From Truepera radiovictrix DSM 17093 (GTDB taxonomy: Bacteria > Deinococcota > Deinococci > Deinococcales > Trueperaceae), in contig NC_014221.1 of assembly GCF_000092425.1 (NCBI RefSeq), forward strand, positions 2,237,001 through 2,301,000: a stretch of 64,000 nucleotides of DNA, given 5' to 3'. Of this stretch, positions 1 through 64,000 are shown piece after piece. The position numbers and the translations under genes are program-made. Numbering within the stretch: the stretch's first letter is position 1; the number at the start of each line of letters is the position of its first letter. Under the pieces are notes generated by a model, which saw nothing but the letters and a program-made list of their open reading frames with translations, did no database searches and was not told the origin of the DNA.

Positions 1-1052
1 GTCTGGAGGTGCACGCCGAGGCGCTCGAGCTCATCACCAACGCGGCCGAACCCCCCCCCATCGAGATCCCCAAAGAGGCGTGGCACGTCAACCCCGACAC
101 GCTCTTGGAGTACCGCCACGTCTCCTTGCGGAGCCCCAAGGCGCGCGCGGCGCTCAAGGTGCAAGCGGAGCTCGTGCGCGCTTTTCGGGAGGTGTTGAGC
201 GCGGAGGGCTTTACCGAGATCTTTACGCCCAAGCTCGTCGCCGCCGGCGCAGAAGGGGGCGCGGCCCTTTTCGAGGTCGACTACTACGGCAAGCGCGCCT
301 ACTTGGCACAGTCGCCGCAGCTCTACAAACAGATCATGGTCGGCGTGTTCGAACGGGTCTTCGAGGTCGCGCCGGTCTATAGGGCCGAGCTGTCGCACAC
401 CTCCAGGCACCTCTCGGAGTACCTGTCGCTCGACGTCGAGTTGGGGTTTATCGACTCCGACGAGGACGTCATGGCGCTCGAGGAGCGCCTGCTCAAGGCC
501 ATGATGCGCGACGTCGCCGAGCGCTGCGCGCCGGAGTTCGCGCTGCTGGGGGCCGCGGCGCCGGACCTCAGCGCGCCCTTTCCGCGCCTGACGCTCCTTG
601 AAGCGCGCGCGTTGGTGCGCGAGCGTTACGGCCACCAGACGGGCGGTAAAGACCTCGACCCCGAAGCCGAGCGGCTCGTCGGGCGCTGGGCCAAAGAGGA
701 GCGGGGGTCGGACTTCGTCTTTGTCACCAACTACCCGCAGGCCGCGCGCCCCTTTTACACCTATCCGACCGACGACGGGCTCACCCGCGGCTTCGACCTC
801 CTCTTCCGCGGCGTCGAGATCACCTCGGGGGGGCAGCGCGTCCACGAGTACGGGACGCTCATCGCGCAGCTTCGCGCGCGCAACCTCGACCCGGAGGCGT
901 TTCGCGGCTACCTCGAGGTCTTTAAGTATGGGATGCCCCCCCACGGCGGTTTCGCCATCGGCGCCGAGCGGCTCACCGCGCTCCTTTTGGGTATCGCCAA
1001 CGTGCGCTTTGCGCGGGCTTTCCCCCGCGACGGCAGCCGCTTGCACCCCTAG
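1..1052 (+). CDS. aspS: Aspartyl-tRNA synthetase, archaeal (non-discriminating) type, 5' end outside window
   Basis: Class II aminoacyl-tRNA synthetase that charges tRNA-Asp, and in non-discriminating forms also tRNA-Asn, in the cytoplasm. The reading frame is open to the left edge, so the N-terminal OB-fold is missing and only the catalytic domain (about 350 residues) is seen. Motif 2 appears as YRAELSHTSRHLSEY, close to the archaeal form, and motif 3 as AIGAERLTALLLG followed by FPRD..RLHP at the C-terminus, typical of archaeal-type AspRS. Deinococcus and Thermus are known to carry such a second enzyme beside the bacterial one and to use it with GatCAB; whether that holds here is inferred. 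The AsnRS-like relative is a less likely alternative. It converges on the minus-strand tdk with 6 bp between the stops. Confidence 0.9.
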   Translation, partial: LEVHAEALELITNAAEPPPIEIPKEAWHVNPDTLLEYRHVSLRSPKARAALKVQAELVRAFREVLSAEGFTEIFTPKLVAAGAEGGAALFEVDYYGKRAYLAQSPQLYKQIMVGVFERVFEVAPVYRAELSHTSRHLSEYLSLDVELGFIDSDEDVMALEERLLKAMMRDVAERCAPEFALLGAAAPDLSAPFPRLTLLEARALVRERYGHQTGGKDLDPEAERLVGRWAKEERGSDFVFVTNYPQAARPFYTYPTDDGLTRGFDLLFRGVEITSGGQRVHEYGTLIAQLRARNLDPEAFRGYLEVFKYGMPPHGGFAIGAERLTALLLGIANVRFARAFPRDGSRLHP

Positions 1053-1058
1053 GTCCCC

Positions 1059-1673
1059 CTAGCGGGACTCGGCGAAGAGCGGCGTCAGGCGCTCCGCGCG
1101 CGGGACGCGGTGACAGGCGCGGCAGCGCGGCTCGTACGCCTCCGCTGCGCCGACGAGGATGACGGGGTCATCGTAGTGCGCCGGATGCCCCCCGATGAGC
1201 CGCTGCGTGCGGGTCGCCGGGGCGCCGCAGCGGACACACACGGCGGTGAGCTTGGTGACCGATTCGGCGCGCGACAAAAGCTCCGGCATGGGTCCAAAGG
1301 GTTCAGCGCGAAAGTCGAGGTCGAGCCCGGCGATCATCACCCGCTTGCCGCTTTCGGCGAGGTCGCAGGCAAAACCGACGAGCGCCGCCGAGAGAAACTG
1401 CCCCTCGTCGATAGCGACAACCTGCACCGCCTCCGAGAGCGCCGCGCGCATCTCCTCCACGTCGCTAACGGCGAGCGCTTCGAGCGTGCGCCCGTTGTGC
1501 GACGCGACCGCCTGCGCGTGGTAGCGCCCGTCAAGCGCGGGTTTGAATACCTGCACCCGCTGCTTGGCGATAAAGGCGCGCGTGACGCGGCGGATGAGTT
1601 CTTCGGACTTGCCGGAGAACATGGGGCCGACGATGAGCTCGAGAAAACCTCCGCGGAAAGGGTGAAACAGCAT
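1059..1673 (-). CDS. tdk: Thymidine kinase
   Basis: Phosphorylates thymidine to dTMP in the pyrimidine salvage pathway. It has the P-loop GPMFSGKS close to the N-terminus, the Walker B-like DEGQF, and a C-terminal structural zinc site of paired Cys (CVRC and CRAC), all typical of the bacterial/eukaryotic type II enzyme of about 200 residues. The ATG at 1673 is preferred. A GTG at 1733 would add 20 residues, but it lies inside the terminator hairpin of the upstream gene. The ATG also sits 5 nt after a TAGAGT box (1679-1684), which suggests a leaderless mRNA. The start is inferred; the function is clear. Confidence 0.92.
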
Positions 1674-1678
1674 AGGGC

Positions 1679-1684
1679 ACTCTA
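1679..1684 (-). promoter_or_regulatory. -10 box of tdk, leaderless arrangement
   Basis: TAGAGT on the minus strand, 5 nt before the ATG at 1673, so transcription would begin at or next to the start codon. No good -35 hexamer and no ribosome binding site is seen. It is one of several such TANNNT-start pairs in this window. Confidence 0.45.
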
Positions 1685-1730
1685 CCGCAGAAGGCCGCGC
1701 GGCCTGGAGCGGCGCGCGGACCAAACAGAA

Positions 1731-1752
1731 CACCCCGCGTTGCCGCGGGGTG
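1731..1752 (-). terminator. Intrinsic terminator after the DUF4397 gene
   Basis: A perfect 9-bp stem (CACCCCGCG with CGCGGGGTG) closes a 4-nt loop. On the minus strand it is followed by TTCTGTTT. It lies 19 bp after the stop of the minus-strand gene ending at 1771 and separates that gene from tdk. Confidence 0.75.
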
Positions 1753-1770
1753 CCTCCTTTAAAGAGAAGC

Positions 1771-2961
1771 TTAGTTGCCCTGGTTGTCCTGGTCGTCCTG
1801 CTGGTCTTGCTGACCCTGCTGATCTTGTTCGTCTTGCGCGCCAGCTTGATCCTGCTGGTCTTGTTGCTGACCCTGCTGCTGGTCTTGCTGGTCTTGGTCC
1901 TGCTGGTCGTCAGCTGGCTCTTGCTGCGCCCCTTGCAGCGTCGTCCCGACGAGCAGCACCTCGAGCGGCTCCGCTTCGAGCGGCGTCCCGATAACGAACA
2001 TCGTGTAGACGGTGTTGACGTCGAGCTGCGAGTCGGCGAGGCTGATCGCGGCGGCCGGCGACTCCTCGATGCGGAGCTCGAGACCCGCGGTCTGCGCCGG
2101 GTCGAGGTCGTTATAGTTGCTCACGTCGCCGAAGGGGACGTTGCCGATCAGCACGTTGACGTCGTCCGTCGCGGCGGCGTCACCAGCGGTCGCGTCGGCG
2201 GCGGCGCCAACGTTGACGAGCGACACCTGCGCTACCCCGGGCGCGGCGTGTACCAAGCGCACCGTCACAAGCTGCTGCAGCGCGGGGTCGGCGACCGTGC
2301 CGGTCGTCGCGGCGGGGTCAGCGGGTTGCGCCGCCGGGTCAGCGGGTTGTGTGGGTTGCGCAGCGGGGTCGGCAGCACCCGTCGCGGGGTCGACGGGTTG
2401 TCCCGTCACGGGGTCGACCGGCTGACCGGTTTCGGGGTCGGTGGCTTGGCCCGTCGCGGGATCGATGGGTTGCAAGGCGGGGTCGGCGGGCTGCAGCGCC
2501 GTCAGGGTCGTGACGTCCTCTTCGAGCACCTCGAGGCGGAAGCCGAGCACGTCACCCGTGCCGCCAAAGCCCAAGAACCCGCCGTCATCGGGCGCCGCGG
2601 TCTGATCGAGGCCGCCGGGCGCCACAAGGCCCATCGCCGCGATCGTGTAGTAGCCGCCAGCAGCGAAGTTGAGGTTTTCTTGGAACGCGCCCCCTTCCGT
2701 CGACACCACCACGTCGTAGTCGCCCGCTGCGACGGCGACGTAGTCCGTGACGTCGCGGTATTCGATGTTCGAGAGCGCGTCGGCGTCGGCTGCAGCGTCG
2801 TTGCCGCCGAGTAGACCGCCGCCCCCCAGCTCCACGTTAACTGCCGGCGCGTTCGGCGAGAGGTGCGCGACGCGGACGAAAGCCGTCTCGGCGGGGTCTT
2901 GCTGCGCCACCGCGAACGCTAAAAGCGACGAAGCGGCCGTTGCTTGAATAAGCTTTCTCAT
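1771..2961 (-). CDS. Secreted DUF4397 protein with proline-rich linker and Gln/Asp-rich tail
   Basis: A 396-residue exported protein of unknown function. A signal peptide covers about residues 1-19 (charged MRKL, hydrophobic core, ending AVAQ). Two blocks resemble DUF4397 halves, with [13 protein letters not shown] near residue 30 and [13 protein letters not shown] near residue 240. Between them is a linker of about 80 residues made of degenerate DPxTGQPVDP and QPADPAA repeats. The last 50 or so residues are almost only Gln and Asp with a few Gly, Ala, Glu and Asn. DUF4397 proteins are extracellular or cell-surface proteins in other bacteria, but no activity is known. The ATG has a strong ribosome binding site, AAGAGGAGG. 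The gene stands alone, with its own promoter-like sequence upstream and a terminator downstream. Confidence 0.8.
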
Positions 2962-3346
2962 AGTTGCCTCCTCTTACCCGATGGTGCCGGATGTCACACC
3001 AGCAGACTTTCGTCCACAACACAGTTGCGATGAGGGGCTTTCACATCGGACGCACATCTTGGCCGTGGGGCGCGCAAAACCCTACTCAGGGACGCTACCT
3101 GTATGAGGAAGTCAGTTGCCTTTGGGAAAGAGCATGAGAAGCGCACTAACGTGCTGATACTTATTCGTGATGCATGACCGTGCTACGTTGTGGCGTAGAG
3201 CGTCACAGAGCCGTGGGCGGGTGGGGGCGCCGGTCGCCCCGAACGATAAGGTCTTGCAAAAACCGTTGAGAGAAAAGCTTACAGCGTCCGTAGCAAGAAA
3301 GCTGCCTTACATCTCTCCAGACGTAGCCTGTTACGATTGCGCCTGT
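2962..3346. other. Divergent intergenic region between the DUF4397 gene and hslV
   Basis: About 385 bases without a convincing gene. It holds the minus-strand promoter at 2991-3019 and a weak plus-strand -10 (TACGAT, 3332-3337) in front of hslV. An open frame runs from 3167 into hslV, but its translation upstream of 3347 has no resemblance to HslV and is taken as untranslated. Confidence 0.5.
2991..3019 (-). promoter_or_regulatory. Promoter of the DUF4397 gene
   Basis: On the minus strand TTGTGG (3014-3019) and TGACAT (2991-2996) are spaced by 17 nt, upstream of the ribosome binding site of the gene starting at 2961. Both hexamers are imperfect matches to the sigma-70 consensus. Confidence 0.4.
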
Positions 3347-3985
3347 ATGCAAGACTCTCCACGTTCCGCACCGCGCATGCACGGCACTACCATCGTCGCG
3401 GTGCATAAAGACGGCGTCACGGCGATTGCCGGCGACGGCCAAGTCACCTTGGGCGACACCATCGTGAAAAAGGGTGCTACCAAGGTACGCAGCCTCATGG
3501 ACGGGCGCGTCATCACCGGTTTTGCGGGCGCCGTTTCGGACGCGTTCACCCTGCTCGAGAAGTTCGAGGGGTACCTGTCGACGTACCGCGGCAACCTCAT
3601 GCGCGCGGCGGTCGAGACCGTCAAGGAGTGGCGCACCGACCGGATGCTGCGCAACCTCGAGGCCATGCTCATCGTCGCCGACGCCGAGCAGATCCTCACG
3701 CTTTCCGGCGCGGGCGACGTCATCGCCCCCGACGAACCCATCGCCGCCGTCGGTTCGGGGGGCGCCTACGCCCAGGCCGCGGCCACCGCCCTTTTACGCC
3801 ACAGCGACATGAGCGCCGCCGAGATCGCCGAGACCGCCCTCCTGATCGCCGCCGACATCGACATCTACACGAGCGGTACGGCGACCGTGCTCAAGGTGCC
3901 CGACACGCAAGACACCGACGAAAGCGACGAAGCGGTCCTGCAGGGCGCCGCCCGCTCGCAAACCGCCACCCAAGAGGACGCGTGA
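3347..3985 (+). CDS. hslV: ATP-dependent protease peptidase subunit HslV
   Basis: Proteolytic core of the HslUV (ClpQY) protease, a two-ring dodecamer fed by HslU. The Ntn-hydrolase start GTTIVAV with the catalytic Thr is at about residue 14 from this start, so a short propeptide must be removed; the later GDGQVTLGD and [10 protein letters not shown] blocks also match the family. Two ATGs are possible, 3347 and 3377. 3377 gives MHGTTIVAV, the usual short leader. 3347 lies 9 nt after a TACGAT box and would fit a near-leaderless mRNA. Neither has a good ribosome binding site. The C-terminal 25 or so residues (Asp/Glu/Thr-rich) extend past the usual family end. The stop overlaps the hslU start (TGATG), so the two are translationally coupled. 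Confidence 0.93.
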
Positions 3986-5265
3986 TGCTCAACCTGACCC
4001 CCTTAGAGATCGTCGAGGAGCTCGACAAGTACATCATCGGCCAGCACAAAGCCAAACGCTCGGTAGCGGTGGCGCTGCGCAACCACTTTCGCCGGCGGCA
4101 GCTCGCGGGCGAGATCCAACGCGAGGTGACCCCCAAAAACATCCTGATGATCGGCCCCACGGGGGTCGGCAAAACGGAGATCGCGCGGCGCCTCGCGCGG
4201 CTCGCTAGAGCGCCCTTTGTCAAGGTCGAGGCGACCAAATTTACCGAAACGGGGTATGTCGGCCGCGACGTCGAATCGATGGTCCGCGACCTCGTGCAGG
4301 CGAGCTACGTCATGGTGCAAGAGGAGCAGCTAGAACGCGTCAGCGAGCGCGCCGCCAAAAACGCCGAGGAGCACCTTCTAGACGCCCTCTTGCCGGGCGG
4401 CACCGAGGAGGGGCGCGCGAAGATGCGCGAGCTTTTAGAGGCGGGCAAGCTCGAGGACCGCAGCATCGAGATCGAAGTCAAAGACGAGCGCCCGCAGCAG
4501 ATGATGATGCCCGGTATGGAGGAGATGGGCCTTAACCTCCAGGAGATGATGTCGAACCTTCTGCCCAAACGGCGGGTGCGGCGCAAGACCACCGTGCGCG
4601 AGGCGCGCGAGGCGCTCCGCGGCGAGGAGGCGGAAAAGCTCATCGACCACGATGAGGTCTCCCGCGAGGCGATCTCCAGGGCGGAAAACTCGGGGATCAT
4701 CTTTATCGACGAGATCGACAAGGTCACGGGCAGCGACAACACGAGCGGCCCCGACGTCTCCGGCGAGGGGGTGCAGCGCGACTTGCTGCCCATCGTCGAG
4801 GGGACGCAGGTCAACACCCGTTACGGCCAGGTCAAGACCGATCACGTGCTCTTTATCGCCGCGGGCGCCTTTACCGCCTCGAAACCCTCGGACCTCATCC
4901 CCGAGCTGCAGGGGCGCTTCCCCATCCGGGTCGAGCTCGAGGAGCTCTCCGCGAGCGACTTCCAGCTGATCTTGACCAAACCCCAGTACTCGCTCACCAA
5001 GCAGTACACCGAGCTCCTCAAGGTCGACGGCACGCGGCTGCGCTTCGACGACTCGGGCATCGAGGCCATCGCCGAGTACAGCGCGCGCGTCAACGCCGAC
5101 GTCGAGGACATCGGCGCGCGGCGGCTCCACACGGTTTTAGAGACCGTCTTGGAGGACGTGTCGTTCGCGACCAACTTAGGCGACGTGGTCATCGACCGCG
5201 CCTACGTCGAGAAAAAGCTCGAGGACATCGCCTCGGACGAGGACCTATCGCGCTACGTGCTCTAG
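3985..5265 (+). CDS. hslU: HslUV protease ATPase subunit HslU
   Basis: AAA+ unfoldase (426 residues) that recognises, unfolds and threads substrates into HslV. Walker A GPTGVGKT is near residue 59, Walker B is IIFIDEIDK, and the variable I-domain lies between them, with a Met-rich stretch ([12 protein letters not shown]). The C-terminus ends [10 protein letters not shown], the conserved tail that inserts into HslV pockets to activate it. The start is fixed by the one-base overlap with the hslV stop and by the usual beginning [14 protein letters not shown]. The longer frame upstream belongs to hslV read in another phase. Confidence 0.96.
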
Positions 5266-5305
5266 GCTTCGTCGGCTCGGGCTCCTTTGAGGCGTCTAGA
5301 GCGTG

Positions 5306-5311
5306 TATAGT
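5306..5311 (+). promoter_or_regulatory. -10 box upstream of typA
   Basis: TATAGT about 94 nt before the typA ATG, preceded by TG but without a clear -35. If used, transcription would start near 5318, just before the perfect hairpin at 5323-5345. Confidence 0.35.
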
Positions 5312-5322
5312 AGACCCTTGGC

Positions 5323-5345
5323 GGGGGCGCCCTCTGGGCGCCCCC
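5323..5345 (+). terminator. Perfect 10-bp GC hairpin between hslU and typA
   Basis: GGGGGCGCCC pairs exactly with GGGCGCCCCC around a TCT loop. There is no U-run after it (ATACCTTG). It may end hslVU transcription, or it may form the 5' end of the typA transcript if the TATAGT at 5306 is the promoter. Confidence 0.45.
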
Positions 5346-5404
5346 ATACCTTGCCCCGAGCACCCGCTCACCTTTCAGCACGCTCACCCCCCTTAGGACG
5401 CACT

Positions 5405-7213
5405 ATGGACTACCGAAACATCGCTATCGTTGCGCACGTCGACCACGGCAAGACCACGCTCGTCGACGGCATGCTTAAGCAGTCGCACATCTTCCGCGAC
5501 AACCAACTCGTCGCCGAGCGGGTGATGGACTCAAACGACCTAGAGCGCGAACGCGGCATCACCATCTTGGCCAAAAACACCGCCGTCACCTGGCGGGGCG
5601 TTAAGATCAACATCGTCGACACACCCGGCCACGCCGACTTCGGCGGCGAGGTCGAGCGGGCGCTGGGAATGGTCGACGGCGTATTGCTGCTCGTCGACGC
5701 CGCCGAAGGCCCAATGCCACAGACCCGCTTCGTGCTGCGCAAAGCGCTCGCGCGCGGCCTCAAACCGGTCGTTGTGGTCAACAAGATCGACCGCAAAGAC
5801 GCGCGGCCCGACGAGGTCATCAATCTGACCTTTGACCTCATGGTCGAGCTCGGCGCTAGCGACGAGCAGCTCGACTTCCCGATCGTCTACGCGGTCGCCC
5901 GCGAGGGGCGGGCCTGGCTCGAGCTCGACACCCCCGGCGACGACCTCACACCGCTCTTCGAGACGATTTTGCAGCACATCCCGGCGGCCGCAGCCGACAC
6001 CGAGGCGCCCTTTCAGCTGCAGGTGACCAACCTCGACTACTCGGACTACCTGGGCCGCATCGCCATCGGACGGGTGCGGCGCGGGCGGGTGCGTAAGGGC
6101 GAGGGGGTGCTGCGCCTCATGCGCGGCGGCGAGAGCGTGCGCGCCCGCGTCACCAAGCTCTACACCCACTTGGGGCTCGAGCGCGTCGAGGTTGAGGAGG
6201 CGCTCGCGGGCGACATCGTCGCGCTGACCGGTGTCGAAGAGGTGCAGATCGGCGACACCCTGACGCACCCCGACGCACCCGAAGCGCTCCCCGCCGTCTC
6301 GGTCGACGAACCCACGGTCTCAGTCACCTTTAGCCCCAACACGAGCCCACTCGCCGGCAAAGAGGGGAAGTTCGTCACCAGCCGCCACATCAAAGAGCGC
6401 CTCGAGCGCGAGCTGCTGACCAACGTCGCGTTGCGCGTCGAGGAGCTCGGCGGCGAGAGCTACCGGGTCTCCGGGCGCGGCGAGCTGCACCTAAGCATCC
6501 TCATCGAACAGATGCGCCGCGAGGGGTACGAGTTTTCGGTGTCGCGCCCCGAAGTGATCATGAAAGAGCTTGACGGCGTGCTGCTGGAGCCCTTTGAGCA
6601 CGTCGTCGCCGACGTTCCCGAAGCGGCCATGGGGAGCGTGATGGAGTCGCTCTCGAGCCGCCGCGGCACGCTCGTAAACCTCACCCAGGAGGCGGGTCGG
6701 GCGCGGCTCGAGTTCTCGATCCCTAGCCGCGCGCTGTTTGGTTACCGCACGCACTTTTTGTCGATGACCCAGGGCGAAGGGCTTTTAAACCACACCTTTG
6801 ACGGCTATGAAAAGAGCGTGGGCGGCCTTAAAACGCGCCTGAACGGGTCTTTGGTGGCGATGGAGGCGGGCGAGGCGTTTGCCTACGCGATCTTTAAGCT
6901 CCAAGACCGCGGGGTCTTCTTTATCGACCCCGGCACCGAGGTGTACGTCGGGATGATCGTCGGGGCGAACGCGCGCGCAGGGGACCTCAACGTCAACGTC
7001 ACGAAGAACAAAAAGCTCACCAACGTGCGCGCGGCGACCGCCGACGACAACATCACCCTGACGCCGCCCAAAAAGCTCACCCTCGAGGAGGCCCTGGAGT
7101 ACATCGCCGACGACGAGCTCTTAGAGGTCACCCCGAAGAGCATCCGGCTCCGCAAACGCATCCTCGACCCCAGCTTGCGTAAGCGTGAGGAGAAGGTCAC
7201 CGCGGGTATTTAG
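5405..7213 (+). CDS. typA: Translational GTPase TypA/BipA
   Basis: Ribosome-binding GTPase of the EF-G/LepA family, linked to stress and low-temperature growth and to 50S assembly in other bacteria. The protein is 602 residues, normal for the family. G1 AHVDHGKTT lies at residues 9-17, G3 DTPGHADF and G4 NKIDR follow, and the [10 protein letters not shown] switch I block is present. The C-terminal half carries the EF-G-like domains and the BipA-specific end ([13 protein letters not shown], then [16 protein letters not shown]). An ATG at 5405 giving [15 protein letters not shown] is chosen because family members begin there; 34 more codons are open upstream, but they cross the hairpin. Confidence 0.96.
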
Positions 7214-7270
7214 TCCATTTCATTTAGTCGGCTCGACCCACCAAACCCCTGGCGTCAACGTGTCTAGCGT

Positions 7271-7299
7271 GAGCGGGGCGCCCGCAAAGCGCCCCGCTC
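7271..7299 (+). terminator. Hairpin after typA
   Basis: An 11-bp perfect stem (GAGCGGGGCGC with GCGCCCCGCTC) closes a 7-nt loop between the convergent typA and scpA. No T-run follows on either strand. A short direct repeat of ACACCCCTAA lies just to the right. Confidence 0.55.
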
Positions 7300-7360
7300 C
7301 GTTCGTGCGTCGGCTGCGTTGGTGACGCGCGTCGCAGCTCTGACACCCCTAATGACACCC

Positions 7361-8122
7361 CTAACACACCTCGGTGCGCAGGGCGAGCTCGCGCGTATCC
7401 TCTGTAGCCTCTGAGGCGGCCTCGAGCCAGATCTCTCCGTAGCGCTCCCCCTGCTCCGCGCGCACCTCCCCCTCTTTGACGAGTTCGAGCAGCGCGCTAA
7501 ACCCGACCACCACGGTGGGCCAGTCGCGCGCGCCCATGAGCGCCACCAGGGGTGCGCGGCGCAGGCGGCGCAACCCGTCGCGCAGCCGCGCCATCGCCAC
7601 GGGGAGCGTCAGGCGCTCGATGGCGAGCTCGAAGTACGCCACCGCGCGGTGGCGGGTGGCGAATTCGGCCAAACGGCTCAGCTTCGGCGCGAGCGGGCGG
7701 GTGCGGCGTGGGTACGTCGGGCTCGGGGCGCGCGCCGGCAGCACGCGCGCCTGCGCCTCGCGGCGGCTGCGGAGAAAGTCGACCGCCTCCTCAAAGGCCT
7801 CTAGCGCCAGCACCGTCTCGAGGACGTCGCTAGGGACCGTTTCGCCCGCGTCGGAGGTCTGGGGGGGGCGCGGCAGCAGCAGGCGCAGCTTGAGCTCGAC
7901 GATGCGGGCGAGCGCCGGCAGCGTCTCGGTGGCCACTTCGAGGTCGCGGCGCAGCTCGCTGTAAAAGGCCAGGTAGCTTTCGACCAGCGCGAGCACGTCG
8001 AGCGCTTCGGGGGCGAGCTTGCCCGTGCGCAGCGCGTGCGCCAGCTCCCCCACACTCCCCTCGAAAACGGGGGTCACCACGTGAAAGCGTTGCGGGGCAG
8101 GCGCAGCCGCCTCAGGGTTCAC
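7361..8122 (-). CDS. scpA: Segregation and condensation protein A
   Basis: Kleisin subunit of the Smc-ScpAB condensin that organises and separates the chromosome. The N-terminal block FEGSVGELAHALRTGKL followed by a helical LDVLALVESYLAFY and IVELKLRLLLP matches the ScpA Smc-neck-binding region. The C-terminal winged helix has GFSALLELVKEGEVRA and YGEIWLE. At 253 residues it is typical. A GTG at 8122 overlaps the TGA of the upstream phosphatase gene by 11 bases and is preferred over a TTG at 8152. The middle is divergent (Arg/Pro-rich), so the call rests on the two ends. scpB is not in this window. Confidence 0.82.
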   Translation of the reverse strand: MNPEAAAPAPQRFHVVTPVFEGSVGELAHALRTGKLAPEALDVLALVESYLAFYSELRRDLEVATETLPALARIVELKLRLLLPRPPQTSDAGETVPSDVLETVLALEAFEEAVDFLRSRREAQARVLPARAPSPTYPRRTRPLAPKLSRLAEFATRHRAVAYFELAIERLTLPVAMARLRDGLRRLRRAPLVALMGARDWPTVVVGFSALLELVKEGEVRAEQGERYGEIWLEAASEATEDTRELALRTEVC

Positions 8123-8783
8123 GGCACACGCTCTGCGCTTCGCTCTCGCCAAACGCGTCGGCCGCCTCTAGCGCCACGGGCGCCCCCTCGAGCTCGGCAC
8201 TCTGAAGATGCCCGAAGTCGTTGACCCGCTCGATGAGAAATTCGCCGTCACGAAACACCAGACAGGTGACGCCCGTGTGTCTCAGGTGAAACCGCTTGCG
8301 CCAGCGCGGGTGCTCGACACCGAGGACGTAGCTGAGGAGCATCTGGATGGTACCCGAATGCGTCACGGCGACGATGTGGGGCACCTCGGGGAGACTTTGA
8401 AGCCACGCGACCGCGCGCGCGCGCAGCTCCCCGTAGGACTCCCCCCCCGGCGCCCGCTCCGCAAAGGCGTTTTGCGACCACGCCGTCCAGTGGGGCGACG
8501 CGAGGCGCTCGGCGAGCGTGCGCCCCTCGAAGTGGCCGAAGTGGACCTCTTTCAGGCGCGCGTCGCGCACGATCGCACGCCCCGGAAAGGCTAGCTCGGC
8601 CGTCTGCAGGGCGCGTACGAGCGGGCTCGAGTAGACCACGATCTCGGCTCCCTGAAAGCGCCCCCGCAGCGCCTCGGCTTGACGCCGCCCCCGCGCGGAG
8701 AGGGGAACGTCGCTGTGGCCCTGAACGCGGCCTTCGAGGTTCCAGTGGGTCTCAGCGTGACGAATGAGGGAGAGCTGGCGCAT
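8112..8783 (-). CDS. Histidine phosphatase family protein (phosphoglycerate mutase-like)
   Basis: A 223-residue member of the branch of the phosphoglycerate mutase superfamily that transfers phosphate through a His. The active-site motif is LIRHAETHWN at residues 6-15, followed by SSPLVRALQTAE, the E at HFGHFEGRT, and the second catalytic His in VTHSGTIQM. Substrates in this branch range from alpha-ribazole phosphate to sugar phosphates and cannot be read from the sequence. The ATG at 8783 begins directly before the motif. A further 21 codons of Arg-rich frame upstream are unlikely to be translated. It forms a two-gene unit with scpA. Confidence 0.85.
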   Translation of the reverse strand: MRQLSLIRHAETHWNLEGRVQGHSDVPLSARGRRQAEALRGRFQGAEIVVYSSPLVRALQTAELAFPGRAIVRDARLKEVHFGHFEGRTLAERLASPHWTAWSQNAFAERAPGGESYGELRARAVAWLQSLPEVPHIVAVTHSGTIQMLLSYVLGVEHPRWRKRFHLRHTGVTCLVFRDGEFLIERVNDFGHLQSAELEGAPVALEAADAFGESEAQSVCREP

Positions 8784-8878
8784 GCCAAAAGCCAGTTTAG
8801 CACGGCGGCAGCTGGCGTTTTGGCGTTTGCGGCGTCGCCGACGCAAAGCGCTTACCCATCAAAAGAGCCCAACCGACG

Positions 8879-8906
8879 TTTGTGCGGTTCGTGCGGCCCG
8901 TATACT
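8879..8906 (+). promoter_or_regulatory. Promoter of the treZ-treY operon
   Basis: TTTGTG (8879-8884) and TATACT (8901-8906) with a 16-nt spacer. The predicted start leaves a leader of about 105 nt before treZ. Confidence 0.5.
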
Positions 8907-9018
8907 CTAAAACGGTGAGTCGCGGACGCCCTTTTGGTGAGTCTGTCCGCAACGATCTCGCTCATTGAGAGCCGCTCATAGCTCGAGCCTTTTACACACC
9001 GTTTAAAGGGGTGACGTT

Positions 9019-10800
9019 ATGCAGTACCCGTTTTTAGGTGCCACCGTCGAACCGGGGGGCGTGCGCTTCCGGGTGGTCTCACCCATCGCTCAGCGCATGG
9101 AGCTCGTCGTCGAAGACGGGGGCGGTCAGAGCAAGCTCTACGACATGACGCGCCAAGAGGGGGGGCTTTTCGAGGCGTTTATCGCGGGGCTCCAACCCGG
9201 GGCGCGCTACCGCTACCGGATGGACGGGGGGGACACGCTCTACCCCGACCCCGCCTCGAGGTTTCAACCCAAAGGGGTACACGGCCCCTCCGAGGTGATC
9301 GACCCTCACGCGTACAACTGGCAGGACGCGGGTTGGGCGGGGGTGCCGCACCAAGACCTGGTGTTTTACGAGCTGCACGTCGGCACCTTTACGCCCGAGG
9401 GGACCTACGAGGCGGCGCGGGCCAAACTGCCCTACTTAAAAGAGCTCGGCGTCACCGCCGTCGAGCTCCTGCCGGTGGCTGCCTTTCCGGGGGAGCGCAA
9501 CTGGGGCTACGACCCGGCGGCGCAGTTCGCCCCCGCGCACCCCTACGGCCGCCCCGACGACCTTAGGCGCTTCGTCGACGAAGCGCACCGCCTCGGGTTG
9601 GCGGTCTACCTAGACGTCGTGTACAACCACTTCGGCCCCGACGGCGCCTACGTCGTGGGGCTCAACCCGCAGATGTTCACCGCCCATCACCACACCCCCT
9701 GGGGTCAGGCGATCAACCTAGACGACGAGGGATCGGCGGCGGTGCGGGCGTTTTTCCTCGAGAACGCCGTCTACTGGCTTCGCGAGTTCCACCTTGACGG
9801 CTTTCGCCTCGACGCCACCTTCGCGCTCGTCGACGACTCGCCGAAGCACTTTCTGGCCGAGCTCGCGGAGGTCGTATCAAGCGTCCCCGGTTGGCGGCGC
9901 CTGCTGATTGCCGAAGACCCGCGCAACATGCGCGCGCTCGTCGAACCGCGCGAGCGGGGCGGCTACGGCTTAGACGGCATCTGGGCGGACGACTTCCACC
10001 ACCTCGTGCGGCGCCACCTCGCCGGCGACCGCCACGCCTACTACGCCGACTTTACGGGCAAGATGCAAGACATCGCCACGACCCTCCAGCAGGGGTGGTT
10101 CTACACCGGCCAGCACTCGGCCCATTGGGGCGGGCCGCGCGGCACCTCCACGGACGGCCTCAAACCTGAGAACTTCGTCCTTTGCATTCAAAACCACGAC
10201 CAAGTCGGCAACCGCCCGCAGGGCAACCGCCTGACAGACGACGTCTCGCTCGACGCCTACCGCGCGGCGAGCGCGCTGCTGCTCTTCGCGCCGCAGCTGC
10301 CGCTGCTCTTTCAGGGTCAGGAGTGGGCCACCAAGACCCCCTTTCTCTACTTTACCGACCACAACCCCGAGCTCGGCAAACTGGTGAGCGAGGGGCGCAA
10401 GGAGGAGTTTAAAGACTTCCCCGCCTTCCAGGGCGACGTCCCCGACCCGCAGGACGAAAGGAGCTTTCTGCGGAGCAAGCTCGACTGGGGTGAACTGGAC
10501 AAAGAGGCGCACGCGGGCGTCCTGGCGCTCTACCGCGACCTCTTGGCGCTGCGCCGCGAGCTCTCGGGGGACATCGACATCGTGCACGTGACCGACGAAG
10601 GGCTCGTGGCGCGGCGCGGTCCTTTCACCTTGCTGCTCGCTTTTCAGGGCGGCACGACCCTGCCGCTGACGGGCGAGGCGCGGGTGCGGCTCGTGACCGA
10701 GTCGGCGCGCTACGCCCAGGGCGGCCGCGAACCGACCTTTGCAGAGGACGCCGTGCACTTCCCCACGCCGGGCGCCGCCATCGTCGAGGTGCGCGCGTGA
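9019..10800 (+). CDS. treZ: Malto-oligosyltrehalose trehalohydrolase
   Basis: Cleaves the alpha-1,4 bond next to the trehalose end of maltooligosyl trehalose, releasing trehalose (TreYZ pathway). The 593-residue protein has an N-terminal CBM48-like beta-sandwich (GGVRFRVVSPIAQRMEL), then a GH13 (alpha/beta)8 barrel with the regions DVVYNHFG, DGFRLDATFAL (catalytic Asp), LLIAED (acid) and QNHDQVGN. The ATG follows a ribosome binding site (AAGGGGTG). The stop overlaps the treY start (GTGA). Trehalose is the expected compatible solute or desiccation protectant of this lineage; that role is inferred. Confidence 0.95.
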   Translation: MQYPFLGATVEPGGVRFRVVSPIAQRMELVVEDGGGQSKLYDMTRQEGGLFEAFIAGLQPGARYRYRMDGGDTLYPDPASRFQPKGVHGPSEVIDPHAYNWQDAGWAGVPHQDLVFYELHVGTFTPEGTYEAARAKLPYLKELGVTAVELLPVAAFPGERNWGYDPAAQFAPAHPYGRPDDLRRFVDEAHRLGLAVYLDVVYNHFGPDGAYVVGLNPQMFTAHHHTPWGQAINLDDEGSAAVRAFFLENAVYWLREFHLDGFRLDATFALVDDSPKHFLAELAEVVSSVPGWRRLLIAEDPRNMRALVEPRERGGYGLDGIWADDFHHLVRRHLAGDRHAYYADFTGKMQDIATTLQQGWFYTGQHSAHWGGPRGTSTDGLKPENFVLCIQNHDQVGNRPQGNRLTDDVSLDAYRAASALLLFAPQLPLLFQGQEWATKTPFLYFTDHNPELGKLVSEGRKEEFKDFPAFQGDVPDPQDERSFLRSKLDWGELDKEAHAGVLALYRDLLALRRELSGDIDIVHVTDEGLVARRGPFTLLLAFQGGTTLPLTGEARVRLVTESARYAQGGREPTFAEDAVHFPTPGAAIVEVRA

Positions 10801-13457
10801 ACGCCTCCTACCGGCTGCAGCTCACCCCCGAATTCACCTTCGAGGACGTGCGGCGGCTTCTGCCCTACTTTCAGAAGCTGGGTGTCAGCCACCTCTACCT
10901 CTCCCCTATCACCGAAGCGCGCCTAGGCAGCACGCACGGCTACGACGTCATCGACCACAACCGCGTGCGCGAGGCGTTCGGCGGGCGCGAGGGCCTCGAG
11001 CAGCTCATGCAGGAGGCGCTGGCGCACGGCCTGCGGCTGATCCTCGACTTCGTCCCCAACCATGCCGGCGTGGGTCCGCGCAACGTGCTCTGGCACGACG
11101 TGCTCGCCTACGGCCCCCACGCGCCGCACGCAGGGCTTTTCGACATCGACTGGAACCCCCTCAAACCCGAACTCAAGAACAAGGTGCTGCTGCCCTTTTT
11201 GGGCGCACCCTACGGCCAGGTCATCGACGAGGGCGGCTTCGGCCTCGCGTACGCGGGTGGCCGCTTCTACCTCACCTACTTCGACAACCGCTTCGCGCTC
11301 TCCCCAGCGACCTACCCGGTCATCTTGGAGAAGCTCCTGCCGCTTTTCGAGCGCACCGACGCCTACTTCGACCTTAAAGACCTCCTCGAGGCCTACGAGG
11401 CGCTCGAGCCGCACGAGGTCGAGAAAGCCGAGGGGCTCCGGGTGCGCCTCACGGCGCTCGCCGAACGGCTCGAGCTGCAGCTCCCCACGCTCACCCCTCA
11501 GGAGATGCACGCGCTCTTGGAGCGGCAGTTTTTCCGCCTCGCGCACTGGCAGACCGCCGGTTTCGAGATCAACTACCGCCGCTTTTTCGACATCAACGAG
11601 CTCGTCGCGCTCCACATGGAGAACCCCGAGGTCTTCTGGGCGTCGCACAAGCTGCTCGGCGAGCTCGCCACCTCCGACGCCCTCGAGGGGGTCCGCATCG
11701 ACCACATCGACGGGCTCTTCGACCCGCAGGGGTACCTCGAGGGGCTCAAGGCGCTAGGGGTCAAGAAAGCCTGGGTCGAGAAGATCCTCGCGTCGGGGGA
11801 GGTGCTGCCCGAAGGGTGGATCACCGCGGGCACCTCCGGCTACGAGTTTATGAACGACGTCGTGGGCGTGCTCACCTACCCCGGCGGCGAGGAGCCGCTG
11901 CTGCGGAGCTACCGCCGCTTCATGGGGACGGTCAAACCCTACGCCGACGAGGTCCACGACGCCAAACGCTTGGTGATGGACACGAGCCTAGCGGGCGAGC
12001 TGGCGCGGCTCGCCAACGAGCTCGACCGGCTCTCCGAAGCGGACTACCGCACCCGCGACTTTACGCTGCCGTCGCTCCAAGAGGCGCTCGCCGAGGTTAT
12101 CGCCGCTTTTCCGCGCTACCGCACCTACTTGCCACACGACCCCGAGGAGGCGGCGAAGATCATCACCGAGGCGGTCGAGGCGGCCAAACGCCGCAACCCG
12201 GCGACCGAGCTTTCGGTGTACGACTTTATCCGGCGGTGCTTGCTCGAGCCCGGTCCCGAGGCGCTCGAGGAGGCCAGAAAGGCGTTTGTCGGGCGCTTTC
12301 AGCAGTACACCGCGCCGGTGACCGCCAAGGGGATCGAGGACACCACCTTTTACCGCTACGTCCCCTACATCGCGCGCAACGAGGTCGGGGGCGAACCCGA
12401 GCACTTCACCACGCCGCTGCACGCCTTTCACGCGCACGCGCGTTTTCGCGCTTTTCGCTACCCCGAAAACCTCCTCGCCACCGCCACCCACGACCACAAG
12501 CGGGGTGAGGACACGCGCATGCGCCTCGTGGCGCTGAGCGAGCTGTCCGAGCGTTGGGAGGAGACGGTCACCAGAGTGCACGAGCGCGCGCAGGCGCTCC
12601 GGCGCGCGCGGAGCACCGCCCCCTTTACGAGCAGCGCCCCGGGCAGCGACCTCTACCTCCTCTACCAGACGCTCGTCGCCCTGTGGCCGCAAGGCGCCGA
12701 CGAAAGGGAGCGCGAAACGCTCACCGAACGGCTCCTCGGCTACATGGAAAAAGCCATGCGCGAGGCCAAGCTGCGCACCTCGTGGCTCAACCAAAACACC
12801 GAGTACGAAGAGGAGATGCGCACGCTTGTGCGCGAGCTTGTCAGCGACCCCGAAGCGGCGGCGATCATCGAACCGCTCGCCGCCGAGGTCGCGCGCCTCG
12901 GGTTTCACAACACCCTCGCGCAGACCATCCTCAAGCTCACCACCCCAGGGGTCCCCGACTTCTACCAGGGCACCGAGCTCCTGGACCTCTCGCTCGTCGA
13001 CCCCGACAACCGCCGGCCGGTCGACTACGAGGTGCGCAGCGCGATGATCGATGCGCTGCAGGCGAACCTCGCCGCCCCCGACGCCGACACCTTGCGGGGC
13101 TGGATGGCGGCGCAGGACCCACGCGCCAAGCTCTTTTTGAGCGCCTTTTTGCTGCGCGTGCGGGCGCAGCACCCCGAGCTCTTTAGCGGCAGCTACCGCG
13201 AGCTCGAGGTTGCTGGCGAGGGCGCCGAGCACCTCATCGCCTACGCCCGCGAGGGGGGTGGCAAGGCGCTCGTGGTGCTCGTCACGCGTTTTCCGGGCCA
13301 CGCCGCAGCGCGCGACCTCTCGGGCGTGAGCGTGACGCTCCCCGAAGAGCTAGCCGAGCGCGACTGGCTCGAGCTGCTCTCCAGCGAACGGCTCGAGGGG
13401 GGGGTGCTGACGCTCGGCGACCTCCCCCTGCCGTTCGGCGTGCTCCTGAGCCAGTAA
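10797..13457 (+). CDS. treY: Malto-oligosyltrehalose synthase
   Basis: Intramolecular transglucosylase of GH13 that turns the reducing-end alpha-1,4 bond of a maltooligosaccharide into the alpha,alpha-1,1 bond of trehalose; TreZ then releases the trehalose. The protein is 886 residues. It begins ASYRLQLTPEFTFEDV and has the TreY-type barrel with LYLSPI, DFVPNHAGV, the catalytic block GVRIDHIDGL, and TSGYEFMNDV; the late region TPGVPDFYQGTELLDLSLVDPDNRRPVDY is diagnostic. The start GTG overlaps the treZ stop by 4 bases. No treS or treX gene is in the window. Confidence 0.96.
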   Translation: MNASYRLQLTPEFTFEDVRRLLPYFQKLGVSHLYLSPITEARLGSTHGYDVIDHNRVREAFGGREGLEQLMQEALAHGLRLILDFVPNHAGVGPRNVLWHDVLAYGPHAPHAGLFDIDWNPLKPELKNKVLLPFLGAPYGQVIDEGGFGLAYAGGRFYLTYFDNRFALSPATYPVILEKLLPLFERTDAYFDLKDLLEAYEALEPHEVEKAEGLRVRLTALAERLELQLPTLTPQEMHALLERQFFRLAHWQTAGFEINYRRFFDINELVALHMENPEVFWASHKLLGELATSDALEGVRIDHIDGLFDPQGYLEGLKALGVKKAWVEKILASGEVLPEGWITAGTSGYEFMNDVVGVLTYPGGEEPLLRSYRRFMGTVKPYADEVHDAKRLVMDTSLAGELARLANELDRLSEADYRTRDFTLPSLQEALAEVIAAFPRYRTYLPHDPEEAAKIITEAVEAAKRRNPATELSVYDFIRRCLLEPGPEALEEARKAFVGRFQQYTAPVTAKGIEDTTFYRYVPYIARNEVGGEPEHFTTPLHAFHAHARFRAFRYPENLLATATHDHKRGEDTRMRLVALSELSERWEETVTRVHERAQALRRARSTAPFTSSAPGSDLYLLYQTLVALWPQGADERERETLTERLLGYMEKAMREAKLRTSWLNQNTEYEEEMRTLVRELVSDPEAAAIIEPLAAEVARLGFHNTLAQTILKLTTPGVPDFYQGTELLDLSLVDPDNRRPVDYEVRSAMIDALQANLAAPDADTLRGWMAAQDPRAKLFLSAFLLRVRAQHPELFSGSYRELEVAGEGAEHLIAYAREGGGKALVVLVTRFPGHAAARDLSGVSVTLPEELAERDWLELLSSERLEGGVLTLGDLPLPFGVLLSQ

Positions 13458-13468
13458 CGCGCGCAAAA

Positions 13469-13520
13469 GCCGCGGGGCACCCACCCCCTAAGGCGGAGGT
13501 GGGGCGGGGCGCTCCGCGGC
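13469..13520 (+). terminator. Large hairpin after treY
   Basis: GCCGCGGGGC (13469-13478) pairs with GCTCCGCGGC (13511-13520), with an inner CCCACC/GGTGGG helix. No strong T-run follows. Probably ends the treZY transcript. Confidence 0.5.
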
Positions 13521-13522
13521 GT

Positions 13523-13556
13523 CTTAAGCTGGGCTTAAGGTTGCGCGCGCATAGTT
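13523..13556 (+). promoter_or_regulatory. Direct-repeat activator site and -10 box upstream of the propeller lipoprotein
   Basis: CTTAAG occurs twice exactly 11 bases apart (13523 and 13534), followed by ATAGTT (13551-13556). Direct hexamers one helical turn apart just upstream of a -10 are the usual layout for OmpR/PhoB-type response regulators. No consensus -35 is present, as expected for an activated promoter. The regulator is not identified. Confidence 0.4.
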
Positions 13557-13676
13557 AGCCGTTTCACGATGTCGGGGAGAAGGGAGGGGGCTTTGCGTGG
13601 CGTTTTGCGGTGAGCGTGCTTCCGTAGCGCTCACCACCGTGTGGGGCGACCTGCCCCTATCAACGCAGGAGTCACT

Positions 13677-14819
13677 ATGGCTCGCATCCGCTCCGCCACC
13701 CTTTTAATCGTTCTCCTCCTCGTCACCGCTTGCAGCAACCTCTCCGAGACCCCCGTAACCACGGTAGACCCGCTTTTTGGCGCCAAAACCCCCGGCGCGG
13801 AGACGGTGCGTCATCTAGCCGTCAGCGAGGAGGGCATCTTTATCGGGGGTCTATGGAATGGCCGTGAGGCCCTCGTCAAGTTCTCGCGGAAGGGGACGAT
13901 CCCCTGGACCAAGCGCCTGCCGCAAGAGGCCGAGGTCAAAGAGGTCACGGCCGGTCCGGAGGGCTCTGTCTACGTCGTTTACGTCAAAACGTACGCGCCC
14001 TTTGGCGGCCCCTATACCCAGCGAGACATTATCCTTGGGCGTTACGACCGGACTGGTGCGCTGATCTGGGAGCGCACCCTAGCAGCAGACCTCGGTAGGT
14101 GGGTTTCAGCGACCGCTGCCGCCGACAAAAACGGCACCCTCTACGTCTCTATGCCGCGCTCACGCGAGTTGCGCAGCTACCGGCCCGATGGCAGCCTCGT
14201 CTGGCGCAAACTGATCGACGAGGCCATCCTCGACTTGGACGTGTCGGCAAACGGCTTTATCCACACCGTTTCAGAGATTGAGGAGGTCTCTGCGGCGATC
14301 TTTTACAGATTGACGCGCTATAAACCCAACGGCATCCCCCTTTGGAGCGTGCCCTTACCCTACACGGACGACCCTCAAAGGGTTGCAGTAGGCAGAGAAA
14401 ACGAAATCTACGTGGCGACCAACAAAGAGGAGTACCCCCACGAGTGGTACACGACGCTGACCAAGTACAACAGCCGCGGCGCTCGGGTGTGGACGCGCGA
14501 CGTGCAAGACGCCATCGGCTTGCGCCTCGACGGGCTCGATGCCGACGCGCAGGGCAACGCTTTCATCGCGCTGACCAACCCGGATTGGGGCGCAGACGAA
14601 AAACCCAGCCGCTTCAAGGAGTTCTATACCTATAGCCCGAGCGGTCAACGCCTCGTCTACAAACGCTTCGACCTCGGCAGCGAGGCGCCCCTCGTCGGTC
14701 CCGCCGCGCTCTCCCCTACGGAGGTCTACCTGGCGACCTCAGGGGTCGGCGCCGAAGGCAAAGACGGCCTTCTGGTGCGGCTCGAGGGTCTGACGGGGAG
14801 GGTCACCTGGCAGCGCTAA
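13677..14819 (+). CDS. Lipoprotein with repeated beta-propeller-like blades
   Basis: A 380-residue exported protein. The N-terminus MARIRSATLLIVLLLVTAC is a lipoprotein signal with the lipobox VTAC. The body contains at least five copies of a motif of the form Y-x-P/R-x-G-x-x-x-W-x-R, about 45-55 residues apart (for example YDRTGALIWER, YRPDGSLVWRK, YKPNGIPLWS, YNSRGARVWTR). This resembles the strands of PQQ/SBBP-type propeller blades, so a surface-bound propeller is likely. No catalytic residues or partner are evident. The ATG follows CAGGAG at a good distance. The preceding region carries a response-regulator-like direct repeat, so expression may answer to an envelope signal (inference). 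Confidence 0.7.
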   Translation: MARIRSATLLIVLLLVTACSNLSETPVTTVDPLFGAKTPGAETVRHLAVSEEGIFIGGLWNGREALVKFSRKGTIPWTKRLPQEAEVKEVTAGPEGSVYVVYVKTYAPFGGPYTQRDIILGRYDRTGALIWERTLAADLGRWVSATAAADKNGTLYVSMPRSRELRSYRPDGSLVWRKLIDEAILDLDVSANGFIHTVSEIEEVSAAIFYRLTRYKPNGIPLWSVPLPYTDDPQRVAVGRENEIYVATNKEEYPHEWYTTLTKYNSRGARVWTRDVQDAIGLRLDGLDADAQGNAFIALTNPDWGADEKPSRFKEFYTYSPSGQRLVYKRFDLGSEAPLVGPAALSPTEVYLATSGVGAEGKDGLLVRLEGLTGRVTWQR

Positions 14820-14831
14820 AGTACCCCCCCG

Positions 14832-14873
14832 CCGAATGACGCTACCCGAGTGACGTTATCCAAATGACGCTGA
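14832..14873. repeat. Short tandem repeat, three copies of 14 bp
   Basis: Three degenerate copies of CCGAATGACGCTAC in a row (14832, 14846, 14860), the last running into the terminator hairpin at 14867. It is non-coding and lies between convergent genes. Confidence 0.7.
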
Positions 14874-14904
14874 CGCCCCGGTCGTTACGCCGGGGCGTCA
14901 GCGT
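14867..14904. terminator. 15-bp hairpin between convergent genes
   Basis: ACGCTGACGCCCCGG (14867-14881) pairs perfectly with 14890-14904 around an 8-nt loop. It sits between the lipoprotein gene (plus) and csoR (minus) and could stop transcription from both sides; the T-runs are weak. Confidence 0.6.
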
Positions 14905-14941
14905 GCCGCTTGGGCGCGTGCCAGGTTCTTAGGGCGGAGCG

Positions 14942-15259
14942 CTACCGGCTATACTTAAGCGCCTCCATCAGCTCCTCGACGATCTTGTCCGCGTCACCGC
15001 GCAGCGCAGCGGTGGTCACGTGGTCGCGGATGTGCGCGCGCATCACCTTGTCGCTGACCTTGCTGAGCGCCCCCTGCACCGCGCTCAACTGTTTAAGGAC
15101 GTCGACACAGTAGACGTCAGGGTCTTCGAGCATCCGCAGCACGCCCGCGAGGTGCCCATGGGCACCCTTGAGTCGTCGAATGGTCTCCTGGCGGGTCGCA
15201 GGGTCGAGGTGTAAGCAGGGGTCGGCCTTCTCGACCATCGGGTCTGGCACCGTTTCCAT
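14942..15259 (-). CDS. csoR: Copper-sensing repressor CsoR
   Basis: A 105-residue all-helical DUF156 (CsoR/RcnR) repressor that leaves DNA when it binds Cu(I). The family core is clear: RRLKGAHGHLAGVLRMLED, then YCVDVLKQLSAVQGAL, then AHIRDHV. The metal ligands read Cys (in YCVD), His and His (AHIRDH), the C-H-H set known from Thermus CsoR, instead of the C-H-C set of Mycobacterium. It is divergent from copB, and three 18-bp palindromes that look like its operators lie at 15343, 15483 and 17719. The ATG at 15259 gives a longer N-terminus than usual; an ATG at 15238 is an alternative. Confidence 0.92.
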   Translation of the reverse strand: METVPDPMVEKADPCLHLDPATRQETIRRLKGAHGHLAGVLRMLEDPDVYCVDVLKQLSAVQGALSKVSDKVMRAHIRDHVTTAALRGDADKIVEELMEALKYSR

Positions 15260-15342
15260 CCGCTATCCGTCCGTGAGGGCTGCGCCAAGGCGCTGGAGCT
15301 GGAGGCGTCTTACGCTGGGCTGTATCTGCATGACTTCCCCTT

Positions 15343-15360
15343 CCACCCCAGGGGGGGTGC
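15343..15360. promoter_or_regulatory. Candidate CsoR operator 1 (csoR promoter)
   Basis: CCACCCCAGGGGGGGTGC, matching the other two sites at 15 of 18 positions or so. It begins 11 nt after a minus-strand TACACT box (15372-15377), so it would cover the start of the csoR transcript. Autoregulation is inferred. Confidence 0.65.
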
Positions 15361-15465
15361 GTCTCCTTTAAAGTGTAGCACGGAGCCCTCCCGCTGAGGG
15401 TTCGCCACAACGCCCAGAGGACCCCTACGTGTTCTCGGGAACACCTTGTCTGCACGCCGTAGGTT

Positions 15466-15500
15466 TATGCTGATTTCACTTTCCACCCCCCCTGGGGTGG
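15466..15500 (+). promoter_or_regulatory. copB promoter and candidate CsoR operator 2
   Basis: TATGCT (15466-15471) is followed after 11 nt by CCACCCCCCCTGGGGTGG (15483-15500). The same spacing between -10 and operator is seen on the csoR side, which supports both. The -35 is poor (a TTGTCT at 15446 gives only a 14-nt spacer). Confidence 0.6.
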
Positions 15501-15518
15501 GTACAGATAGGAGGACGC

Positions 15519-17678
15519 ATGGCTGAGGAACCGTTGCCGGGTTCGCCGCGGGCCGAGAGACCTTCAAGCCTCGAGAAAACCGGGGAGCGCCTCCGCGACC
15601 GCGTGGAGCACGCGCGGCCGTTAGGGGCCGCTCATGATGACCCCCGCAAGCAGGGCCACCAGGGGCACGGTGCCCATCACGCGCACGGCGGGCACAAAGG
15701 GCACGAAGGACACGACAAGCACGCCGGACACAGCGCCCACATGTTCCGCAACCGCTTCTGGCTGTCGCTGGCGCTCACGCTGCCCATTCTCTACTTCGAC
15801 ATGCACTTTCAGGAATGGTTTGGCTACACCGCCGTGCAGTTTCCCGGCGTGGGTTGGGTCCAGCCGGTTTTGAGCGTCATCCTCTACTTCTATGGCGGCT
15901 GGCCCTTCCTGGAGGGCGCGCTGCGCGAACTCCGGGCCCGGCAGCCCGGCATGATGACCTTGATTGCGCTCGCCATCAGCGTCGCGTTCTTCTACAGCCT
16001 GGTGGTGACCTTCGGCGTCATCGAGGGGATGCCGCTCTACTGGGAGCTCGCCACCTTGATCCTGATCATGGTCTTGGGCCACTGGATCGAGATGGCCTCG
16101 GTAGAGGGTGCCAGCAGGGCGCTCGAGCACCTCGCCTCGCTGGTGCCTGTGAGCGCGCACAAGCTCGTGGGGAATAGAACCGAAGAGGTTTCAGTAGACG
16201 CGTTGAGAGCGGGCGACCGCATCCTCATCCGCCCCGGTGAACAGGTTCCCGCCGACGGCGTGGTGATGGACGGCGCCTCGAGCGTCAATGAAGCCTTTCT
16301 CACCGGCGAGTCGCGCCCGGTCCCTAAAGAGCAGGGGGCTGAAGTCGTCGCCGGGGCGGTGAACGGCGAAGGGGCTTTAACCGTTGAGGTGAAGCGCACG
16401 GGCGATCAAACCACCCTGAGCCAGATCCAACGCCTCGTAGCAGAGGCCCAGGCGTCGCGCAGCCGCTTCCAGAACCTCGCCGACCGCGCCGCCGGCTGGC
16501 TCACCTACATCGCCGTGGGCGCGGGCACGCTCACCTTCCTAGCCTGGCTGCTGCTCGGTTTCGACCTGAACTTCGCCATCACCCGCACGGTGACGGTGCT
16601 GGTCATGGCCTGCCCGCACGCCCTGGGCCTCGCCATCCCGCTGGTCATCGTCAACGCGACCGCCATGAGCGCCAAAAACGGCATCCTGGTGCGCAACCGC
16701 GAGGCGTTCGAGCGCGCCCGCGACCTCAAAATCGTCGCCTTTGACAAGACCGGCACGCTCACCGAAGGCAAGTTCGGGGTGCGGAGCGTCTACACGGGCG
16801 GCGTGGCCGAGGAAGAGGCGCTGACCCTGGCCGCTGCACTCGAGGGCCGTAGTGAGCACCCGCTCGGCAAGGCGATCGTCGAAGAAGCCGACGCGCGAAC
16901 CCTGGGCGTTCCCGACGTGCGCGACTTCGAGGTGGTCGCCGGGAAGGGCGTCGCCGGAACCGTGGACGGGACCCGCTACCGCATCGGGCGGCCCGAGTGG
17001 GTGAATGAGGGGGGGTTGAGCCTCCCCCCTGAGCTTCAGCGCGGGCTTGACGAGGCCGAGGGGCGTGGTGAAAGCGTCATCGCCATGATGGATGAGGGGC
17101 GCGTGCTCGCCCTCTTTGCCCTCGCCGACAAGGTGCGTGGGAGCGCCAAGGAGGCGGTGAAACGGCTCAAGGAGGCAGGCGTCCAGCCCGTCATGATCAC
17201 CGGCGACGCCGAGGCGGTCGCCAAGACCGTGGCGCAGGAGCTGGGCATCGCGCGCTATCACGCCCGTGTGCTGCCGGAGAACAAGGCGCGGATCGTTCGA
17301 GAGCTCAAGCAAGGCGGCCCGACCGCCTTCGTCGGCGACGGCATCAACGACGCCCCCGCCCTTTTGGAAGCCGACCTCGGTGTCGCCATCGGCGCGGGCA
17401 CAAACGTCGCCATCGAGTCGGCGGACCTGGTCCTCATCGAGGACGACCCGCTCGATGTGGTGCGCGCCCTGCGGCTCTCCAAAGCGACCTACAGCAAGAT
17501 GATTCAGAACCTCTTCTGGGCCACCGGCTATAACGCGGTCGCGCTGCCGCTCGCGGCGGGCGTCGCCTACGCCTGGGGAATTCTGCTCTCCCCTGCCGTC
17601 GGCGCGGTCTTCATGAGCGCCTCGACGGTGATCGTCGCGGTCAACGCCGTGCTCCTTAGACGCACGAGGCTGGCGTGA
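15519..17678 (+). CDS. copB: Copper-translocating P-type ATPase, CopB type (CPH motif)
   Basis: P1B-type ATPase of 719 residues that exports copper across the inner membrane. Instead of HMA domains it has a His-rich N-terminus (residues 39-74 carry about 15 His). Eight membrane helices follow. The ion-path motif in helix 6 is CPH ([12 protein letters not shown]), the mark of the CopB group, which is linked to Cu(II) or Cu(I)/Ag(I). The phosphorylation motif is DKTGTLTEG, the actuator is TGES, the nucleotide-domain HP is SEHPLGKA, and [10 protein letters not shown] is the hinge. The ATG follows the ribosome binding site TAGGAGG. An operator-like palindrome is 18 bp upstream. Confidence 0.94.
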
Positions 17679-17718
17679 GTGCGGAGCCCGGTGCCTCTTC
17701 TGTGCTCCATCTCACTAC

Positions 17719-17736
17719 CCACCCCAGGTGGGGTGG
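17719..17736 (+). promoter_or_regulatory. Candidate CsoR operator 3 (copA promoter)
   Basis: CCACCCCAGGTGGGGTGG, a perfect 18-bp palindrome and the best of the three sites. It lies 126 bp before copA and 41 bp after the copB stop, so copA would have its own copper-controlled promoter. A weak TGTGCT (17701-17706) stands where the -10 is at the other two sites. Confidence 0.65.
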
Positions 17737-17799
17737 TAGATTAGAGGGAGAAACCGCTACCGTCCCAAAAGGCTACAGGCGGCGGTGGTTTAAAGCGTG

Positions 17800-17889
17800 A
17801 TGACCATGACGGATAAGACCTTGACAGCGTGGATGGTGATCCACCGTGAGAGGACCAGGAGATGCGACAGCCTGAGACAACCGACCTGA
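17800..17889 (+). CDS. Possible 29-residue upstream ORF overlapping the copA start
   Basis: ATG at 17800, TGA at 17887-17889, reading through the copA ribosome binding site and start in another frame. The product ([15 protein letters not shown] and so on) resembles nothing known. It has no clear ribosome binding site. It may be chance, or it may couple copA translation to an upstream event. Confidence 0.15.
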
Positions 17890-20390
17890 GGCGCCTGAGC
17901 GTGGGCGTCCAGGGCATGACCTGCGCGAGTTGCGTGGGCCGCGTCGAGCGCGCCCTCAAGAACGTAGAAGGGGTAGAAGAAGCTTCAGTGAACCTGGCGA
18001 CCGAAAAGGCGAACGTCACCTTCGACCCACAGAGGGTGGGTGTGCCTGCGCTTTTGACGGCCGTCAAAGAGCGTGGCTACACGCCAGTTACAGCGCAAGC
18101 CAGCCTCAGCGTCGAAGGGATGACCTGCGCGAGTTGCGTGGGCCGTGTCGAGCGGGCGCTTACGAAGACGGTAGGCGTACTGGACGCTACGGTCAACTTA
18201 GCGACCGAAAAGGCCAGCGTCACCTATCTGCCGGACGCGGTGGATCTAGGCCAGCTCAAAGCTACGGTCCGCAAAGCGGGCTACGAGGTGCGTGAGGAGG
18301 CTGCAGGCGCGGACCGCGCCGACACCGAGCGCGAGGCGCGCGAGAAGGAGGGCAGGGAACTCCGGCTCGAGCTCACCCTAGCCGCCGCCCTGACCCTACC
18401 CATCTTCCTGCTGGACATGGTTCCCATGATGATCCCGCCCCTGGGCGCGTGGTTCCACGGACTCGTGCCGATGGCAACCCTGTACTACCTGTTTTTCATT
18501 CTGGCGACCGCGGTGCAGTTCGGCCCCGGCTTGCGCTTTTACCAAAAGGGCTGGCCCGCCTTGCGCCGCGGCGCCCCGGACATGAATTCGCTGGTCATGC
18601 TGGGCACCACAGCGGCCTACGGCTACTCGGTGGTGGCGACCTTTCTGCCGGGGCTGCTGCCCGCCGGGACGGTCTACGTCTACTACGAGGCCGCCGCGAT
18701 GATCATCACCCTCATCCTGGTCGGCCGCTACCTCGAGGCCCTCGCCAAAGGCCGAACCAGCGAGGCGATCAAAAAGCTGCTCGGGCTCCAGGCCAAGACG
18801 GCGCGCGTGGAACGAGGGGGGCAGATGCTCGAGCTGCCCATTGATGAGGTTGTTCCCGGCGACACCGTATTCGTGCGGCCGGGTGAGAAGATCCCCGTGG
18901 ACGGTCGCGTGGTTTCGGGGTCGTCGTTCGTGGACGAGTCGATGATCACCGGCGAACCGATCCCGGTGCAGAAGGGCGAGGGCGACGAGGTGGTCGGGGG
19001 CACGATCAACAAGACCGGCGCGTTCCGTTTCGAGGCCACCAAAGTGGGCGCAGAGACGCTGCTCGCCCAGATCATCAAGATGGTCGAGGACGCGCAAGGC
19101 TCCAAGGTCCCGATTCAGGCGCTCGTCGACCGGGTCGTGAACTACTTCGTGCCGGTGGTGCTGCTTATCGCCGCACTCACCTTCGGCGTCTGGATGCTTT
19201 TCGGGCCGCAGCCCGCGCTGACCTTTGCGCTGGTCAACGCCGTGGCGGTCCTGATCATCGCCTGCCCCTGCGCCATGGGCCTCGCCACCCCGACCTCCAT
19301 CATGGTGGGCACCGGCAAGGCCGCCGAGATGGGCATCTTGTTCCGCAACGGGGCGGCCTTGCAGACGCTCCAGGAAGCGAAGGTGATCGCCCTCGACAAG
19401 ACCGGCACCTTGACCAAAGGCAAGCCGGAACTCACCGACTTCAGCGTTCAGGGTGGTTTCGAGCCCAAGGAGGTCCTGTCGCTCGTCGCTTCGGCCGAAG
19501 CGCACTCCGAACACCCCATCGCCGAAGCGATCGTGGCGAGCGCCAAGGCGCAGGGCGCTAGGCTGCTCGAGGTGCAGGACTTTAGCGCTACGCCCGGCTT
19601 TGGCGTCGAGGCAAGGGTCAATGGGCAGCTCGTGCAGGTGGGCGCCGACCGCTACATGACCCAGCTAGGGCTAAACGTAGCGCTCTTCGCCGAGGAGGCC
19701 GGGCGGCTGGCCGACGAGGGCAAGACGCCGCTCTACGCGGCCGTGGGTGGGAGGCTCGCCGCCGTCATCGCGGTCGCAGACCCGATCAAAGACTCGACGC
19801 CCGAAGCCGTCCACGCGCTTCACAAGCTCGGCCTACGCGTCGCCATGATCACCGGCGACAACCGCCGAACCGCGGTCGCCATCGCCAGCGCGCTCGGTAT
19901 CGACGAGGTCCTGGCCGAGGTGCTCCCGGGCGGCAAAGTGGACGCCGTCAAGGACCTCCAAGGCGAGGGCCGTAAGGTCGCCTTCGTCGGCGACGGCATC
20001 AACGACGCGCCCGCCTTGGCGCAGGCCGACGTGGGCCTCGCCATCGGCACCGGCACCGACATCGCCATCGAAGCCGCCGACGTGGTGCTGATGTCGGGCG
20101 ACCTGCGCGGCATCCCGAACGCGCTCGGCATCTCGCAGGCCACCATTCGCAACATCAAGCAGAACCTCTTCTGGGCCTTTTTCTACAACACCAGCCTGAT
20201 CCCCGTCGCCGCCGGGGTGCTCTACCCCTTTTTCGGCGTCCTGCTCAACCCGGTCCTCGCCGCGGGCGCGATGGCGGTCTCGAGCGTCTTCGTGCTCTCC
20301 AACGCCCTGCGGCTGCGCGGCTTTAGGCCGCCCATGCGGGCGGACACGGGCACCCCGCGGCGCGCCGAGCCGCAGGTGGCGGCCGCCTAA
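17862..20390 (+). CDS. copA: Copper-exporting P-type ATPase CopA with two HMA domains
   Basis: P1B-1 ATPase of 842 residues that pumps Cu(I) out of the cytoplasm. Two N-terminal heavy-metal domains each carry GMTCASC (Cys 21/24 and 89/92) and are near copies of each other. Helix 6 has CPC ([12 protein letters not shown]). [21 protein letters not shown] and [12 protein letters not shown] complete the pump. It differs from the neighbouring CPH pump, so the locus has both copper ATPase classes. The ATG is preceded by ACCAGGAG. No separate CopZ chaperone is present; the tandem HMA domains may compensate (inference). Confidence 0.95.
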
Positions 20391-20446
20391 GCCCCTCGAG
20401 GCCCGTATCGGAGCGAACCCTGAGATGTAGCCGTAAGGAGCTAAAC

Positions 20447-21022
20447 GTGAACAACACCCTTAAGCGCACCCTCATCTTACTTGTCGCCAGCACCGCCTTC
20501 GTAGCCCTCGCCCTGGCCACGGGGCTAGGACCGCAGACGGGGGGCGAGCCCTCACACGACATGCACGCCGCGCACACCGTGGCGGTCGACAGCGAAGAGG
20601 CCTTTATCGCCCACATGATCCCCCACCACCAGGAGGCCGTAGAGAGCGCCCAGGCGGTGCTGGCGACCACCGAACGCCCTGAAGTTCGCGAACTGGCCCA
20701 GAACGTGATCGCTACCCAGACCGAGGAGATCGTCCTGCTCCAGGGCTGGCTCGAGGCGTGGTATCCGGACGCGACCGCCGCCGTCTACGAGCCCATGATG
20801 CCCGACCCGAGGGGACTCAGCCCCGACGAAGCCGACCGCGCCTTTTTAGAGGGCATGATCGTGCACCACGGGGGCGCTATCGAGATGGCGCAGGCTTATC
20901 TGGACGGCGACTTCGAGAAACGTGGCGAGGTCGTCGCCTTAGCCGAGCGCATTATCGCGGCGCAGCGAGCGGAGATCACGCAGATGCAGGGGTGGTTGAC
21001 GGCGTGGTACGGGGGGGAGTAG
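20447..21022 (+). CDS. Exported DUF305 protein
   Basis: A 191-residue protein with an N-terminal hydrophobic signal or anchor (residues 7-27). Two ferritin-like helical halves each carry a paired-His motif: MIPHHQEAVESA near residue 57 and MIVHHGGAIEMA near residue 139; a His/Met-rich stretch (HDMHAAH) follows the signal. DUF305 proteins are common beside copper-resistance genes and may bind metal in the periplasm, but no activity is proven. GTG start with TAAGGAG at good distance. It lies 56 bp after copA and is probably co-transcribed. Confidence 0.85.
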   Translation: MNNTLKRTLILLVASTAFVALALATGLGPQTGGEPSHDMHAAHTVAVDSEEAFIAHMIPHHQEAVESAQAVLATTERPEVRELAQNVIATQTEEIVLLQGWLEAWYPDATAAVYEPMMPDPRGLSPDEADRAFLEGMIVHHGGAIEMAQAYLDGDFEKRGEVVALAERIIAAQRAEITQMQGWLTAWYGGE

Positions 21023-21092
21023 CGCACCCCAGCACCTCGGTTTCGGTGACCTTCGCGCCCCATCCAAGCGCTGGTCCAGCTAGCGAGCACCC

Positions 21093-21132
21093 AGCCTGTA
21101 GCTTGTGCTCCATAGGCCACAAGCTACAGGCT
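21093..21132. repeat. 15-bp perfect inverted repeat between convergent genes
   Basis: AGCCTGTAGCTTGTG (21093-21107) pairs with CACAAGCTACAGGCT (21118-21132) around a 10-nt loop. Its base composition (about half AT) differs from the surroundings. It may serve as a terminator for DUF305 or lipA, or it may be a dispersed intergenic element; there is no T-run. Confidence 0.65.
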
Positions 21133-21195
21133 ACGAGCCCCTTCCCCCTTCCGAAACGTCCACGCGAAAGCTTCGGGATGAGGCGTCGACGGGAC

Positions 21196-22202
<1,007 letters not shown>

Positions 22203-22206
<4 letters not shown>

Positions 22207-22883
22207 AGGCTAGCCTCGGTTTCTGGGGTCGGGTCGGAGGGGACAAAGGGCACGGGGGTGTAGCCGAAGGTCTCGCAAAACGCCCGTACGAGTCTGGGTT
22301 TGACCTCCTCCAAGGTGACCGGGCGGCCGAGCAGCGCGCTCAGGCTGGTCACGCCCTTGTCGCGGATGCCGCACGGCACGATGTAGGAAAAATGGCTGAG
22401 GTCGGTCGCGACGTTCATGGCAAAACCGTGAAACGACACGTTGCGTTTGATGGCGACCCCGATGGCGACCACCTTCTCGTCGCCGACCCAGACGCCCGCG
22501 TAGCCGGGGGAGCCGACGCTCGGGATGCCGTACTCGGCGAGCACGGCGACCATGACCGCCTCGAGGTTGCGCAAATAGCTCCTGACGGCGCGGCCGACGG
22601 GCAGAATCGGGTACCCCACCAGCTGGCCGGGGCCGTGATAGGTCACGTCGCCGCCGCGCTCGATGTCATAAAGCGAAAACCCCTGCGCGGCGAGCGCCGC
22701 CGGGTCGGCCAGCAGGTGCTCGCGCCCCCCCTTTTTGCCGAAGGTGATGACCGGCGGGTGTTCGACGAGGAGCAACGTCGGCGCGAGGCGCCCCTCGGCG
22801 ACCGCCGCGTGGGTAGCGAGCTGCACGTCCCAGGCGGCGCGGTAGTCGAGCCGCCCGAGGTCGCGCACGAGCAGTTCCGTCAC
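22203..22883 (-). CDS. lipB: Octanoyltransferase
   Basis: Moves the octanoyl group from acyl carrier protein to lipoyl domains, the step before LipA. The family signature [17 protein letters not shown] is present, with the catalytic Lys in [10 protein letters not shown] and the catalytic Cys in [14 protein letters not shown]. The 226 residues are of normal length. The GTG at 22883 is 6 nt after TATCAT (22890-22895), with no ribosome binding site, so the mRNA is probably leaderless. lipB-lipA form an operon. Confidence 0.95.
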
Positions 22884-22941
22884 CCCCCGATGATAGCACC
22901 CACCCCCCAGGCCACGCGTCGTTTGGGGGGCGCGAGGCGCG

Positions 22942-23520
22942 CTAGAAGTAGACGTTGGTGCCGAGCGAGAGCTTGGGCACGGTAAGCAGCGGCAGCGGGA
23001 AAAACGTGAGGTTGGACCCTACCAGCCCCACCGCCGGCAGCGAGAGCTGCAGCTCGAGAAAGAGGCCGACGCGCTGCAACCGGGCCTCGAGCCCCCCGAG
23101 CGCTCCGACGTTAAGGGCGACCGCGGTGCTCGTGACGTCACGCATAAAGTCGTAAACGCCCCCCTGAACCAAGAGGCGCGGGCCGACGCCGCCGTAGGCC
23201 ATCAAAAAGAGCTGCGGCTGAGCGCCGTCCGGGCGGTAGGTGTACGACAGCGCCGAAGCGGCGAGCTCGGCGCCGAGCTCGCCGCTAAAGGCTTGTACGG
23301 TGTAGGCGACGCTAAAGCGCGCGTCGGCGTTGTCGCCGAAAAGGGCTTCCTGGCCGTAACCGACCATCGCCCCTTGGCCGAAGGTGCTGAGTTCGGCCGC
23401 CAGGGTGGCCCAGCGTTCGGGCGGCGCCGCGCGTCCGAAAAGCCCCTGCGCCGAAGCAGCGGAGAGAGCGAGCAAGAAGAGGAGCGCAGCGAGCCGGCGA
23501 GCGACGTGTGGGGGTAACAT
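22942..23520 (-). CDS. Exported beta-rich hypothetical protein
   Basis: A 192-residue protein with a signal peptide (about residues 1-24, ending ASAQG). The body has alternating hydrophobic residues and ends in an aromatic residue (LGTNVYF), like a small outer-membrane barrel or porin-like protein; that is an inference from pattern only. No family is recognised. The ATG is 6 nt after TACAAT (23527-23532), a leaderless arrangement. An alternative start at 23577 is rejected because it lies before the signal peptide. Confidence 0.55.
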   Translation of the reverse strand: MLPPHVARRLAALLFLLALSAASAQGLFGRAAPPERWATLAAELSTFGQGAMVGYGQEALFGDNADARFSVAYTVQAFSGELGAELAASALSYTYRPDGAQPQLFLMAYGGVGPRLLVQGGVYDFMRDVTSTAVALNVGALGGLEARLQRVGLFLELQLSLPAVGLVGSNLTFFPLPLLTVPKLSLGTNVYF

Positions 23521-23580
23521 AGCGCGATTGTACGCCGCCCTCGTAACCCTTTGTGGGTTAGGTGAAGGGAAGCTCAAGGC

Positions 23581-23610
23581 TTGTTCTTTGCCCCCTCATC
23601 CGAGTATAGT
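23581..23610 (+). promoter_or_regulatory. Promoter of the cold-shock gene
   Basis: TTGTTC (23581-23586) and TATAGT (23605-23610), 18-nt spacer. The predicted leader of about 90 nt is long for this genome. Long leaders that fold differently in the cold are known for csp mRNAs of other bacteria. Confidence 0.55.
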
Positions 23611-23708
23611 GGCGCTACCGCGGTTGAGCAGCTGCTTTGTCGTGGCTCGAGCTTGCTCGAGAGTTTTGTTGGTGCGCCCAGCGCGCCAAAAGGAAGATAG
23701 GTAACAAG

Positions 23709-23948
23709 ATGGCAACAGGCAGAGTGAAGTGGTTCAGCAACGAAAAAGGCTTCGGCTTTATCGAACAAGACGACGGTGGCGCGGACGTGTTCTGCCACTT
23801 TTCGGCGATTACCGGTAGCGGCTACCGCAGCCTCAACGAGGGCGACGAAGTCGAATTCGAGGTTGAACAGGGTCAAAAGGGGCTCCAGGCGAAAAACGTG
23901 ACGGTGACAAACGCCGCCCCCGCCCCGCAGCGCGGCGCGCGCTACTAA
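23709..23948 (+). CDS. csp: Cold-shock domain protein
   Basis: A 79-residue single CSD OB-fold that binds single-stranded RNA or DNA and melts RNA structure. RNP1 reads KGFGFIEQ and RNP2 DVFCHFSAI; it starts MATGRVKWF as usual. After the core there is a short extra tail ([12 protein letters not shown]). Purine-rich AAGGAAGATAGG precedes the ATG. The frame upstream of 23709 is leader, not protein. Confidence 0.95.
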
Positions 23949-23965
23949 GCGTCCCAGCAAAGACG

Positions 23966-23992
23966 AGCGCCCGCTTCACGCGGGCGCTTTTT
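23966..23992 (+). terminator. Intrinsic terminator of csp
   Basis: AGCGCCCGC and GCGGGCGCT form a perfect 9-bp stem around TTCAC, followed by TTTT. Confidence 0.9.
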
Positions 23993-24315
23993 GCTGACAT
24001 TTGGCAGGTATCTGGTCAGAGGCGCTCTCACACCGCTAAGAACGTGCTGATAAGAGGCGCGCTGCGCGCACGCTCTGAGAGGCTACCAGTAGCCACGTCT
24101 CGTGGAGCTGCTAGTCCTACCGACGCTGGCATCATAGACCCTCATAGAATGGCCGCCATCTCCCCTTGCACGCGCCTCGGGTGGGGTGACTAAGTACCTC
24201 CCGGCTAACATTGCGAGCTTCAGCAAAGAACGCTGAAGCTCTCCATTACCGCCGAGACGTACTCTCTTCCTGACTCGCTCCGCTCGGGTTGATCTAAAGC
24301 TCAACCAGGAGATAC
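23993..24315. other. Non-coding stretch with lower GC and one hairpin
   Basis: About 320 bases with no convincing gene. GC is visibly lower than nearby. A 10-bp perfect hairpin (GAGCTTCAGC with GCTGAAGCTC, 7-nt loop) lies at 24215-24241. The composition suggests a decayed insertion or transferred fragment, but no transposase or terminal repeats can be identified. Confidence 0.35.
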
Positions 24316-24741
24316 TTAGCCGCGCCGCTCCAGCGTGAGCGCGCTCCTTAACCGCACCAGGGACTCCTGCCAACGCTCGAGCTGCCGTCTGCGCGCCTCC
24401 GCCTCATCGCGCCCGTAGGGCCCCTGGGTCAGGGTCAGCAGCGTCCCCGCGTCGCGCCGCTCAAAGTCCACGACCACCTGCCGCTCGGCCTCGCCGGGTG
24501 AGCGCCAGGAGAAGGCGAGCCGATTTCCGGCGATCACCTCCGCGAAGGTCCCCGTCACCGCTCCCTCCGGAAAACCGTAGCGGTAGCTCCCCCCCACCCG
24601 CGCGTCGACGCTCGCCTCCGGCGGCCCCCAGAGGCGCAGCTTGGCCGGTTCGACCCAGTAGGTAAAGAGCGCCTCCGGCGGCACGCCGCGGTAGGTCTCC
24701 CAGATGCGGAGGCGGCCGTCGGCGGTCGTCAGGTGATCCAC
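24316..24741 (-). CDS. SRPBCC (AHSA1-type) domain protein
   Basis: A 141-residue START/AHSA1-like protein. The family pattern is clear: an N-terminal WETYRGVPPEALFTYWVEP, then LRLWGPP, YRYGFPEG, GTFAEVIAGNRLAFSW and a final Trp-containing helix. These small cavity proteins bind hydrophobic ligands or act as chaperone partners; none can be assigned. The GTG start shares one base with the stop of the upstream sugar dehydrogenase (TAGTG), so it is probably translationally coupled. Confidence 0.8.
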   Translation of the reverse strand: MDHLTTADGRLRIWETYRGVPPEALFTYWVEPAKLRLWGPPEASVDARVGGSYRYGFPEGAVTGTFAEVIAGNRLAFSWRSPGEAERQVVVDFERRDAGTLLTLTQGPYGRDEAEARRRQLERWQESLVRLRSALTLERRG

Positions 24742-25976
24742 TACTCCGCCGCGACGAAGCGGTAGAGCGCGCCGCCGAAGTCCGCGACGTAGAGCTCACC
24801 CGACTCGTCCTCACCGAAAGCGACGACCGGAAAGGCCGCCTCCAAAAGGAGCGCGCGGGTGTACCCGTCGCCCTCCGGCACGGCGCGCCAGATGTTACCG
24901 CTCACAAAGTCGCCGAAGACGTAGCTGCCGCGGAGTTCGGGCAGGGCCGCGCCGCGGTAGACGTACCCGCCCGTGACGGAGCGGCCGTCGCCGGAGGCGT
25001 GGCTGTAGGAGAGCACCGGCAGCGTCAGCCCGGTCTGGTCGCAGCGCTCGGGCGGCTCGCGCGGGGCGGCCGGGTCGAAGCAGTGAGGGCCCTCCATGCG
25101 GTTCCAACCGTAGTTCTCGCCGCCGGGGCCCCCCGCAGGCTGACGGTTGACCTCCTCAAAGGCGTTTTGACCGACGTCGGCGATCCACAAGTCCCCGGTT
25201 TCGCGGTCGAACGAGAAGCCCCAAGGGTTGCGCAACCCGTACGCCCACGTCTCGGGGGCGGCGTCCGCGCGGCCGACGAAGGGGTTATCGTTCGGCACCG
25301 CGTAGGCCCACCCTGCCGTCTCGCCGTCGCCGCGCGTATTGACGTCGATGCGCAGAAGCGAGCCGAGCAGCGTGCGGGGGTCCTGACCGTTCCCCTCCGG
25401 GTCGCCGCCAGCGCCGCCGTCGCCCAGACCGATGTAGAGGTAGCCGTCCGGACCGAAGGCGAGACCGCCGCCGTTATGGTTGGCGTAGGGTTGCGCGACC
25501 GTCAACAGCACCCGCTCGGAAGCGGGGTCGGCGAGGTTGGGGTCACCTGAGACGGTAAACTCGGCGATCACCGTGTCGCCCTCTAGGTCGGTGTAGTTGA
25601 CGAACAGCCGCCCGTCGTCGGCGTAGTCGGGGCTAAACGCGAGCCCCAAAAGCCCCTGTTCGCTGGTCGTCGAAACGCGGCTCGAGAGGTCGAGAAAGGG
25701 CGCCTCACGAAGCGCTCCCCCTTCGATCACCCGGATGAGGCCGGTTTTTTGCGTGACAAAAAGTCTATCGGATCCGTCGCCCGCATGGGTGACGCTGGTG
25801 GGCTGCTCGAGCTCGGAGGTGACCGGCTCGAGCGCGACGCGCACGTCGGCGGGCCCGGGTGGTGTGGGCGGCGCGTCGGGTGGGGGCGTCCCCGCCCCCG
25901 CTTGGGGTGTGTGGCAGGCGATGAGGGTACCGAGAAGCAGAAGGCCGCTAGGCCGGCAAAGGGTCGCTAAGCGCAT
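24741..25976 (-). CDS. PQQ-dependent sugar dehydrogenase-like lipoprotein (Asd/YliI type)
   Basis: A 411-residue six-bladed propeller of the soluble aldose sugar dehydrogenase family, which oxidises sugars with PQQ and calcium outside the inner membrane. The signal MRLATLCRPSGLLLLGTLIAC ends in a lipobox. LGLAFSPDYADDGRLFVNY, HNGGGLAFGPDGYLYIGLGDGG (catalytic His at the start), YGLRNPWGFSFD and GENYGWNRMEG are family hallmarks. Two Cys in the last third (HCFDP and ERCDQ) are typical as well. The ATG at 25976 follows GGGGAGG. No PQQ synthesis genes are in the window. Confidence 0.9.
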   Translation of the reverse strand: MRLATLCRPSGLLLLGTLIACHTPQAGAGTPPPDAPPTPPGPADVRVALEPVTSELEQPTSVTHAGDGSDRLFVTQKTGLIRVIEGGALREAPFLDLSSRVSTTSEQGLLGLAFSPDYADDGRLFVNYTDLEGDTVIAEFTVSGDPNLADPASERVLLTVAQPYANHNGGGLAFGPDGYLYIGLGDGGAGGDPEGNGQDPRTLLGSLLRIDVNTRGDGETAGWAYAVPNDNPFVGRADAAPETWAYGLRNPWGFSFDRETGDLWIADVGQNAFEEVNRQPAGGPGGENYGWNRMEGPHCFDPAAPREPPERCDQTGLTLPVLSYSHASGDGRSVTGGYVYRGAALPELRGSYVFGDFVSGNIWRAVPEGDGYTRALLLEAAFPVVAFGEDESGELYVADFGGALYRFVAAE

Positions 25977-26022
25977 CGAAACCTCCCCAACGCACCTTAA
26001 CCGAAAGGCGCCGCAGGGGCTG

Positions 26023-26685
26023 TTAGCGCGCGTCGGGTGGCGCCGCCGCAAGGATGCTGCCATCGTCACCGAGCGGCGGGTAGGGCAGCCCCTGCGCCTC
26101 GAAGAGCGCCGCTTGGCGCGGGTAGAGCCAACGAAACGCCCACGCGTGCAGCTCTCTCTCGCTGAGCTGCGGCGCGTCGTACAGCCCCGCCTGCAGGCGC
26201 TGGCGCTGCGCCTCGAAGAGGATAACCGCTGCTGCCACGGAGACGTTAAGCGACTGCACCATCCCGAGCATCGGGATGACGATGTGCGCGTCGGCGGCGT
26301 CCGCGGCCTCGCGGGAGACGCCGTGCTTTTCGTTGCCGAAGAGCACGCAGGTCGGCCTTGTGTAGTCGACCTCGCGGTAGTCTAGAGCGCGCCCTGAAAA
26401 GTGCGCGGCCAAAAGCTGCACCCCCCCGAGCGCCGCGCGCGCTTCGGCGAGCGACCCATGCACCCGCAGCTCGACCCACTTGTGGGCGCTCGCCGAGGTC
26501 TCGTTAAAGGTCGGCACGCCGCCCGTCGGGTTGAGCGCGTGCACCACCCCGATACCTACGGCGTCGCAGGTGCGGAGCATGGCGGAGAGGTTGTGCGGTT
26601 TATGCACGTTTTCGGCGAGCACGCTGAGGTCGCGCTGGCGCTTTTTCAAAACGCGGAGGATCTTGTCGTACCGCTCTTTCGTCAC
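26023..26685 (-). CDS. trmH: tRNA (guanosine(18)-2'-O)-methyltransferase
   Basis: SPOUT methyltransferase that modifies G18 in the D-loop of tRNAs. It is of the Thermus type: [16 protein letters not shown] near residue 25, [24 protein letters not shown] and the knot motif [18 protein letters not shown]. The length, 220 residues, is right, with a slightly long C-terminus. Two adjacent GTG codons can start it; the second (26685) is exactly 6 nt after TATGCT (26692-26697) and is chosen on the leaderless pattern. It is divergent from the strong tRNA-Leu promoter. Confidence 0.93.
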
Positions 26686-26720
26686 CACTCAAGCATACCG
26701 CCGTCGGTGTCCACACGGCC

Positions 26721-26749
26721 TTGACAGCTCCCGGCGCAGCAAGTATTAT
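26721..26749 (+). promoter_or_regulatory. Strong sigma-70 promoter of tRNA-Leu
   Basis: TTGACA (26721-26726), 17-nt spacer, TATTAT (26744-26749), 12 bp before the tRNA. The best consensus promoter in the window. Confidence 0.88.
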
Positions 26750-26761
26750 CACCCTTGCTGC

Positions 26762-26849
26762 GCCGAGGTGGCGGAATAGGTAGACGCGCCAGCTTGAGGG
26801 GCTGGTCTCCGTTGAGGAGGTAGGGGTTCAAGTCCCCTCCTCGGCACCA
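26762..26849 (+). tRNA. tRNA-Leu(GAG)
   Basis: Class II tRNA of 88 nt with encoded CCA. The acceptor GCCGAGG pairs with CCTCGGC, the anticodon loop is TTGAGGG (anticodon GAG), there is a long variable arm, and the T-arm is GGGG-TTCAAGT-CCCC. Confidence 0.95.
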
Positions 26850-26862
26850 CGCCACACTACAG

Positions 26863-26894
26863 GAGCCCGACGCAACACCCGCGTCGGGCTCTTT
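26863..26894 (+). terminator. Terminator of tRNA-Leu
   Basis: GAGCCCGACGC (26863-26873) and GCGTCGGGCTC (26881-26891) form an 11-bp perfect stem, followed by TTT. Confidence 0.85.
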
Positions 26895-27084
26895 GCTTGC
26901 TCTATAGAACACGTGAACACCCGGCTCCCTCCGCTTGTCAAAGCGCCTCCGGAGAGCCCCGAGGTCGTAGACAAAGCCCCTTACCCTGAAGCGCTGCGCG
27001 CACGCCTCTCGTCGTCACGGCTCCTCACCGGACGCGGTGAGCCGCACTAAAGCCATCCCGTAGGTGCAACCCCCCAAAAAGAGC

Positions 27085-27104
27085 ACCCGCCACTTCCGGC
27101 GGGT
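27085..27104 (-). terminator. Terminator of tRNA-Arg
   Basis: On the minus strand ACCCGCC and GGCGGGT close a 6-nt loop, extended by outer AAGA/TCTT, followed by TTTTT. It is about 47 nt after the tRNA 3' end. Confidence 0.85.
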
Positions 27105-27150
27105 CTTACTTTTACTGTCCCTCTTTTACCGTCCCTGACGGATTTTATGG

Positions 27151-27227
27151 TGGTGCACCAGGAAGGACTCGAACCCTCGACCTATCGCTTAGAAGGCGAC
27201 TGCTCTATCCAGCTGAGCTACTGGTGC
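27151..27227 (-). tRNA. tRNA-Arg(TCT)
   Basis: 77 nt with encoded CCA. Acceptor GCACCAG with CTGGTGC; anticodon loop CTTCTAA, anticodon TCT; T-arm AGGG-TTCGAGT-CCTT. Confidence 0.95.
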
Positions 27228-27297
27228 ATGGGCGTCGGCCGGGCCGACGCCCTTAGTTTACCCTACCAGGGCCCTAGCGGGGCAACGCGGCCGCACG

Positions 27298-28674
27298 TTA
27301 TTGCGGAACCTCGAGCCCCTGACCATTCGCGCGCACCACCTCGCGGTACCACGCCCCGCTCTCCTTGAGCACGCGCTCTTGGGTGGCGTAATCGACGTAA
27401 AAGAGGCCGAAGCGCTTGCTGTAGCCCTTGGCCCACTCGAAGTTGTCCATGAGGCTCCAGGCGTAGTAGCCGCGCACATCGACCCCTTGGCGCATGGCCT
27501 CCTGGAGGGCGGTGAGGTGCAGGGCGTAGTAGCGGACGCGCTCGGGGTCATGAACGCGCCCCCCCTCGAGGCGGTCGGGGTAGGCGGCGCCGTTTTCGGT
27601 GATGTACAGGGGGGGCAACGCGTAGTCGCGCTTTAGCCGCACGAGCAGGTCGGTGAGCCCCTGTGGGAAGACCTCCCAGCCCATATCGGTGTGCGCCTCG
27701 CCCGCCGGGACGTTCCGAAAGTGCGGCCACGCTTCATCGTGGGCGACGACGGCGCGGGAGTAGTAGTTGACGCCCAGAAAGTCGAGGGGCTGCGCGAAGC
27801 TCTCGAGGTCGCCCGCCGCGATCTCCGGTACGGCGTCGCCGTACCCCTCCCACAGGTCCTGCGGGTAGCTGCCTTTTAGGAGGGGGTCCAGAAACCAGCG
27901 GTTGAAAAAGCCGTCGAAGCGCGCCGCCGCCGCCTCGTCTTCGGGCGCCTCGCTCGCCGGGTAGCTGGGCGTGAGGTTGAGGACGATACCGTGCTCTGCG
28001 CCGGGCGCGTTCGCGCGCAGCCGCGGCAGCGCGAGGCCGTGGGCCACGTAGAGGTGGTGGGCGACCCTGAGGGCGAGCTGGGGGTCGCGCAACCCGGGTG
28101 CGTGCTCACCGGTGGCGTGACCCAAGATGGCGATGCACCACGGCTCGTTAAAGGTCGCGCAAAAAGCGAGGCGGTCGCCGAGGCGCTTGGTGACGACCTC
28201 AGCGTAGTCGGCGAAAGCGTAGGCGGTGTCGCGCGAGCCCCAGCCCCCGCGGTCTTGCAGCGCCTGTGGCAGGTCCCAGTGGTAGAGGGTGGCGTTGGGT
28301 TGCAGGCCGCGCTCTAACATCCCGTCGACCAGACGGTCGTAGAAGTCGAGCCCCTTGACGTTGACCTGCCCCCGCCCCTCGGGGAAGACGCGCGGCCAGG
28401 CGACCGAAAAGCGGTAGGACTGAACGTTTAAGCTCGCGATGAGGTCTAGGTCGCTCTCCCAGCGGTGGAAGTGATCGCAGGCGACCTCGCCGGTGTCGCC
28501 GCCCTCGATCCGGCCGGGGGTGGCGCAGAAGGTGTCCCAGATGCTCGGCCCGCGCCCGTCTTCGTGCGTCGCCCCCTCGATCTGAAAGGCCGCCGTCGCC
28601 ACGCCCCAGACGAACCCCGGCGGAAAGCCCCCCGACGGTTCCGTAGCGGTGTCCGTCGCACGCTCGGCGGGCAT
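27298..28674 (-). CDS. GH1 beta-glucosidase/beta-xylosidase
   Basis: A 458-residue cytoplasmic GH1 (alpha/beta)8 barrel that removes terminal beta-linked glucose, galactose, xylose or fucose. Family motifs are in order: FVWGVATAAFQIEG at the N-terminus, the acid/base TFNEPW, LGVNYY, the nucleophile ITENGAAY, and YYAWSLMDNFEWAKGYSKRFG. No signal peptide. The ATG shares one base with the xylA stop (TAATG), so it is the last gene of the xylan-use operon. Its substrate is probably imported xylo- or gluco-oligosaccharide (inference from context). Confidence 0.95.
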   Translation of the reverse strand: MPAERATDTATEPSGGFPPGFVWGVATAAFQIEGATHEDGRGPSIWDTFCATPGRIEGGDTGEVACDHFHRWESDLDLIASLNVQSYRFSVAWPRVFPEGRGQVNVKGLDFYDRLVDGMLERGLQPNATLYHWDLPQALQDRGGWGSRDTAYAFADYAEVVTKRLGDRLAFCATFNEPWCIAILGHATGEHAPGLRDPQLALRVAHHLYVAHGLALPRLRANAPGAEHGIVLNLTPSYPASEAPEDEAAAARFDGFFNRWFLDPLLKGSYPQDLWEGYGDAVPEIAAGDLESFAQPLDFLGVNYYSRAVVAHDEAWPHFRNVPAGEAHTDMGWEVFPQGLTDLLVRLKRDYALPPLYITENGAAYPDRLEGGRVHDPERVRYYALHLTALQEAMRQGVDVRGYYAWSLMDNFEWAKGYSKRFGLFYVDYATQERVLKESGAWYREVVRANGQGLEVPQ

Positions 28675-29834
28675 TATCTCGCCCCCAACAGGAGCTCGAC
28701 GGTGAGCTGGTCGAGCCGCTCGAGCCCCGGCCCCCGAGTCCGGAGGGCGGGCAGGTCGAACGCCTCGGCTTTCAGCGCCTCGGCGTTCTCGGGGCTAAAG
28801 CGCCCGAGCGCCTCCAACCGCTCGTCGCGGACGCGGTACGCCTCCAGAGCGGCCTTGATGTCGGGGTCCTCCTTAAAGCGCTCGACCTTCTCTTTAAGGA
28901 GCAGGTAGGTCTTCATACACCCTTCGGCGAAGGCCCACACCCCCGCCTCGTCCTCGGTGCGTAGCGCGTGCGCGTCGAAGTGCTTGGGGCCGTCGTAACC
29001 GGACTCCTCGAGCAGCATAACGGTAAAAAAGGCCGCCTTGAGGTTTTCGGCACCGAAGCGCAAGTCTTGGTCGAAGCGGCTCATCTTCTGGTCGTTGAGG
29101 TCGACGTGAAAGAGCTTGCCCGCGTCGAGCGCTTGGGCCAGCGCGTGCGGGAAGGAAAGCCCGGCCATCGTCTCGTGGGCAAACTCGGGGTTGAGCCCGA
29201 AGAGCTCGGGGCGCTCGAGGGTGGTGATAAAGCCCAGCGCGCTGCCCACGGTGGGGAGGAAGATGTCCCCCCGCGGCTCGTTGGGTTTGGGTTCTAAAGC
29301 GAAGCGGAAGCCGTAACCCTGGCTCTCCGAGTAGGCCGCCAAAAAGTTCAAGGCGTCGCGAAACCAGCCCAAAGCGTCGAGGAGCTTGCCGCCAGCGTCG
29401 ACCTCCGCGCCCTCACGCCCCCCCCAGAAGACGTACACCTCAGCGCCCAGCTCGGCGCCGAGGTCCATGGCGCGCATCGTCTTCTGCAGCGCGTAGGCGC
29501 GGACGCGGGCGTCGGCGCTCGTAAAGGCGCCGTCTTTAAACACCGGGTCGGTGAAGAGGTTGGTCGTCGCCATGGTGACCTTGAGGCCGGTGTCAGCGAG
29601 CGCCCGCTTAAACGTGCCGACGATACGGTCACGCTCCTGGGCCGAGGCGCCCTGTGGGACGAGGTCGTTGTCGTGCAGCGAGACGCCGTAAGCGCCCCTT
29701 TCGGCGAGCTGCTGCAGGCTGTAGGTGGGGTCCAAAGCGGCGCGGGTGGGTTCGCCGAAGGGGTCGCGGCCGACGTTGCCGACCGTCCAGAGGCCGAAGG
29801 TAAACTTGTCGCTCTTCTGCGGGGTGCGGGTCAT
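28674..29834 (-). CDS. xylA: Xylose isomerase
   Basis: Converts xylose to xylulose. A 386-residue class I enzyme of the Thermus/Streptomyces type. The catalytic His lies in [11 protein letters not shown], the metal ligands are in [30 protein letters not shown] and [16 protein letters not shown], and the start [11 protein letters not shown] is typical. A strong ribosome binding site TAGGAGG precedes the ATG. Xylulokinase is not in this window. The 87-bp gap before it holds an 8-bp inverted repeat (29863-29870 with 29889-29896). Confidence 0.96.
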
Positions 29835-29862
29835 GAAAACCTCCTAAACAAGCGAAGATAGT

Positions 29863-29896
29863 GTGCGCCCGCCGAGGCGTCTTTTTCAGGGCGCAC
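29863..29896 (-). promoter_or_regulatory. Inverted repeat in the thuA-xylA gap
   Basis: GTGCGCCC and GGGCGCAC separated by 18 nt, about 30 bp before xylA. It could be an operator, an RNA hairpin that sets relative expression, or a partial terminator. No clear promoter accompanies it. Confidence 0.35.
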
Positions 29897-29921
29897 CTCT
29901 CGAATCGAACCGTTTAGCCGC

Positions 29922-30572
29922 TTAACGCGCCGCCCAGAGCATCCCCCTGAGCATTATCGTCCTCGCCTCCGGCACCTCGAAGTCCTGGCGCACGTGGCCC
30001 AACGACGAGTAGAACACCCGTCCGGCCCCGAAGCGGCGCTTCCACACCACCGGCATGACCGTTCCAGCGATCCACGGAGCATTGCCGTACTCCCCCGAAA
30101 AGGTCGTCGTCGCCAGCACCTCGTTGCTCGGGTCGACGTGCATATAGTACTGCTCCGAAACCATGTCAAAGTCGTCCAAACCCTGGGTGATGGGGTCGTG
30201 GTGATCTCGGATGTTCACCCGGTAGGGGATGATGTCCCCCGGGTGCGCCACCCACTGCCCACCGACCATCCACTGGTAGGCGACGCTCTGCCGGAACGCG
30301 TCGGCCATGCCGCCGTGCCACCCCGCTATGCCCACCCCGCCGCGCACGGCACCGAGCAGCCCCGCCTCCTGCTCCGGCGTGATCTGGCTCATCGTCCAGA
30401 TCGGTACGATGAGGTGCAGCGACGTCATGTAGGCGTCGTCGGTGTAGACGCCCAGGTCGGAGACGACGTCGACCGCAAACCCCTCGCGGCGCAGCAAGCC
30501 CGCGAAGAGCTCGGCGCACGCCTCCGGCTCGTGCCCCTCCCAGCCGCCCCAGTTGATCAGCGCGCGCTTCAT
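29922..30572 (-). CDS. ThuA-domain protein (trehalose utilisation family)
   Basis: A 216-residue ThuA-like member of the class I glutamine amidotransferase fold. It begins [13 protein letters not shown] and has [14 protein letters not shown] and a C-terminal [13 protein letters not shown] block, as in ThuA proteins from sugar-use operons. ThuA homologues take part in disaccharide catabolism through keto-sugars; the reaction is not established. It overlaps the Gfo/Idh/MocA gene by 4 bases (ATGA), and such pairing is frequent, pointing to one oxidative step on an imported sugar. Confidence 0.85.
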
Positions 30573-31705
30573 GAGGTCGCGCTCACCGCCGCCTCGAGCC
30601 TCCCCTGGCCGACCCCTAAGGGCAGCGGTTCGGGGCGCTCGCAGCGGCTCTGGATGGTGACGTGTGTTCCGCGTTCGGCGGCCTCATGGAGCGACTGCAT
30701 GGTGTCTAGAACGTGAAACGCCAGCTCGCCGTGACAGCGGTGGGGCCGGCCTGCGAGGAGCGCGTGCGCCAGGTCGGCGGCGCCGATACCGCGCATGTTG
30801 TCGGTGTAGGCGTTGACCGGTTCCTGGGGTTCCCACGCCTCGGCACCTGCTGCCCGCACCCGGACCTCGCCGCCGAAGTGGTTGGGGTCGGGCACCTGCA
30901 AGCTGCCCAGCTCCCCGTGCAGCTCAATGGGGTGATGGGTGTGGTGGTGGACGTCGAAACTCATCACCAGCGTGACGAGCGCGCCGCTATGAAACTCTAA
31001 AGTTCCGGAGACGTGTGTCGGCACCTCCACCGGGATCACCTCGCCGCGCCGCGGTTCGCTCATGATGGTGCGCGTAGGGTAGCTCATCGCCGCCGCCGCG
31101 CTCACCCGGCGCACCGGCCCCAAGAGGTGCACGAGCGCCGTGAGGTAGTAGGGCCCCATGTCGAACAGGGGACCGCCGCCCCGGCGGTAGTAGAAGTCGG
31201 GGTTGGGGTGCCAGCGCTCGTGGCCGGGGATCATCATAAAGGCCGTACCGGCCACCACCCGGCCGATGGCGCCGCTGTCGAGAACAAAGCGGGCGGTCTG
31301 CAACCCCGCCCCCAAAAAGGTGTCGGGGGCGCAGCTCACCCGGAGCCCTAGCTCGGCGGCCTTGTCCAGCACGGCGCGGCCCTCGTCGCGGTTCAGCGCC
31401 AGCGGCTTCTCGACGTGCACGTGTTTGCCCGCCTCGAGGGCGGCGCGCGTCACCTCGGCGTGGGCTTGCGGCACGGTGAGGTTGAGGACGATGTCGAGGT
31501 CGCCTCTGGCGAGCAGCGCTTCGACCGGCTGCGCCTCGACGCCCCACCGCCGGGACGCGCTGAGGGCGGCCTCGGGGATCCGGTCGGCGCACGCGACGAG
31601 CCCCAGCACGGGAAACGTTCGGACGGTCCTAACGTACGCATCGCTGATGGTGCCGCAGCCGATGAGGCCGACTTTGACCTTCGGCTCGGGCCGGTGCGGC
31701 GTCAT
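30569..31705 (-). CDS. Gfo/Idh/MocA family NAD(P)-dependent oxidoreductase
   Basis: A 378-residue sugar dehydrogenase-like protein. The Rossmann motif [15 protein letters not shown] is at the N-terminus, [10 protein letters not shown] is the family EKP motif with the catalytic Lys, and a GFO_IDH_MocA_C domain follows ([21 protein letters not shown]). The substrate is unknown; its place between ThuA and GH43 in a xylan locus suggests a pentose, hexose or a sugar derivative. It starts 9 bp after the GH43 stop. Confidence 0.9.
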
Positions 31706-31714
31706 GGGTGCACC

Positions 31715-33352
31715 TCACGCGTCTTCGCGGTAGCTGAAGTAGTCGAAGTCGGCATGGCGCCTCCTCCCGCTCAGGTCTTGGGCGCAGAGCCCGATAAAGG
31801 TCCCCGTAAAGCTGAGCCCCTGGCAGTAGTCGTCCGAGAGCTTGCCCGCGTCGAAGCGCGGGCCGACTTCCCGCCACGCCCCCGGTTCGGTGGCGTAGGC
31901 GAAGCGAAACGTCTCGCGCTCAAAGCGTACCTTGAGAAAGACGCGCGCGGCGCCCTCGACGGACACGTCCTCGTCGAGCGCCTCATCATAAACGCTGTGG
32001 TCGCACGTGAGGATGTTGAGGCTTTTGCCGAGCACCTCGTCGCGGCTGAGGCGCAGGTACACCCAGTTGTTCGCCTGGTAAAACGCCACGAGCCCCGCCA
32101 TCTGCTGAAACGTCTCGGGTTCAAACTCTACGCACGTCTCCGCCTCCGCGACGTGCGCTTGCAAACGCCTCGCCACGAGGCTCTGACGGTGCCGCGAGAT
32201 GAGCGACTCGCGCCCCCGGAGGCGTAAAAAGCCGGGACGCTCACGCAGCGACAACCAGCTCTCATCGTGCGGGACGCGCAGCGTCTGCCAGTGCGGGCTC
32301 AGCGTGGGCGCGTCAAAGTCATCGCGCTCGTTTTCAGGGGGGAAAGGGTGCGCCGGGAGCGCGGGCGCCGGGACCTGCAGCTTGGGCGCGTTGTCGCCGC
32401 CCGCCAAGCGCGGCCAGTCGCCGCGCGGCCACTCGAGCCGCTGCAGCGCCGTCTCGCGGCCCAAGTTGCAGCGCCCTAGGGGCGAGAGCGGCCTACCGCA
32501 GAGGTGCGCGAGGTACCACTCGCCCGTCTGCGTCTCGACCAGCGAGCCGTGGCCGGCTTTTTGCAGCTCGAGCTCGGGCCTGCCGCGCGAGGTCAGGAGC
32601 GGGTTGTCGGGGTGCACCTCGTAGGGCCCGGTGAGCGTTTTCGAGCGCGCGAGCGTTACGGCGTGCTCGTACGTCGTGCCCCCTTCGGCGGTGAGGAGAT
32701 AGTAAAAGCCGTCTTTGCGGACGATGTGCGGCCCCTCGGTCACGCGCAAGTGGGTACCCCTAAAGATGTTGTGCACCGGCCCGACCAACTCCCCGGCGGC
32801 CGGGTCGAACTCCTGCAGGAGAATGCCACCGAAGGGGTTTTTCCCCTTGCGGTGGTCCCAGATCATGTTAAGCAGCCACTTGCGCCCGTCTACGTCGTGA
32901 AAGAGCGATGGGTCGAAACCGCTCGAGTTGAGGTACACGGGCTCCGACCACGGGCCACAGATGTCGGGGGCCGTGACGAGATAGTTGTGCGCGTCCTTAA
33001 AAGGTTCGCGCACCCCCCACGTCTTGACGTCGGTATAGATCAGGTAAAAGAGCCCGTCGGCGTAGCTCAGGTGGGGCGCCCACACCCCACCCGAGTCGGG
33101 GTTGCCGATCATGTCGAGCTGGCTCCGCCGGTCTAGCGCGCGCCCCACGAGCCGCCAATGCACGAGGTCGCGCGAGTGGTGCAGCTGCACGCCAGGAAAC
33201 CACTCGAAGGTGGAGGTGGCAATATAGAAGTCGTTCTCGACGCGCACGATCGAAGGGTCGGGGTTGAAACCGCGCAGGATGGGGTTTTGGATGTACGCCC
33301 GCGCTTCGTCGGTCCGGGGGGGAGACAGGGTATCGGTTAACGTTTCGGACAT
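31715..33352 (-). CDS. GH43 beta-xylosidase
   Basis: A 545-residue five-bladed propeller enzyme that removes xylose from the non-reducing end of xylo-oligosaccharides. The catalytic base lies in GFNPDPSIVR, the pKa modulator in SSGFDPSLFHD, and the acid in VTEGPHIV. The last 200 residues form the beta-sandwich domain of the large GH43 xylosidases. No signal peptide, so it works on imported oligosaccharides. AAGGAG precedes the ATG. A 151-bp gap separates it from the GH10 gene upstream. Confidence 0.93.
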   Translation of the reverse strand: MSETLTDTLSPPRTDEARAYIQNPILRGFNPDPSIVRVENDFYIATSTFEWFPGVQLHHSRDLVHWRLVGRALDRRSQLDMIGNPDSGGVWAPHLSYADGLFYLIYTDVKTWGVREPFKDAHNYLVTAPDICGPWSEPVYLNSSGFDPSLFHDVDGRKWLLNMIWDHRKGKNPFGGILLQEFDPAAGELVGPVHNIFRGTHLRVTEGPHIVRKDGFYYLLTAEGGTTYEHAVTLARSKTLTGPYEVHPDNPLLTSRGRPELELQKAGHGSLVETQTGEWYLAHLCGRPLSPLGRCNLGRETALQRLEWPRGDWPRLAGGDNAPKLQVPAPALPAHPFPPENERDDFDAPTLSPHWQTLRVPHDESWLSLRERPGFLRLRGRESLISRHRQSLVARRLQAHVAEAETCVEFEPETFQQMAGLVAFYQANNWVYLRLSRDEVLGKSLNILTCDHSVYDEALDEDVSVEGAARVFLKVRFERETFRFAYATEPGAWREVGPRFDAGKLSDDYCQGLSFTGTFIGLCAQDLSGRRRHADFDYFSYREDA

Positions 33353-33503
33353 CTGCAGCTCCTTGCTGTAGCAGATAGCATCTGGTCGGTTACGCGGCCG
33401 CTATCACGCGGGTGCGGCACACCTTCGAGATGCCGCTTGCAGACTTGAAGTCGGTGAGCATGCCGAGGATCGTCATGCGCGTTTCACGCGGCGCCCCGTA
33501 GGC

Positions 33504-34490
33504 TCACCGCTGACTCTCGAGGTAACTTCTCAGCCACGTCATCGCGGGACGCGGTTCATCAAACCAGTCGATGAGGTACGCGTTCGGCTTCCACATGGCG
33601 CCCGCGCGGTACCCCCAGAGCGTCACCCCGGCGACCGCCTCGTGCTCCCAGAGCACCGGAAAGAGGCTCCTGTAGAGTTCTAACTGCCGCGCGTCGTCGG
33701 CGGTCTCGAGGTCGAGTTCGGAGACGTAGATGGGCACGCCGAGCTCACCGAGCGCGTCTAGGCTCGCGCTTACGGTCTCGGGTGAGACGGTCTCGAGGCC
33801 GTGCGCCTGCACGCCGACGCCGTCGATGAGGCCGCGCTCGTCCAGCAGGCGCACAATCTCGGCGTAGCGCTCGCGGTTCGCCTCGCAGCAGAGGATGTTG
33901 TACTCGTTGATGAGCAGCTTCGCCTCGGGGAGCGCCTCACGCGCCCGCTCGAACGCCCACACCACCCAGTCCCAACCCGTCTCGCCGTCGCCACCCAGAG
34001 CCTCCTTGTAGCTAGGGGGCGCGTGCAGCGGCTCGTTGACGACGTCTACGAGCGCGACGTCCGGGTAGCGCTCAGCGAAGGCCCAGATCCACGCCTCGAC
34101 CGCCGCGCGCTGCTCAGCCGGCGGGAGGTCGCCTAGCCAGCGCGGCTGCTGCTGGCCCCAGACGAAGGTGTGCTGTTTGACCGGCAGGTCGTGCTCGCGC
34201 GCGTAGGCGAAGATGCCGTCGAGCACCCCCCAGGTCATCGTCCCCCGCTGCGCTTCGACCGAGCCCCACTTGCCCGCGTTTTCGGGGGTGACCTGGTTCC
34301 AGAGGGTGGCGAAGTCCGGCTCGAGCTGCGCGCCCAGGATGTTGCCCAAAAACTTGTCGTGACCTCTAGCGAGCTGCGCGTGACCGAACGTGAGGGCGAG
34401 CAGCACGAGGAAAACGAGGGCGCGACGCATCGCGCTTAGCCACCTGGGCGGCGCGCCCTTTGAGGGGGCCGGGAGCGGCGTGCGGGTCAT
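33504..34490 (-). CDS. Secreted GH10 endo-1,4-beta-xylanase
   Basis: A 328-residue single-domain GH10 enzyme. An N-terminal signal peptide has a long polar n-region (hydrophobic core about residues 22-36, ending GHAQ). The acid/base lies in VDVVNEPLH and the nucleophile in IYVSELDLE; VTPENAGKWGS and TLWGY match the barrel. The start at 34490 overlaps the GH81 stop (ATGA) and has AAAGGAG, better than the internal ATG at 34430. It is clearly a paralogue of the GH10 module at 41.3-43.4 kb (both share NQVTPENAGKWGSVEA and SYKEALGGDG), pointing to a duplication. Confidence 0.94.
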   Translation of the reverse strand: MTRTPLPAPSKGAPPRWLSAMRRALVFLVLLALTFGHAQLARGHDKFLGNILGAQLEPDFATLWNQVTPENAGKWGSVEAQRGTMTWGVLDGIFAYAREHDLPVKQHTFVWGQQQPRWLGDLPPAEQRAAVEAWIWAFAERYPDVALVDVVNEPLHAPPSYKEALGGDGETGWDWVVWAFERAREALPEAKLLINEYNILCCEANRERYAEIVRLLDERGLIDGVGVQAHGLETVSPETVSASLDALGELGVPIYVSELDLETADDARQLELYRSLFPVLWEHEAVAGVTLWGYRAGAMWKPNAYLIDWFDEPRPAMTWLRSYLESQR

Positions 34491-36682
34491 GGAGTCTCCT
34501 TTACCGTCAGCGTGTGCGGCGCCGCCGTGAGCACCGTGCCGTCGGCGAAGGTGACGGTGCGCGGCGCGCCCGATGGGTTGTAGGCCAGGTAGGTGCGCGC
34601 GCCCCCCTTGGCCAAGACCGCCGTCTGCGGGGCGTTGGCGGTGATTGGCTCAGGGCCGCCGTAGCGACGCAGGCTAGTCAACCAGTGCAGGACGCGCGCG
34701 CGGCTCTCGCCGAACTCGGGGCGGAGCTCCGGACTCCAGAGGGCCAGCGCCTCGTCGGGGTCGGCGAGCGCCAGGTACGACAGGGCGATGTCGGGCCAAT
34801 AGTGGGGGCGCGTGCCGACGAGCATGTGGTGGTAGTTGCGGCGCACGAAGTCCGGTGCCAGCCCCAGGTAGAGCGAACTCGCGGTGACCGGCAGGAAGTT
34901 GATGCCGTGAACCGCTTCGGGGTCCGAGGTCCACCAGGTGGTGTAGGCGCCGCCGTCGCTCCAGAGGATGCCGATGGCGGTATGGGGGTAGGCCGCGGGG
35001 AAGTTGCCTCCCTCGGCCAACCAGTACTCCCAGACGGCGGCAGTCTGGGTCGCGTAGAGGTAGACGCCTAGCTCGAGGAGCGCCGCGTCGCCGACCGCGT
35101 CGGCCCAGCGGATGAGGCCGGCGGCGAAGTTGACCGCCTCCGAGGAGGACTCGAGGTTGTTCCCGCGCCCGTACATACCGCTCCCGGAAGCCCAGCCGTG
35201 GCCGAGGTAGGGGTCTAACGCGCGCAGAAAGGGGAACAGCGGGTCGCCCCTGGGGGCGGCGACGTCGCGGATAAGGAGCGCGACCACCTGCCCCCAGGTC
35301 TCGGCCCAGGCGGGGTCGCGCTCGGCGACGCTGGCAGCAGCCTGCAGGAAGTAGCCGTAGTGAAAGGCGTGGTCGTTGAGGCTGTGGTCGAGCCCGTGCG
35401 AGGTGGGCGCGGCGATGAGAGCCCCCCAGGTGGCGTTGTAGTAGAGGAGCGGCAGGCTCTCGGGGGTGAACCAGAGCTCGAGCCGCTCCTTAAGGGCCTC
35501 CAGCAGCGCCGCCGCCGCCTCGGTGTCCCCGAGCTGCTCGGCAATAGGCAGCAGCGCGGCGAGCTTGCCTAAGCTCTTGCCGTCGGCGTACGAGTCCGGC
35601 ATCCGCGTCTGCCCCACGAAGAGTGGGAAAAAGACCTCCTGCTCCATAAAGTCGTCCAGCAGCGCCCGCAGCGCCTCGCTCGCCTCGGCGGCGAGCGGCA
35701 GCACCGGCAGGACGCCGCGGTAGGGCAGGCGCAGGGTCACGCGGTCGGTTTCGGCGAGCGTCATGACGCCGCGCGGCGTCTCGTAGTGGAGCTCGGTCAG
35801 CGGCGCGTCGGTGTGCTTGTGGTGGAGCGGGTAGAGCCCCATGAGCGCCCCCTGCGGGGCCGTCAGCGTCAAGGTGACCTCGACCACCCCCTCGTCCGGC
35901 AGCCAGCGCCAGGAGGCGCGCGAGTCGGTGGGCGGGTGGTGCGCGTAACGGGCGAAGCGCGTGAGGAGCGCCTCGTCGGCCTCGGGGAGCGCCGCGACAC
36001 TCACAAGCGCCCCGGCGCCGCTTTCCTCAAGCGGCCCGCCGAAGCTCGCGCCGCTGAGCGTCCAAGCCCCGGGGTAGAAGACCGCGTAGTGGCGCCCCCC
36101 CAGGGTGACGCCGAGCGCACCGGGGGCGTCGTGCCAGACCTCGGGCGGCTCGCGGAAGCGGATGGCGGCCGGGCCGTCTAGCTCGAGGTAGGCGTAGGGC
36201 AGGCCCTGCCCCAAGGTCGCGCGCAAGGCGCGCGCCTCGTCCGGCGCCTCGCTCTCCCAGCGCACCGCGACCGTCCAGTCGCCATACCCCACCACGCGGG
36301 CGGCGTCGGCCGTGAAGTCGGTCATCCCGACGACGAGGTCCGCGCGAAAGGGCATCTGGAAGCCCGTCTCGTCGACCTCGAGCGTCGGATAGCCGAGCGC
36401 CAGCCCCTCGGGGCGCGCCTGGTAGCTCAGCGGCCCAGCGTAGATCGGCTCCGAAAACGCCGTCCAGAGGAGCGAGCTCCACCAGCGGTTGGTCGGTACC
36501 GGACCCTCCCAGGCATCCCGGTAGGGGGTGTCGGGCGGGTCGATGATGTTGGGGGGGCGTTCGGTGACGTAGCCGCCCGCGCCGAGGCCGACGGGCGCCA
36601 CTTGGACGGGCGCCGCCGGGACGCCCAACGCACCCGCACACAACACACCCGTACACAACAAGAGGGCGAGAGGGCGCTTCAC
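34487..36682 (-). CDS. Secreted GH81 endo-1,3-beta-glucanase
   Basis: A 731-residue exported enzyme (signal peptide about residues 1-23). The family hallmarks are present: VPTNRWWSSL near residue 66, the central catalytic block HSLNDHAFHYGYFLQAAA, and NNLESSSEAVNFAAGLI, followed by the all-helical catalytic domain. GH81 enzymes cut beta-1,3-glucans such as laminarin, curdlan or fungal wall glucan, not xylan, so the locus also targets another polymer. It overlaps both neighbours by 4 bases and is clearly in the same operon. Confidence 0.9.
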   Translation of the reverse strand: MKRPLALLLCTGVLCAGALGVPAAPVQVAPVGLGAGGYVTERPPNIIDPPDTPYRDAWEGPVPTNRWWSSLLWTAFSEPIYAGPLSYQARPEGLALGYPTLEVDETGFQMPFRADLVVGMTDFTADAARVVGYGDWTVAVRWESEAPDEARALRATLGQGLPYAYLELDGPAAIRFREPPEVWHDAPGALGVTLGGRHYAVFYPGAWTLSGASFGGPLEESGAGALVSVAALPEADEALLTRFARYAHHPPTDSRASWRWLPDEGVVEVTLTLTAPQGALMGLYPLHHKHTDAPLTELHYETPRGVMTLAETDRVTLRLPYRGVLPVLPLAAEASEALRALLDDFMEQEVFFPLFVGQTRMPDSYADGKSLGKLAALLPIAEQLGDTEAAAALLEALKERLELWFTPESLPLLYYNATWGALIAAPTSHGLDHSLNDHAFHYGYFLQAAASVAERDPAWAETWGQVVALLIRDVAAPRGDPLFPFLRALDPYLGHGWASGSGMYGRGNNLESSSEAVNFAAGLIRWADAVGDAALLELGVYLYATQTAAVWEYWLAEGGNFPAAYPHTAIGILWSDGGAYTTWWTSDPEAVHGINFLPVTASSLYLGLAPDFVRRNYHHMLVGTRPHYWPDIALSYLALADPDEALALWSPELRPEFGESRARVLHWLTSLRRYGGPEPITANAPQTAVLAKGGARTYLAYNPSGAPRTVTFADGTVLTAAPHTLTVKETP

Positions 36683-37998
36683 GGCGCGCCCCTCACGAGC
36701 ACCACCGAACGCGCCGGTACGGCGACGGGGGCGCCCGCTGCCTGCACGGCCTCCCGGTAGCCGAGCAGCGCCTCGAAGGTCGGTTCATCCAGCGTGTTGA
36801 CCTCGAGGGTGCCCGCGACGCCCTGGAGCGTGACGCGAACGGCTTCGTCGCCGCGGTTGACCAGAAGCAGCTGCACGCTTTCCGCGCCGCTCTCCCCCGC
36901 TCCCCCATCGTCCGCTACCGCGTAGGCCGTGAGCAGGGGCGCCCCGGTACCAACGGCGCCGTCGGCACGGACGTCCAGCACGGTGCCCGCGAAGTCAGAG
37001 AGCATCTCGAACACGTAGTAGGTGGGGCGCACCCAGCCGCTCCCGTCGATGAGCCCGTGACCGCCGAAGCCCTGCAGCGCGAAGTAAAAACCCGCGACGC
37101 CCTCCTGCGCGAGCTGCCCGAGCACGTCGGCGAGCCACAGCGCCGCCGTCACGTCCTCGAGGTGTCGGTAGGAGGCGGTGCGCCACGAGAGGCCGAACTC
37201 GGTCACCGCGAGCGCGGTGTCTTTGAGGTAACCGCGCGGGTTGTGCTCGGGGCTCCTCAGCCACGCCCGGTAGCGCCGGATCTCCTCGCCGACCCCCTGC
37301 GAGGTCGCAAGCGCCGCCGCGTCCTCCCAGGTGCCGTCGGTCGGGTAAACGTGCCAGGTGAGCACGTCTAGTAGCTCGCCGCACCCGAAGAGCACCGCGC
37401 GCAGGTAGTCCTCGCCGAGGGGCCTCGAGCCCGACACCGCCGGCCCGGTGATGCGGTTGTCGGGGTTCACGGCCCTTAGCGCCGCCGCGAAGCCCGCCAG
37501 GCGCTCGCAGTAGACCTCCGGCGTCCAAGCGGCGTCCATCCGGTTCTGCGGGTAGAGGTCGGGTTCGTTGCCGACCGCCCAGTGCCGGACGGGGACGCCG
37601 ATGCTCTCGAAGTAGCGCGCGGCCGCCGCGGCGTGCTCGGGCCCCTCGAAGAAGTTGGCGACCACCCACACCTCGGGCTCGCCGAGCAGCTCCCACTGCA
37701 CCCTAAAGGCGTCTATCATGTCGGTGGTGAGCGGGAAGTTGTCGGCGTCGTTGCCGGGGGGAAAGCGCAGCGCCCGGACCCCCACAGCCTCCCACGCGGC
37801 GGCGTAGAGCGCGACCTGCATGGCGAGGCCGTAGTTAAACCCGCTCGGCCGTTCGGCGCGCGCCGCGCCTGCGGCCCTCGGCTCGAGCGTGAGGGTGACG
37901 CTCGCCGCCGAGGCCACCGTCAGGAGGGAGAGGGCAAGCAAGAGGGTGCAGCGCCACCACACCCTCCCCACCAGACGTTCGAGCTTGCGCCCTGCCAC
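36679..37998 (-). CDS. Secreted clan-A glycoside hydrolase (GH39/GH51/GH79-like)
   Basis: A 439-residue exported protein with a signal peptide (hydrophobic core about residues 18-31). An (alpha/beta)8 barrel of clan GH-A is seen: the acid/base is in HWAVGNEPDLYPQ and the probable nucleophile is in LAVTEFGLSW; a beta-rich C-terminal domain follows. The exact family cannot be fixed by eye; arabinofuranosidase, xylosidase or glucuronidase-like enzymes share this layout. The GTG start is 12 bp after the permease stop. It is co-transcribed with GH81. Confidence 0.75.
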   Translation of the reverse strand: MAGRKLERLVGRVWWRCTLLLALSLLTVASAASVTLTLEPRAAGAARAERPSGFNYGLAMQVALYAAAWEAVGVRALRFPPGNDADNFPLTTDMIDAFRVQWELLGEPEVWVVANFFEGPEHAAAAARYFESIGVPVRHWAVGNEPDLYPQNRMDAAWTPEVYCERLAGFAAALRAVNPDNRITGPAVSGSRPLGEDYLRAVLFGCGELLDVLTWHVYPTDGTWEDAAALATSQGVGEEIRRYRAWLRSPEHNPRGYLKDTALAVTEFGLSWRTASYRHLEDVTAALWLADVLGQLAQEGVAGFYFALQGFGGHGLIDGSGWVRPTYYVFEMLSDFAGTVLDVRADGAVGTGAPLLTAYAVADDGGAGESGAESVQLLLVNRGDEAVRVTLQGVAGTLEVNTLDEPTFEALLGYREAVQAAGAPVAVPARSVVLVRGAP

Positions 37999-38010
37999 CT
38001 CAGCCCCGCC

Positions 38011-38886
38011 TCATCCTTTGACCGACCCCGCCGTGAGACCGTCGATGACCTGCCTCGAGGCGAAGACGAAGATGATAAGCAGCGGCACCACCGCGAGCGC
38101 CGTGCCGAACAAGACCGCCCCCCAGTCGGTTTGGATCTGCCCCTGAAGGGTGCGCAGCGCCAACGGGATGGTGTAGTTCTCCCTCGAGTTGAGCACCACG
38201 AGCGGCCCCAAAAAGTTGTTCCACTGCCCGATAAAGGTCAGCAGCCCAAGGGTCGCGAGGCCGGGACGAATAAGCGGCAGCACGATGTTCCAGTAGATGC
38301 GAAACTCCGAAGCGCCGTCGATGCGCGCGGCGTCCATCAGCTCGCGCGAGATGGCCGAGGCGATGTACTGGCGCATCAAAAAGATGCCGAACGCACTCGC
38401 CATACCCGGAAACCACACCGCGCGGGGGGTGTCGAGCCAACCGAGCCACTGGATGATCAGGTAGTAGGGGATGATGCCTAAAAGCGGCGGGATCATCAGC
38501 GACACGATCAGGATCGCGAAGAGCACCCGCTTAAAGCGGAAGGTGTACATCGCGAAACCAAAGCCGCCCAAGCTGCAGAAAAAGAGCGTCGTCACGGTCG
38601 CCATGAGCGCGATGTAGACGCTGTTCCAGATGTTGCGCAAAAAGGGCAGGCGCGCTATCAGGGCTTCGTAGTTGCGACCGAGAAACTCTCCAAACCATAA
38701 AGGTGGCGGCGCGGAGAAGATGTCGGTCTGGGCGTGGGTCGCCAGCACGAACATCCAGTAGAAGGGAAAGAGCGTCAGGAGGGCCAGCGCGATGAGCAGG
38801 ACGTAGAGCACGAGTTTACCGAGGGCCGTACCGATCGCCGGCGCTTTGCGCGTGCGGGTGGCCGAAGCGGGAGCGCTCGCTTGCAT
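38011..38886 (-). CDS. Sugar ABC transporter permease, MalG type (CUT1)
   Basis: A 291-residue inner-membrane protein with six predicted helices, starting with a polar N-terminus (MQASAPASATRTRKAP). The coupling EAA loop reads ELMDAARIDGASEFRIYWNIVLPL. It pairs with the permease upstream to import oligosaccharides. The ATG overlaps the upstream stop (TGATG); a longer upstream frame is an overlap with that gene. Confidence 0.95.
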   Translation of the reverse strand: MQASAPASATRTRKAPAIGTALGKLVLYVLLIALALLTLFPFYWMFVLATHAQTDIFSAPPPLWFGEFLGRNYEALIARLPFLRNIWNSVYIALMATVTTLFFCSLGGFGFAMYTFRFKRVLFAILIVSLMIPPLLGIIPYYLIIQWLGWLDTPRAVWFPGMASAFGIFLMRQYIASAISRELMDAARIDGASEFRIYWNIVLPLIRPGLATLGLLTFIGQWNNFLGPLVVLNSRENYTIPLALRTLQGQIQTDWGAVLFGTALAVVPLLIIFVFASRQVIDGLTAGSVKG

Positions 38887-39881
38887 CACGCCTCCCCCAT
38901 GCCGCCACGCCCGAAGAGGTAGAAGTGCACGAACGTCAGGGTGCCGATCACCAAAAAGAGCAGCCACGAGATGGCGGCGGCCATGCCCATGTCGAGCCAC
39001 TCGAAGCCGGTGCGGTAGAGGTACATCGCCACGGTCATCCCCGCCTGCCCCGTACCGCCGGTACCGCCCGTCAGGATGAACGGCTGGTCGAAGAGCTGCA
39101 GGTTGCCGATGATGGTAAAGGTCACGGCAAAAAAGATCATCGGCCGCAACAGCGGCAGCGCGATGTGCCAAAAGGTCTGGAGGATGTTCGCACCGTCGAT
39201 CTGCGCGGCTTCGTAGTACTCGCGCGCGATGGTCGTCAAGCCGGCGACGTACAGCACCACGTTGAAGCCGAAAAACTGCCAGATCACCAAGATGGAGATC
39301 GCCGGTTTGATGTTGGGCGCGCGGCCGAGCCAGTTGACCGGCAGGTTCTCGGCCAGACCGCCGAAGAGCGGAGCGCTCCACGGGGCCGTCGCCAGGTATG
39401 CGAGCGCTTGATTGAGGATGCCAAACTGCGTGCCGAAGATCGTGCTAAAAACGAGCGCTACCGCGACCGACGAGGTGATGTAGGGCAAAAAGTAGATGGC
39501 GGTGAGCGGGTTGCGCAGCCTCCTCACCCCCATGGTGAGGGCGAAGGCCAGCGGGATGGCGATCAGGTGTTGCGGCAGACCGCTCACGACGGCGATCCAG
39601 AGGGTGTTCCAAAGCGACTGCCAGAACCAAGGGTCCTCGACCAAGAAGACGTAGTTTTCCAGCCCCACGAATTCCATCGAACCAAGCCCCTGTACGGGGT
39701 TCCAAGCCTGAAACGAGAGGTAGATGGAAAAGAGGATCGGGAAAAGCCCAAAGACGGCGAAGAGCAGAAAAAACGGGCTCACGAAAAAATAGGGGGCGTA
39801 GCGGCGCTGAAAGCGGTCGAGGCGGACGCGTAAGGGGAGCCGGGGGGAGGGCGCCCCGGCTCGTTGGGTGATTCCAGCCAT
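38886..39881 (-). CDS. Sugar ABC transporter permease, MalF type (CUT1)
   Basis: A 331-residue inner-membrane protein with at least six helices. The EAA loop reads YYEAAQIDGANILQTFWHIALPL. AAGGAG is at a good distance from the ATG. It is preceded by a stable hairpin in the gap after the binding protein gene. No ATPase gene is in the locus; CUT1 systems of this kind often use a shared MsiK/MalK-type ATPase encoded elsewhere. Confidence 0.95.
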   Translation of the reverse strand: MAGITQRAGAPSPRLPLRVRLDRFQRRYAPYFFVSPFFLLFAVFGLFPILFSIYLSFQAWNPVQGLGSMEFVGLENYVFLVEDPWFWQSLWNTLWIAVVSGLPQHLIAIPLAFALTMGVRRLRNPLTAIYFLPYITSSVAVALVFSTIFGTQFGILNQALAYLATAPWSAPLFGGLAENLPVNWLGRAPNIKPAISILVIWQFFGFNVVLYVAGLTTIAREYYEAAQIDGANILQTFWHIALPLLRPMIFFAVTFTIIGNLQLFDQPFILTGGTGGTGQAGMTVAMYLYRTGFEWLDMGMAAAISWLLFLVIGTLTFVHFYLFGRGGMGEA

Positions 39882-39892
39882 AAAACTCCTTA

Positions 39893-39913
39893 CTGCGGGG
39901 GCGACCCCCGCAG
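39893..39913 (-). promoter_or_regulatory. Intercistronic hairpin between the binding-protein and permease genes
   Basis: CTGCGGGGG pairs perfectly with CCCCCGCAG around 3 nt, in the 48-bp gap. There is no T-run, and the permease ribosome binding site follows at once. Such hairpins protect the 3' end of binding-protein mRNA and lower permease expression in maltose-type operons. Confidence 0.6.
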
Positions 39914-39929
39914 TCGCAGTCTCCGTCCT

Positions 39930-41162
39930 CTAGCGGCGCGCGCGGCGTTCGACGAGCCTCTGCGCCTCATCGAGCGCCCCCTGCACGTCGCGCCCCTCTT
40001 CGAGGATCTGCGTCAGCGCCGAACCGAAGATCTCGTCGGCGACCACGTCGCCGGGGTAGGTCGCAACCCCTTGGATGCGCTCGGCGATCTCGGCGAAGAG
40101 CACGCGCGCGGGCTGCCCCGCGAGGAAGTCGAGGGGTTCTTCAAACATCGGGTCGCCGTAGGTCTCGGGCATCGCCGGAAAGGCGTTGATGGTCCTAAAC
40201 GCCTCGAGCTGGATCTCGGGGTCGGTCGTCAAAAACTTGATCAGCTCCCAAGCGGCCTCCTGGTTCTGCGACTGGGTGGGGATACCGTAAAAGGACCCGC
40301 CCCAGCTCACCAGCACGCCGCCGGGCATCTCCGACGCGCCCCAGAGCCCAGCAGTGTCGGGGGCCATCCAGGTCTGCAGGTGCCCGCCCAACCAGGCGCC
40401 GGAGAGCTCGGTGGCGACCGTGCCGCGCCGGAAAGCCTCGTACCACTCGTTGCTCCAGGCGCCGATCTGGGCGTCTAGCCCCTCTTGGCGGATCTGCTGG
40501 GCGATGGTTGCCGCCTGGACGAAGCGCTCGCTGTTAAGGAGCGGGTTGCCCTCGGCGTCAAAGAAGATCCCCTCGCCTTCAGGGATGTCACTCCGGATGA
40601 TCGCGTTGGCGACCGAGGCGGCGTCGGCGATCAGGTAGACGTCCCCGAGCTCGCGCACCTGCCGACCGTACTCGAGGTAGGAGTCCCACGAGCTGATGAT
40701 CTCGTCAACGTTGGCACCTGCGGCCTCGAGGTGGTCGCGGCGGTAGTACATCACGCCGGGGGCGATGTCGGTCGGCATCGCGATCTGGCGCCCGTCGGGG
40801 GTGCGGGCCTGCTGCCAAGCGTAGCTCACGAAAAGGTTTTCATACTGGTCAGCGCTAAAGGGCTCCTCGCTGAGGTCGACCAACCCCCCTTCAGCGACGA
40901 AGCGGGCGATGTAGCCGATCTCGACGGCGACCACGTCGGCGGCGCCGGAGCCCGTAGCGAGCGCCGTGACGAGCGCGTTGTGATGGTCGTTAAAGCCGAG
41001 CGTACGGATCTCGACCTCGATGTCGGGGTGCTCCTCTTGAAAGCGCGGGAGCACCCGCTCGACGTGTTCGTTGAGCGGCTCGAAGAGGCCGATGGAGATC
41101 TGCGTCTGGGCGGCGGCGAGGCCCAGGGTGGAGGTAAGAGCGAGCGCGACAAGTTTTTTCAT
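39930..41162 (-). CDS. Sugar ABC transporter substrate-binding protein
   Basis: A 410-residue exported binding protein of the MalE-like class (SBP_bac_1). Signal peptide MKKLVALALTSTLGLAAAQ is followed by a two-lobe protein with FQEEHPDIEVEIRTLG, DVVAVEIGYIARF and WELIKFLTTDPEIQ. No lipobox is seen, so it is periplasmic or held by another means. Context suggests xylo-oligosaccharides or mixed beta-glucan fragments. A 139-bp gap separates it from the xylanase gene upstream and may hold a secondary promoter, though none is convincing. Confidence 0.93.
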   Translation of the reverse strand: MKKLVALALTSTLGLAAAQTQISIGLFEPLNEHVERVLPRFQEEHPDIEVEIRTLGFNDHHNALVTALATGSGAADVVAVEIGYIARFVAEGGLVDLSEEPFSADQYENLFVSYAWQQARTPDGRQIAMPTDIAPGVMYYRRDHLEAAGANVDEIISSWDSYLEYGRQVRELGDVYLIADAASVANAIIRSDIPEGEGIFFDAEGNPLLNSERFVQAATIAQQIRQEGLDAQIGAWSNEWYEAFRRGTVATELSGAWLGGHLQTWMAPDTAGLWGASEMPGGVLVSWGGSFYGIPTQSQNQEAAWELIKFLTTDPEIQLEAFRTINAFPAMPETYGDPMFEEPLDFLAGQPARVLFAEIAERIQGVATYPGDVVADEIFGSALTQILEEGRDVQGALDEAQRLVERRARR

Positions 41163-41301
41163 GGTCTACCTTTCAACAGTCGGGTGGCTTTAGATCCTCT
41201 ACCGGGGGTTGGGGCTACTCGCTGGCGGTCACATGGGGGCTCCTTCTCCTCTCTAAACCCTGAGGCGGCGTGGGCGTAGGGGGCGTCTCGCGGGCAAAGC
41301 G

Positions 41302-43425
41302 TTACTCACCGCTCACTAGCGCGAAGCGGTCAAAGTTGCCGAGACCCTCGCTGCCCGTGAAGAGGACGTAGAGGTCCTGCGGACCTGCCTCGGCGGAGAA
41401 CTCGGTGCTTAAGGTAGCGAAGGTGTTCCAACCACCGGTGCTTTCGGGCTCGAAGCTTGCGGCGAGCGGACCGTCCAGCGCGCCCACCCGGACCTCGACG
41501 AGGCCGCCGACGGCGTCGCGCGCGTAGGTCGCCTCGAAGCGGGTGTACGAGCTCCGCACCTCGACACCTCGAAAGAGCAGCCAGTCGCCGTCGTCGGCGT
41601 TGCCGACAAAGCTGCCGTAGACCTCGGTGCCCGACTGCTCATCGAAGCTCTCGGCCTCGAGCTCCAAGCGCGCCTCGGTGCCGACGCGACCGCTGCGGCC
41701 AAACTCGAAGTAGTCGAAGTTGCCAAACGCGTCGACGTCATGAAAGGTGAAGAAGAGGTCGTAAGCACCCTCGAGCGGGGGCAGCGGGACCTCGAGCGTG
41801 GTGAAGGTGCCCCAGCTCCCCGTGCTCGGAATCTCGACGCTGATGGTCGCGGCCGCCTCGAGGCTGCCGAGTCTGAGCGCGAGGGTGCCGGCCGCCTCAG
41901 AACCTTTGGCGTAGCGTATCCGGAGCACGTTGTAGTCGCTACGAAGCTGTGCGTTCCGGTAGAGCACCCAGTCGCCCGCGTCGATGTAGGCGATGATGTC
42001 GCCCGCCGAGACGATCCCCTGCGCGTCGTCGTAGTCCTCCGCTTCGATGCGCAACCGCACCTCATCACCTACGCGGGGTTGCGGTACATACTCGGGCACA
42101 GGGCAGTCACGGTTGCCCGCTAGATAGCAGCGCAGCCACACCAAAGCGGGGCGTTCGCTCCCGTCGGCGCGCAGGAGATAGGCGTCGGTGCGCCAAATTT
42201 GGTTCTCCTTGTAACCCCAAAAGGTGACGCCGGCGACCGCCTCGTGCTCCCAGAAGACTGGGAACAGCTCCGCTAGGCGGTTGGCTTGCTGCGCGTCGTT
42301 GGCAAAGTTAACGTCGAGCTCGGTGATGTAGATGGGCAGCCCCGTCGCGGCGAGCAGGTCGAGGTTCTCGCGAAGGGTTTGCAGGTCGGTGCGCTCGAGA
42401 AAGTGTCCCTGCTCCCCGATGCCGTCGATTAAACCGCGCTCCTGTAACAGCGCAACGATCTCCAGGTACTGCTCGGTACTTTCCCGCCTAAAAAGGATAT
42501 TGTAGTCGTTGAGGTGCAGCTCAGCTTCTGGAAAGTACGCGCGCGCCAGCTCAAAGGCGCGAATCACCCAGTCCCAACCCGTTGCACCGTCGCCACCGAG
42601 GGCCTCTTTATAGCTAGGGGTTTCATGAAGGGGTTCGTTGACGACATCGATAAAGTCGATATCTGGGTAGCGCTCAGCAAGTTGGCGCATCCAGCTCTCA
42701 AGCGCCTCAAGCTGCTCTGCTTGCGAAAGCCCAGCGAGCCACGCCGGCTGCTGACTGCCCCACACCAGCGTGTGTAGGCGGAAGGGAAAGGCTTGCTCCT
42801 TGGCGTAGGCGTAGGCGCGGTCGAGATCGGTCCACTTCATCACGCCGCGCTCGGCTTCGACGCTACCCCACTTACCCGCATTTTCTGGGGTTACCTGGTT
42901 CCAGTAGGTTGCAAAAGTAGGATCATCTTGCGTGTCGTTGGGCCAGATGTTGCCGACAAAGCGCTCGCGCGGCGTGCAGGTGCGGCCGTTGATACTTAGC
43001 AGCTCGGCCCGCACGCCCTCGGCGCTGCCACGGCCCGCGAAACCAAGGCGGTGCGTTCTCCCCTGCCGCAGCGGGGCGCGGCTAAGCTGGCGGGGCGCGC
43101 TCACGAGGTAGCCACCATCTGCCTCCCGCTGGAAAACGCCCCCTTGGGTGCTGATGAGGTCCGCTTCCTCGGCAAAGCTGAGCCGTAGGACAAAGGCCGT
43201 CGCGGGCTCGCCCGAGCGGTTGGTGAGCTGTAGCTGCCCCTGGAAGCGGCCTGCTGGGTTCGCCCTGACATCTAGCGACAGGGTGTAGCCGCAGCGTTCC
43301 TCGGTTTTAGGGGGGGTGGGCGCAGCTGCCTGTTCGAGCGAAGGGGATTGGGTGGCGCAGGCAGCGGCCACCAACATGACCAAAGCGAGATAACCGAGAC
43401 GGGGGTTTGGCAACTTCACAAGCAC
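41302..43425 (-). CDS. Multidomain xylanase lipoprotein: CBM2-like, GH10 and two CBM6-like modules
   Basis: A 707-residue surface enzyme. A lipoprotein signal ends at LVAAAC. A CBM2-like beta-sandwich follows (about residues 43-150, starting CGYTLSLDVRANPAGRFQG, with a second Cys near its end). The GH10 barrel spans about 155-445, with acid/base in VDVVNEPLH and nucleophile in IYITELDVN. Two CBM6-like modules complete it (IEAEDYDDAQGI near 464, LEAESFDEQSGTEV near 593). The order suits an enzyme that stays on the cell surface and holds xylan. It is the first structural gene, 41 bp after the LacI regulator. Confidence 0.92.
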   Translation of the reverse strand: MLVKLPNPRLGYLALVMLVAAACATQSPSLEQAAAPTPPKTEERCGYTLSLDVRANPAGRFQGQLQLTNRSGEPATAFVLRLSFAEEADLISTQGGVFQREADGGYLVSAPRQLSRAPLRQGRTHRLGFAGRGSAEGVRAELLSINGRTCTPRERFVGNIWPNDTQDDPTFATYWNQVTPENAGKWGSVEAERGVMKWTDLDRAYAYAKEQAFPFRLHTLVWGSQQPAWLAGLSQAEQLEALESWMRQLAERYPDIDFIDVVNEPLHETPSYKEALGGDGATGWDWVIRAFELARAYFPEAELHLNDYNILFRRESTEQYLEIVALLQERGLIDGIGEQGHFLERTDLQTLRENLDLLAATGLPIYITELDVNFANDAQQANRLAELFPVFWEHEAVAGVTFWGYKENQIWRTDAYLLRADGSERPALVWLRCYLAGNRDCPVPEYVPQPRVGDEVRLRIEAEDYDDAQGIVSAGDIIAYIDAGDWVLYRNAQLRSDYNVLRIRYAKGSEAAGTLALRLGSLEAAATISVEIPSTGSWGTFTTLEVPLPPLEGAYDLFFTFHDVDAFGNFDYFEFGRSGRVGTEARLELEAESFDEQSGTEVYGSFVGNADDGDWLLFRGVEVRSSYTRFEATYARDAVGGLVEVRVGALDGPLAASFEPESTGGWNTFATLSTEFSAEAGPQDLYVLFTGSEGLGNFDRFALVSGE

Positions 43426-43466
43426 TGTTCCTCCTCATGTTGAGCGCTGGTGATGGCCTCAGCCTT

Positions 43467-44474
43467 CTAGGGGTCGGCTGTGCTGATCACGGAGTCTCTG
43501 GCGACCAGCACGGGATCAAACCTGGTGGTCACCTCCTTCGGCTTCTCAGCGCCGAGCGCAGCGAGTGCGAGTCGCGCCGCCGCCCTGCCCATCTCGGCCA
43601 GCGGTTGGCGGATCGTCGTGAGAGCGGGAAAGAGATAGCGAGCGAAGAGCACATCGTCGTAGCCGATCAGCGAAACGTCCTCGGGCACCCGTAACCCGTG
43701 GGCGCGGAAGGTGTGGAGGGCGCCAGCGGCCATCTGGTCGTTGCTGGCAACGATCGCGGTAAAGGGGCGGCCGCGTGCAAGCAGCTCCTCAGCCCCGCGC
43801 TGCCCCCCCTCTTCGGTAAAGTTGCCCGCGATGACCAAGCGCTCGTCGAAAGGGAGGCCAGCGTCGTCAAGGGCGCGCTTATACCCCTCTAAGCGGTCAC
43901 GCGCGTCTTTGATCGCCAGCCACCCGGCGAGGTGCGCGATCTGGCGGTGGCCGTGCTCGATAAGGTGCTTTGTCGCCAAGTAGCCCCCCGCGACGTTATC
44001 GAGGTAGACGCAGCGCCCAGCAAGTTCGGGAATAAGGCGGCCCACCACGATCACGGGGGTGTCGCCCTGCGCCCAGCGCACGAGGTCGTCGTCGGGCAGC
44101 GCTTCAAGCTGCAAGATAAGGGCGTCGGCGCGGCGCTGCTTGAGGGACTCGACGGCCCGCCTTTCGAGGCTCGCCTGAGCGTGCCCGCTTGAAACCAGCA
44201 GGTGCAACCCTTTTGCCTCGGCGACCTCTTCGATACCCCGCACGATGCCGCTATAGAACGGGCTGGAGATCTCGTTGATGACCACGCCGATCCCCCCCGA
44301 ACGGTTGGTCACCAGACCGCGCGCAAAGGCGTTGGGTTTGTAGTTGAGCGCCTCGACCGCCTCGAGCACCCGCAGGCGGGTTTCTTCGGCCACGGGTACG
44401 GTGTTGTTGAGCACCCGCGAAACCGTCGCCATTGAGACCTTGGCGCGGCGCGACACCTCTTTGATGGTCGTCAC
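43467..44474 (-). CDS. LacI-family transcriptional regulator of the xylan locus
   Basis: A 335-residue repressor. The N-terminal helix-turn-helix reads TTIKEVSRRAKVSMATVSRVLNN, then the hinge helix (YKPNAFARGL) and a periplasmic-binding-protein-like ligand domain (VVINEISSPFYSGIVRGIEE, IVASNDQMAAGAL). It is the first gene of the minus-strand operon. A classic LacI-type operator sits on its own promoter, so it probably represses itself and the downstream operon until a xylan breakdown sugar binds. The inducer is not known. GTG start with AGGAGC. Confidence 0.93.
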   Translation of the reverse strand: MTTIKEVSRRAKVSMATVSRVLNNTVPVAEETRLRVLEAVEALNYKPNAFARGLVTNRSGGIGVVINEISSPFYSGIVRGIEEVAEAKGLHLLVSSGHAQASLERRAVESLKQRRADALILQLEALPDDDLVRWAQGDTPVIVVGRLIPELAGRCVYLDNVAGGYLATKHLIEHGHRQIAHLAGWLAIKDARDRLEGYKRALDDAGLPFDERLVIAGNFTEEGGQRGAEELLARGRPFTAIVASNDQMAAGALHTFRAHGLRVPEDVSLIGYDDVLFARYLFPALTTIRQPLAEMGRAAARLALAALGAEKPKEVTTRFDPVLVARDSVISTADP

Positions 44475-44485
44475 TCGCTGCTCCT

Positions 44486-44533
44486 ATGAAAACGCTTTCA
44501 TGGAATTGTAGTAGAAATTTTTGGCCCCGTCAA
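44486..44533 (-). promoter_or_regulatory. Promoter and LacI-type operator of the xylan operon
   Basis: On the minus strand TTGACG (44528-44533), 17-nt spacer, TACAAT (44505-44510), then the near-palindrome ATGAAAGCGTTTTCAT (44486-44501) over the transcription start. The TGAAA-4-TTTCA form with central CG is the LacI-family consensus. No second copy of this operator was found in the gaps further down the locus. Confidence 0.88.
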
Positions 44534-44908
44534 GCCGGTCGCGCGACCTCTAGGGGAGCGCAGGGACCGTTAAGCGTGACTTTGTAGGGTATGGGGGGCG
44601 CCAGCGTCGAAACAGCTCGTCGCCAATAGGGGCGCGGCTGAGGCGGCGCTGGGGTAAGTGGCAGGTAGCCAGTTCGGCGCACAACCGTCACCGCAAGCCG
44701 GGTTCGGCCAACGTCGGCGATGCTGAGCGCGAAACGCACGCTTAGAGCGACGCAGACCGCTATGTGGGGGTGCTGGATGCGTCGGGGTAGTACCCGGGGT
44801 CATCACCGATGGGACGCGCCCGAGACGGATGGGAAGCGCACCACAAGGGGTGGCCCCTCACCGAGACCGCCCCGGTACGGCCACACGCAACCACCGGTCA
44901 AAGCCAAA
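44534..44908. other. Intergenic stretch without a convincing gene
   Basis: About 375 bases between the xylan-operon promoter and the ppa terminator. A minus-strand open frame (44530-44739, GTG start, 69 residues, beginning with the residues MRFALSIADVG) has neither a ribosome binding site nor a recognised family, and it would overlap the promoter. It may be a gene remnant. Confidence 0.35.
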
Positions 44909-44931
44909 GGCGCCCCCCGTCGTGAGGCGCC
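44909..44931 (-). terminator. Terminator of ppa
   Basis: On the minus strand GGCGCCTC and GGGGCGCC pair (8 bp, one wobble), followed by TTTGGCTTTG, just after the ppa stop. Confidence 0.7.
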
Positions 44932-44946
44932 CCTAGTGCTTGAGAC

Positions 44947-45477
44947 CTACTTGCTGCCTTTAACGTCCTTGTGGCGCTCCACGCACTCGAGCACGAGTTT
45001 GTGGGCTTCGTCGACGTCGTGCCAGTCCTCGATGATCGTCTCTTTGTGCTCGAGCTGCTTATAGATCTCGAAAAAGTTCTCGATCTCCCGGAGGTAGTGC
45101 GGCCCGACGTCTTTAAGGGAGTTGTACGAGTTGAAGCGGGGGTCAAAGACCGGTACCGCCAAGATCTTCTGATCGCGCCCCTTGTCGTCGGTCATCTCGA
45201 GAAACCCAAGCGGGCGCACGTCGAGCACCGCCCCCGGAAAGCTCGGGCGGCCGATCATCACGGTGATATCTAGGGGGTCGCCGTCCTCGGCGAGCGTGCT
45301 CGGGATAAAGCCGTAGTCGCCAGGGTAGTGCACCGCGCTGTAGAGCACGCGGTCGAGGCGGATAATGTCGTACTCGGGGTCGTACTCGAACTTGTTCGAG
45401 GAGTCCTTGGGCACCTCGATCACGGCGGTTAGCACTTCCGGCACGTGGCGGCCAGGTGGCAGTTGGTAGAGTTTCAT
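44947..45477 (-). CDS. ppa: Inorganic pyrophosphatase, family I
   Basis: Hydrolyses pyrophosphate and so drives biosynthesis. The 176 residues carry the family I core: EVPKDSSNKFEYD, the signature DGDPLDITVM with its metal-binding Asp residues, and KDVGPHYLREIENFF near the end. The ATG at 45477 is chosen because TTTTAGGAG stands in front of it; 16 more codons are open upstream but carry no family residues. Confidence 0.95.
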   Translation of the reverse strand: MKLYQLPPGRHVPEVLTAVIEVPKDSSNKFEYDPEYDIIRLDRVLYSAVHYPGDYGFIPSTLAEDGDPLDITVMIGRPSFPGAVLDVRPLGFLEMTDDKGRDQKILAVPVFDPRFNSYNSLKDVGPHYLREIENFFEIYKQLEHKETIIEDWHDVDEAHKLVLECVERHKDVKGSK

Positions 45478-45588
45478 GCAGCTCCTAAAAAGAGGGTTTG
45501 GCGCGTCCGCGCGTCCGCCGACCACTATACCAACTCGCTTAGCGCGCGGCCCGACCGGTCATCGCAGGGTCACCGGAAACGGCTGGAG

Positions 45589-46170
45589 CTACGGCGACGT
45601 CGCGAGCTCCAAAAAGCGCGCGTGCACGCGGTCGTCGCCGGAGAGCTCGGGGTGAAACACGCTCGCCAACACCCGCCCCTGCGCCGCCATCACGGGGTCG
45701 CCCGCGTACTCGGCGAGCACCTCCACCCCCTCCCCGACCCCGGTGATCCGCGGGGCGCGGATAAACACCGCCGGAAAGGGCCGCGCCATCCCCGCGATCG
45801 GCACCTCCGCCTCGAACGAGGCCACCTGCCGCCCGTAGGCGTTGCGGGCGACTTTCACATCGAGGAGCCCCAGACGCAGCTGCTCGGGGCGTCCCTCGAT
45901 CTCCCTAGCGACCACGATCGCCCCCGCGCAGGTGCCCCAGATGGCCCCGCCGCGCGCGTGAAAGTCCACGATCGCCTCGTCGAGACCGTACGTGCGCATA
46001 AGCTTCGCCATCGTCGTCGATTCGCCGCCGGGGATGACGAGGCCGCAGAGCCCCGTTAAGTGCTCGGGCAAGCGCACCTCGCGCACCGCAGCGCCCAAAC
46101 GCTCGAAAGCGCGCCTGTGCTCCCGAAACGCCCCTTGCAGGGCCAACACGCCGACCGTCACGCCCTTCAT
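45589..46170 (-). CDS. pdxT: Pyridoxal 5'-phosphate synthase glutaminase subunit
   Basis: Makes ammonia from glutamine for PdxS. A 193-residue class I amidotransferase: IPGGESTTM, the nucleophile elbow GTCAGAIVV (Cys), and the His-Glu pair in VFHPELSGD. It starts KGVTVGVLALQGAFREH as in Bacillus. The ATG is 7 bp after the stop of the P1-family peptidase gene, with which it is probably co-transcribed. pdxS is not in this window. Confidence 0.95.
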   Translation of the reverse strand: MKGVTVGVLALQGAFREHRRAFERLGAAVREVRLPEHLTGLCGLVIPGGESTTMAKLMRTYGLDEAIVDFHARGGAIWGTCAGAIVVAREIEGRPEQLRLGLLDVKVARNAYGRQVASFEAEVPIAGMARPFPAVFIRAPRITGVGEGVEVLAEYAGDPVMAAQGRVLASVFHPELSGDDRVHARFLELATSP

Positions 46171-46177
46171 ACGCTCA

Positions 46178-47119
46178 TCATGACACGCGCGCCGCGGCTG
46201 CCCCGCGCACGATCGCCTCCGCTACGACCTCCTGCGCAGCGACCGCGAGCAGCGTCAGCGGCACTTTGGGGCCGCGCCCCGTCGACAGCGCGAAGGTCGT
46301 ATCCCCGTCCGACGGGGTGTGCGAGGGGCGGGTCACGCGGGCGATACCGACGTGGGCGCTCTGCGCGAGCACGTACGCTTCGGTCTTCGAGAGCGGCGCG
46401 TCGGTCGCGACCACGACGAGCGTGGTGTTGGTTCCCGCAAGGGCGTCCGTAAAGGTCTCGAGCCTCCTCTCGGGGGGCGGCCGGCGCCCGTCCGCGAGGC
46501 GCGCCCCCGCGACCACCGCGCCCGTCGAGGGGTCGACGAGGTCGCCGACCGGGTTGGCGACGCTGAGCGCAGCGACGACCGCCCCCTGGACGGTGCGAGC
46601 GGCGCTCCCGAGACCGCTCGGCTCGGCGCGCTCAAAGCCCAGGTACTTGCCGCAGCTCGCGCCTGTGCCCGCGCCCACACGACCCTGCGCGATCGGCGCG
46701 GCGCTCGCTGCCTCGAGGGCTGACCGCCCCGCCTCCGCGTCGGGGCGCGGCAGCGGGCGCCCGACGCCGAGGTCGTAGATCACCGCTGCGGGGACGATGG
46801 GAACCACGCCAAAAGGCGTCGGAAAACCCACACCGCGCGCCTCGAGCGCCTCGACGACCCCCGTCGCCGCCGCGAGACCGAACGCGCTGCCACCGGAGAG
46901 CACCACCGCGTGCACGCGCTGGACGCTCTTTTCAGGTGCCAAGAGGGCGGTCTCACGCGTTCCCGGCGCCCCGCCGCGCACCTCCCCCGAGGCGACGCAC
47001 CCCTCGTCCGGGCACACCACGACGGTACAACCCGTCTGCGCTTCGGGATCGCTCCAGTGGCCGACGCGCAACCCTGCGACGTCGCACAGGGTGCCCACAG
47101 GTGCGCTCTCTCGGGCCAC
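46178..47119 (-). CDS. P1-family (S58) peptidase, DmpA/NylC-like
   Basis: A 313-residue self-cleaving Ntn-type hydrolase. Members include L-aminopeptidase/D-esterase DmpA and the nylon oligomer hydrolase NylC. The conserved opening is VAGLRVGHWSDPEAQTGCTVV, then VLSGGSAFGLAAATGV and GVGAGTGASCGK. The expected nucleophile lies in GTNTTLVVVATD; cleavage before this residue makes two chains. The natural substrate is not known. GTG start with AAAGGAGG. Confidence 0.88.
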   Translation of the reverse strand: MARESAPVGTLCDVAGLRVGHWSDPEAQTGCTVVVCPDEGCVASGEVRGGAPGTRETALLAPEKSVQRVHAVVLSGGSAFGLAAATGVVEALEARGVGFPTPFGVVPIVPAAVIYDLGVGRPLPRPDAEAGRSALEAASAAPIAQGRVGAGTGASCGKYLGFERAEPSGLGSAARTVQGAVVAALSVANPVGDLVDPSTGAVVAGARLADGRRPPPERRLETFTDALAGTNTTLVVVATDAPLSKTEAYVLAQSAHVGIARVTRPSHTPSDGDTTFALSTGRGPKVPLTLLAVAAQEVVAEAIVRGAAAARVS

Positions 47120-47149
47120 GCTCCTCCTTTCAGCTACCCAAGGCTGACC

Positions 47150-47186
47150 TACCTAGGCCGCGCACAAACGCTGCGCGGCCTAGGTA
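47150..47186. terminator. 14-bp hairpin between pbp and the P1 peptidase gene
   Basis: TACCTAGGCCGCGC (47150-47163) pairs perfectly with 47173-47186. It is 12 bp after the stop of the penicillin-binding protein gene. There is no clear T-run. Confidence 0.6.
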
Positions 47187-47197
47187 ACAGCGGTCGG

Positions 47198-49663
47198 CTA
47201 GTTGCCCCAGTCGAGCCAACCGACTCCGTCGTCGTCGGTAGAGGCGCCTGCAGCGGCACCCTCATCCGCACTGGCCTCCACGTCACCGCTAGGCTCGGCG
47301 ACCGCGGCCTCCCCTAGCGCGTCGAGCGCAGCCGAAGCGCCTTCCTCATCCGGGATACCCTCGAGCATAAAGCCGTTTTGCTCGCCCTGCAGCTCCCCTT
47401 GAGGGTTCGGGGGACCGAACCCCCCACCCTCCTGCGCTGGCGTCTGCGCGACTTGGGTCGTCACCGGCAGCGGTTGGGCGTAGGCTTGCACTTCGCTCGG
47501 GCTGATCTCGCGCCACTCGAGCGCCTCCAAGGGGGTCTCAGCGGTCGCGCGCGCGTTCGTGCGCGTGTCGATGGGGACGGTGATGTTGAGGTAGCTAAGG
47601 GGCTGGGCGCGCGCCCCTGGCTCGGTGCCGCTGACGAACGCCACCCGCGTCCCCTCCTCGGGGCTCGGCGCGGGCATCCCGGTCTGCAGGTCGATCTCGC
47701 GGAACACGATCCCCTCGGGGGCCGTGACCTCCCTAGAGGGGGTGCCGGCGAGCGCCTCCTCGACGAAGTTGCGCCACACCCAGACCGGCTGCCTCGAGCT
47801 GTTGACGAGCTCGCCACTTGGCATCGTCTTTGGCAAGCTGCGGTTGTCGTCGTAACCGATCCACACCGCCGCGACCAGCTCCGGCGTCAGGCCGACAAAC
47901 CAGATGTCGCGCTCGTCGTTTGTCGTCCCCGTCTTCCCCCCGACCCAGCGCCCGTCGATCGCGGCGCGGTTGGAGAGACCGAAGGGGTCGCGGTCGGTGA
48001 CGTTGCCGCGCAGCATGTCGAGCATCAAAAAGGCCGTCGTTTCGCTCCACACCTGCGTGCGGCGCGGCTGCGCTTCGTAGAGCACGTTGCCCTCGGCGTC
48101 GGTCACGCGCTCGATAAGGTGCGGCTGCACGTGAACGCCGCCGTTGGCAAAAGCGCCCATCGCGCTCGCGTGCACCAGCGGGGTCACCTCAAAGGCGCCG
48201 AGGGCGATCGACGGGACCGGCAGCAGGTTGTCGTAACCGAGCTGCGAGGCGCGCGTCACGACCGCTTGGGGCGTCAGCGCCTCGACGAGCTTGACCATCG
48301 GGATGTTGCGCGAGCGGTCGAGGTGCGAGCGCAGGGTGCGGAGCCCGTCAAAACCGCCGTCGTGGTTGCGCGGGGTCCAGGGTTCGGGGCGGCCCGGCTG
48401 CTCAAAGGCCGTCTCATCGTCGGTGATGAGACTCGCCTGGGTAAAACCGCCCTGCTCGAGCGCGGTCGCGACGATGATCGGTTTGAACGAGCTGCCGGGT
48501 TGCCGGCGCGCGCTCGTCGCGCGGTTAAAGGTGTCGCCGGTTTTGGCGTCGTCCCCAAGGCGCCCCCCCGCCATGGCGCGGATCCCCCCCGTCTGCGGGT
48601 CGATGCTGACCAGCGCCAGCTGCGCCTCCCCGGGGAGCAGCCCCTCGGGGTCCTGCGCGGCGCGGTTCGCCGCCTCCTGCTGGCGCGCGTCGATGGTGGT
48701 GTAGATGCGAAACCCCCCGGCGCGAAAGAGCAGGTTCGGAAACAGCCGGTTCATCTCGTTGCGCACGGCGAAGACCACGTGCGGGTTTAAGCTCGAGCCC
48801 ACCGTGCGCGCAACCCGCGGCTGCACGTCTAGGCGTTCGGGCTCACCGACGATCTCGCCCGCTTCGTCGTACTGCACGCGCCACCCGATGGGCTCTAGCG
48901 GGTAGCGCCAGGCGCGCTCGGCCATCTCTTGGCTCACCACGCCCTGCTCGACCATGTTGTTGAGAACGACCCGCATCGCGCGGCGCGTCGCGGCGAAGTC
49001 CTCGTAGTTGGTTTCGGGCGCCGGCAGGAGCCGCACCAGGTAGAGCGCCTCGGCGAGGTTGAGTTCAAGCGGGTCCTTGTCGAAGTAGGCGCGCGAGGCC
49101 GCGTGGATGCCGTAGAAGTTTTTGCCCCAGTAGACCACGTTGAGGTACTGCTGCAAGATCTCCTCTTTGGTGAGGCGGCGCTCGATCTCGATAGCGAGCA
49201 TGAGCTCCTTGACCTTGCGCTCTAGCGAGCGGTCGTTGGCGAGATCGGCGAGCAGGGTGTTTTTGGCGACCTGCGTCGTCAGCGTCGAACCGCCACGCCC
49301 TTGCCCCCCCAGGAACTCCTCGTAGGTCGCCCGCAAGAGCGCCAGGGTGTCAAAGCCGTAGTGACGGAAAAACGCGTCGTCTTCGGAGGCGACCAGGGCC
49401 GCGATGACCGCCGGGGAGACCTCATCGAGGGTTACGACGGTGCGGTTGGTCGGCGCCCCCCCCTCTTCGGTCACGGGCAGGATCTCGTCTAAGAGCTGCC
49501 CGTTGACGTCGAAGATCTGCGAGGTCGCGGTGTACTCGAGCTTCTCGATCTCGCTTACGGGCGGCAGCTCATCCGCCCAGCGAAACGCCGAGGCGGTCAG
49601 AAAGGCTGCCACCGACAGCGCGGGGGTGAGAAGCAACAGAAAAAGTCCCTGCAAAACCTTCAC
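47198..49663 (-). CDS. Class A penicillin-binding protein (transglycosylase/transpeptidase)
   Basis: Bifunctional cell-wall enzyme of about 821 residues, anchored by one N-terminal helix. The GT51 domain has EDDAFFRHYGFD (catalytic Glu), GGSTLTTQVAKN and YLNVVYWGKNFYGI. The transpeptidase has SXXK as SSFK, SRN (SRNIP) and KTGTT. A C-terminal region of about 100 residues is Glu/Ala/Pro-rich and disordered-looking, ending GWLDWGN. The GTG at 49663 is placed 6 nt after TATAGT (49670-49675), a leaderless arrangement, and puts the membrane helix at the N-terminus; the longer frame from 49726 is rejected. Confidence 0.93.
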   Translation of the reverse strand: MKVLQGLFLLLLTPALSVAAFLTASAFRWADELPPVSEIEKLEYTATSQIFDVNGQLLDEILPVTEEGGAPTNRTVVTLDEVSPAVIAALVASEDDAFFRHYGFDTLALLRATYEEFLGGQGRGGSTLTTQVAKNTLLADLANDRSLERKVKELMLAIEIERRLTKEEILQQYLNVVYWGKNFYGIHAASRAYFDKDPLELNLAEALYLVRLLPAPETNYEDFAATRRAMRVVLNNMVEQGVVSQEMAERAWRYPLEPIGWRVQYDEAGEIVGEPERLDVQPRVARTVGSSLNPHVVFAVRNEMNRLFPNLLFRAGGFRIYTTIDARQQEAANRAAQDPEGLLPGEAQLALVSIDPQTGGIRAMAGGRLGDDAKTGDTFNRATSARRQPGSSFKPIIVATALEQGGFTQASLITDDETAFEQPGRPEPWTPRNHDGGFDGLRTLRSHLDRSRNIPMVKLVEALTPQAVVTRASQLGYDNLLPVPSIALGAFEVTPLVHASAMGAFANGGVHVQPHLIERVTDAEGNVLYEAQPRRTQVWSETTAFLMLDMLRGNVTDRDPFGLSNRAAIDGRWVGGKTGTTNDERDIWFVGLTPELVAAVWIGYDDNRSLPKTMPSGELVNSSRQPVWVWRNFVEEALAGTPSREVTAPEGIVFREIDLQTGMPAPSPEEGTRVAFVSGTEPGARAQPLSYLNITVPIDTRTNARATAETPLEALEWREISPSEVQAYAQPLPVTTQVAQTPAQEGGGFGPPNPQGELQGEQNGFMLEGIPDEEGASAALDALGEAAVAEPSGDVEASADEGAAAGASTDDDGVGWLDWGN

Positions 49664-49758
49664 GGGGCCACTATAGCAAACGCACATGTGAAAGCCCGAC
49701 CCCGCTGCGACGGCTGCGTCTCGCACATCATCGCGCGCCCCGGGGTTACGGGGGGGGG

Positions 49759-49786
49759 TTTACAACGCGCGAAGATGTGTTAGACT
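49759..49786 (+). promoter_or_regulatory. Promoter of tRNA-Ala
   Basis: TTTACA (49759-49764), 16-nt spacer, TAGACT (49781-49786), 45 bp before the tRNA. Confidence 0.65.
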
Positions 49787-49831
49787 TTGTAGGCGAGCGC
49801 ACCGCTGTAGGTGCGCGGCTATCAGCGGCTT

Positions 49832-49908
<77 letters not shown>

Positions 49909-49937
49909 GAGAAACACCGTCTAGGACGTTACAAGCA

Positions 49938-49966
49938 AACCCCCGCAGCTCTGCGGGGTTTTCGCT
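49938..49966 (+). terminator. Terminator of tRNA-Ala
   Basis: AACCCCCGCAG pairs with CTGCGGGGTT (one bulged C), followed by TTCGCTTTT. It stands between the tRNA and the end of the integrase remnant. Confidence 0.8.
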
Positions 49967-50005
49967 TTTGGGGGGGATTGCACCTTATTTGCACCTACGG
50001 GGTTC

Positions 50006-51112
50006 TTAGTTCGTCCCGGTCTCTACCCTGCCCAAGAGCACATCTAGGCTTATCGCGGTGCGCTCCCTATGCTCTTCGAACATATGCGAGTAGCGGCGCA
50101 AGGTAAAAGAGGCGTCGGTGTGTCCTACGCGGTCGGCTATGGCCTGAGGGTCTATGCCCTGCTTCACCAGAAGAGACACGTACAGATGTCTGAGGTCGTG
50201 TAGACGCGCGTGCGGCATGTCAGCGGCCTTCTTAAGCTGTCCCCAGCTCCGTTCAAAGTTGCGCGGGTGAATGGGCGTGCCTGCTTCGGAGACGAACACA
50301 AGCCCGGTGTCAGGCCACATCTCCCCCAGCGCCGCGCGCTGCGCCTCTTGCGCCCTGCGGTGTGCCTCGAGCACGGCGTACATGTCCGGGGTGATCGCGA
50401 TGCGCCGCGTGCCCTGAGCGGTCTTAGGCGGGCTGTAGATAAAAGCCCCGTCACGATAGGTGAGCTGCTACCGAGTGTAGAGCTCACGCTCGCTCACGTC
50501 TACCCAGCGCAGCCCCAGCAGCTCGCCACGGCGTAGGCCGGTCGCCATCACGAGGTAAAAAGCAGCGAAGAGCCTATGCGAACGCGCGGTGTAGAGGAAG
50601 TGGGCAGCCTGTGCGCTGCTCCACAGCTCCATGTCTTTACGGGCCGCCTTGAGCGGATCGGTAGCCTCTACCGGGTTGCGCGTCACAAGCTGCCAGCGGA
50701 TCGCTTGCTTATAGGCGCTGAAGAGCAGTGTGCGCACGGCGTTCGCTGTCCGCACCCCGGTCGTGTCGGCAAGTTCCCCCATAAGCGTCTGCACGTCGAG
50801 CGGGGTGAGCTTGTCGAGGTTCTTGCGCCCCACCTTGGGCGTGATGTGCTTCTCAGTTAGGCGCTTGTAGGTGTCTACCGTGCTCGGTTTCACGTGCCGC
50901 GCTTTCTCGTCTAGCCAGCGCTCGAGGAAGTCTTTGACCGTCAGTTTCGTGTCTGAGTAGGGACCGCTCGCTAGGCGCTGCTTCAGCTCGGCGACCTTGG
51001 CGAGCGCTTCGGCCTGCGTCTTGCCGCTCACCCACCGGAAGCGCTGCTTTCCCGCTTTGTCGTAGCCCACCGTTACCTTACCGCGCCAGGTGCCGTTAGG
51101 CAGTTCGAACAT
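50006..51112 (-). pseudogene. Tyrosine recombinase (phage-type integrase) broken by one in-frame amber codon
   Basis: A single frame of 369 codons encodes a complete integrase apart from TAG at 50468-50470. The N-terminal part has an arm-binding-like domain (GTWRGKVTVGYDKAGKQRF) and a SAM-like core-binding domain. The first catalytic Arg is in ATGLRRGELLGLRW. After the stop the frame goes on with QLTYRDGAFIYSPPKT, LHDLRHLYVSLLV (His-x-x-Arg), GHTDASFTLRRYSHMF (second His and Tyr). TAG is followed by CAG, so a CAG to TAG change explains it. Either the gene is newly dead, or the stop is read through or a sequencing error. It begins 7 bp after the toxin stop, in one unit with the toxin-antitoxin pair. 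Confidence 0.9.
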
Positions 51113-51119
51113 AGAGCCC

Positions 51120-51416
51120 TCACCGCTTACCCGCTACCCCGTACACGTCGCGCTTATCGTCCTCTTGGCGGATGCCGATGACGACCACCGTTACCCGTCC
51201 CTCAAGTACCCCCACTTGATAGATGGTGCGGTAACGCTGCCCCGCCGCCCGAAGGCTCCGGTAGTCCTTGAGGCTCCCACTTAGCGGCTTGCCTTTTGCC
51301 ATAGGCTCAGTCTCGAGTTCAGAGGCTTTGCGGATGATCGCCGCGCGCGTCCGGGTGTCAGTGATCGCCTCGAGGTCGGCGTCCGCTTCACGAGTAAAGA
51401 CAACCTCAAAGGTCAA
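51120..51416 (-). CDS. RelE/ParE-family toxin
   Basis: A 98-residue toxin of the RelE/ParE superfamily, whose members cut mRNA on the ribosome or poison gyrase. The fold is visible: VVFTREADADLEAI at the N-terminus, KPLSGSLKDYRSLRAAGQRY and RTIYQVGVLEGRVTVVVIGI, ending in a basic helix (KRDVYGVAGKR). Which activity it has cannot be read. The ATG overlaps the antitoxin stop by 4 bases (ATGA). Confidence 0.85.
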   Translation of the reverse strand: MTFEVVFTREADADLEAITDTRTRAAIIRKASELETEPMAKGKPLSGSLKDYRSLRAAGQRYRTIYQVGVLEGRVTVVVIGIRQEDDKRDVYGVAGKR

Positions 51417-51835
51417 CGCTTCACACCGTACTTCGCCGCAATGTCCTTGAGGGAAATCATCTTGGTCTCGCCCGCCTCATGCCGACGCACGCGCTCTAGG
51501 ATGTCCGGAATCTCGTCCAAAACCGCGTCCGTCTCGGGGTCGCCGGTGTAGGGCACGCCCGCGGCGGTGAGGCGCTCGGGGGCGCTTTGAACGTCGTGTT
51601 CGTACTCGAGCAGGTCGGAGACGGCGTAGCGCTTGCCGGTAAGCTGCTCTAGGCCACACAGCACCCGTCCGGCTACCTCTAGGTCGATCCGTTCGGGTTG
51701 CTCGCTGGCGAGTCGGTAGAGGGTTGTGCGCGACACGCTGCGGCCCGCCTCTGCAAGACACCGGTTAAGTGCATAGACCGTCACCCGTTCCCGGCGTAGC
51801 AAGTCGTGTAGTTTCCATTTCAGTACGGGTCCCAT
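51413..51835 (-). CDS. HTH-domain antitoxin/regulator of the toxin
   Basis: A 140-residue protein with two parts. Residues 8-70 are a Cro/CI-like helix-turn-helix (VTVYALNRCLAEAG, SRTTLYRLAS). Residues 95-140 are a charged helical tail (VLDEIPDILERVRRHE, then MISLKDIAAKYGV) that may wrap the toxin. Order antitoxin-toxin with a 4-base overlap is typical. It may double as the regulator of the integrase gene, which follows in the same unit. AGGT precedes the ATG. Confidence 0.75.
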   Translation of the reverse strand: MGPVLKWKLHDLLRRERVTVYALNRCLAEAGRSVSRTTLYRLASEQPERIDLEVAGRVLCGLEQLTGKRYAVSDLLEYEHDVQSAPERLTAAGVPYTGDPETDAVLDEIPDILERVRRHEAGETKMISLKDIAAKYGVKR

Positions 51836-52272
51836 ACCTCGATAGATCAGTACAGGGCGTATTGTAGTGTAGAGCAGTCCATCATAAATTAACAGTATGT
51901 AAACACGCGTGGTGCTATAGGGGCGTCAAAGGGTGATCCGCGGCCAAGGTGCACATCTCTAACAGAACAGGAGCCTGCCGCCACCGGTCTCAGCGTCACA
52001 CACGGCGGCTGGCTCAGCATCTCTAACCTCATCACCTCTCCTCACGCGCGCCACGAAGGGCTCGCCTCCGCCGCGGCGGCAGCGTTTTTGGCTCGGAGCC
52101 GCCAGCAGCGCCGCCGCTTGGCCCAACTCCAGGTTCCGAGGATGACGGGGCGGCTCGGCTACGCGTGGCGCCGGTTTAAAGCCCTCTGCCTGGCGACCTC
52201 GAGACGCCCCGAGGCGACCTCATGGCGCGTTAAGCTGGGGGCACCAAGCTAAAGACGCCTTAGGAGGTCACC
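51836..52272. other. AT-richer promoter region and right end of the integrated element
   Basis: About 437 bases. The first 70 are unusually AT-rich and hold TACAAT and TACACT boxes (51861-51871, minus strand) for the antitoxin. From about 51894 to 52252 the plus strand is open but without ATG, GTG or TTG in its first half; the translation is Ala/Arg-rich and unlike known families. No copy of the tRNA-Ala 3' end could be found that would mark the outer attachment site. Confidence 0.4.
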
Positions 52273-52704
52273 ATGCTCGTCGGCATCTCCCCCGTTATCG
52301 GCCCCGACCTACTCGCCACCCTCTACCGCATGGGTCACGGCGACGAGATCGTGCTAGCGGACGCGCACTTCCCCGGCGACGCCTGTAACGCGCGGGTCCT
52401 GCGCGCCGACGGCCTCAAGGTCACGGCGCTCCTCGAGGGCATCTTGCCGCTTTTCGTGCTCGACACTTACGTCCCCGCACCCCTTGTGATGATGGCAGCC
52501 GTTCCCGGCGACACCTTGGACCCAAACGTCGAGGCGTCCTTTAGAGCGGTTGTAGACCGCTTCTACCCGGACACCCCAGCGGTTGCTCGCATCTCCAGAG
52601 CCGACTTCTACGCTCGAGCCCGCGCCGCCTTTGCGGTCGTCATGACCGGCGAGACCGCCAAGTACGGCAACCTGATCTTGACCAAAGGGGTTACGCCGGT
52701 TTAG
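52273..52704 (+). CDS. fucU: RbsD/FucU-family sugar mutarotase (L-fucose mutarotase-like)
   Basis: Interconverts the alpha and beta anomers of L-fucose or a related sugar. A 143-residue protein with the family signature MLVGISPVIGPDLLATL, GHGDEIVLADAHFP (catalytic His and Asp) and the C-terminal YGNLILTKGV. FucU is favoured over RbsD by length and by the GHGDEIV block. A strong ribosome binding site TAGGAGG precedes the ATG. No other fucose genes are nearby. Confidence 0.88.
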   Translation: MLVGISPVIGPDLLATLYRMGHGDEIVLADAHFPGDACNARVLRADGLKVTALLEGILPLFVLDTYVPAPLVMMAAVPGDTLDPNVEASFRAVVDRFYPDTPAVARISRADFYARARAAFAVVMTGETAKYGNLILTKGVTPV

Positions 52705-52789
52705 GGTTCGTGCAGACCTCGCGCCGCAGTTTTCTGGCGCCTGAGTACTGACCCCTGACCCCTGACCGCTGTTTTCGTCTCCTAACGTG

Positions 52790-52818
52790 TTGACTTTCGT
52801 GCCCCCTTTCACTAGAGT
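52790..52818 (+). promoter_or_regulatory. Promoter of the DEAD-box helicase gene
   Basis: TTGACT (52790-52795), 17-nt spacer, TAGAGT (52813-52818). It leaves a leader of about 98 nt, similar in length to the csp leader. Confidence 0.75.
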
Positions 52819-52923
52819 GGGGAGCGGCACAGACCTGCTGCGCCTTTTTACCCCACGGACTCAAAGCTTAGGTGCTGTTCTAAGTACGGGTTGAGGTTCA
52901 AGCAGGCCCAGAAAGGAACCACC

Positions 52924-54504
52924 ATGTTTCATGACCTCCCCTTGCGGGCGTCCCTATCGCGGGCGCTCGAGGCGAAGGGCTTTTCTACCCCTACGACCAT
53001 CCAAGCCGCTACCTTGCCCCACGCGCTCGCCGGCGGCGACGTGCTTGGTTTGGCACGCACCGGCACCGGCAAGACGCTCGCTTTTGGCCTGCCGATCGCC
53101 AACCGTCTAGAGCCCGAGAGTGCGCGCGGGCGCGCGCCGCGGGCGCTGATCCTGACGCCCACGCGCGAACTCGCCCTGCAGGTCGCGGGGGAGCTCGAGT
53201 GGCTCGCCCCCGAGCACAACGTCGTCACGGTCTACGGCGGCACTGGTTACGGCAAACAGGCGAGCGACCTCAAACGCGGCGCCGACATCGTCGTCGCCAC
53301 CCCCGGCCGCGCCGTGGACTACTACAAACAGGGCGTCTTGCAGCTTTCGCGCGTCGAGGTCGCCGTCTTGGACGAAGCCGACGAGATGCTCAACGCGGGC
53401 TTTGAAGAGGACGTTGAGCTGCTCCTGGCCGCGACCCCACAGGAGCGCCAGACGCTGCTTTTTTCCGCCACCTTGCCCCGCTGGGCCGAAAGCCTCGCCG
53501 CGCGGCACCTGCGCGACCCGCTGCGCGCGAACGTCACGAGCGACGAGAGCGTCTCGTACGACGAGGTGGCGATCGAAGCGCCCCTGGCATCTCGCTTGGG
53601 CGTGCTGAGCGACGTGCTGCACGTTCACGGTACGGGGGCGTCCATCGTCTTTACCCGTACCAAAGCCGAGGTCGACGAGCTCGCCAAGGCGCTCACCAGC
53701 CTCGGCCACCTCGCCGAAGCGGTCCACGGCGACCTCAACCAGGTGCAGCGCGAACGGGTTTTGGAGCGCTTCCGCGCCTCACAGGTGACCGTTTTGGTGG
53801 CGACCGACGTCGCCGCACGTGGCCTCGATATCCCCGAAGTCGACCTCGTCGTTCACTACCGCTTCCCCGAGCAGCCCGAGCGCTACCAACACCGGAGCGG
53901 TCGGACCGGTCGCGCGGGGCGCGCGGGCACCGTCGTGCTGCTCTATAGCCCCCGCGAACGGCGCGAGCTGGCCCTTTTGGAGCGGGCTATCGCGCGGCGC
54001 ATCGAGCGTGCCGGCGCCCCCCGCCCCCAAGACGTGCAGCGCGCGAAGCTCGCCGGTCTGCAGCGCAACCTCGCCGCTCAGCGCGACGACGACCGCTCGG
54101 CGTGGCGCGCGGTCGCGCAAGCGTGGATCGACGCGAAAGACGTCGACGCTCTGGCGGGCTTGCTCGCGCTCACCCTGGGCGGCGCTCCCGCACCGCGCAG
54201 CTTGCTCACGGGTGAGGAGGGCTGGACGACGCTGAAGCTCACCGGCCGCCCCTTGAGCGTGCCGCAGACCGTGCGCATGCTCAAGCAAGCCGGCGCCGGC
54301 GACATCGGTCGCGTTCAGAGCGCTAGGGACGGCGCCTACGCCGACTTGCGGCCGGAGGAAGCCGAGCGGCTGGGGGGCGAGGTTGAAGGTCTTCAGATCG
54401 AGGAGGCCACCTATGTCGAAGCGCCCCCCGCCGACACCCGCCCTCGCCGCCCCACCCGTCGCCCCGAGGGGCCGCGCACGCGCGCGCCGCGCTACCGGGC
54501 GTAA
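52924..54504 (+). CDS. DEAD-box RNA helicase, Hera-like
   Basis: A 526-residue ATP-dependent RNA helicase. Q motif GFSTPTTIQAATLP, motif I ARTGTGKT, TPTRELALQ, motif II DEADEML, motif III SAT, then HRSGRTGRAGR-like motif VI (HRSGRTGRAGRAGT). After the RecA domains comes a C-terminal part with a helical dimerisation-like region and a DbpA-type RNA-binding fold (WTTLKLTGRPLSVPQTV, IGRVQSARDGAYADL), then a basic Arg/Pro tail. This is the layout of Thermus Hera, which works on rRNA or cold-stalled RNA. The ATG at 52924 follows AAAGGAAC. Confidence 0.93.
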   Translation: MFHDLPLRASLSRALEAKGFSTPTTIQAATLPHALAGGDVLGLARTGTGKTLAFGLPIANRLEPESARGRAPRALILTPTRELALQVAGELEWLAPEHNVVTVYGGTGYGKQASDLKRGADIVVATPGRAVDYYKQGVLQLSRVEVAVLDEADEMLNAGFEEDVELLLAATPQERQTLLFSATLPRWAESLAARHLRDPLRANVTSDESVSYDEVAIEAPLASRLGVLSDVLHVHGTGASIVFTRTKAEVDELAKALTSLGHLAEAVHGDLNQVQRERVLERFRASQVTVLVATDVAARGLDIPEVDLVVHYRFPEQPERYQHRSGRTGRAGRAGTVVLLYSPRERRELALLERAIARRIERAGAPRPQDVQRAKLAGLQRNLAAQRDDDRSAWRAVAQAWIDAKDVDALAGLLALTLGGAPAPRSLLTGEEGWTTLKLTGRPLSVPQTVRMLKQAGAGDIGRVQSARDGAYADLRPEEAERLGGEVEGLQIEEATYVEAPPADTRPRRPTRRPEGPRTRAPRYRA

Positions 54505-54588
54505 TCGTAGCTTCGGAAAGACCGCGGCGTGCGGCGCGTGGTTCAAAGCGTCACGCGCTGCACGCCCACAACCGGCTAAAACGTGAAA

Positions 54589-54613
54589 GAGGAGGCAGGC
54601 GCCTCCTCCTTTT
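54589..54613 (+). terminator. Terminator of the DEAD-box helicase gene
   Basis: GAGGAGGC and GCCTCCTC form an 8-bp perfect stem around AGGC, followed by CTTTT. Confidence 0.85.
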
Positions 54614-54635
54614 GGTGATCGGTGACGCGTAGCTG

Positions 54636-54893
54636 CTAACGTCGCCCTTGAATGGCTTTGACGATAAAGAGCAGCACGACCGCCCCGATCACCGCGACGA
54701 ACAGACTCGGCAGGTTAAACCCCGTCACGGTCGGTCCGGCGTCGAGGAAGTCGAAGATAAAGCCGCCGATAAACGCCCCGGCGATGCCGACGATAATGTC
54801 GAGCAAACAGCCCTGTTGGCGGTTCGTTCCGGCGATCAAGCTGGCGATCCAGCCGGCGAGGGCACCCAGAATAATCCACGAAATGAGACTCAT
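54636..54893 (-). CDS. GlsB/YeaQ/YmgE-family small membrane protein
   Basis: An 85-residue, three-helix membrane protein of the transglycosylase-associated family. It has the Gly-rich pattern IILGALAGWIASLIAGTNRQ, CLLDIIVGIAGAFIGGFIFDFL and a final VIGAVVLLFIVKAI. Homologues are often stress-induced; the function is unproven. AAGGAGG precedes the ATG. Confidence 0.92.
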   Translation of the reverse strand: MSLISWIILGALAGWIASLIAGTNRQQGCLLDIIVGIAGAFIGGFIFDFLDAGPTVTGFNLPSLFVAVIGAVVLLFIVKAIQGRR

Positions 54894-54986
54894 CGTTGAC
54901 CTCCTTGCACAAGTTTAGCGGAAAAGGCGTCCTGCACAAAGCGCGGTGAGGGCGCCGTGCTATCTCGCGCGTGCTACCTTGCGGGG

Positions 54987-55763
54987 GTGAGCGAAGCGCA
55001 CCCCTTACCGACGCACGTGATCGGTGATCTGCACGGCCACTTGGCGGTCTTCGAGGGGCTGCTTGGGCGCGCCGGGTTGTGTCGTGACGGGCGCTGGTCC
55101 GGCGGCGCGGCGCGGCTACTGCTGCTGGGCGACTTTTTCAACCGCGGCCCCCAGGGGTTAGGGTGCTTAGAGCTCGCGATGCGGCTGCAGGAGGAGGCTG
55201 AGCGCGCGAGCGGCGGGGTGGAGGCGCTCATCGGCAACCACGACCTGCTCCTTTTGGCCGCCTACCGTTTCGGAGAGGGTTCCGGCTCGAGCGGAACGTT
55301 CGTCACCAGGTGGCGCGACAACGGGGGTGTGGCGGCCGACCTCGAGCGCTTCGGCGACGCCCACGCCACCTGGCTCAGCGCGCGCCCCGCGCTCTTGCGC
55401 GCGGGCGGCACGCTCTACCTGCACGCCGACGCGACGTTCTATGACGCCATGGGCGCGAGCATCGAGGCGGTCAACCGCGCCTTTTGGACCCTTCTAGCGG
55501 GGCGCGACGCGGCCGCTTGGGAGCGGCTGCTGGACGCTTTTGCCGAACACAAGGCGTTTTGGGGGGCGGGCGAGCGACGCGCGCGGGGGACGCTCGAGCG
55601 CTTCGGCGCGCGGCGGCTGGTGCACGCGCACACCCCCATCTCGAAGCTGACGGGACAGCCCTCCGCCACCGTCACGGCGCCCCTGGTCTACCACGGCGGC
55701 CTCTGCACCGACGTCGACCACGAGCTCTACCGCGGCGGCCCCGGTTTCATCTACCGCCCTTGA
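54987..55763 (+). CDS. Metallophosphoesterase (PPP-like)
   Basis: A 258-residue calcineurin-like phosphoesterase. The metal-site motifs are in order: GDLHGH, LGDFFNRGP, GNHDLLL, then LHAD and VHAHTP. It resembles bacterial serine/threonine phosphatases and ApaH-like enzymes; the substrate is unknown. The GTG at 54987 is exactly 6 nt after TACCTT (54975-54980) and begins just before the first motif, so it is preferred over the start at 54957. It runs into the convergent gene by 13 bp. Confidence 0.87.
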   Translation: MSEAHPLPTHVIGDLHGHLAVFEGLLGRAGLCRDGRWSGGAARLLLLGDFFNRGPQGLGCLELAMRLQEEAERASGGVEALIGNHDLLLLAAYRFGEGSGSSGTFVTRWRDNGGVAADLERFGDAHATWLSARPALLRAGGTLYLHADATFYDAMGASIEAVNRAFWTLLAGRDAAAWERLLDAFAEHKAFWGAGERRARGTLERFGARRLVHAHTPISKLTGQPSATVTAPLVYHGGLCTDVDHELYRGGPGFIYRP

Positions 55764-56311
55764 CGGCGCGGTGCAGTTTCATGGGGCAGCGCGGCGACGG
55801 CTTCGCGCAGCGCCGACGCGCAGGGGCTCGGCTGCACCGGAAAGCGCAGCAGCGGCACCCCCGCAGCCGCCAAAGCGCGCTCCACGAAGGCGTCCCTGGC
55901 CCTGCGCTCAGGCCGCGCGTGCGTCTTGTCGTCGAGTTCGATCGCGCAGAGGATGCGCGCGCTGTGGGGGTCGCAGAGGGCGAAGTCGACGTGTTTCGCG
56001 GCGATGCGGTTGCGTGCCCTCTGCCGCTCACTCGGGGCAAGCCCCCCCTTTACGCTCACGAGGTCGCTCAGACGGACCTTGCCGAACACGCGGTAGGGCT
56101 GGCCCTGCAACGCGGCCTCGAGCTGCCGCAAAAACGCCCTTTCGGCGGGCGTAAAGAGGGCCGCGCGCGCCACGTAGGGGTAGGTGGCGGGCTCGCGGCG
56201 CGCCCGCTTGGCGCTTAGCAACGTGACGATGAGAAGCACGATGAGGAGCGCGAGGGCGAGCAGAAGGGCGGGAAGGGGGAGGTCTAGGGGCAACGAGAGA
56301 GGCGACGTCAT
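55751..56311 (-). CDS. Membrane-anchored DUF2726 protein (nuclease-like)
   Basis: A 186-residue protein with one N-terminal helix (about residues 10-31) followed by a DUF2726 domain: LFTPAERAFLRQLEAALQG, VFGKVRLSDLV, then VDFALCDPHSARILCAIELDDKTH. The last segment, with Asp, Glu and Lys, resembles a PD-(D/E)XK nuclease core. Its role is unknown. The start at 56311 keeps the membrane helix and drops 17 codons without character. It converges with the phosphoesterase gene. Confidence 0.8.
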   Translation of the reverse strand: MTSPLSLPLDLPLPALLLALALLIVLLIVTLLSAKRARREPATYPYVARAALFTPAERAFLRQLEAALQGQPYRVFGKVRLSDLVSVKGGLAPSERQRARNRIAAKHVDFALCDPHSARILCAIELDDKTHARPERRARDAFVERALAAAGVPLLRFPVQPSPCASALREAVAALPHETAPRRQGR

Positions 56312-56401
56312 GGTCAAAGCATGATACGCAGGCCCGAGAGAAGACGCTGCTGCATTCTCCACACCCGGCGACGCTGCCCGAGCGTCCTGCTACCCTAGAG
56401 C

Positions 56402-57361
56402 ATGAACGCCATCACCGTACACCGAGACAAGCTCGTTTGGGAAGACGTCCCCGACCCCCGACCCGCCGCCGGCGAGGTGCTCGTGCGGGTGCGCGCGGCG
56501 GGCGTCAACCGCGCCGACCTCGCGCAGCGCGCGGGCCACTACCCCCCGCCGCCGGGGGCGTCCGAGATCCTGGGGCTCGAGGTCGCCGGGGAAATCGCCG
56601 AACTCGGTCCTGGCGTGAGCGGTTGGCGGGTCGGCGACCGCGTCTGCGCGCTTCTCGCCGGGGGCGGTTACGCGGAGCTCGTCAACGTCCCCGCGGCGCT
56701 CCTCATGCCGGTTCCGGAGGGGTGGCGCTTCGAGGAGGCCGCCGCTCTGCCCGAGGTCTTTTTCACGGCTTTTCTCAACCTGTTTCTCGAGTGGAACCTC
56801 AAAGAGGGGGAGGCCGTGCTCATCCACGGCGGCGCGAGCGGCGTGGGCACGGCGGCCATCCAGCTCGCCGTAGCGGCGGGCTGCACGGTGTTCGCCACCG
56901 CCGGCACCCCCGAAAAGGTCGCCGCGTGCGAGGCGCTCGGCGCCACGGCCTTTAACTACCGCGAGGAGGACTTCGCGGAGGCGCTGACGCCGCACGTCGC
57001 GGGCGTCGACGTGGTGCTCGACATGGTCGGCAAAGACTACCTGGCGCGCAACCTCAGGGTCCTCAAAACGGGTGGGCGCCTCATCGTGATCGCTACCTTG
57101 AGCGGCAACCGCGCCGAGATCGACCTGCGGCTGCTCATGCAAAAGCGCCTGACGCTTAGGGGCTCGACCCTGCGAAGCCGCCCGCTAGGCGAAAAGGTCG
57201 CCCTCAAAGAGGCGTTTATGGCGCGCTTTTGGGAGCGCATTGAGGCGCGGCGGCTACGGCCCCTTATCGACAGCACCTTCGACATCCGCGAGGTGGAAAG
57301 CGCGCACGAGCGGATGCGGGGAAATCAGAACATCGGCAAACTCGTGCTGCGCGTCCCTTAA
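56402..57361 (+). CDS. NAD(P)H:quinone oxidoreductase (zinc-free MDR family)
   Basis: A 319-residue medium-chain reductase of the quinone reductase group (PIG3-like). It has GVNRADLAQRAGHYPPPPG, the family block EAAALPEVFFTAFLNLF, and the NAD(P)-binding VLIHGGASGVGTAAIQLA; no zinc-ligand Cys cluster is seen, which excludes the alcohol dehydrogenases. The ATG is 5 nt after TACCCT (56391-56396), and no ribosome binding site is visible. Confidence 0.9.
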   Translation: MNAITVHRDKLVWEDVPDPRPAAGEVLVRVRAAGVNRADLAQRAGHYPPPPGASEILGLEVAGEIAELGPGVSGWRVGDRVCALLAGGGYAELVNVPAALLMPVPEGWRFEEAAALPEVFFTAFLNLFLEWNLKEGEAVLIHGGASGVGTAAIQLAVAAGCTVFATAGTPEKVAACEALGATAFNYREEDFAEALTPHVAGVDVVLDMVGKDYLARNLRVLKTGGRLIVIATLSGNRAEIDLRLLMQKRLTLRGSTLRSRPLGEKVALKEAFMARFWERIEARRLRPLIDSTFDIREVESAHERMRGNQNIGKLVLRVP

Positions 57362-57394
57362 GGTTGCTTAAGCTATCTAAGGGAGACCGGTCAC

Positions 57395-57465
57395 AAAAAA
57401 AGAACTCTGAGAGGATCTCCGCCGGGGGGGGCAGCGGGGTGCGGAGATGCAACCCTCAAAGTTCT
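57395..57465 (-). ncRNA. Candidate small hairpin RNA (or displaced lpd terminator)
   Basis: On the minus strand a two-part hairpin runs from 57465 to 57401: an outer arm AGAACTTTGAG/CTCAGAGTTCT (one mismatch), an internal loop, then ATCTCCGC/GCGGAGAT (57415-57448) with a C-rich loop. TTTTTT follows. A promoter (TTGCAT-16-TAAACT, 57471-57498) ends just before it, so the predicted RNA of about 70 nt would be almost all hairpin. No known RNA family is recognised. Confidence 0.4.
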
Positions 57466-57470
57466 AGGTT

Positions 57471-57498
57471 AGTTTACACCAAACGCCGCAGAATGCAA
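57471..57498 (-). promoter_or_regulatory. Promoter in front of the candidate small RNA
   Basis: TTGCAT (57493-57498) and TAAACT (57471-57476) on the minus strand, spacer 16 nt. The predicted start is at about 57464. Confidence 0.45.
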
Positions 57499-57518
57499 GT
57501 GCCTTTTGGCGTCTTTTG

Positions 57519-57546
57519 CCCTCACCGCTCCTAATCGCGGTGAGGG
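57519..57546 (-). terminator. Hairpin after lpd
   Basis: CCCTCACCGC pairs perfectly with GCGGTGAGGG around 8 nt, 45 bp after the lpd stop. There is no T-run on the minus strand. Confidence 0.5.
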
Positions 57547-57590
57547 GGAGCGATAACAGCAGCGCTGAAGCGGGGTGCGGGCGCCGAGCC

Positions 57591-58976
57591 CTACCGCCGC
57601 CGCTTGTTGGCCACGTGGATCGCCATGCCGTGCGCCGCTTCGGCGGCCTCCATAAAGCTCTCGGCGATCGTGGGGTGCGCGTGCTGGGTGAGCGAGATGT
57701 CCTCCAAGGTAGCCCCCATCTCGATCGCCAGCGCCGCTTCGGCGACCATGTCGCCCGCGGCGGGTCCGACCATGTGAAAGCCGAGGAGCAGATCGGTCTC
57801 CTCGTCGCCGATGACCTTGACGAGCCCCTCGGAGACGCCTAACGTCATCGCCCGACCGGAGGCCGCCAGCGGAAAGACGCCCACGCGCACCTTGTGCCCC
57901 GCGTCCTTCGCCTCCTGCTCGGTCATCCCGACCGACGCGAGCTCCGGGCTCGTGTAGACCACCGCCGGCACGATGGTGTCATAAGCGGCCGGCTTGCCGG
58001 CGGCGTGCTCGGCGGCGACGATCCCCTCTTTCATCGCCTTGTGGGCCAGCAGGGGCGGTTTGGTCACGTCGCCGATGGCGTAGATGTGCGGCACGTTGGT
58101 CTGCATGTGCGCGTTTGTCGGCACGAAACCGCGCTCGACCGTCACGCCGACCTCCTCGAGCCCCAACCCCGTCCCACGCGGTTTGCGCCCGACGGCGACC
58201 AGGATCTTGTCGACGACGAGCGTCTCTCTCTCCCCGCCCCGCTCGAGGGTGACCTCGATGCCGTCAGCGGTCTTTTTCTGGTTGAGGGCCTTTGTGCTCG
58301 TCAAGATCTTGATGCCGCGCTTTTCAAAGGACTTGCGCAGCTCTTTGGCGGCGTCGCGGTCGGCAGTCGGGACGATCTCGTCCATGAGTTCAACGACCGT
58401 CACGTCGCTGCCGAGCGCGTGGTAGATGTCGGAAAATTCAAGGCCGATAGCGGAGCCGCCGATGGCCAAAAAGCGCTTCGGCACCTCCGACACCAAAAGC
58501 GCCCCCGTCGAGTTGACGATGCGCTCGCCGTCCGTCTCGAAACCCGGGATCTCGATGGGCTCCGAACCGGTCGCCACGATGATCTTCTCCGCCGTCACGC
58601 TCCGGTCGCCGACCTGCACGGTGTGCGGGTCTTTCAAGGTCGCGCGCCCCTCGATGAGGTCGACCTTGTTGCCCTTTAAAAGGCTGCGCACCCCGCCGGT
58701 CAGCTTCTGCACCACGCCCGACTTCCACGCCTCGAGCTTTTTAAGGTCCACCTTGGGTTCGCCGAAGTCGATGCCGTAGCTTTTGGCGTGCTTCGCCTCG
58801 CGCAGGTCCTCGGCGACGTGGAGTAGCGCCTTGGTGGGGATGCAGCCGACGTTCAAGCAGACGCCCCCCACATACTCCTGTTCGACGCACGCCGTTTTTT
58901 TGCCGAGCTGCGCGGCCCGAATCGCCGCGTGGTAACCACCCGGCCCCGAACCGATCACCAGAACTTCGTAGTCCAT
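57591..58976 (-). CDS. lpd: Dihydrolipoyl dehydrogenase (E3)
   Basis: Reoxidises dihydrolipoamide in 2-oxo acid dehydrogenase and glycine cleavage complexes. A 461-residue flavoprotein: FAD motif [19 protein letters not shown], redox disulfide [20 protein letters not shown] motif [19 protein letters not shown], second FAD motif IYAIGDV, and the catalytic His-Glu in [14 protein letters not shown]. The ATG at 58976 follows AAGAGGAGG. It stands alone, not beside E1 or E2 genes. Confidence 0.96.
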
Positions 58977-59179
58977 CGTCCCTCCTCTTGGGGTGAGGCG
59001 CCGCACCCTAGGGGCGCCAGCCGCTCCTCACGGGCTAACGGTAAGCACAACGGCCCAGTCTACCGCGCCGCGGGGGCGCGCTTTGAAGTGCGGCGCTTTG
59101 GCGAGACCAGGTAGCCGAACCGAGCGGCTCAACGACGCGGGAAGGTCGCGCGTCAAAGCGCGCTGTGCGATAGTGGAGC

Positions 59180-59743
59180 GTGTCGCTCTTGTTGCACGTC
59201 GGGCCGCCCACGGAGGCCGACGTTCGGCGGTGCCTGGAGGCGCAGCGCGCGCAACCGCTCTCGTATGGCGCAGTCGGGATGAGCGCGCGCCGAGAGGTGC
59301 CTAGAGGCTTCTCGAGGCGGGAAACGCACGCTCACCTCGGCGACGGCGAGGCGGTGTTTCACCGCGCCGTACGGGCGCTCCGGAGCTGGGCCGTCTACCC
59401 GCGCTGGATGACCCTCTACCCGGTAGCGCCCCCCGTGGCGCGCGGCACGGTCGTCGCCATCGGCACGGGGTGGGGGCTCTATACGGTGAACCTAGTACGG
59501 GTCACCGACGTCCAGGAGGGGGCGCGGCGCTTCGCGTGCGTTTTGGGGACGCTGCCGCAGCACGTCCTCACGGGCGAGGAGCGCTTCAGCGTGACGTGGG
59601 ACGCAGCAAACCGCGTGGTCTACAGCATCGAGGCGGTCTCTCGCGTGCGCCATCCGCTCGTCCGCTTGGGCGCGCCCGCCGTGCAGCTCGTGCAGGCGCG
59701 CTTCGCCAGGGATTCGGTGCGGTCGGTCAGGGCTGCGCTCTAA
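59180..59743 (+). CDS. DUF1990 (UPF0548) family protein
   Basis: A 187-residue protein of unknown function. Family features: LSYGAVGMS near the N-terminus, LGDGEAVFHRAVRALRSWAVYPRW, VAIGTGWGLYTVNLVRV, GTLPQHVLTGEERFSVTWD and VVYSIEAVSR, with a final RFARDSVRSVRAA. The GTG is 5 nt after a GATAGT. It is codirectional with the nuclease-like gene but not clearly linked. Confidence 0.85.
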   Translation: MSLLLHVGPPTEADVRRCLEAQRAQPLSYGAVGMSARREVPRGFSRRETHAHLGDGEAVFHRAVRALRSWAVYPRWMTLYPVAPPVARGTVVAIGTGWGLYTVNLVRVTDVQEGARRFACVLGTLPQHVLTGEERFSVTWDAANRVVYSIEAVSRVRHPLVRLGAPAVQLVQARFARDSVRSVRAAL

Positions 59744-59868
59744 CCCCGCCACCGACACGACATCTGGGCCCCGGTTCGGGGCGCCGAGCGCGCTCGGGCG
59801 CAGCGCTGCTTGGAGGTTGTAGCTCGAGCTGGCTGAAGTATGGCAGGACACTTCAGGTAAGCTAGCGT

Positions 59869-60804
59869 GTGCCGCTATTTTCACGCTCAGATGACAAACT
59901 CTTCGCCGTAGCGCAGACCAACTTCGCTACTGAGAAAGAGCTACAGAAACTCGTCGAGAACAATTTAGCAGCCATTTTCAACTGTCGTTTGGTTGCCTCT
60001 GAGTTCTCTACGGGTCAACAACACGCGGGGCGCATCGACACCCTTGGGCTCTCCGAAGACAACAACCCTGTCATTATCGAGTACAAAAAAGTCGAGTCTT
60101 CTGCACTTATCACACAGAGCTTGTTTTATCTCTCATGGATTCAAGACCACAGGGGCGACTTTGAGATTGCAGCGCAAAAAGCCCTAGGTAATGACACCAA
60201 GGTAGATTGGTCGGACATACGCGTCATCTGCCTCGCACCGAACTACAACAGATACGATCTACACGCTGCTCAAGTCATCGGCGGAAGCATAGAACTGTGG
60301 ACCTATCGACTCTTCGATAATCAAACGATCTACTTTGAAGAAATTTTACAAAAAGCTTACGCGCCCCCAGCCGTAACCGAAACCGCTTCCAGACATTCGG
60401 TTGCGACGACCGTCGGCAAAAAAACCATGCTGACGAGACCGTCTGCAAGCTACACCTTTGAAGAGCACTTGAGCGGTAAGTCTCAGGAAATTCGAGACCT
60501 GGCTTATGCGGTTCAAGACTTCGTCATGGGCCTTGACGCTGCCATAGAGGAGGCGCCCAAAAAACTCTACGTGGCGTATCGTATCTCGCAAAACATCGTC
60601 TGCATGGAGGTTCGAAAAAAGCATCTTGCCCTCTACCTCAAATTGGATCCCCGCGAGGTCTCTGGTCCGCCAGGAATCTCTAGAGACGTGAGTAGAATCG
60701 GCCACTTCGGCACGGGCGACTTGGAGATCATTGTCAAGTCACCCGCTGACCTCGAGGCAAGCAAACCCTTTCTTGAACTTGCCTACCGCAGAGTTGGAGG
60801 ATAG
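59869..60804 (+). CDS. NucS/DUF91-like plus DUF5655 protein, lower GC, probably acquired
   Basis: A 311-residue protein. Residues 1-150 look like a restriction-endonuclease-like fold: GRIDTLGLSEDNNPVIIEYKK has the Asp, Glu and Lys of a PD-(D/E)XK site, preceded by a helix (EKELQKLVENNLAAIF). Residues 190-311 match DUF5655 (EIRDLAYAVQDFV, KLYVAYRISQNIVCMEV, LDPREV). Such proteins are found scattered in genomes and may act on DNA or in defence; no role is shown. GC is clearly below that of its neighbours and AT-ending codons are common. The GTG follows TAAGCT by 5 nt. Confidence 0.78.
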   Translation: MPLFSRSDDKLFAVAQTNFATEKELQKLVENNLAAIFNCRLVASEFSTGQQHAGRIDTLGLSEDNNPVIIEYKKVESSALITQSLFYLSWIQDHRGDFEIAAQKALGNDTKVDWSDIRVICLAPNYNRYDLHAAQVIGGSIELWTYRLFDNQTIYFEEILQKAYAPPAVTETASRHSVATTVGKKTMLTRPSASYTFEEHLSGKSQEIRDLAYAVQDFVMGLDAAIEEAPKKLYVAYRISQNIVCMEVRKKHLALYLKLDPREVSGPPGISRDVSRIGHFGTGDLEIIVKSPADLEASKPFLELAYRRVGG

Positions 60805-60808
60805 CCAA

Positions 60809-60837
60809 TTGACTTTGCGCCCCCGCGCGACTACCAT
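60809..60837 (+). promoter_or_regulatory. Promoter of the leuS leader
   Basis: TTGACT (60809-60814), 17-nt spacer, TACCAT (60832-60837). The first start codon (ATG 60844) is 6 nt after the -10, so the transcript would begin at this ATG. Confidence 0.8.
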
Positions 60838-60843
60838 ACGCTT

Positions 60844-60891
60844 ATGCCCGTGGCAACAAACCTCCTACAACTAGGTGGGCCGAGGCGCTAG
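60844..60891 (+). CDS. leuL-like: Leucine-rich leader peptide of leuS
   Basis: ATG to TAG, 15 residues: MPVATNLLQLGGPRR. Leu codons CTC CTA CAA CTA stand at positions 7, 8 and 10; CTA should be scarce in this GC-rich genome. It would be read from a leaderless mRNA. The bases just after the last Leu codon (60874-60881) can pair with the left arm of the terminator downstream. It is unrelated in sequence to the known leu operon leaders, as far as can be seen. Confidence 0.65.
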   Translation: MPVATNLLQLGGPRR

Positions 60892-60911
60892 CGCGTTCGC
60901 TGCTGCCTTGT

Positions 60912-60939
60912 GGCCCTAACCGCACGGTTAGGGTTTTTT
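60912..60939 (+). terminator. Attenuator terminator in the leuS leader
   Basis: CCCTAACC (60914-60921) and GGTTAGGG (60926-60933) form a perfect 8-bp stem on a 4-nt loop (9 bp if the loop closes to 2 nt), followed by TTTTTT (60934-60939). It is 49 bp before leuS. The alternative pairing of GGTGGGCC (60874-60881) with GGCCC-TA-ACC (60912-60921) would prevent it from forming. Confidence 0.85.
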
Positions 60940-60949
60940 CTTTGCCCGT

Positions 60950-60978
60950 TTGCGGTTGTAGAGACCGTCAACTAGAGT
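60950..60978 (+). promoter_or_regulatory. Possible second promoter of leuS
   Basis: TTGCGG (60950-60955), 17-nt spacer, TAGAGT (60973-60978), after the attenuator. It could give basal leuS expression that escapes attenuation. Confidence 0.4.
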
Positions 60979-60987
60979 GGAGACGTT

Positions 60988-63495
60988 ATGACGACCCAAC
61001 CCGAGGTGAGCTCGAGCGCCCCTTACCGCTCCGAGCGCTATAACCCGCAGGAGATCGAGCCGAAGTGGCAGGCGCGGTGGGCCGAGCTGAAGCTCTATGA
61101 GACCGACCTTGAGAGCGACCAAGAGCCCTTTTACTACCTGACGATGTTCCCCTATCCGTCGGGCGACCTGCACATCGGCCACTGGTACGCTTTCTCCATC
61201 CCCGACGCCTACGCCCGCTTTAAACGCATGCGCGGCCTTAACGTCCTCTTCCCCATGGGATTTGACGCTTTCGGGTTGCCCGCCGAAAACGCCGCCATCA
61301 AGGCCGCCCGTCAGGGGGGGAGCGTTCACCCCGCCACGCTCACCTACGAACGCATGGCCCACATGGAGCGGCAGTTCGCAAAGATGGGCGCCTCGTTCGA
61401 CTGGTCCAAAAAGGTCGTCACCTGCGACCCCGGTTACTACCGCTGGAACCAGCTCTTTTTCCTCAGGATGCTGGAGCGCGGCCTCGCCTACCGCAAGGCG
61501 TCCTTTGTCAACTGGGACCCCGTCGACCAGACGGTGCTGGCCAACGAGCAGGTGGTGAACGGACGCGGGGAGCGCTCCGGCGCGCTCGTCGAACGCCGCT
61601 TGATGCCGCAGTGGCACTTTAAGATCACCGCCTACGCCGAGGAGCTCTTAGACTTCTCCGGGCTCGACTGGCCGGAGAAGGTCAAACTCATGCAGACCAA
61701 CTGGATCGGCCGCTCCGAGGGCGCCGAGGTGCGCTTTAAGACCGAAAGCGGCGACGAGCTCGTCGTCTTTACCACCCGCCCCGACACCCTCTGGGGGGTG
61801 ACCTTTATGGTGCTCGCCCCCGAGCACCCGTTGGTCGAGAAGCTGACCACGCCGGAGCAGCGCGAGGCGGTCGCGCGTTACGTGAAAGCCGCCTCGCACC
61901 TCAGCGAGATCGAGCGCCAGGCGACCGACAAGGAGAAGACGGGCGAGTTTACGGGCGCCTTCGCCATCAACCCCGTCAACGGCGAACGCGTCCCCATCTG
62001 GATCGCCGACTACGTGATGATGGGTTACGGTACCGGCGCCGTGATGGCGGTGCCCGCTCACGACGAGCGCGACTTCGCCTTCGCTCGAGCCTTCGGGCTG
62101 CCCGTCAAACCGGTGATCGCCGCCTCAGAGGGCGCCGAGGTAGACGGTGAAGCGATGACCGAAGCCTATACGGGCGACGGCGTGATGGTCAACTCCGGCC
62201 CCTTCGACGGGACCCCGACCGGCAAGGGCACGCCGGAGGGGATCCACAAGGTGATCGCCTGGTTGGAAGCGAAAGGCAAGGGCAAGGGCACTGTCACCTA
62301 CCGCCTGCGCGACTGGCTCATCTCGCGCCAGCGCTACTGGGGCACCCCCATCCCGGTGCTCTACTGCGACCGGTGCGGCTTGGTCCCCGAGCGCGAGGAG
62401 AACCTGCCCGTCTTGCTCCCCGAAGACGTCGCCTTTATGCCCACGGGCGAGTCGCCTTTAAAGCACCACGCGGGCTTTTTGAACGCGACCTGCCCGTCGT
62501 GCGGCGGCCCCGCGCAGCGCGAAACCGACACCATGGACACCTTTGTCGACTCGTCGTGGTACTGGTTCCGCTACCTCTCCCCCGACCTGCAAGACGCCCC
62601 CATCGACCGGCAGCGGGCGCGGCGCTGGACCCCCGTCGACCAGTACACCGGCGGTATCGAGCACGCGATCTTGCACCTCCTTTACGCCCGCTTTTTCACC
62701 AAGGTGCTCCGCGACCTGGGTTTCGTCGACGTCGACGAACCCTTTAAACGGCTGCGCAACCAGGGGATGATCCTGGGCGAGGACAACGAAAAGATGTCCA
62801 AGTCGCGCGGCAACGTGGTCAACCCCGACGACCTCGTCGCCGAGTACGGCGCCGACACGGTGCGCGCCTACCTGATGTTTATCGGGCCGTGGGAGGCGGG
62901 CGGCCCCTGGAGCAGCACCGGTATCGAGGGCGTCGCGCGCTTTTTAAACCGCGTCTGGGCGCTGCTCACCGAGCCGGTCGAAGCTACCGGGGGCGACCCG
63001 GAGACCCGTAAAGCGCTGCGCCGCGCCGTGCACCACGCCATCAAGGAAGTCACCGAGGACTTAGAGGCCTTCGGCTTCAACACCGCCGTCGCCGAGCTGA
63101 TGACGTTGACCAACGCCATGAGTCGGGCCAAACCCGCCCTCGCTGGAACGGACGTCTGGGAGGAGGCGACCGAAGCCCTGTTGCTGCTCCTCGCCCCCAT
63201 CGCCCCGCACCTCGCCGACGAGCTGTGGGAGCGCTCCGGCCGCGCGGGTTCGGTGCACCAGCAAGTCTGGCCGACCCCCGACGAGGGCGCCCTGGTGCAG
63301 GACACGGTGACGATCGCGGTGCAGGTGAGCGGCAAGCGGCGCGGCGAGGTCACGGTGCCCAAAGGCGCCGACGACGCGGCCGTGCTGGCCGCCGCCAAAG
63401 CGGAGCCCAACGTGGCGCGGCACCTCGAGAACGCGCAGGTGGTGCGGGAGATCGTGGTGCCGGGGCGGCTCGTCAACATCGTCGTGCGCAAGTAG
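60988..63495 (+). CDS. leuS: Leucyl-tRNA synthetase
   Basis: Charges tRNA-Leu. An 835-residue class Ia enzyme. HIGH appears as [11 protein letters not shown] near residue 60, the editing domain (CP1) has the family [11 protein letters not shown] and VPAHDERD, and KMSKS is exact ([14 protein letters not shown]). The ATG follows TGGAG. Its leader region has a promoter, leader peptide and terminator, so expression probably rises when charged tRNA-Leu is short. The tRNA-Leu(GAG) gene is elsewhere in the window. Confidence 0.97.
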
Positions 63496-63520
63496 CCGGT
63501 CGTTACAGGGCGTCCAAACG

Positions 63521-63553
63521 GCGGAGCCGGAGGCTATGCACCTCCGGCTCCGC
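63521..63553 (+). terminator. Hairpin after leuS
   Basis: GCGGAGCCGGAGG pairs perfectly over 13 bp with CCTCCGGCTCCGC around 7 nt, 26 bp after the leuS stop. No T-run. Confidence 0.65.
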
Positions 63554-63752
63554 GCCCGTCGCGAGCGGTGCTGCCACCATCACCCCGCTGCCGGCACGGG
63601 GCTATGGTGGCGGTATCCCCTTCTCTCCACCAACCCGCTCGAGCGTTGCGAGACGCACCGAGAACCGATCGCGCGGCTCATCAGCAGCGTATGCGGGGGT
63701 TAAACGGGCCGCCTCGGCTTGTGACGGCAAAGCGTGCAAGCTGTGGGGCGCG

Positions 63753-63778
63753 AAAAAGGCGCCCCGCTCGGGAGCGCC
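63753..63778 (-). terminator. Terminator of tRNA-Ser
   Basis: On the minus strand GGCGCTCC and GGGGCGCC form 8 bp (one wobble), followed by TTTTT. Confidence 0.85.
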
Positions 63779-63782
63779 GCTT

Positions 63783-63874
63783 TGGCGGAGAGAAGGGGAT
63801 TCGAACCCCTGATACGGGTTACCCCGTATACACGCTTTCCAGGCGTGCTCCTTCAACCACTCGGACACCTCTCC
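63783..63874 (-). tRNA. tRNA-Ser(GGA)
   Basis: Class II tRNA of 92 nt with encoded CCA. Acceptor GGAGAGG; anticodon stem CACGC/GCGTG with loop CTGGAAA (anticodon GGA); a long variable arm TACGGG-GTAA-CCCGTA; T-arm AGGGG-TTCGAAT-CCCCT. Confidence 0.95.
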
Positions 63875-63936
63875 AGGTAACGAGCTTGCGCCGTTTCGCC
63901 AACCAAACCGCGGGCCGTGCAAGCCTACGGCCTCAA

Positions 63937-63965
63937 AGTCTAGCAAGTTTCATCCAGCGAATCAA
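63937..63965 (-). promoter_or_regulatory. Promoter of tRNA-Ser
   Basis: TTGATT (63960-63965) and TAGACT (63937-63942) on the minus strand, 17-nt spacer. It leaves about 55 nt before the tRNA. Confidence 0.7.
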
Positions 63966-64000
63966 TGGCGGAGGCTGCGGGTTTTCGCTCGCGGCGCTCG

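Follow-up and report, generated by a model that had tools for sequence, protein, structure and literature searches.

A conserved hairpin with a C-rich loop marks a candidate small RNA family in the Trueperaceae

Between a qor-like gene and lpd in the genome of Truepera radiovictrix DSM 17093 lies a hairpin that, to judge from its conservation in related genomes, very probably represents a genuine and hitherto undescribed stand-alone gene for a small RNA. The surrounding 64,000-nucleotide stretch of DNA that was analysed is referred to here as the window. Our full reading of the locus, in which the window copy is the founding example of an RNA family confined to the Trueperaceae and the conserved C-rich loop of the RNA acts by pairing with other RNAs, has in our estimation a probability of roughly 0.6.

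The anatomy of the locus is that reported in the earlier note: on the minus strand TTGCAT, a spacer of 16 nt and TAAACT precede a two-part hairpin of 65 nt and six T, and all of these elements are found in the sequence, with the six T beyond the 3' end of the hairpin at positions 57400-57395. A covariance model of the family, described below, matches the locus at 57392-57467 (G000:C1:2294392-2294467) with a score of 83.7 bits. Judged alone, the fold of the window hairpin is above chance to a modest degree; the 101 nt around it have a folding energy of -31.8 kcal/mol (z -2.49), which was equalled by 1 of 200 dinucleotide shuffles. The window promoter considered alone is no better than chance, because it agrees with the consensus at 7 of 12 letters (3 of 6 in the -35 and 4 of 6 in the -10 box) and falls below the threshold of the promoter scan. 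It is conservation that raises the locus above chance, through the 27 strong members of the family, their covarying stems and the presence of a -10-like box in all of them. We also observed that the 12-mer AGCGGGGTGCGG, which is complementary to the 5' half of the loop region, is found at 57433-57444 and occurs a second time at 57569-57580, just past the lpd stop.

Table 1. Features of the small RNA locus and its neighbours, in window coordinates.
Feature	Position	Strand	Basis
Predicted small RNA, ~70 nt	start ~57465/57464, end 57395	-	sequence and covariance model match
Hairpin, 65 nt: 13 bp, 4-nt/1-nt internal loop, 8 bp, 18-nt loop	57465-57401	-	sequence
Outer stem, 5' arm, AGAACUUUGAGGG	57453..57465	-	sequence, fold; covaries in 27 members
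Outer stem, 3' arm, CUCUCAGAGUUCU	57401..57413	-	sequence, fold, covariation
Inner stem, 5' arm, AUCUCCGC	57441..57448	-	sequence, covariation
Inner stem, 3' arm, GCGGAGAU	57415..57422	-	sequence, covariation
C-rich loop at the apex, ACCCCGCUGCCCCCCCCG, the proposed seed for pairing	57423..57440	-	loop identity 94%; ensemble mostly unpaired
U tract of predicted intrinsic terminator, 7 U, the first one paired	57395..57401	-	sequence
-10-like box, TAAACT	57471..57476	-	TAnnnT family-wide
-35-like box, TTGCAT, 16 nt ahead of the -10-like box	57493..57498	-	sequence
Separate G+C-rich hairpin of 10 bp, not followed by a T run; lies between lpd and the small RNA	57519..57546		sequence
lpd, dihydrolipoyl dehydrogenase, upstream, same strand as the RNA	57591..59006	-	TIGR01350, 554.7 bits (cutoff 408.8)
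Convergent qor-like gene for an NAD(P)H quinone oxidoreductase of the PIG3 family	56402..57361	+	TIGR02824, 423.6 bits (cutoff 296.8)

A DNA search of the window genome itself revealed a second copy at G000:C1:1652712-1652776, with 86% identity over the hairpin; upstream of this copy TTTACA and TATACT, spaced by 18 nt, agree with the consensus at 10 of 12 letters and end directly ahead of the hairpin. The same kind of search in 61 genomes gave strong matches in the Trueperaceae. The covariance search in related genomes, which the earlier note had proposed as a check, was made with a model built from an alignment of 23 members and returned 27 strong members (E <= 5.2e-12) in 24 of 39 Trueperaceae genomes and 12 of 17 genera, with two copies in three genomes. 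Four of these members (G061, G062 and the second copies of G006 and G010) lie outside the training set, and were found at E-values of 2e-20 to 6e-18. A strong match to the model is absent from the other 15 of the 39 genomes. A repeat element of the REP or MITE kind was rejected because each genome has one or two copies, and the phage and plasmid collections contain no match to the RNA element.

The RNA is usually flanked on one side by a divergent gene for a SAM-dependent methyltransferase and on the other by mreB or qor. The methyltransferase gene is upstream at no fewer than 18 of the 27 loci, and at 17 of these it is 75-177 nt away; downstream, mreB is found at 13 or more, directly adjoining at 9, and a convergent qor-like gene at 6 or more, the window included, while lpd is a neighbour at 1. 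These counts are lower bounds, as some contigs stop close to the RNA. The methyltransferase gene is present in 36 of the 39 Trueperaceae genomes, and its matches to class I methyltransferase profiles are all below the curated cutoff. Three genomes (G007, G014 and G019) have the complete order methyltransferase-RNA-qor-mreB, which looks ancestral; in the window genome the RNA and qor are still together and the methyltransferase gene is elsewhere.

The distribution of the RNA was followed in wider sets of genomes. An exact scan of 84,980 species genomes with the core pattern, which does not recognize variants that differ in the letters of loop or stem, found 13 loci, every one labelled Trueperaceae or Truepera. 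Among 111 genomes of the phylum the covariance model gave, beyond the Trueperaceae, only weak matches, one each in seven genomes (E 3e-4 to 8e-3); these were rejected as chance matches that do not have the loop and appear coding-like by eye, two of the seven being the same sequence in two genomes. Two weak matches within the family (G012:C216 and G035:C61) were excluded from the 27 on the same grounds. Eighteen loci that have the methyltransferase gene and no adjoining member were read by eye and searched with the model. One of them, in G015, yielded a more divergent member at E 0.006, in which TAGCGT is spaced as expected. Another, in G025, has a perfect 12-bp hairpin (L158 2336-2372) that is flanked by the methyltransferase gene and mreB and has the loop TCCCGCCCCCGCG; this is suggestive only, and is perhaps a far-diverged member of the family. 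Neither the model nor inspection by eye found a member at the remaining methyltransferase-side loci.

Comparison of the 27 members shows that 17 of the 21 stem pairs have changed on both sides, and 0 of 500 shuffles scored as high; this is the conserved RNA structure expected of a stand-alone small RNA. The proportion of stem cells that are paired is 90.3%, and falls to 41-52% when the partner is slid by one to three columns. In G007 and G019 the outer stem is almost entirely G-C, with its pairing kept. Mean pairwise identity is 94% in the loop, 77% in the inner stem, 59% in the outer stem and 41% in the tail, and the conserved apical loop motif, CACCCCGCUGCCCCCCC, is mostly unpaired in the predicted ensemble, as a conserved single-stranded C-rich loop should be. 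Members are 69-76 nt long and differ in length by single bases, which disfavours a protein-coding origin. The U tract of a predicted intrinsic terminator is present in the window copy and others, and is weak in several GC-rich relatives. Paired changes in the stems around an unchanging C-rich loop suggest that the loop grips other RNAs.

A TAnnnT box is found near the 5' side of the hairpin in all 27 upstream regions, and inside a 4-nt range in 24 of them (shuffle mean 4.7, largest 13), which would provide the RNA with a promoter of its own, so far as its letters can indicate. No family-wide -35 signal was found in these 27 regions, where 134 of 500 shuffles were as good; TTGCAA at a spacing of 16-17 in G001 and in both G006 copies may be compared with the TTGCAT of the window. 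A conserved element, roughly AAATGGTG or TTGTAAGC, precedes the -10-like box by some 33-42 nt and was matched by 0 of 1000 shuffles (27 loci; non-redundant set 22). By eye it is also present ahead of copies away from the methyltransferase gene (for example L085, L089 and L093), and is perhaps an activator site. At all nine loci where mreB directly adjoins the RNA (L070, L074, L076-L079, L090, L092 and L094), mreB has its own GGTAGCGTG box (TAGCGT) just ahead of its ATG. This suggests that mreB is transcribed leaderless, and shows by example the appearance of a -10 box in these genomes.

A spacing between box and start like that of mreB puts the 5' end of the RNA on the first base of the stem or next to it, and we propose that RNA polymerase starts there, about 6 nt past the -10-like box. 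One long hairpin would then be made and transcription would stop at the U tract, so that the entire RNA, about 70 nt long, would be a stable hairpin. The conserved C-rich loop would be its working part: it would pair in trans with G-rich sequence close to the ribosome-binding site in several mRNAs, and would thereby lower their translation. This trans-acting role is one that we infer from the analogous systems considered at the end. The pairing would proceed without Hfq, and no Hfq match was found in the window genome (control positive in 5 of 14). A small loop duplex test on the start regions of the 52 window ORFs singled out no target, with a p-value of 0.13 against gene interiors and 28 of 60 permuted loops as good. 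A pattern search for targets in the own genome, with up to three mismatches, is unusable because it finds too many places (463, compared with 324 for the reversed pattern). In the window, GGGGG-N4-9-ATG is over-represented (16 against 7.6), with most such ATG lacking a long ORF, and the GGAGG equivalent is similar (14 against 7.9).

The near-invariance of the loop, together with the result of the small 52-ORF test, in which no loop-specific complementarity to start regions was seen, would also be expected if the loop were bound by a protein instead of by mRNAs, with the protein sequestered or anchored by the RNA. We consider this unlikely, as there is no candidate protein and the own genome has neither a Ro/TROVE nor an Hfq match; moreover, comparable C-rich loops base-pair in other bacteria (PMC3771888, PMC12395582, PMC10470900). 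The Ro/TROVE search (PF05731) gave 0 matches in the own genome and was positive in the control, Deinobacterium chartae, which argues against a Y RNA of the Ro-associated type of Deinococcus.

The inner part of the RNA could also adopt an alternative fold, in which CUCCGC or CCGCUG pairs with the same GGCGG strand, and the pairing of CCGCUG with GGCGG would free CUCC, a possible Shine-Dalgarno binder. Over the 27 members, 95.7% of cells would permit this alternative inner pairing, with 0 two-sided changes. That two inner hairpins interchange in this way, in one family-wide, Hfq-free riboregulator made up of nothing but a single terminator hairpin, seems to us quite improbable.

To return to the stand-alone gene that we favour, the fact that it follows lpd in the same orientation and has a U tract at its end raises the question of whether the hairpin is merely the lpd transcription terminator, perhaps shared with qor. 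The earlier note had assigned lpd a terminator of its own at 57519-57546, and had argued from it that the RNA is a separate unit. The 10-bp hairpin at this position is real, but the minus-strand T run is absent (GCAAAAGACG), and both the terminator role and the argument drawn from it are thus unsupported; lpd still needs an end somewhere, and the RNA hairpin may also be usable for this purpose. As the entire function of the hairpin, termination of lpd is nevertheless very unlikely, given that lpd is next to it at a single locus, that at 18 loci the upstream gene is divergent and its transcripts are beyond the reach of the hairpin, and that a terminator would have no need of a conserved loop of 17-18 letters or of a -10 box ahead of it. 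The separate transcript of about 70 nt postulated in the earlier note finds better grounds in the family, in which a hairpin with a -10-like box at a near-equal distance occurs at 27 places and has lpd beside it at one.

The window RNA shares its strand with lpd, whose stop is about 125 nt upstream of it, and could instead be cleaved from the 3' end of the mRNA of lpd, or of other hosts, before acting as a small RNA. This is highly improbable in view of the -10-like box conserved at every one of the 27 loci and of the upstream gene that points away at 18 of them, where no host transcript is evident. It is scarcely credible that the RNA acts in cis as an mreB leader: the frequent downstream position of that gene and the weak U tracts at several mreB loci would fit, but a convergent qor-like gene comes next at the window and five other loci, and the TAGCGT box of mreB at all nine adjoining loci, as if for leaderless transcription, means that the RNA need not be its leader.

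We place the Truepera hairpin RNA as a new RNA family, of the C-rich-loop small RNA kind. No known family had been recognized in it in the earlier note, and the Rfam searches agree with this; at the gathering score the window contains only four tRNAs and 17 member loci are without a match. The sole matches at E up to 10, to sX8 and BTH_s1, are far under the cutoff and were dismissed. Searches of the open-licence literature brought up no small RNA described for Truepera or for this deep branch of the Deinococcota.

Several known systems bear comparison with the family. The Cuckoo RNAs of alphaproteobacteria are short and have a conserved C-rich, anti-Shine-Dalgarno-like loop, CCUCCUCCC; the loop of the Truepera RNA is CACCCCGCUGCCCCCCC, and the RNA has no Rfam match and belongs to another phylum. 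The 6C/B11 RNA is intergenic and short, is preceded by a -10 motif of its own and has C runs in its hairpin loops; in M. marinum its seed is the C-rich loop at the tip of the terminator (PMC12395582); the C-rich loops of B11/6C pair with ribosome-binding sites (PMC10470900), and 6C has two such loops (PMC6582537). The Truepera RNA is like 6C (RF01066, Actinobacteria) in being short and intergenic, with a -10 motif and a C-rich hairpin loop, whereas 6C, which in M. marinum is 93 nt long, has two C-rich loops, and the Truepera RNA has one hairpin with one C-rich loop and comes from a different phylum. The 6C model gave no match at the Rfam cutoff in the window and 17 member loci, and none in the own genome, where 150 of 2541 candidates were scored and the control, C. 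glutamicum, was likewise under the cutoff. The sX13 RNA of Xanthomonas is highly structured, and its C-rich apical loops repress mRNAs with G-rich motifs independently of Hfq (PMC3771888). It shares with the Truepera RNA a C-rich apical loop on a structured RNA, with a mechanism that is demonstrated for sX13 and inferred for the Truepera RNA; it differs in having three stem-loops and 115 nt, against one hairpin that has no Rfam match. The Truepera RNA may share its mode of action with 6C/B11 and sX13, but it belongs to neither, because it has one hairpin where they have two or three and because it matches no model. The family is well defined by its 27 strong members, matched stem changes and almost fixed loop, and since the window genome is also a complete single contig, expression and targets are directly testable. 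If the loop does work as in 6C/B11 and sX13, Hfq-free regulation by C-rich loops arose, or was kept, in another phylum.

Follow-up and report, generated by a model that had tools for sequence, protein, structure and literature searches.

The leuS gene of Truepera, a member of the Deinococcota, is preceded by a short leader that is highly likely to be a ribosome-mediated transcription attenuator, matching the output of leucyl-tRNA synthetase to how fully the CTA-reading tRNA is charged. Within this leader, CTA would very probably act as the gauge by which RNA polymerase either stops or continues.

The window analysed here is a stretch of 64,000 nucleotides from a genome of 3,260,398 bases in a single contig, and all leader features lie on its forward strand. 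A -35 hexamer, TTGACT (60809-60814), is followed after 17 nt by a -10 hexamer, TACCAT (60832-60837), which ends 6 nt before the ATG of a predicted leaderless leader-peptide ORF, MPVATNLLQLGGPRR (60844-60891), of 15 codons with a TAG stop codon at 60889-60891. TTGACA-like hexamers are kept at 17-18 nt in the f1, f2 and f5 relatives, and the -10 hexamer has the form TANNNT, like the -10-adjacent motif described for the phylum (PMC12340547). The leucine codons of the ORF are CTC (60862), CTA (60865-60867) and CTA (60871-60873); the CAA codon that the earlier note had listed with them encodes glutamine. At a distance of 20 nt from the leader stop codon lies an intrinsic terminator (60912-60939) with the stem GGCCCTAACC/GGTTAGGGTT, whose stem-loop occupies 60912-60935, whose T run occupies 60934-60939 and whose 9-bp core is calculated at -14.3 kcal/mol. 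A check of the sequence found TTGACT-17-TACCAT-6-ATG, the stop codon and the stem-loop with its six T residues just where that note had placed them. Further downstream, a Shine-Dalgarno-like GGAG (60979-60982) precedes leuS itself (60988-63495, ATG at 60988), which encodes a leucyl-tRNA synthetase of 835 aa (NCBIfam TIGR00396 leuS_bact, 1012 bits against a cut-off of 548). On the other side, a gene at 59869-60804, with a C-terminal DUF5655 domain, ends 4 bases before the -35 box.

T-boxes control leuS in Firmicutes, and two (ile and gly) have been reported in D. radiodurans (PMC2494555), raising the question of whether leuS might here too be under a T-box or some other known riboswitch, with the small ORF arising by chance. 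At the gathering threshold of Rfam, the only matches in the window are tRNAs. At a relaxed threshold, the region 60780-61020 yields nothing T-box-like and no leucine leader, only unrelated sub-threshold families. The absence of a T-box reported from the first inspection is thus confirmed for T-box and other relevant Rfam families. With the T-box reading refuted at the level of sequence families, and only about 100 nt available from start to terminator, control by such an element is hardly credible.

Taken alone, promoter-like and terminator-like sites occur at chance level, with 1 found versus 0.6 expected for the former and 6 found versus 5.2 expected for the latter. The combination TTGAC-18/19-TANNNT-5/7-ATG, on the other hand, occurs nine times in the Truepera genome versus zero times in the reversed control. 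Across the class, leuS upstream regions were searched for TANNNT followed at 5-9 nt by a start codon (ATG or GTG) that opens a CTA-containing ORF of 5-45 codons. This leader series is present in 69 of 88 distinct regions. Among outgroup leuS regions, most of them from Chloroflexota, 1 of 78 has it, and the background rate is 3.05% in dinucleotide-shuffled sequences and 9 of 415 in other parts of the class loci. A single relative of the same genus, an uncultured Truepera, is part of the comparison. A distance of 6 nt between the -10 hexamer and the start codon is kept in 55 of the 69 leaders, a terminator-like hairpin is found in 66, and the leader ORFs range from 7 to 41 codons in length. The least variable spacing is that from stop codon to terminator, with a standard deviation of 4.2 nt versus 18.8 nt for the distance from start codon to terminator end, which fits a ribosome at the stop codon covering the antiterminator. 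Sequence comparison establishes the leader ORF with its CTA, as well as the spacings, the terminator and the alternative helix. The earlier proposal that leuS is controlled by stalling on leucine codons gains support from the same comparison, in that the leuS leaders of relatives share with Truepera the distance from -10 to ATG, an in-frame CTA, the stop-to-terminator spacing and an alternative helix.

Short leader genes near start codons have been proposed to act in ribosome loading in many phyla, including Deinococcus-Thermus (PMC4833913), and the uORF might accordingly do no more than load ribosomes or permit re-initiation and so raise leuS translation, with a hairpin that is incidental or ends an upstream transcript. 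The distances considered there are about 10-11 bp, whereas the leader stop codon and leuS are separated by 45-173 nt in the class, with the terminator in between. Ribosome loading also leaves the in-frame CTA and the steady stop-to-terminator spacing unexplained, and as the sole function of the uORF it is quite improbable in comparison to attenuation.

The leuS leader is absent in about one fifth of the class, including genera g12 and g16 and some other genomes. Loss of the leucine codons with the promoter retained, which had been named at the outset as an argument against attenuation, does occur in a few lineages but not generally: upstream of leuS in L012 and L014, promoter and hairpin are retained around an ORF without CTA, representing either a decaying or a retuned copy. 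At L082, a tRNA gene, probably for tRNA-Leu by sequence, lies directly upstream of leuS in place of the missing leader. A search of plasmid DNA for relatives of the leader gave no match.

An SD-like sequence precedes the start codon in only 8 of the 69 leuS leaders, extending to relatives the missing Shine-Dalgarno sequence that the earlier note had stressed in Truepera. This feature is to be expected rather than exceptional, because leaderless starts are ordinary in the phylum: about 30% of its ORFs have a TANNNT box some 6-7 bp ahead of the start codon (PMC12340547). The element is real and conserved, its leaderless part is less new than it looked, and its breadth, its specificity for a single codon and its second locus are more novel than first judged.

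When leader ORFs upstream of leuS were chosen without asking for CTA, this codon appeared 90 times in frame versus 4 and 4 times out of frame, while the other leucine codons of the same ORFs showed no frame preference (34/39/29). CTA is rare, accounting for 4.5% of leucine codons in the long ORFs of the window and about 1-2% in the LeuS genes of the class. Judged by this comparison, the regulatory codon of the leuS leaders is CTA. For the enteric leu attenuators, CUA as the leucine-sensing codon has been predicted, tested and explained by selective charging (PMC1183508). Among the f1 leuS leaders, where the CGA-CTA pair is strongly over-represented, CGA stands directly before CTA in 11 of 21; counting all leuS leaders, CTA follows 12 of 17 CGA codons. 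A CGA may make the codon after it slower to decode. As a general sensing unit, CGA-CTA was rejected, given that Thermus has AGG-CTA and others differ too. In the phylum of L125 (Acidimicrobiia), uORFs with CTA lie right after a -10-like box upstream of leuS (L212, L214-L217, L219, L220, L222 and L223). Mostly these carry CGA CTA directly before the stop codon and mostly they are without a U-run terminator; perhaps they represent a related but different leucine sensor.

Four of the nine TTGAC-18/19-TANNNT-5/7-ATG sites in the Truepera genome precede short ORFs, one of which is the leuS leader. A second (G000:C1:2383572) opens the ORF MVYRPAPDAVRVTLSLLQGRCFTGAVAA with two CTA codons, followed by a terminator and then by a LeuC-like protein, which we take from its sequence to be LeuC. 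In a search that did not ask for CTA, a leader of the same kind was found at 26 of 30 leuC loci of the class (L240-L269), with an in-frame CTA in all 26 and CTA counts by frame of 36/1/3. Genera g12 and g16, in which the leuS leader is absent, keep the leuC leader. Many of the leuC leader peptides contain RRRLRVIQ or a close variant before CTA. At a further locus, L205 (G000:C1:1512524), a short leaderless-like ORF, MITRWLWPARGCCGEPS, lies just upstream of a longer frame that appears aminotransferase-like by eye.

As conservation in the leuS leaders is specific to a codon, CTA, rather than to an amino acid, the stall could sense something besides leucine supply, for example an antibiotic, or Mg2+ or SAM by way of the m1G37 modification of tRNA-Leu(UAG). 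Loss of m1G37 has been reported to stall ribosomes (PMC8384417). Against this, CTA is common to the leaders of leuS and leuC, both of them leucine genes, and theory and experiment alike make CUA the most leucine-sensitive codon in enterics (PMC1183508). Sensing of a signal other than leucine is accordingly very unlikely, and an attenuator that responds to leucine is preferred.

For this attenuator, we infer the start site, the translation and the leucine response as follows. Transcription would start at or beside the A of the leader ATG, and a ribosome would initiate on the bare 5′ end and translate the short ORF. With charged tRNA-Leu plentiful, the ribosome would reach the stop codon, which lies about 20 nt upstream of the terminator, and cover the 5′ strand of the antiterminator, allowing the terminator to form. 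With CTA read slowly, the ribosome would be held upstream and the antiterminator would capture the terminator's left arm, letting RNA polymerase proceed into leuS.

In Truepera, the antiterminator 5′ strand, GGTGGGCCGAGGC (60874-60886), is defined by folding with the stretch to 60921, the right terminator arm being absent. This fold is calculated at -25.8 kcal/mol, compared to a shuffled mean of -20.1 (z -2.1). The helix of 60874-60881 with 60912-60921 that the earlier note had described does exist, with GGGCC (60877-60881) pairing with GGCCC (60912-60916) and GGT (60874-60876) with ACC (60919-60921) around a two-base bulge. It would, however, be hidden by a ribosome stalled on the last CTA (60871): in a ribosome-state model that assumes a footprint extending to 12 nt beyond the A-site codon, the cover would extend to about 60883, over the whole 8-base helix and most of the antiterminator 5′ strand. 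In the same model, part of that helix would stay free only if the ribosome stalled at CTC or at the first CTA (60865); a stall at the first CTA would leave GGCCGAGGC for the antiterminator, making this the likelier regulatory codon.

Over 66 leaders, each folded to the left terminator arm, the antiterminator is stronger than in shuffled sequences (mean z -1.32). Pairing with a leader's own arms is also stronger than with arms swapped between families (-8.9 versus -6.1 kcal/mol), a test that is weak within f1. In the ribosome-state model, the left terminator arm of these 66 leaders is paired upstream with a probability of 0.61 for a ribosome at the first CTA versus 0.24 at the stop codon, with 44 leaders shifting in the expected direction and 2 in reverse. 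The corresponding values for Truepera are only 0.33 and 0.23. Equilibrium energies were rejected as proof of a switch in Truepera, where the balance is unchanged between states (9.8, 9.6, 9.5 and 9.5 kcal/mol). The mechanism is held to be likely in Truepera because of the family and the parts, not because of the window's own energies.

The leaders of the f4 genera include those of Thermus, and the LeuS of L048 matches crystal entries of T. thermophilus-type LeuS (1h3n and others) far above any other; the species of 1h3n is presumably T. thermophilus. The Thermus leader is an ORF of 8 codons with a single CTA, encoding peptides such as MSPARLIP and MRPARLAP. Its balance between antiterminator and terminator is calculated at +1.1 kcal/mol for a ribosome at CTA, +15.6 at the stop codon and +14.5 without a ribosome. 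Moving the modelled ribosome between CTA and stop codon would thus shift the balance by about 14 kcal/mol, in 21 of 21 leaders. These values suggest a logic as in trp, in which a stalled ribosome would give read-through, and a terminated ribosome or an untranslated leader would give a stop. By calculation, the switch appears strong in Thermus and weak in Truepera. In 19 Thermus leaders, pairing of the helices is kept in 92-98% of cells. The compensatory changes suggested at the outset as a check amount to one in the pre-emptor helix, which in Thermus would form when no ribosome is present, and none in the antiterminator, the sequences being too alike for such changes.

In combination, the two loci suggest an old leucine regulon of the Deinococcota, consisting of leaderless attenuators that read one rare codon, CTA, at the unlinked leuS and leuC genes. 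In Thermus, this device would have been reduced to an ORF of 8 codons, just one of them a sensing codon, and a terminator whose stem ends about 69 nt after the predicted start. We consider this regulon, with its reduction in Thermus, moderately probable. If the reduction is true, ribosome loading on the bare 5′ end must take place with RNA polymerase only tens of bases ahead.

Attenuators of leuS were predicted in 2005 in Streptomyces coelicolor and S. avermitilis (PMC1262725), and in S. lividans TK24 the leader LeuL2, MRAVRLLLSEPR, before leuS is transcribed leaderless (PMC8079986). The Streptomyces leuL2-leuS arrangement resembles that of the Deinococcota in its leaderless short ORF containing leucine codons, followed by a hairpin with a U stretch and then by leuS (PMC8079986; PMC1262725). 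Three genomes with an exact or near-exact LeuL2 peptide have TACCCT-6-ATG and a terminator, with the codons CTT CTG CTT and no CTA. Streptomyces belongs to another phylum and uses a CTT CTG CTT run, whereas the Deinococcota use CTA almost exclusively, with a single CTA in 8 codons in Thermus.

The enteric leuL leader is longer and carries a Shine-Dalgarno sequence. It shares with the leaders described here CUA as regulatory codon and a stall-dependent choice between antiterminator and terminator (PMC1183508), but the enteric element controls biosynthesis and the Deinococcota one the synthetase, and no Rfam leucine leader is matched here. Other leaderless attenuator uORFs in actinobacteria, namely the mycobacterial polycysteine ORFs and trpL1 and ilvL of S. 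lividans, likewise begin at the 5′ end of their transcripts (PMC8079986; Canestrari 2020 as cited in PMC13236596); these differ in amino acid, gene and phylum. The -10-adjacent leaderless genes of Deinococcus-Thermus share the TANNNT spacing but are ordinary protein genes, and neither leuS nor attenuation is mentioned in their description (PMC12340547). No paper on leucine attenuators in Deinococcota was found in the open-access literature searched.

The leuS leader would amount to a simple leucine sensor in a phylum that includes model thermophiles and radiation-resistant bacteria. Ranging from 7 to 41 codons and from one to three CTA codons, these leaders form a natural series in which to explore the lower size limit of a ribosome-timed attenuator. 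In addition, they would provide an independent test of selective-charging theory, according to which CUA should be the best codon for sensing leucine in E. coli, and would make it testable how leaderless initiation without a Shine-Dalgarno sequence keeps pace with RNA polymerase.
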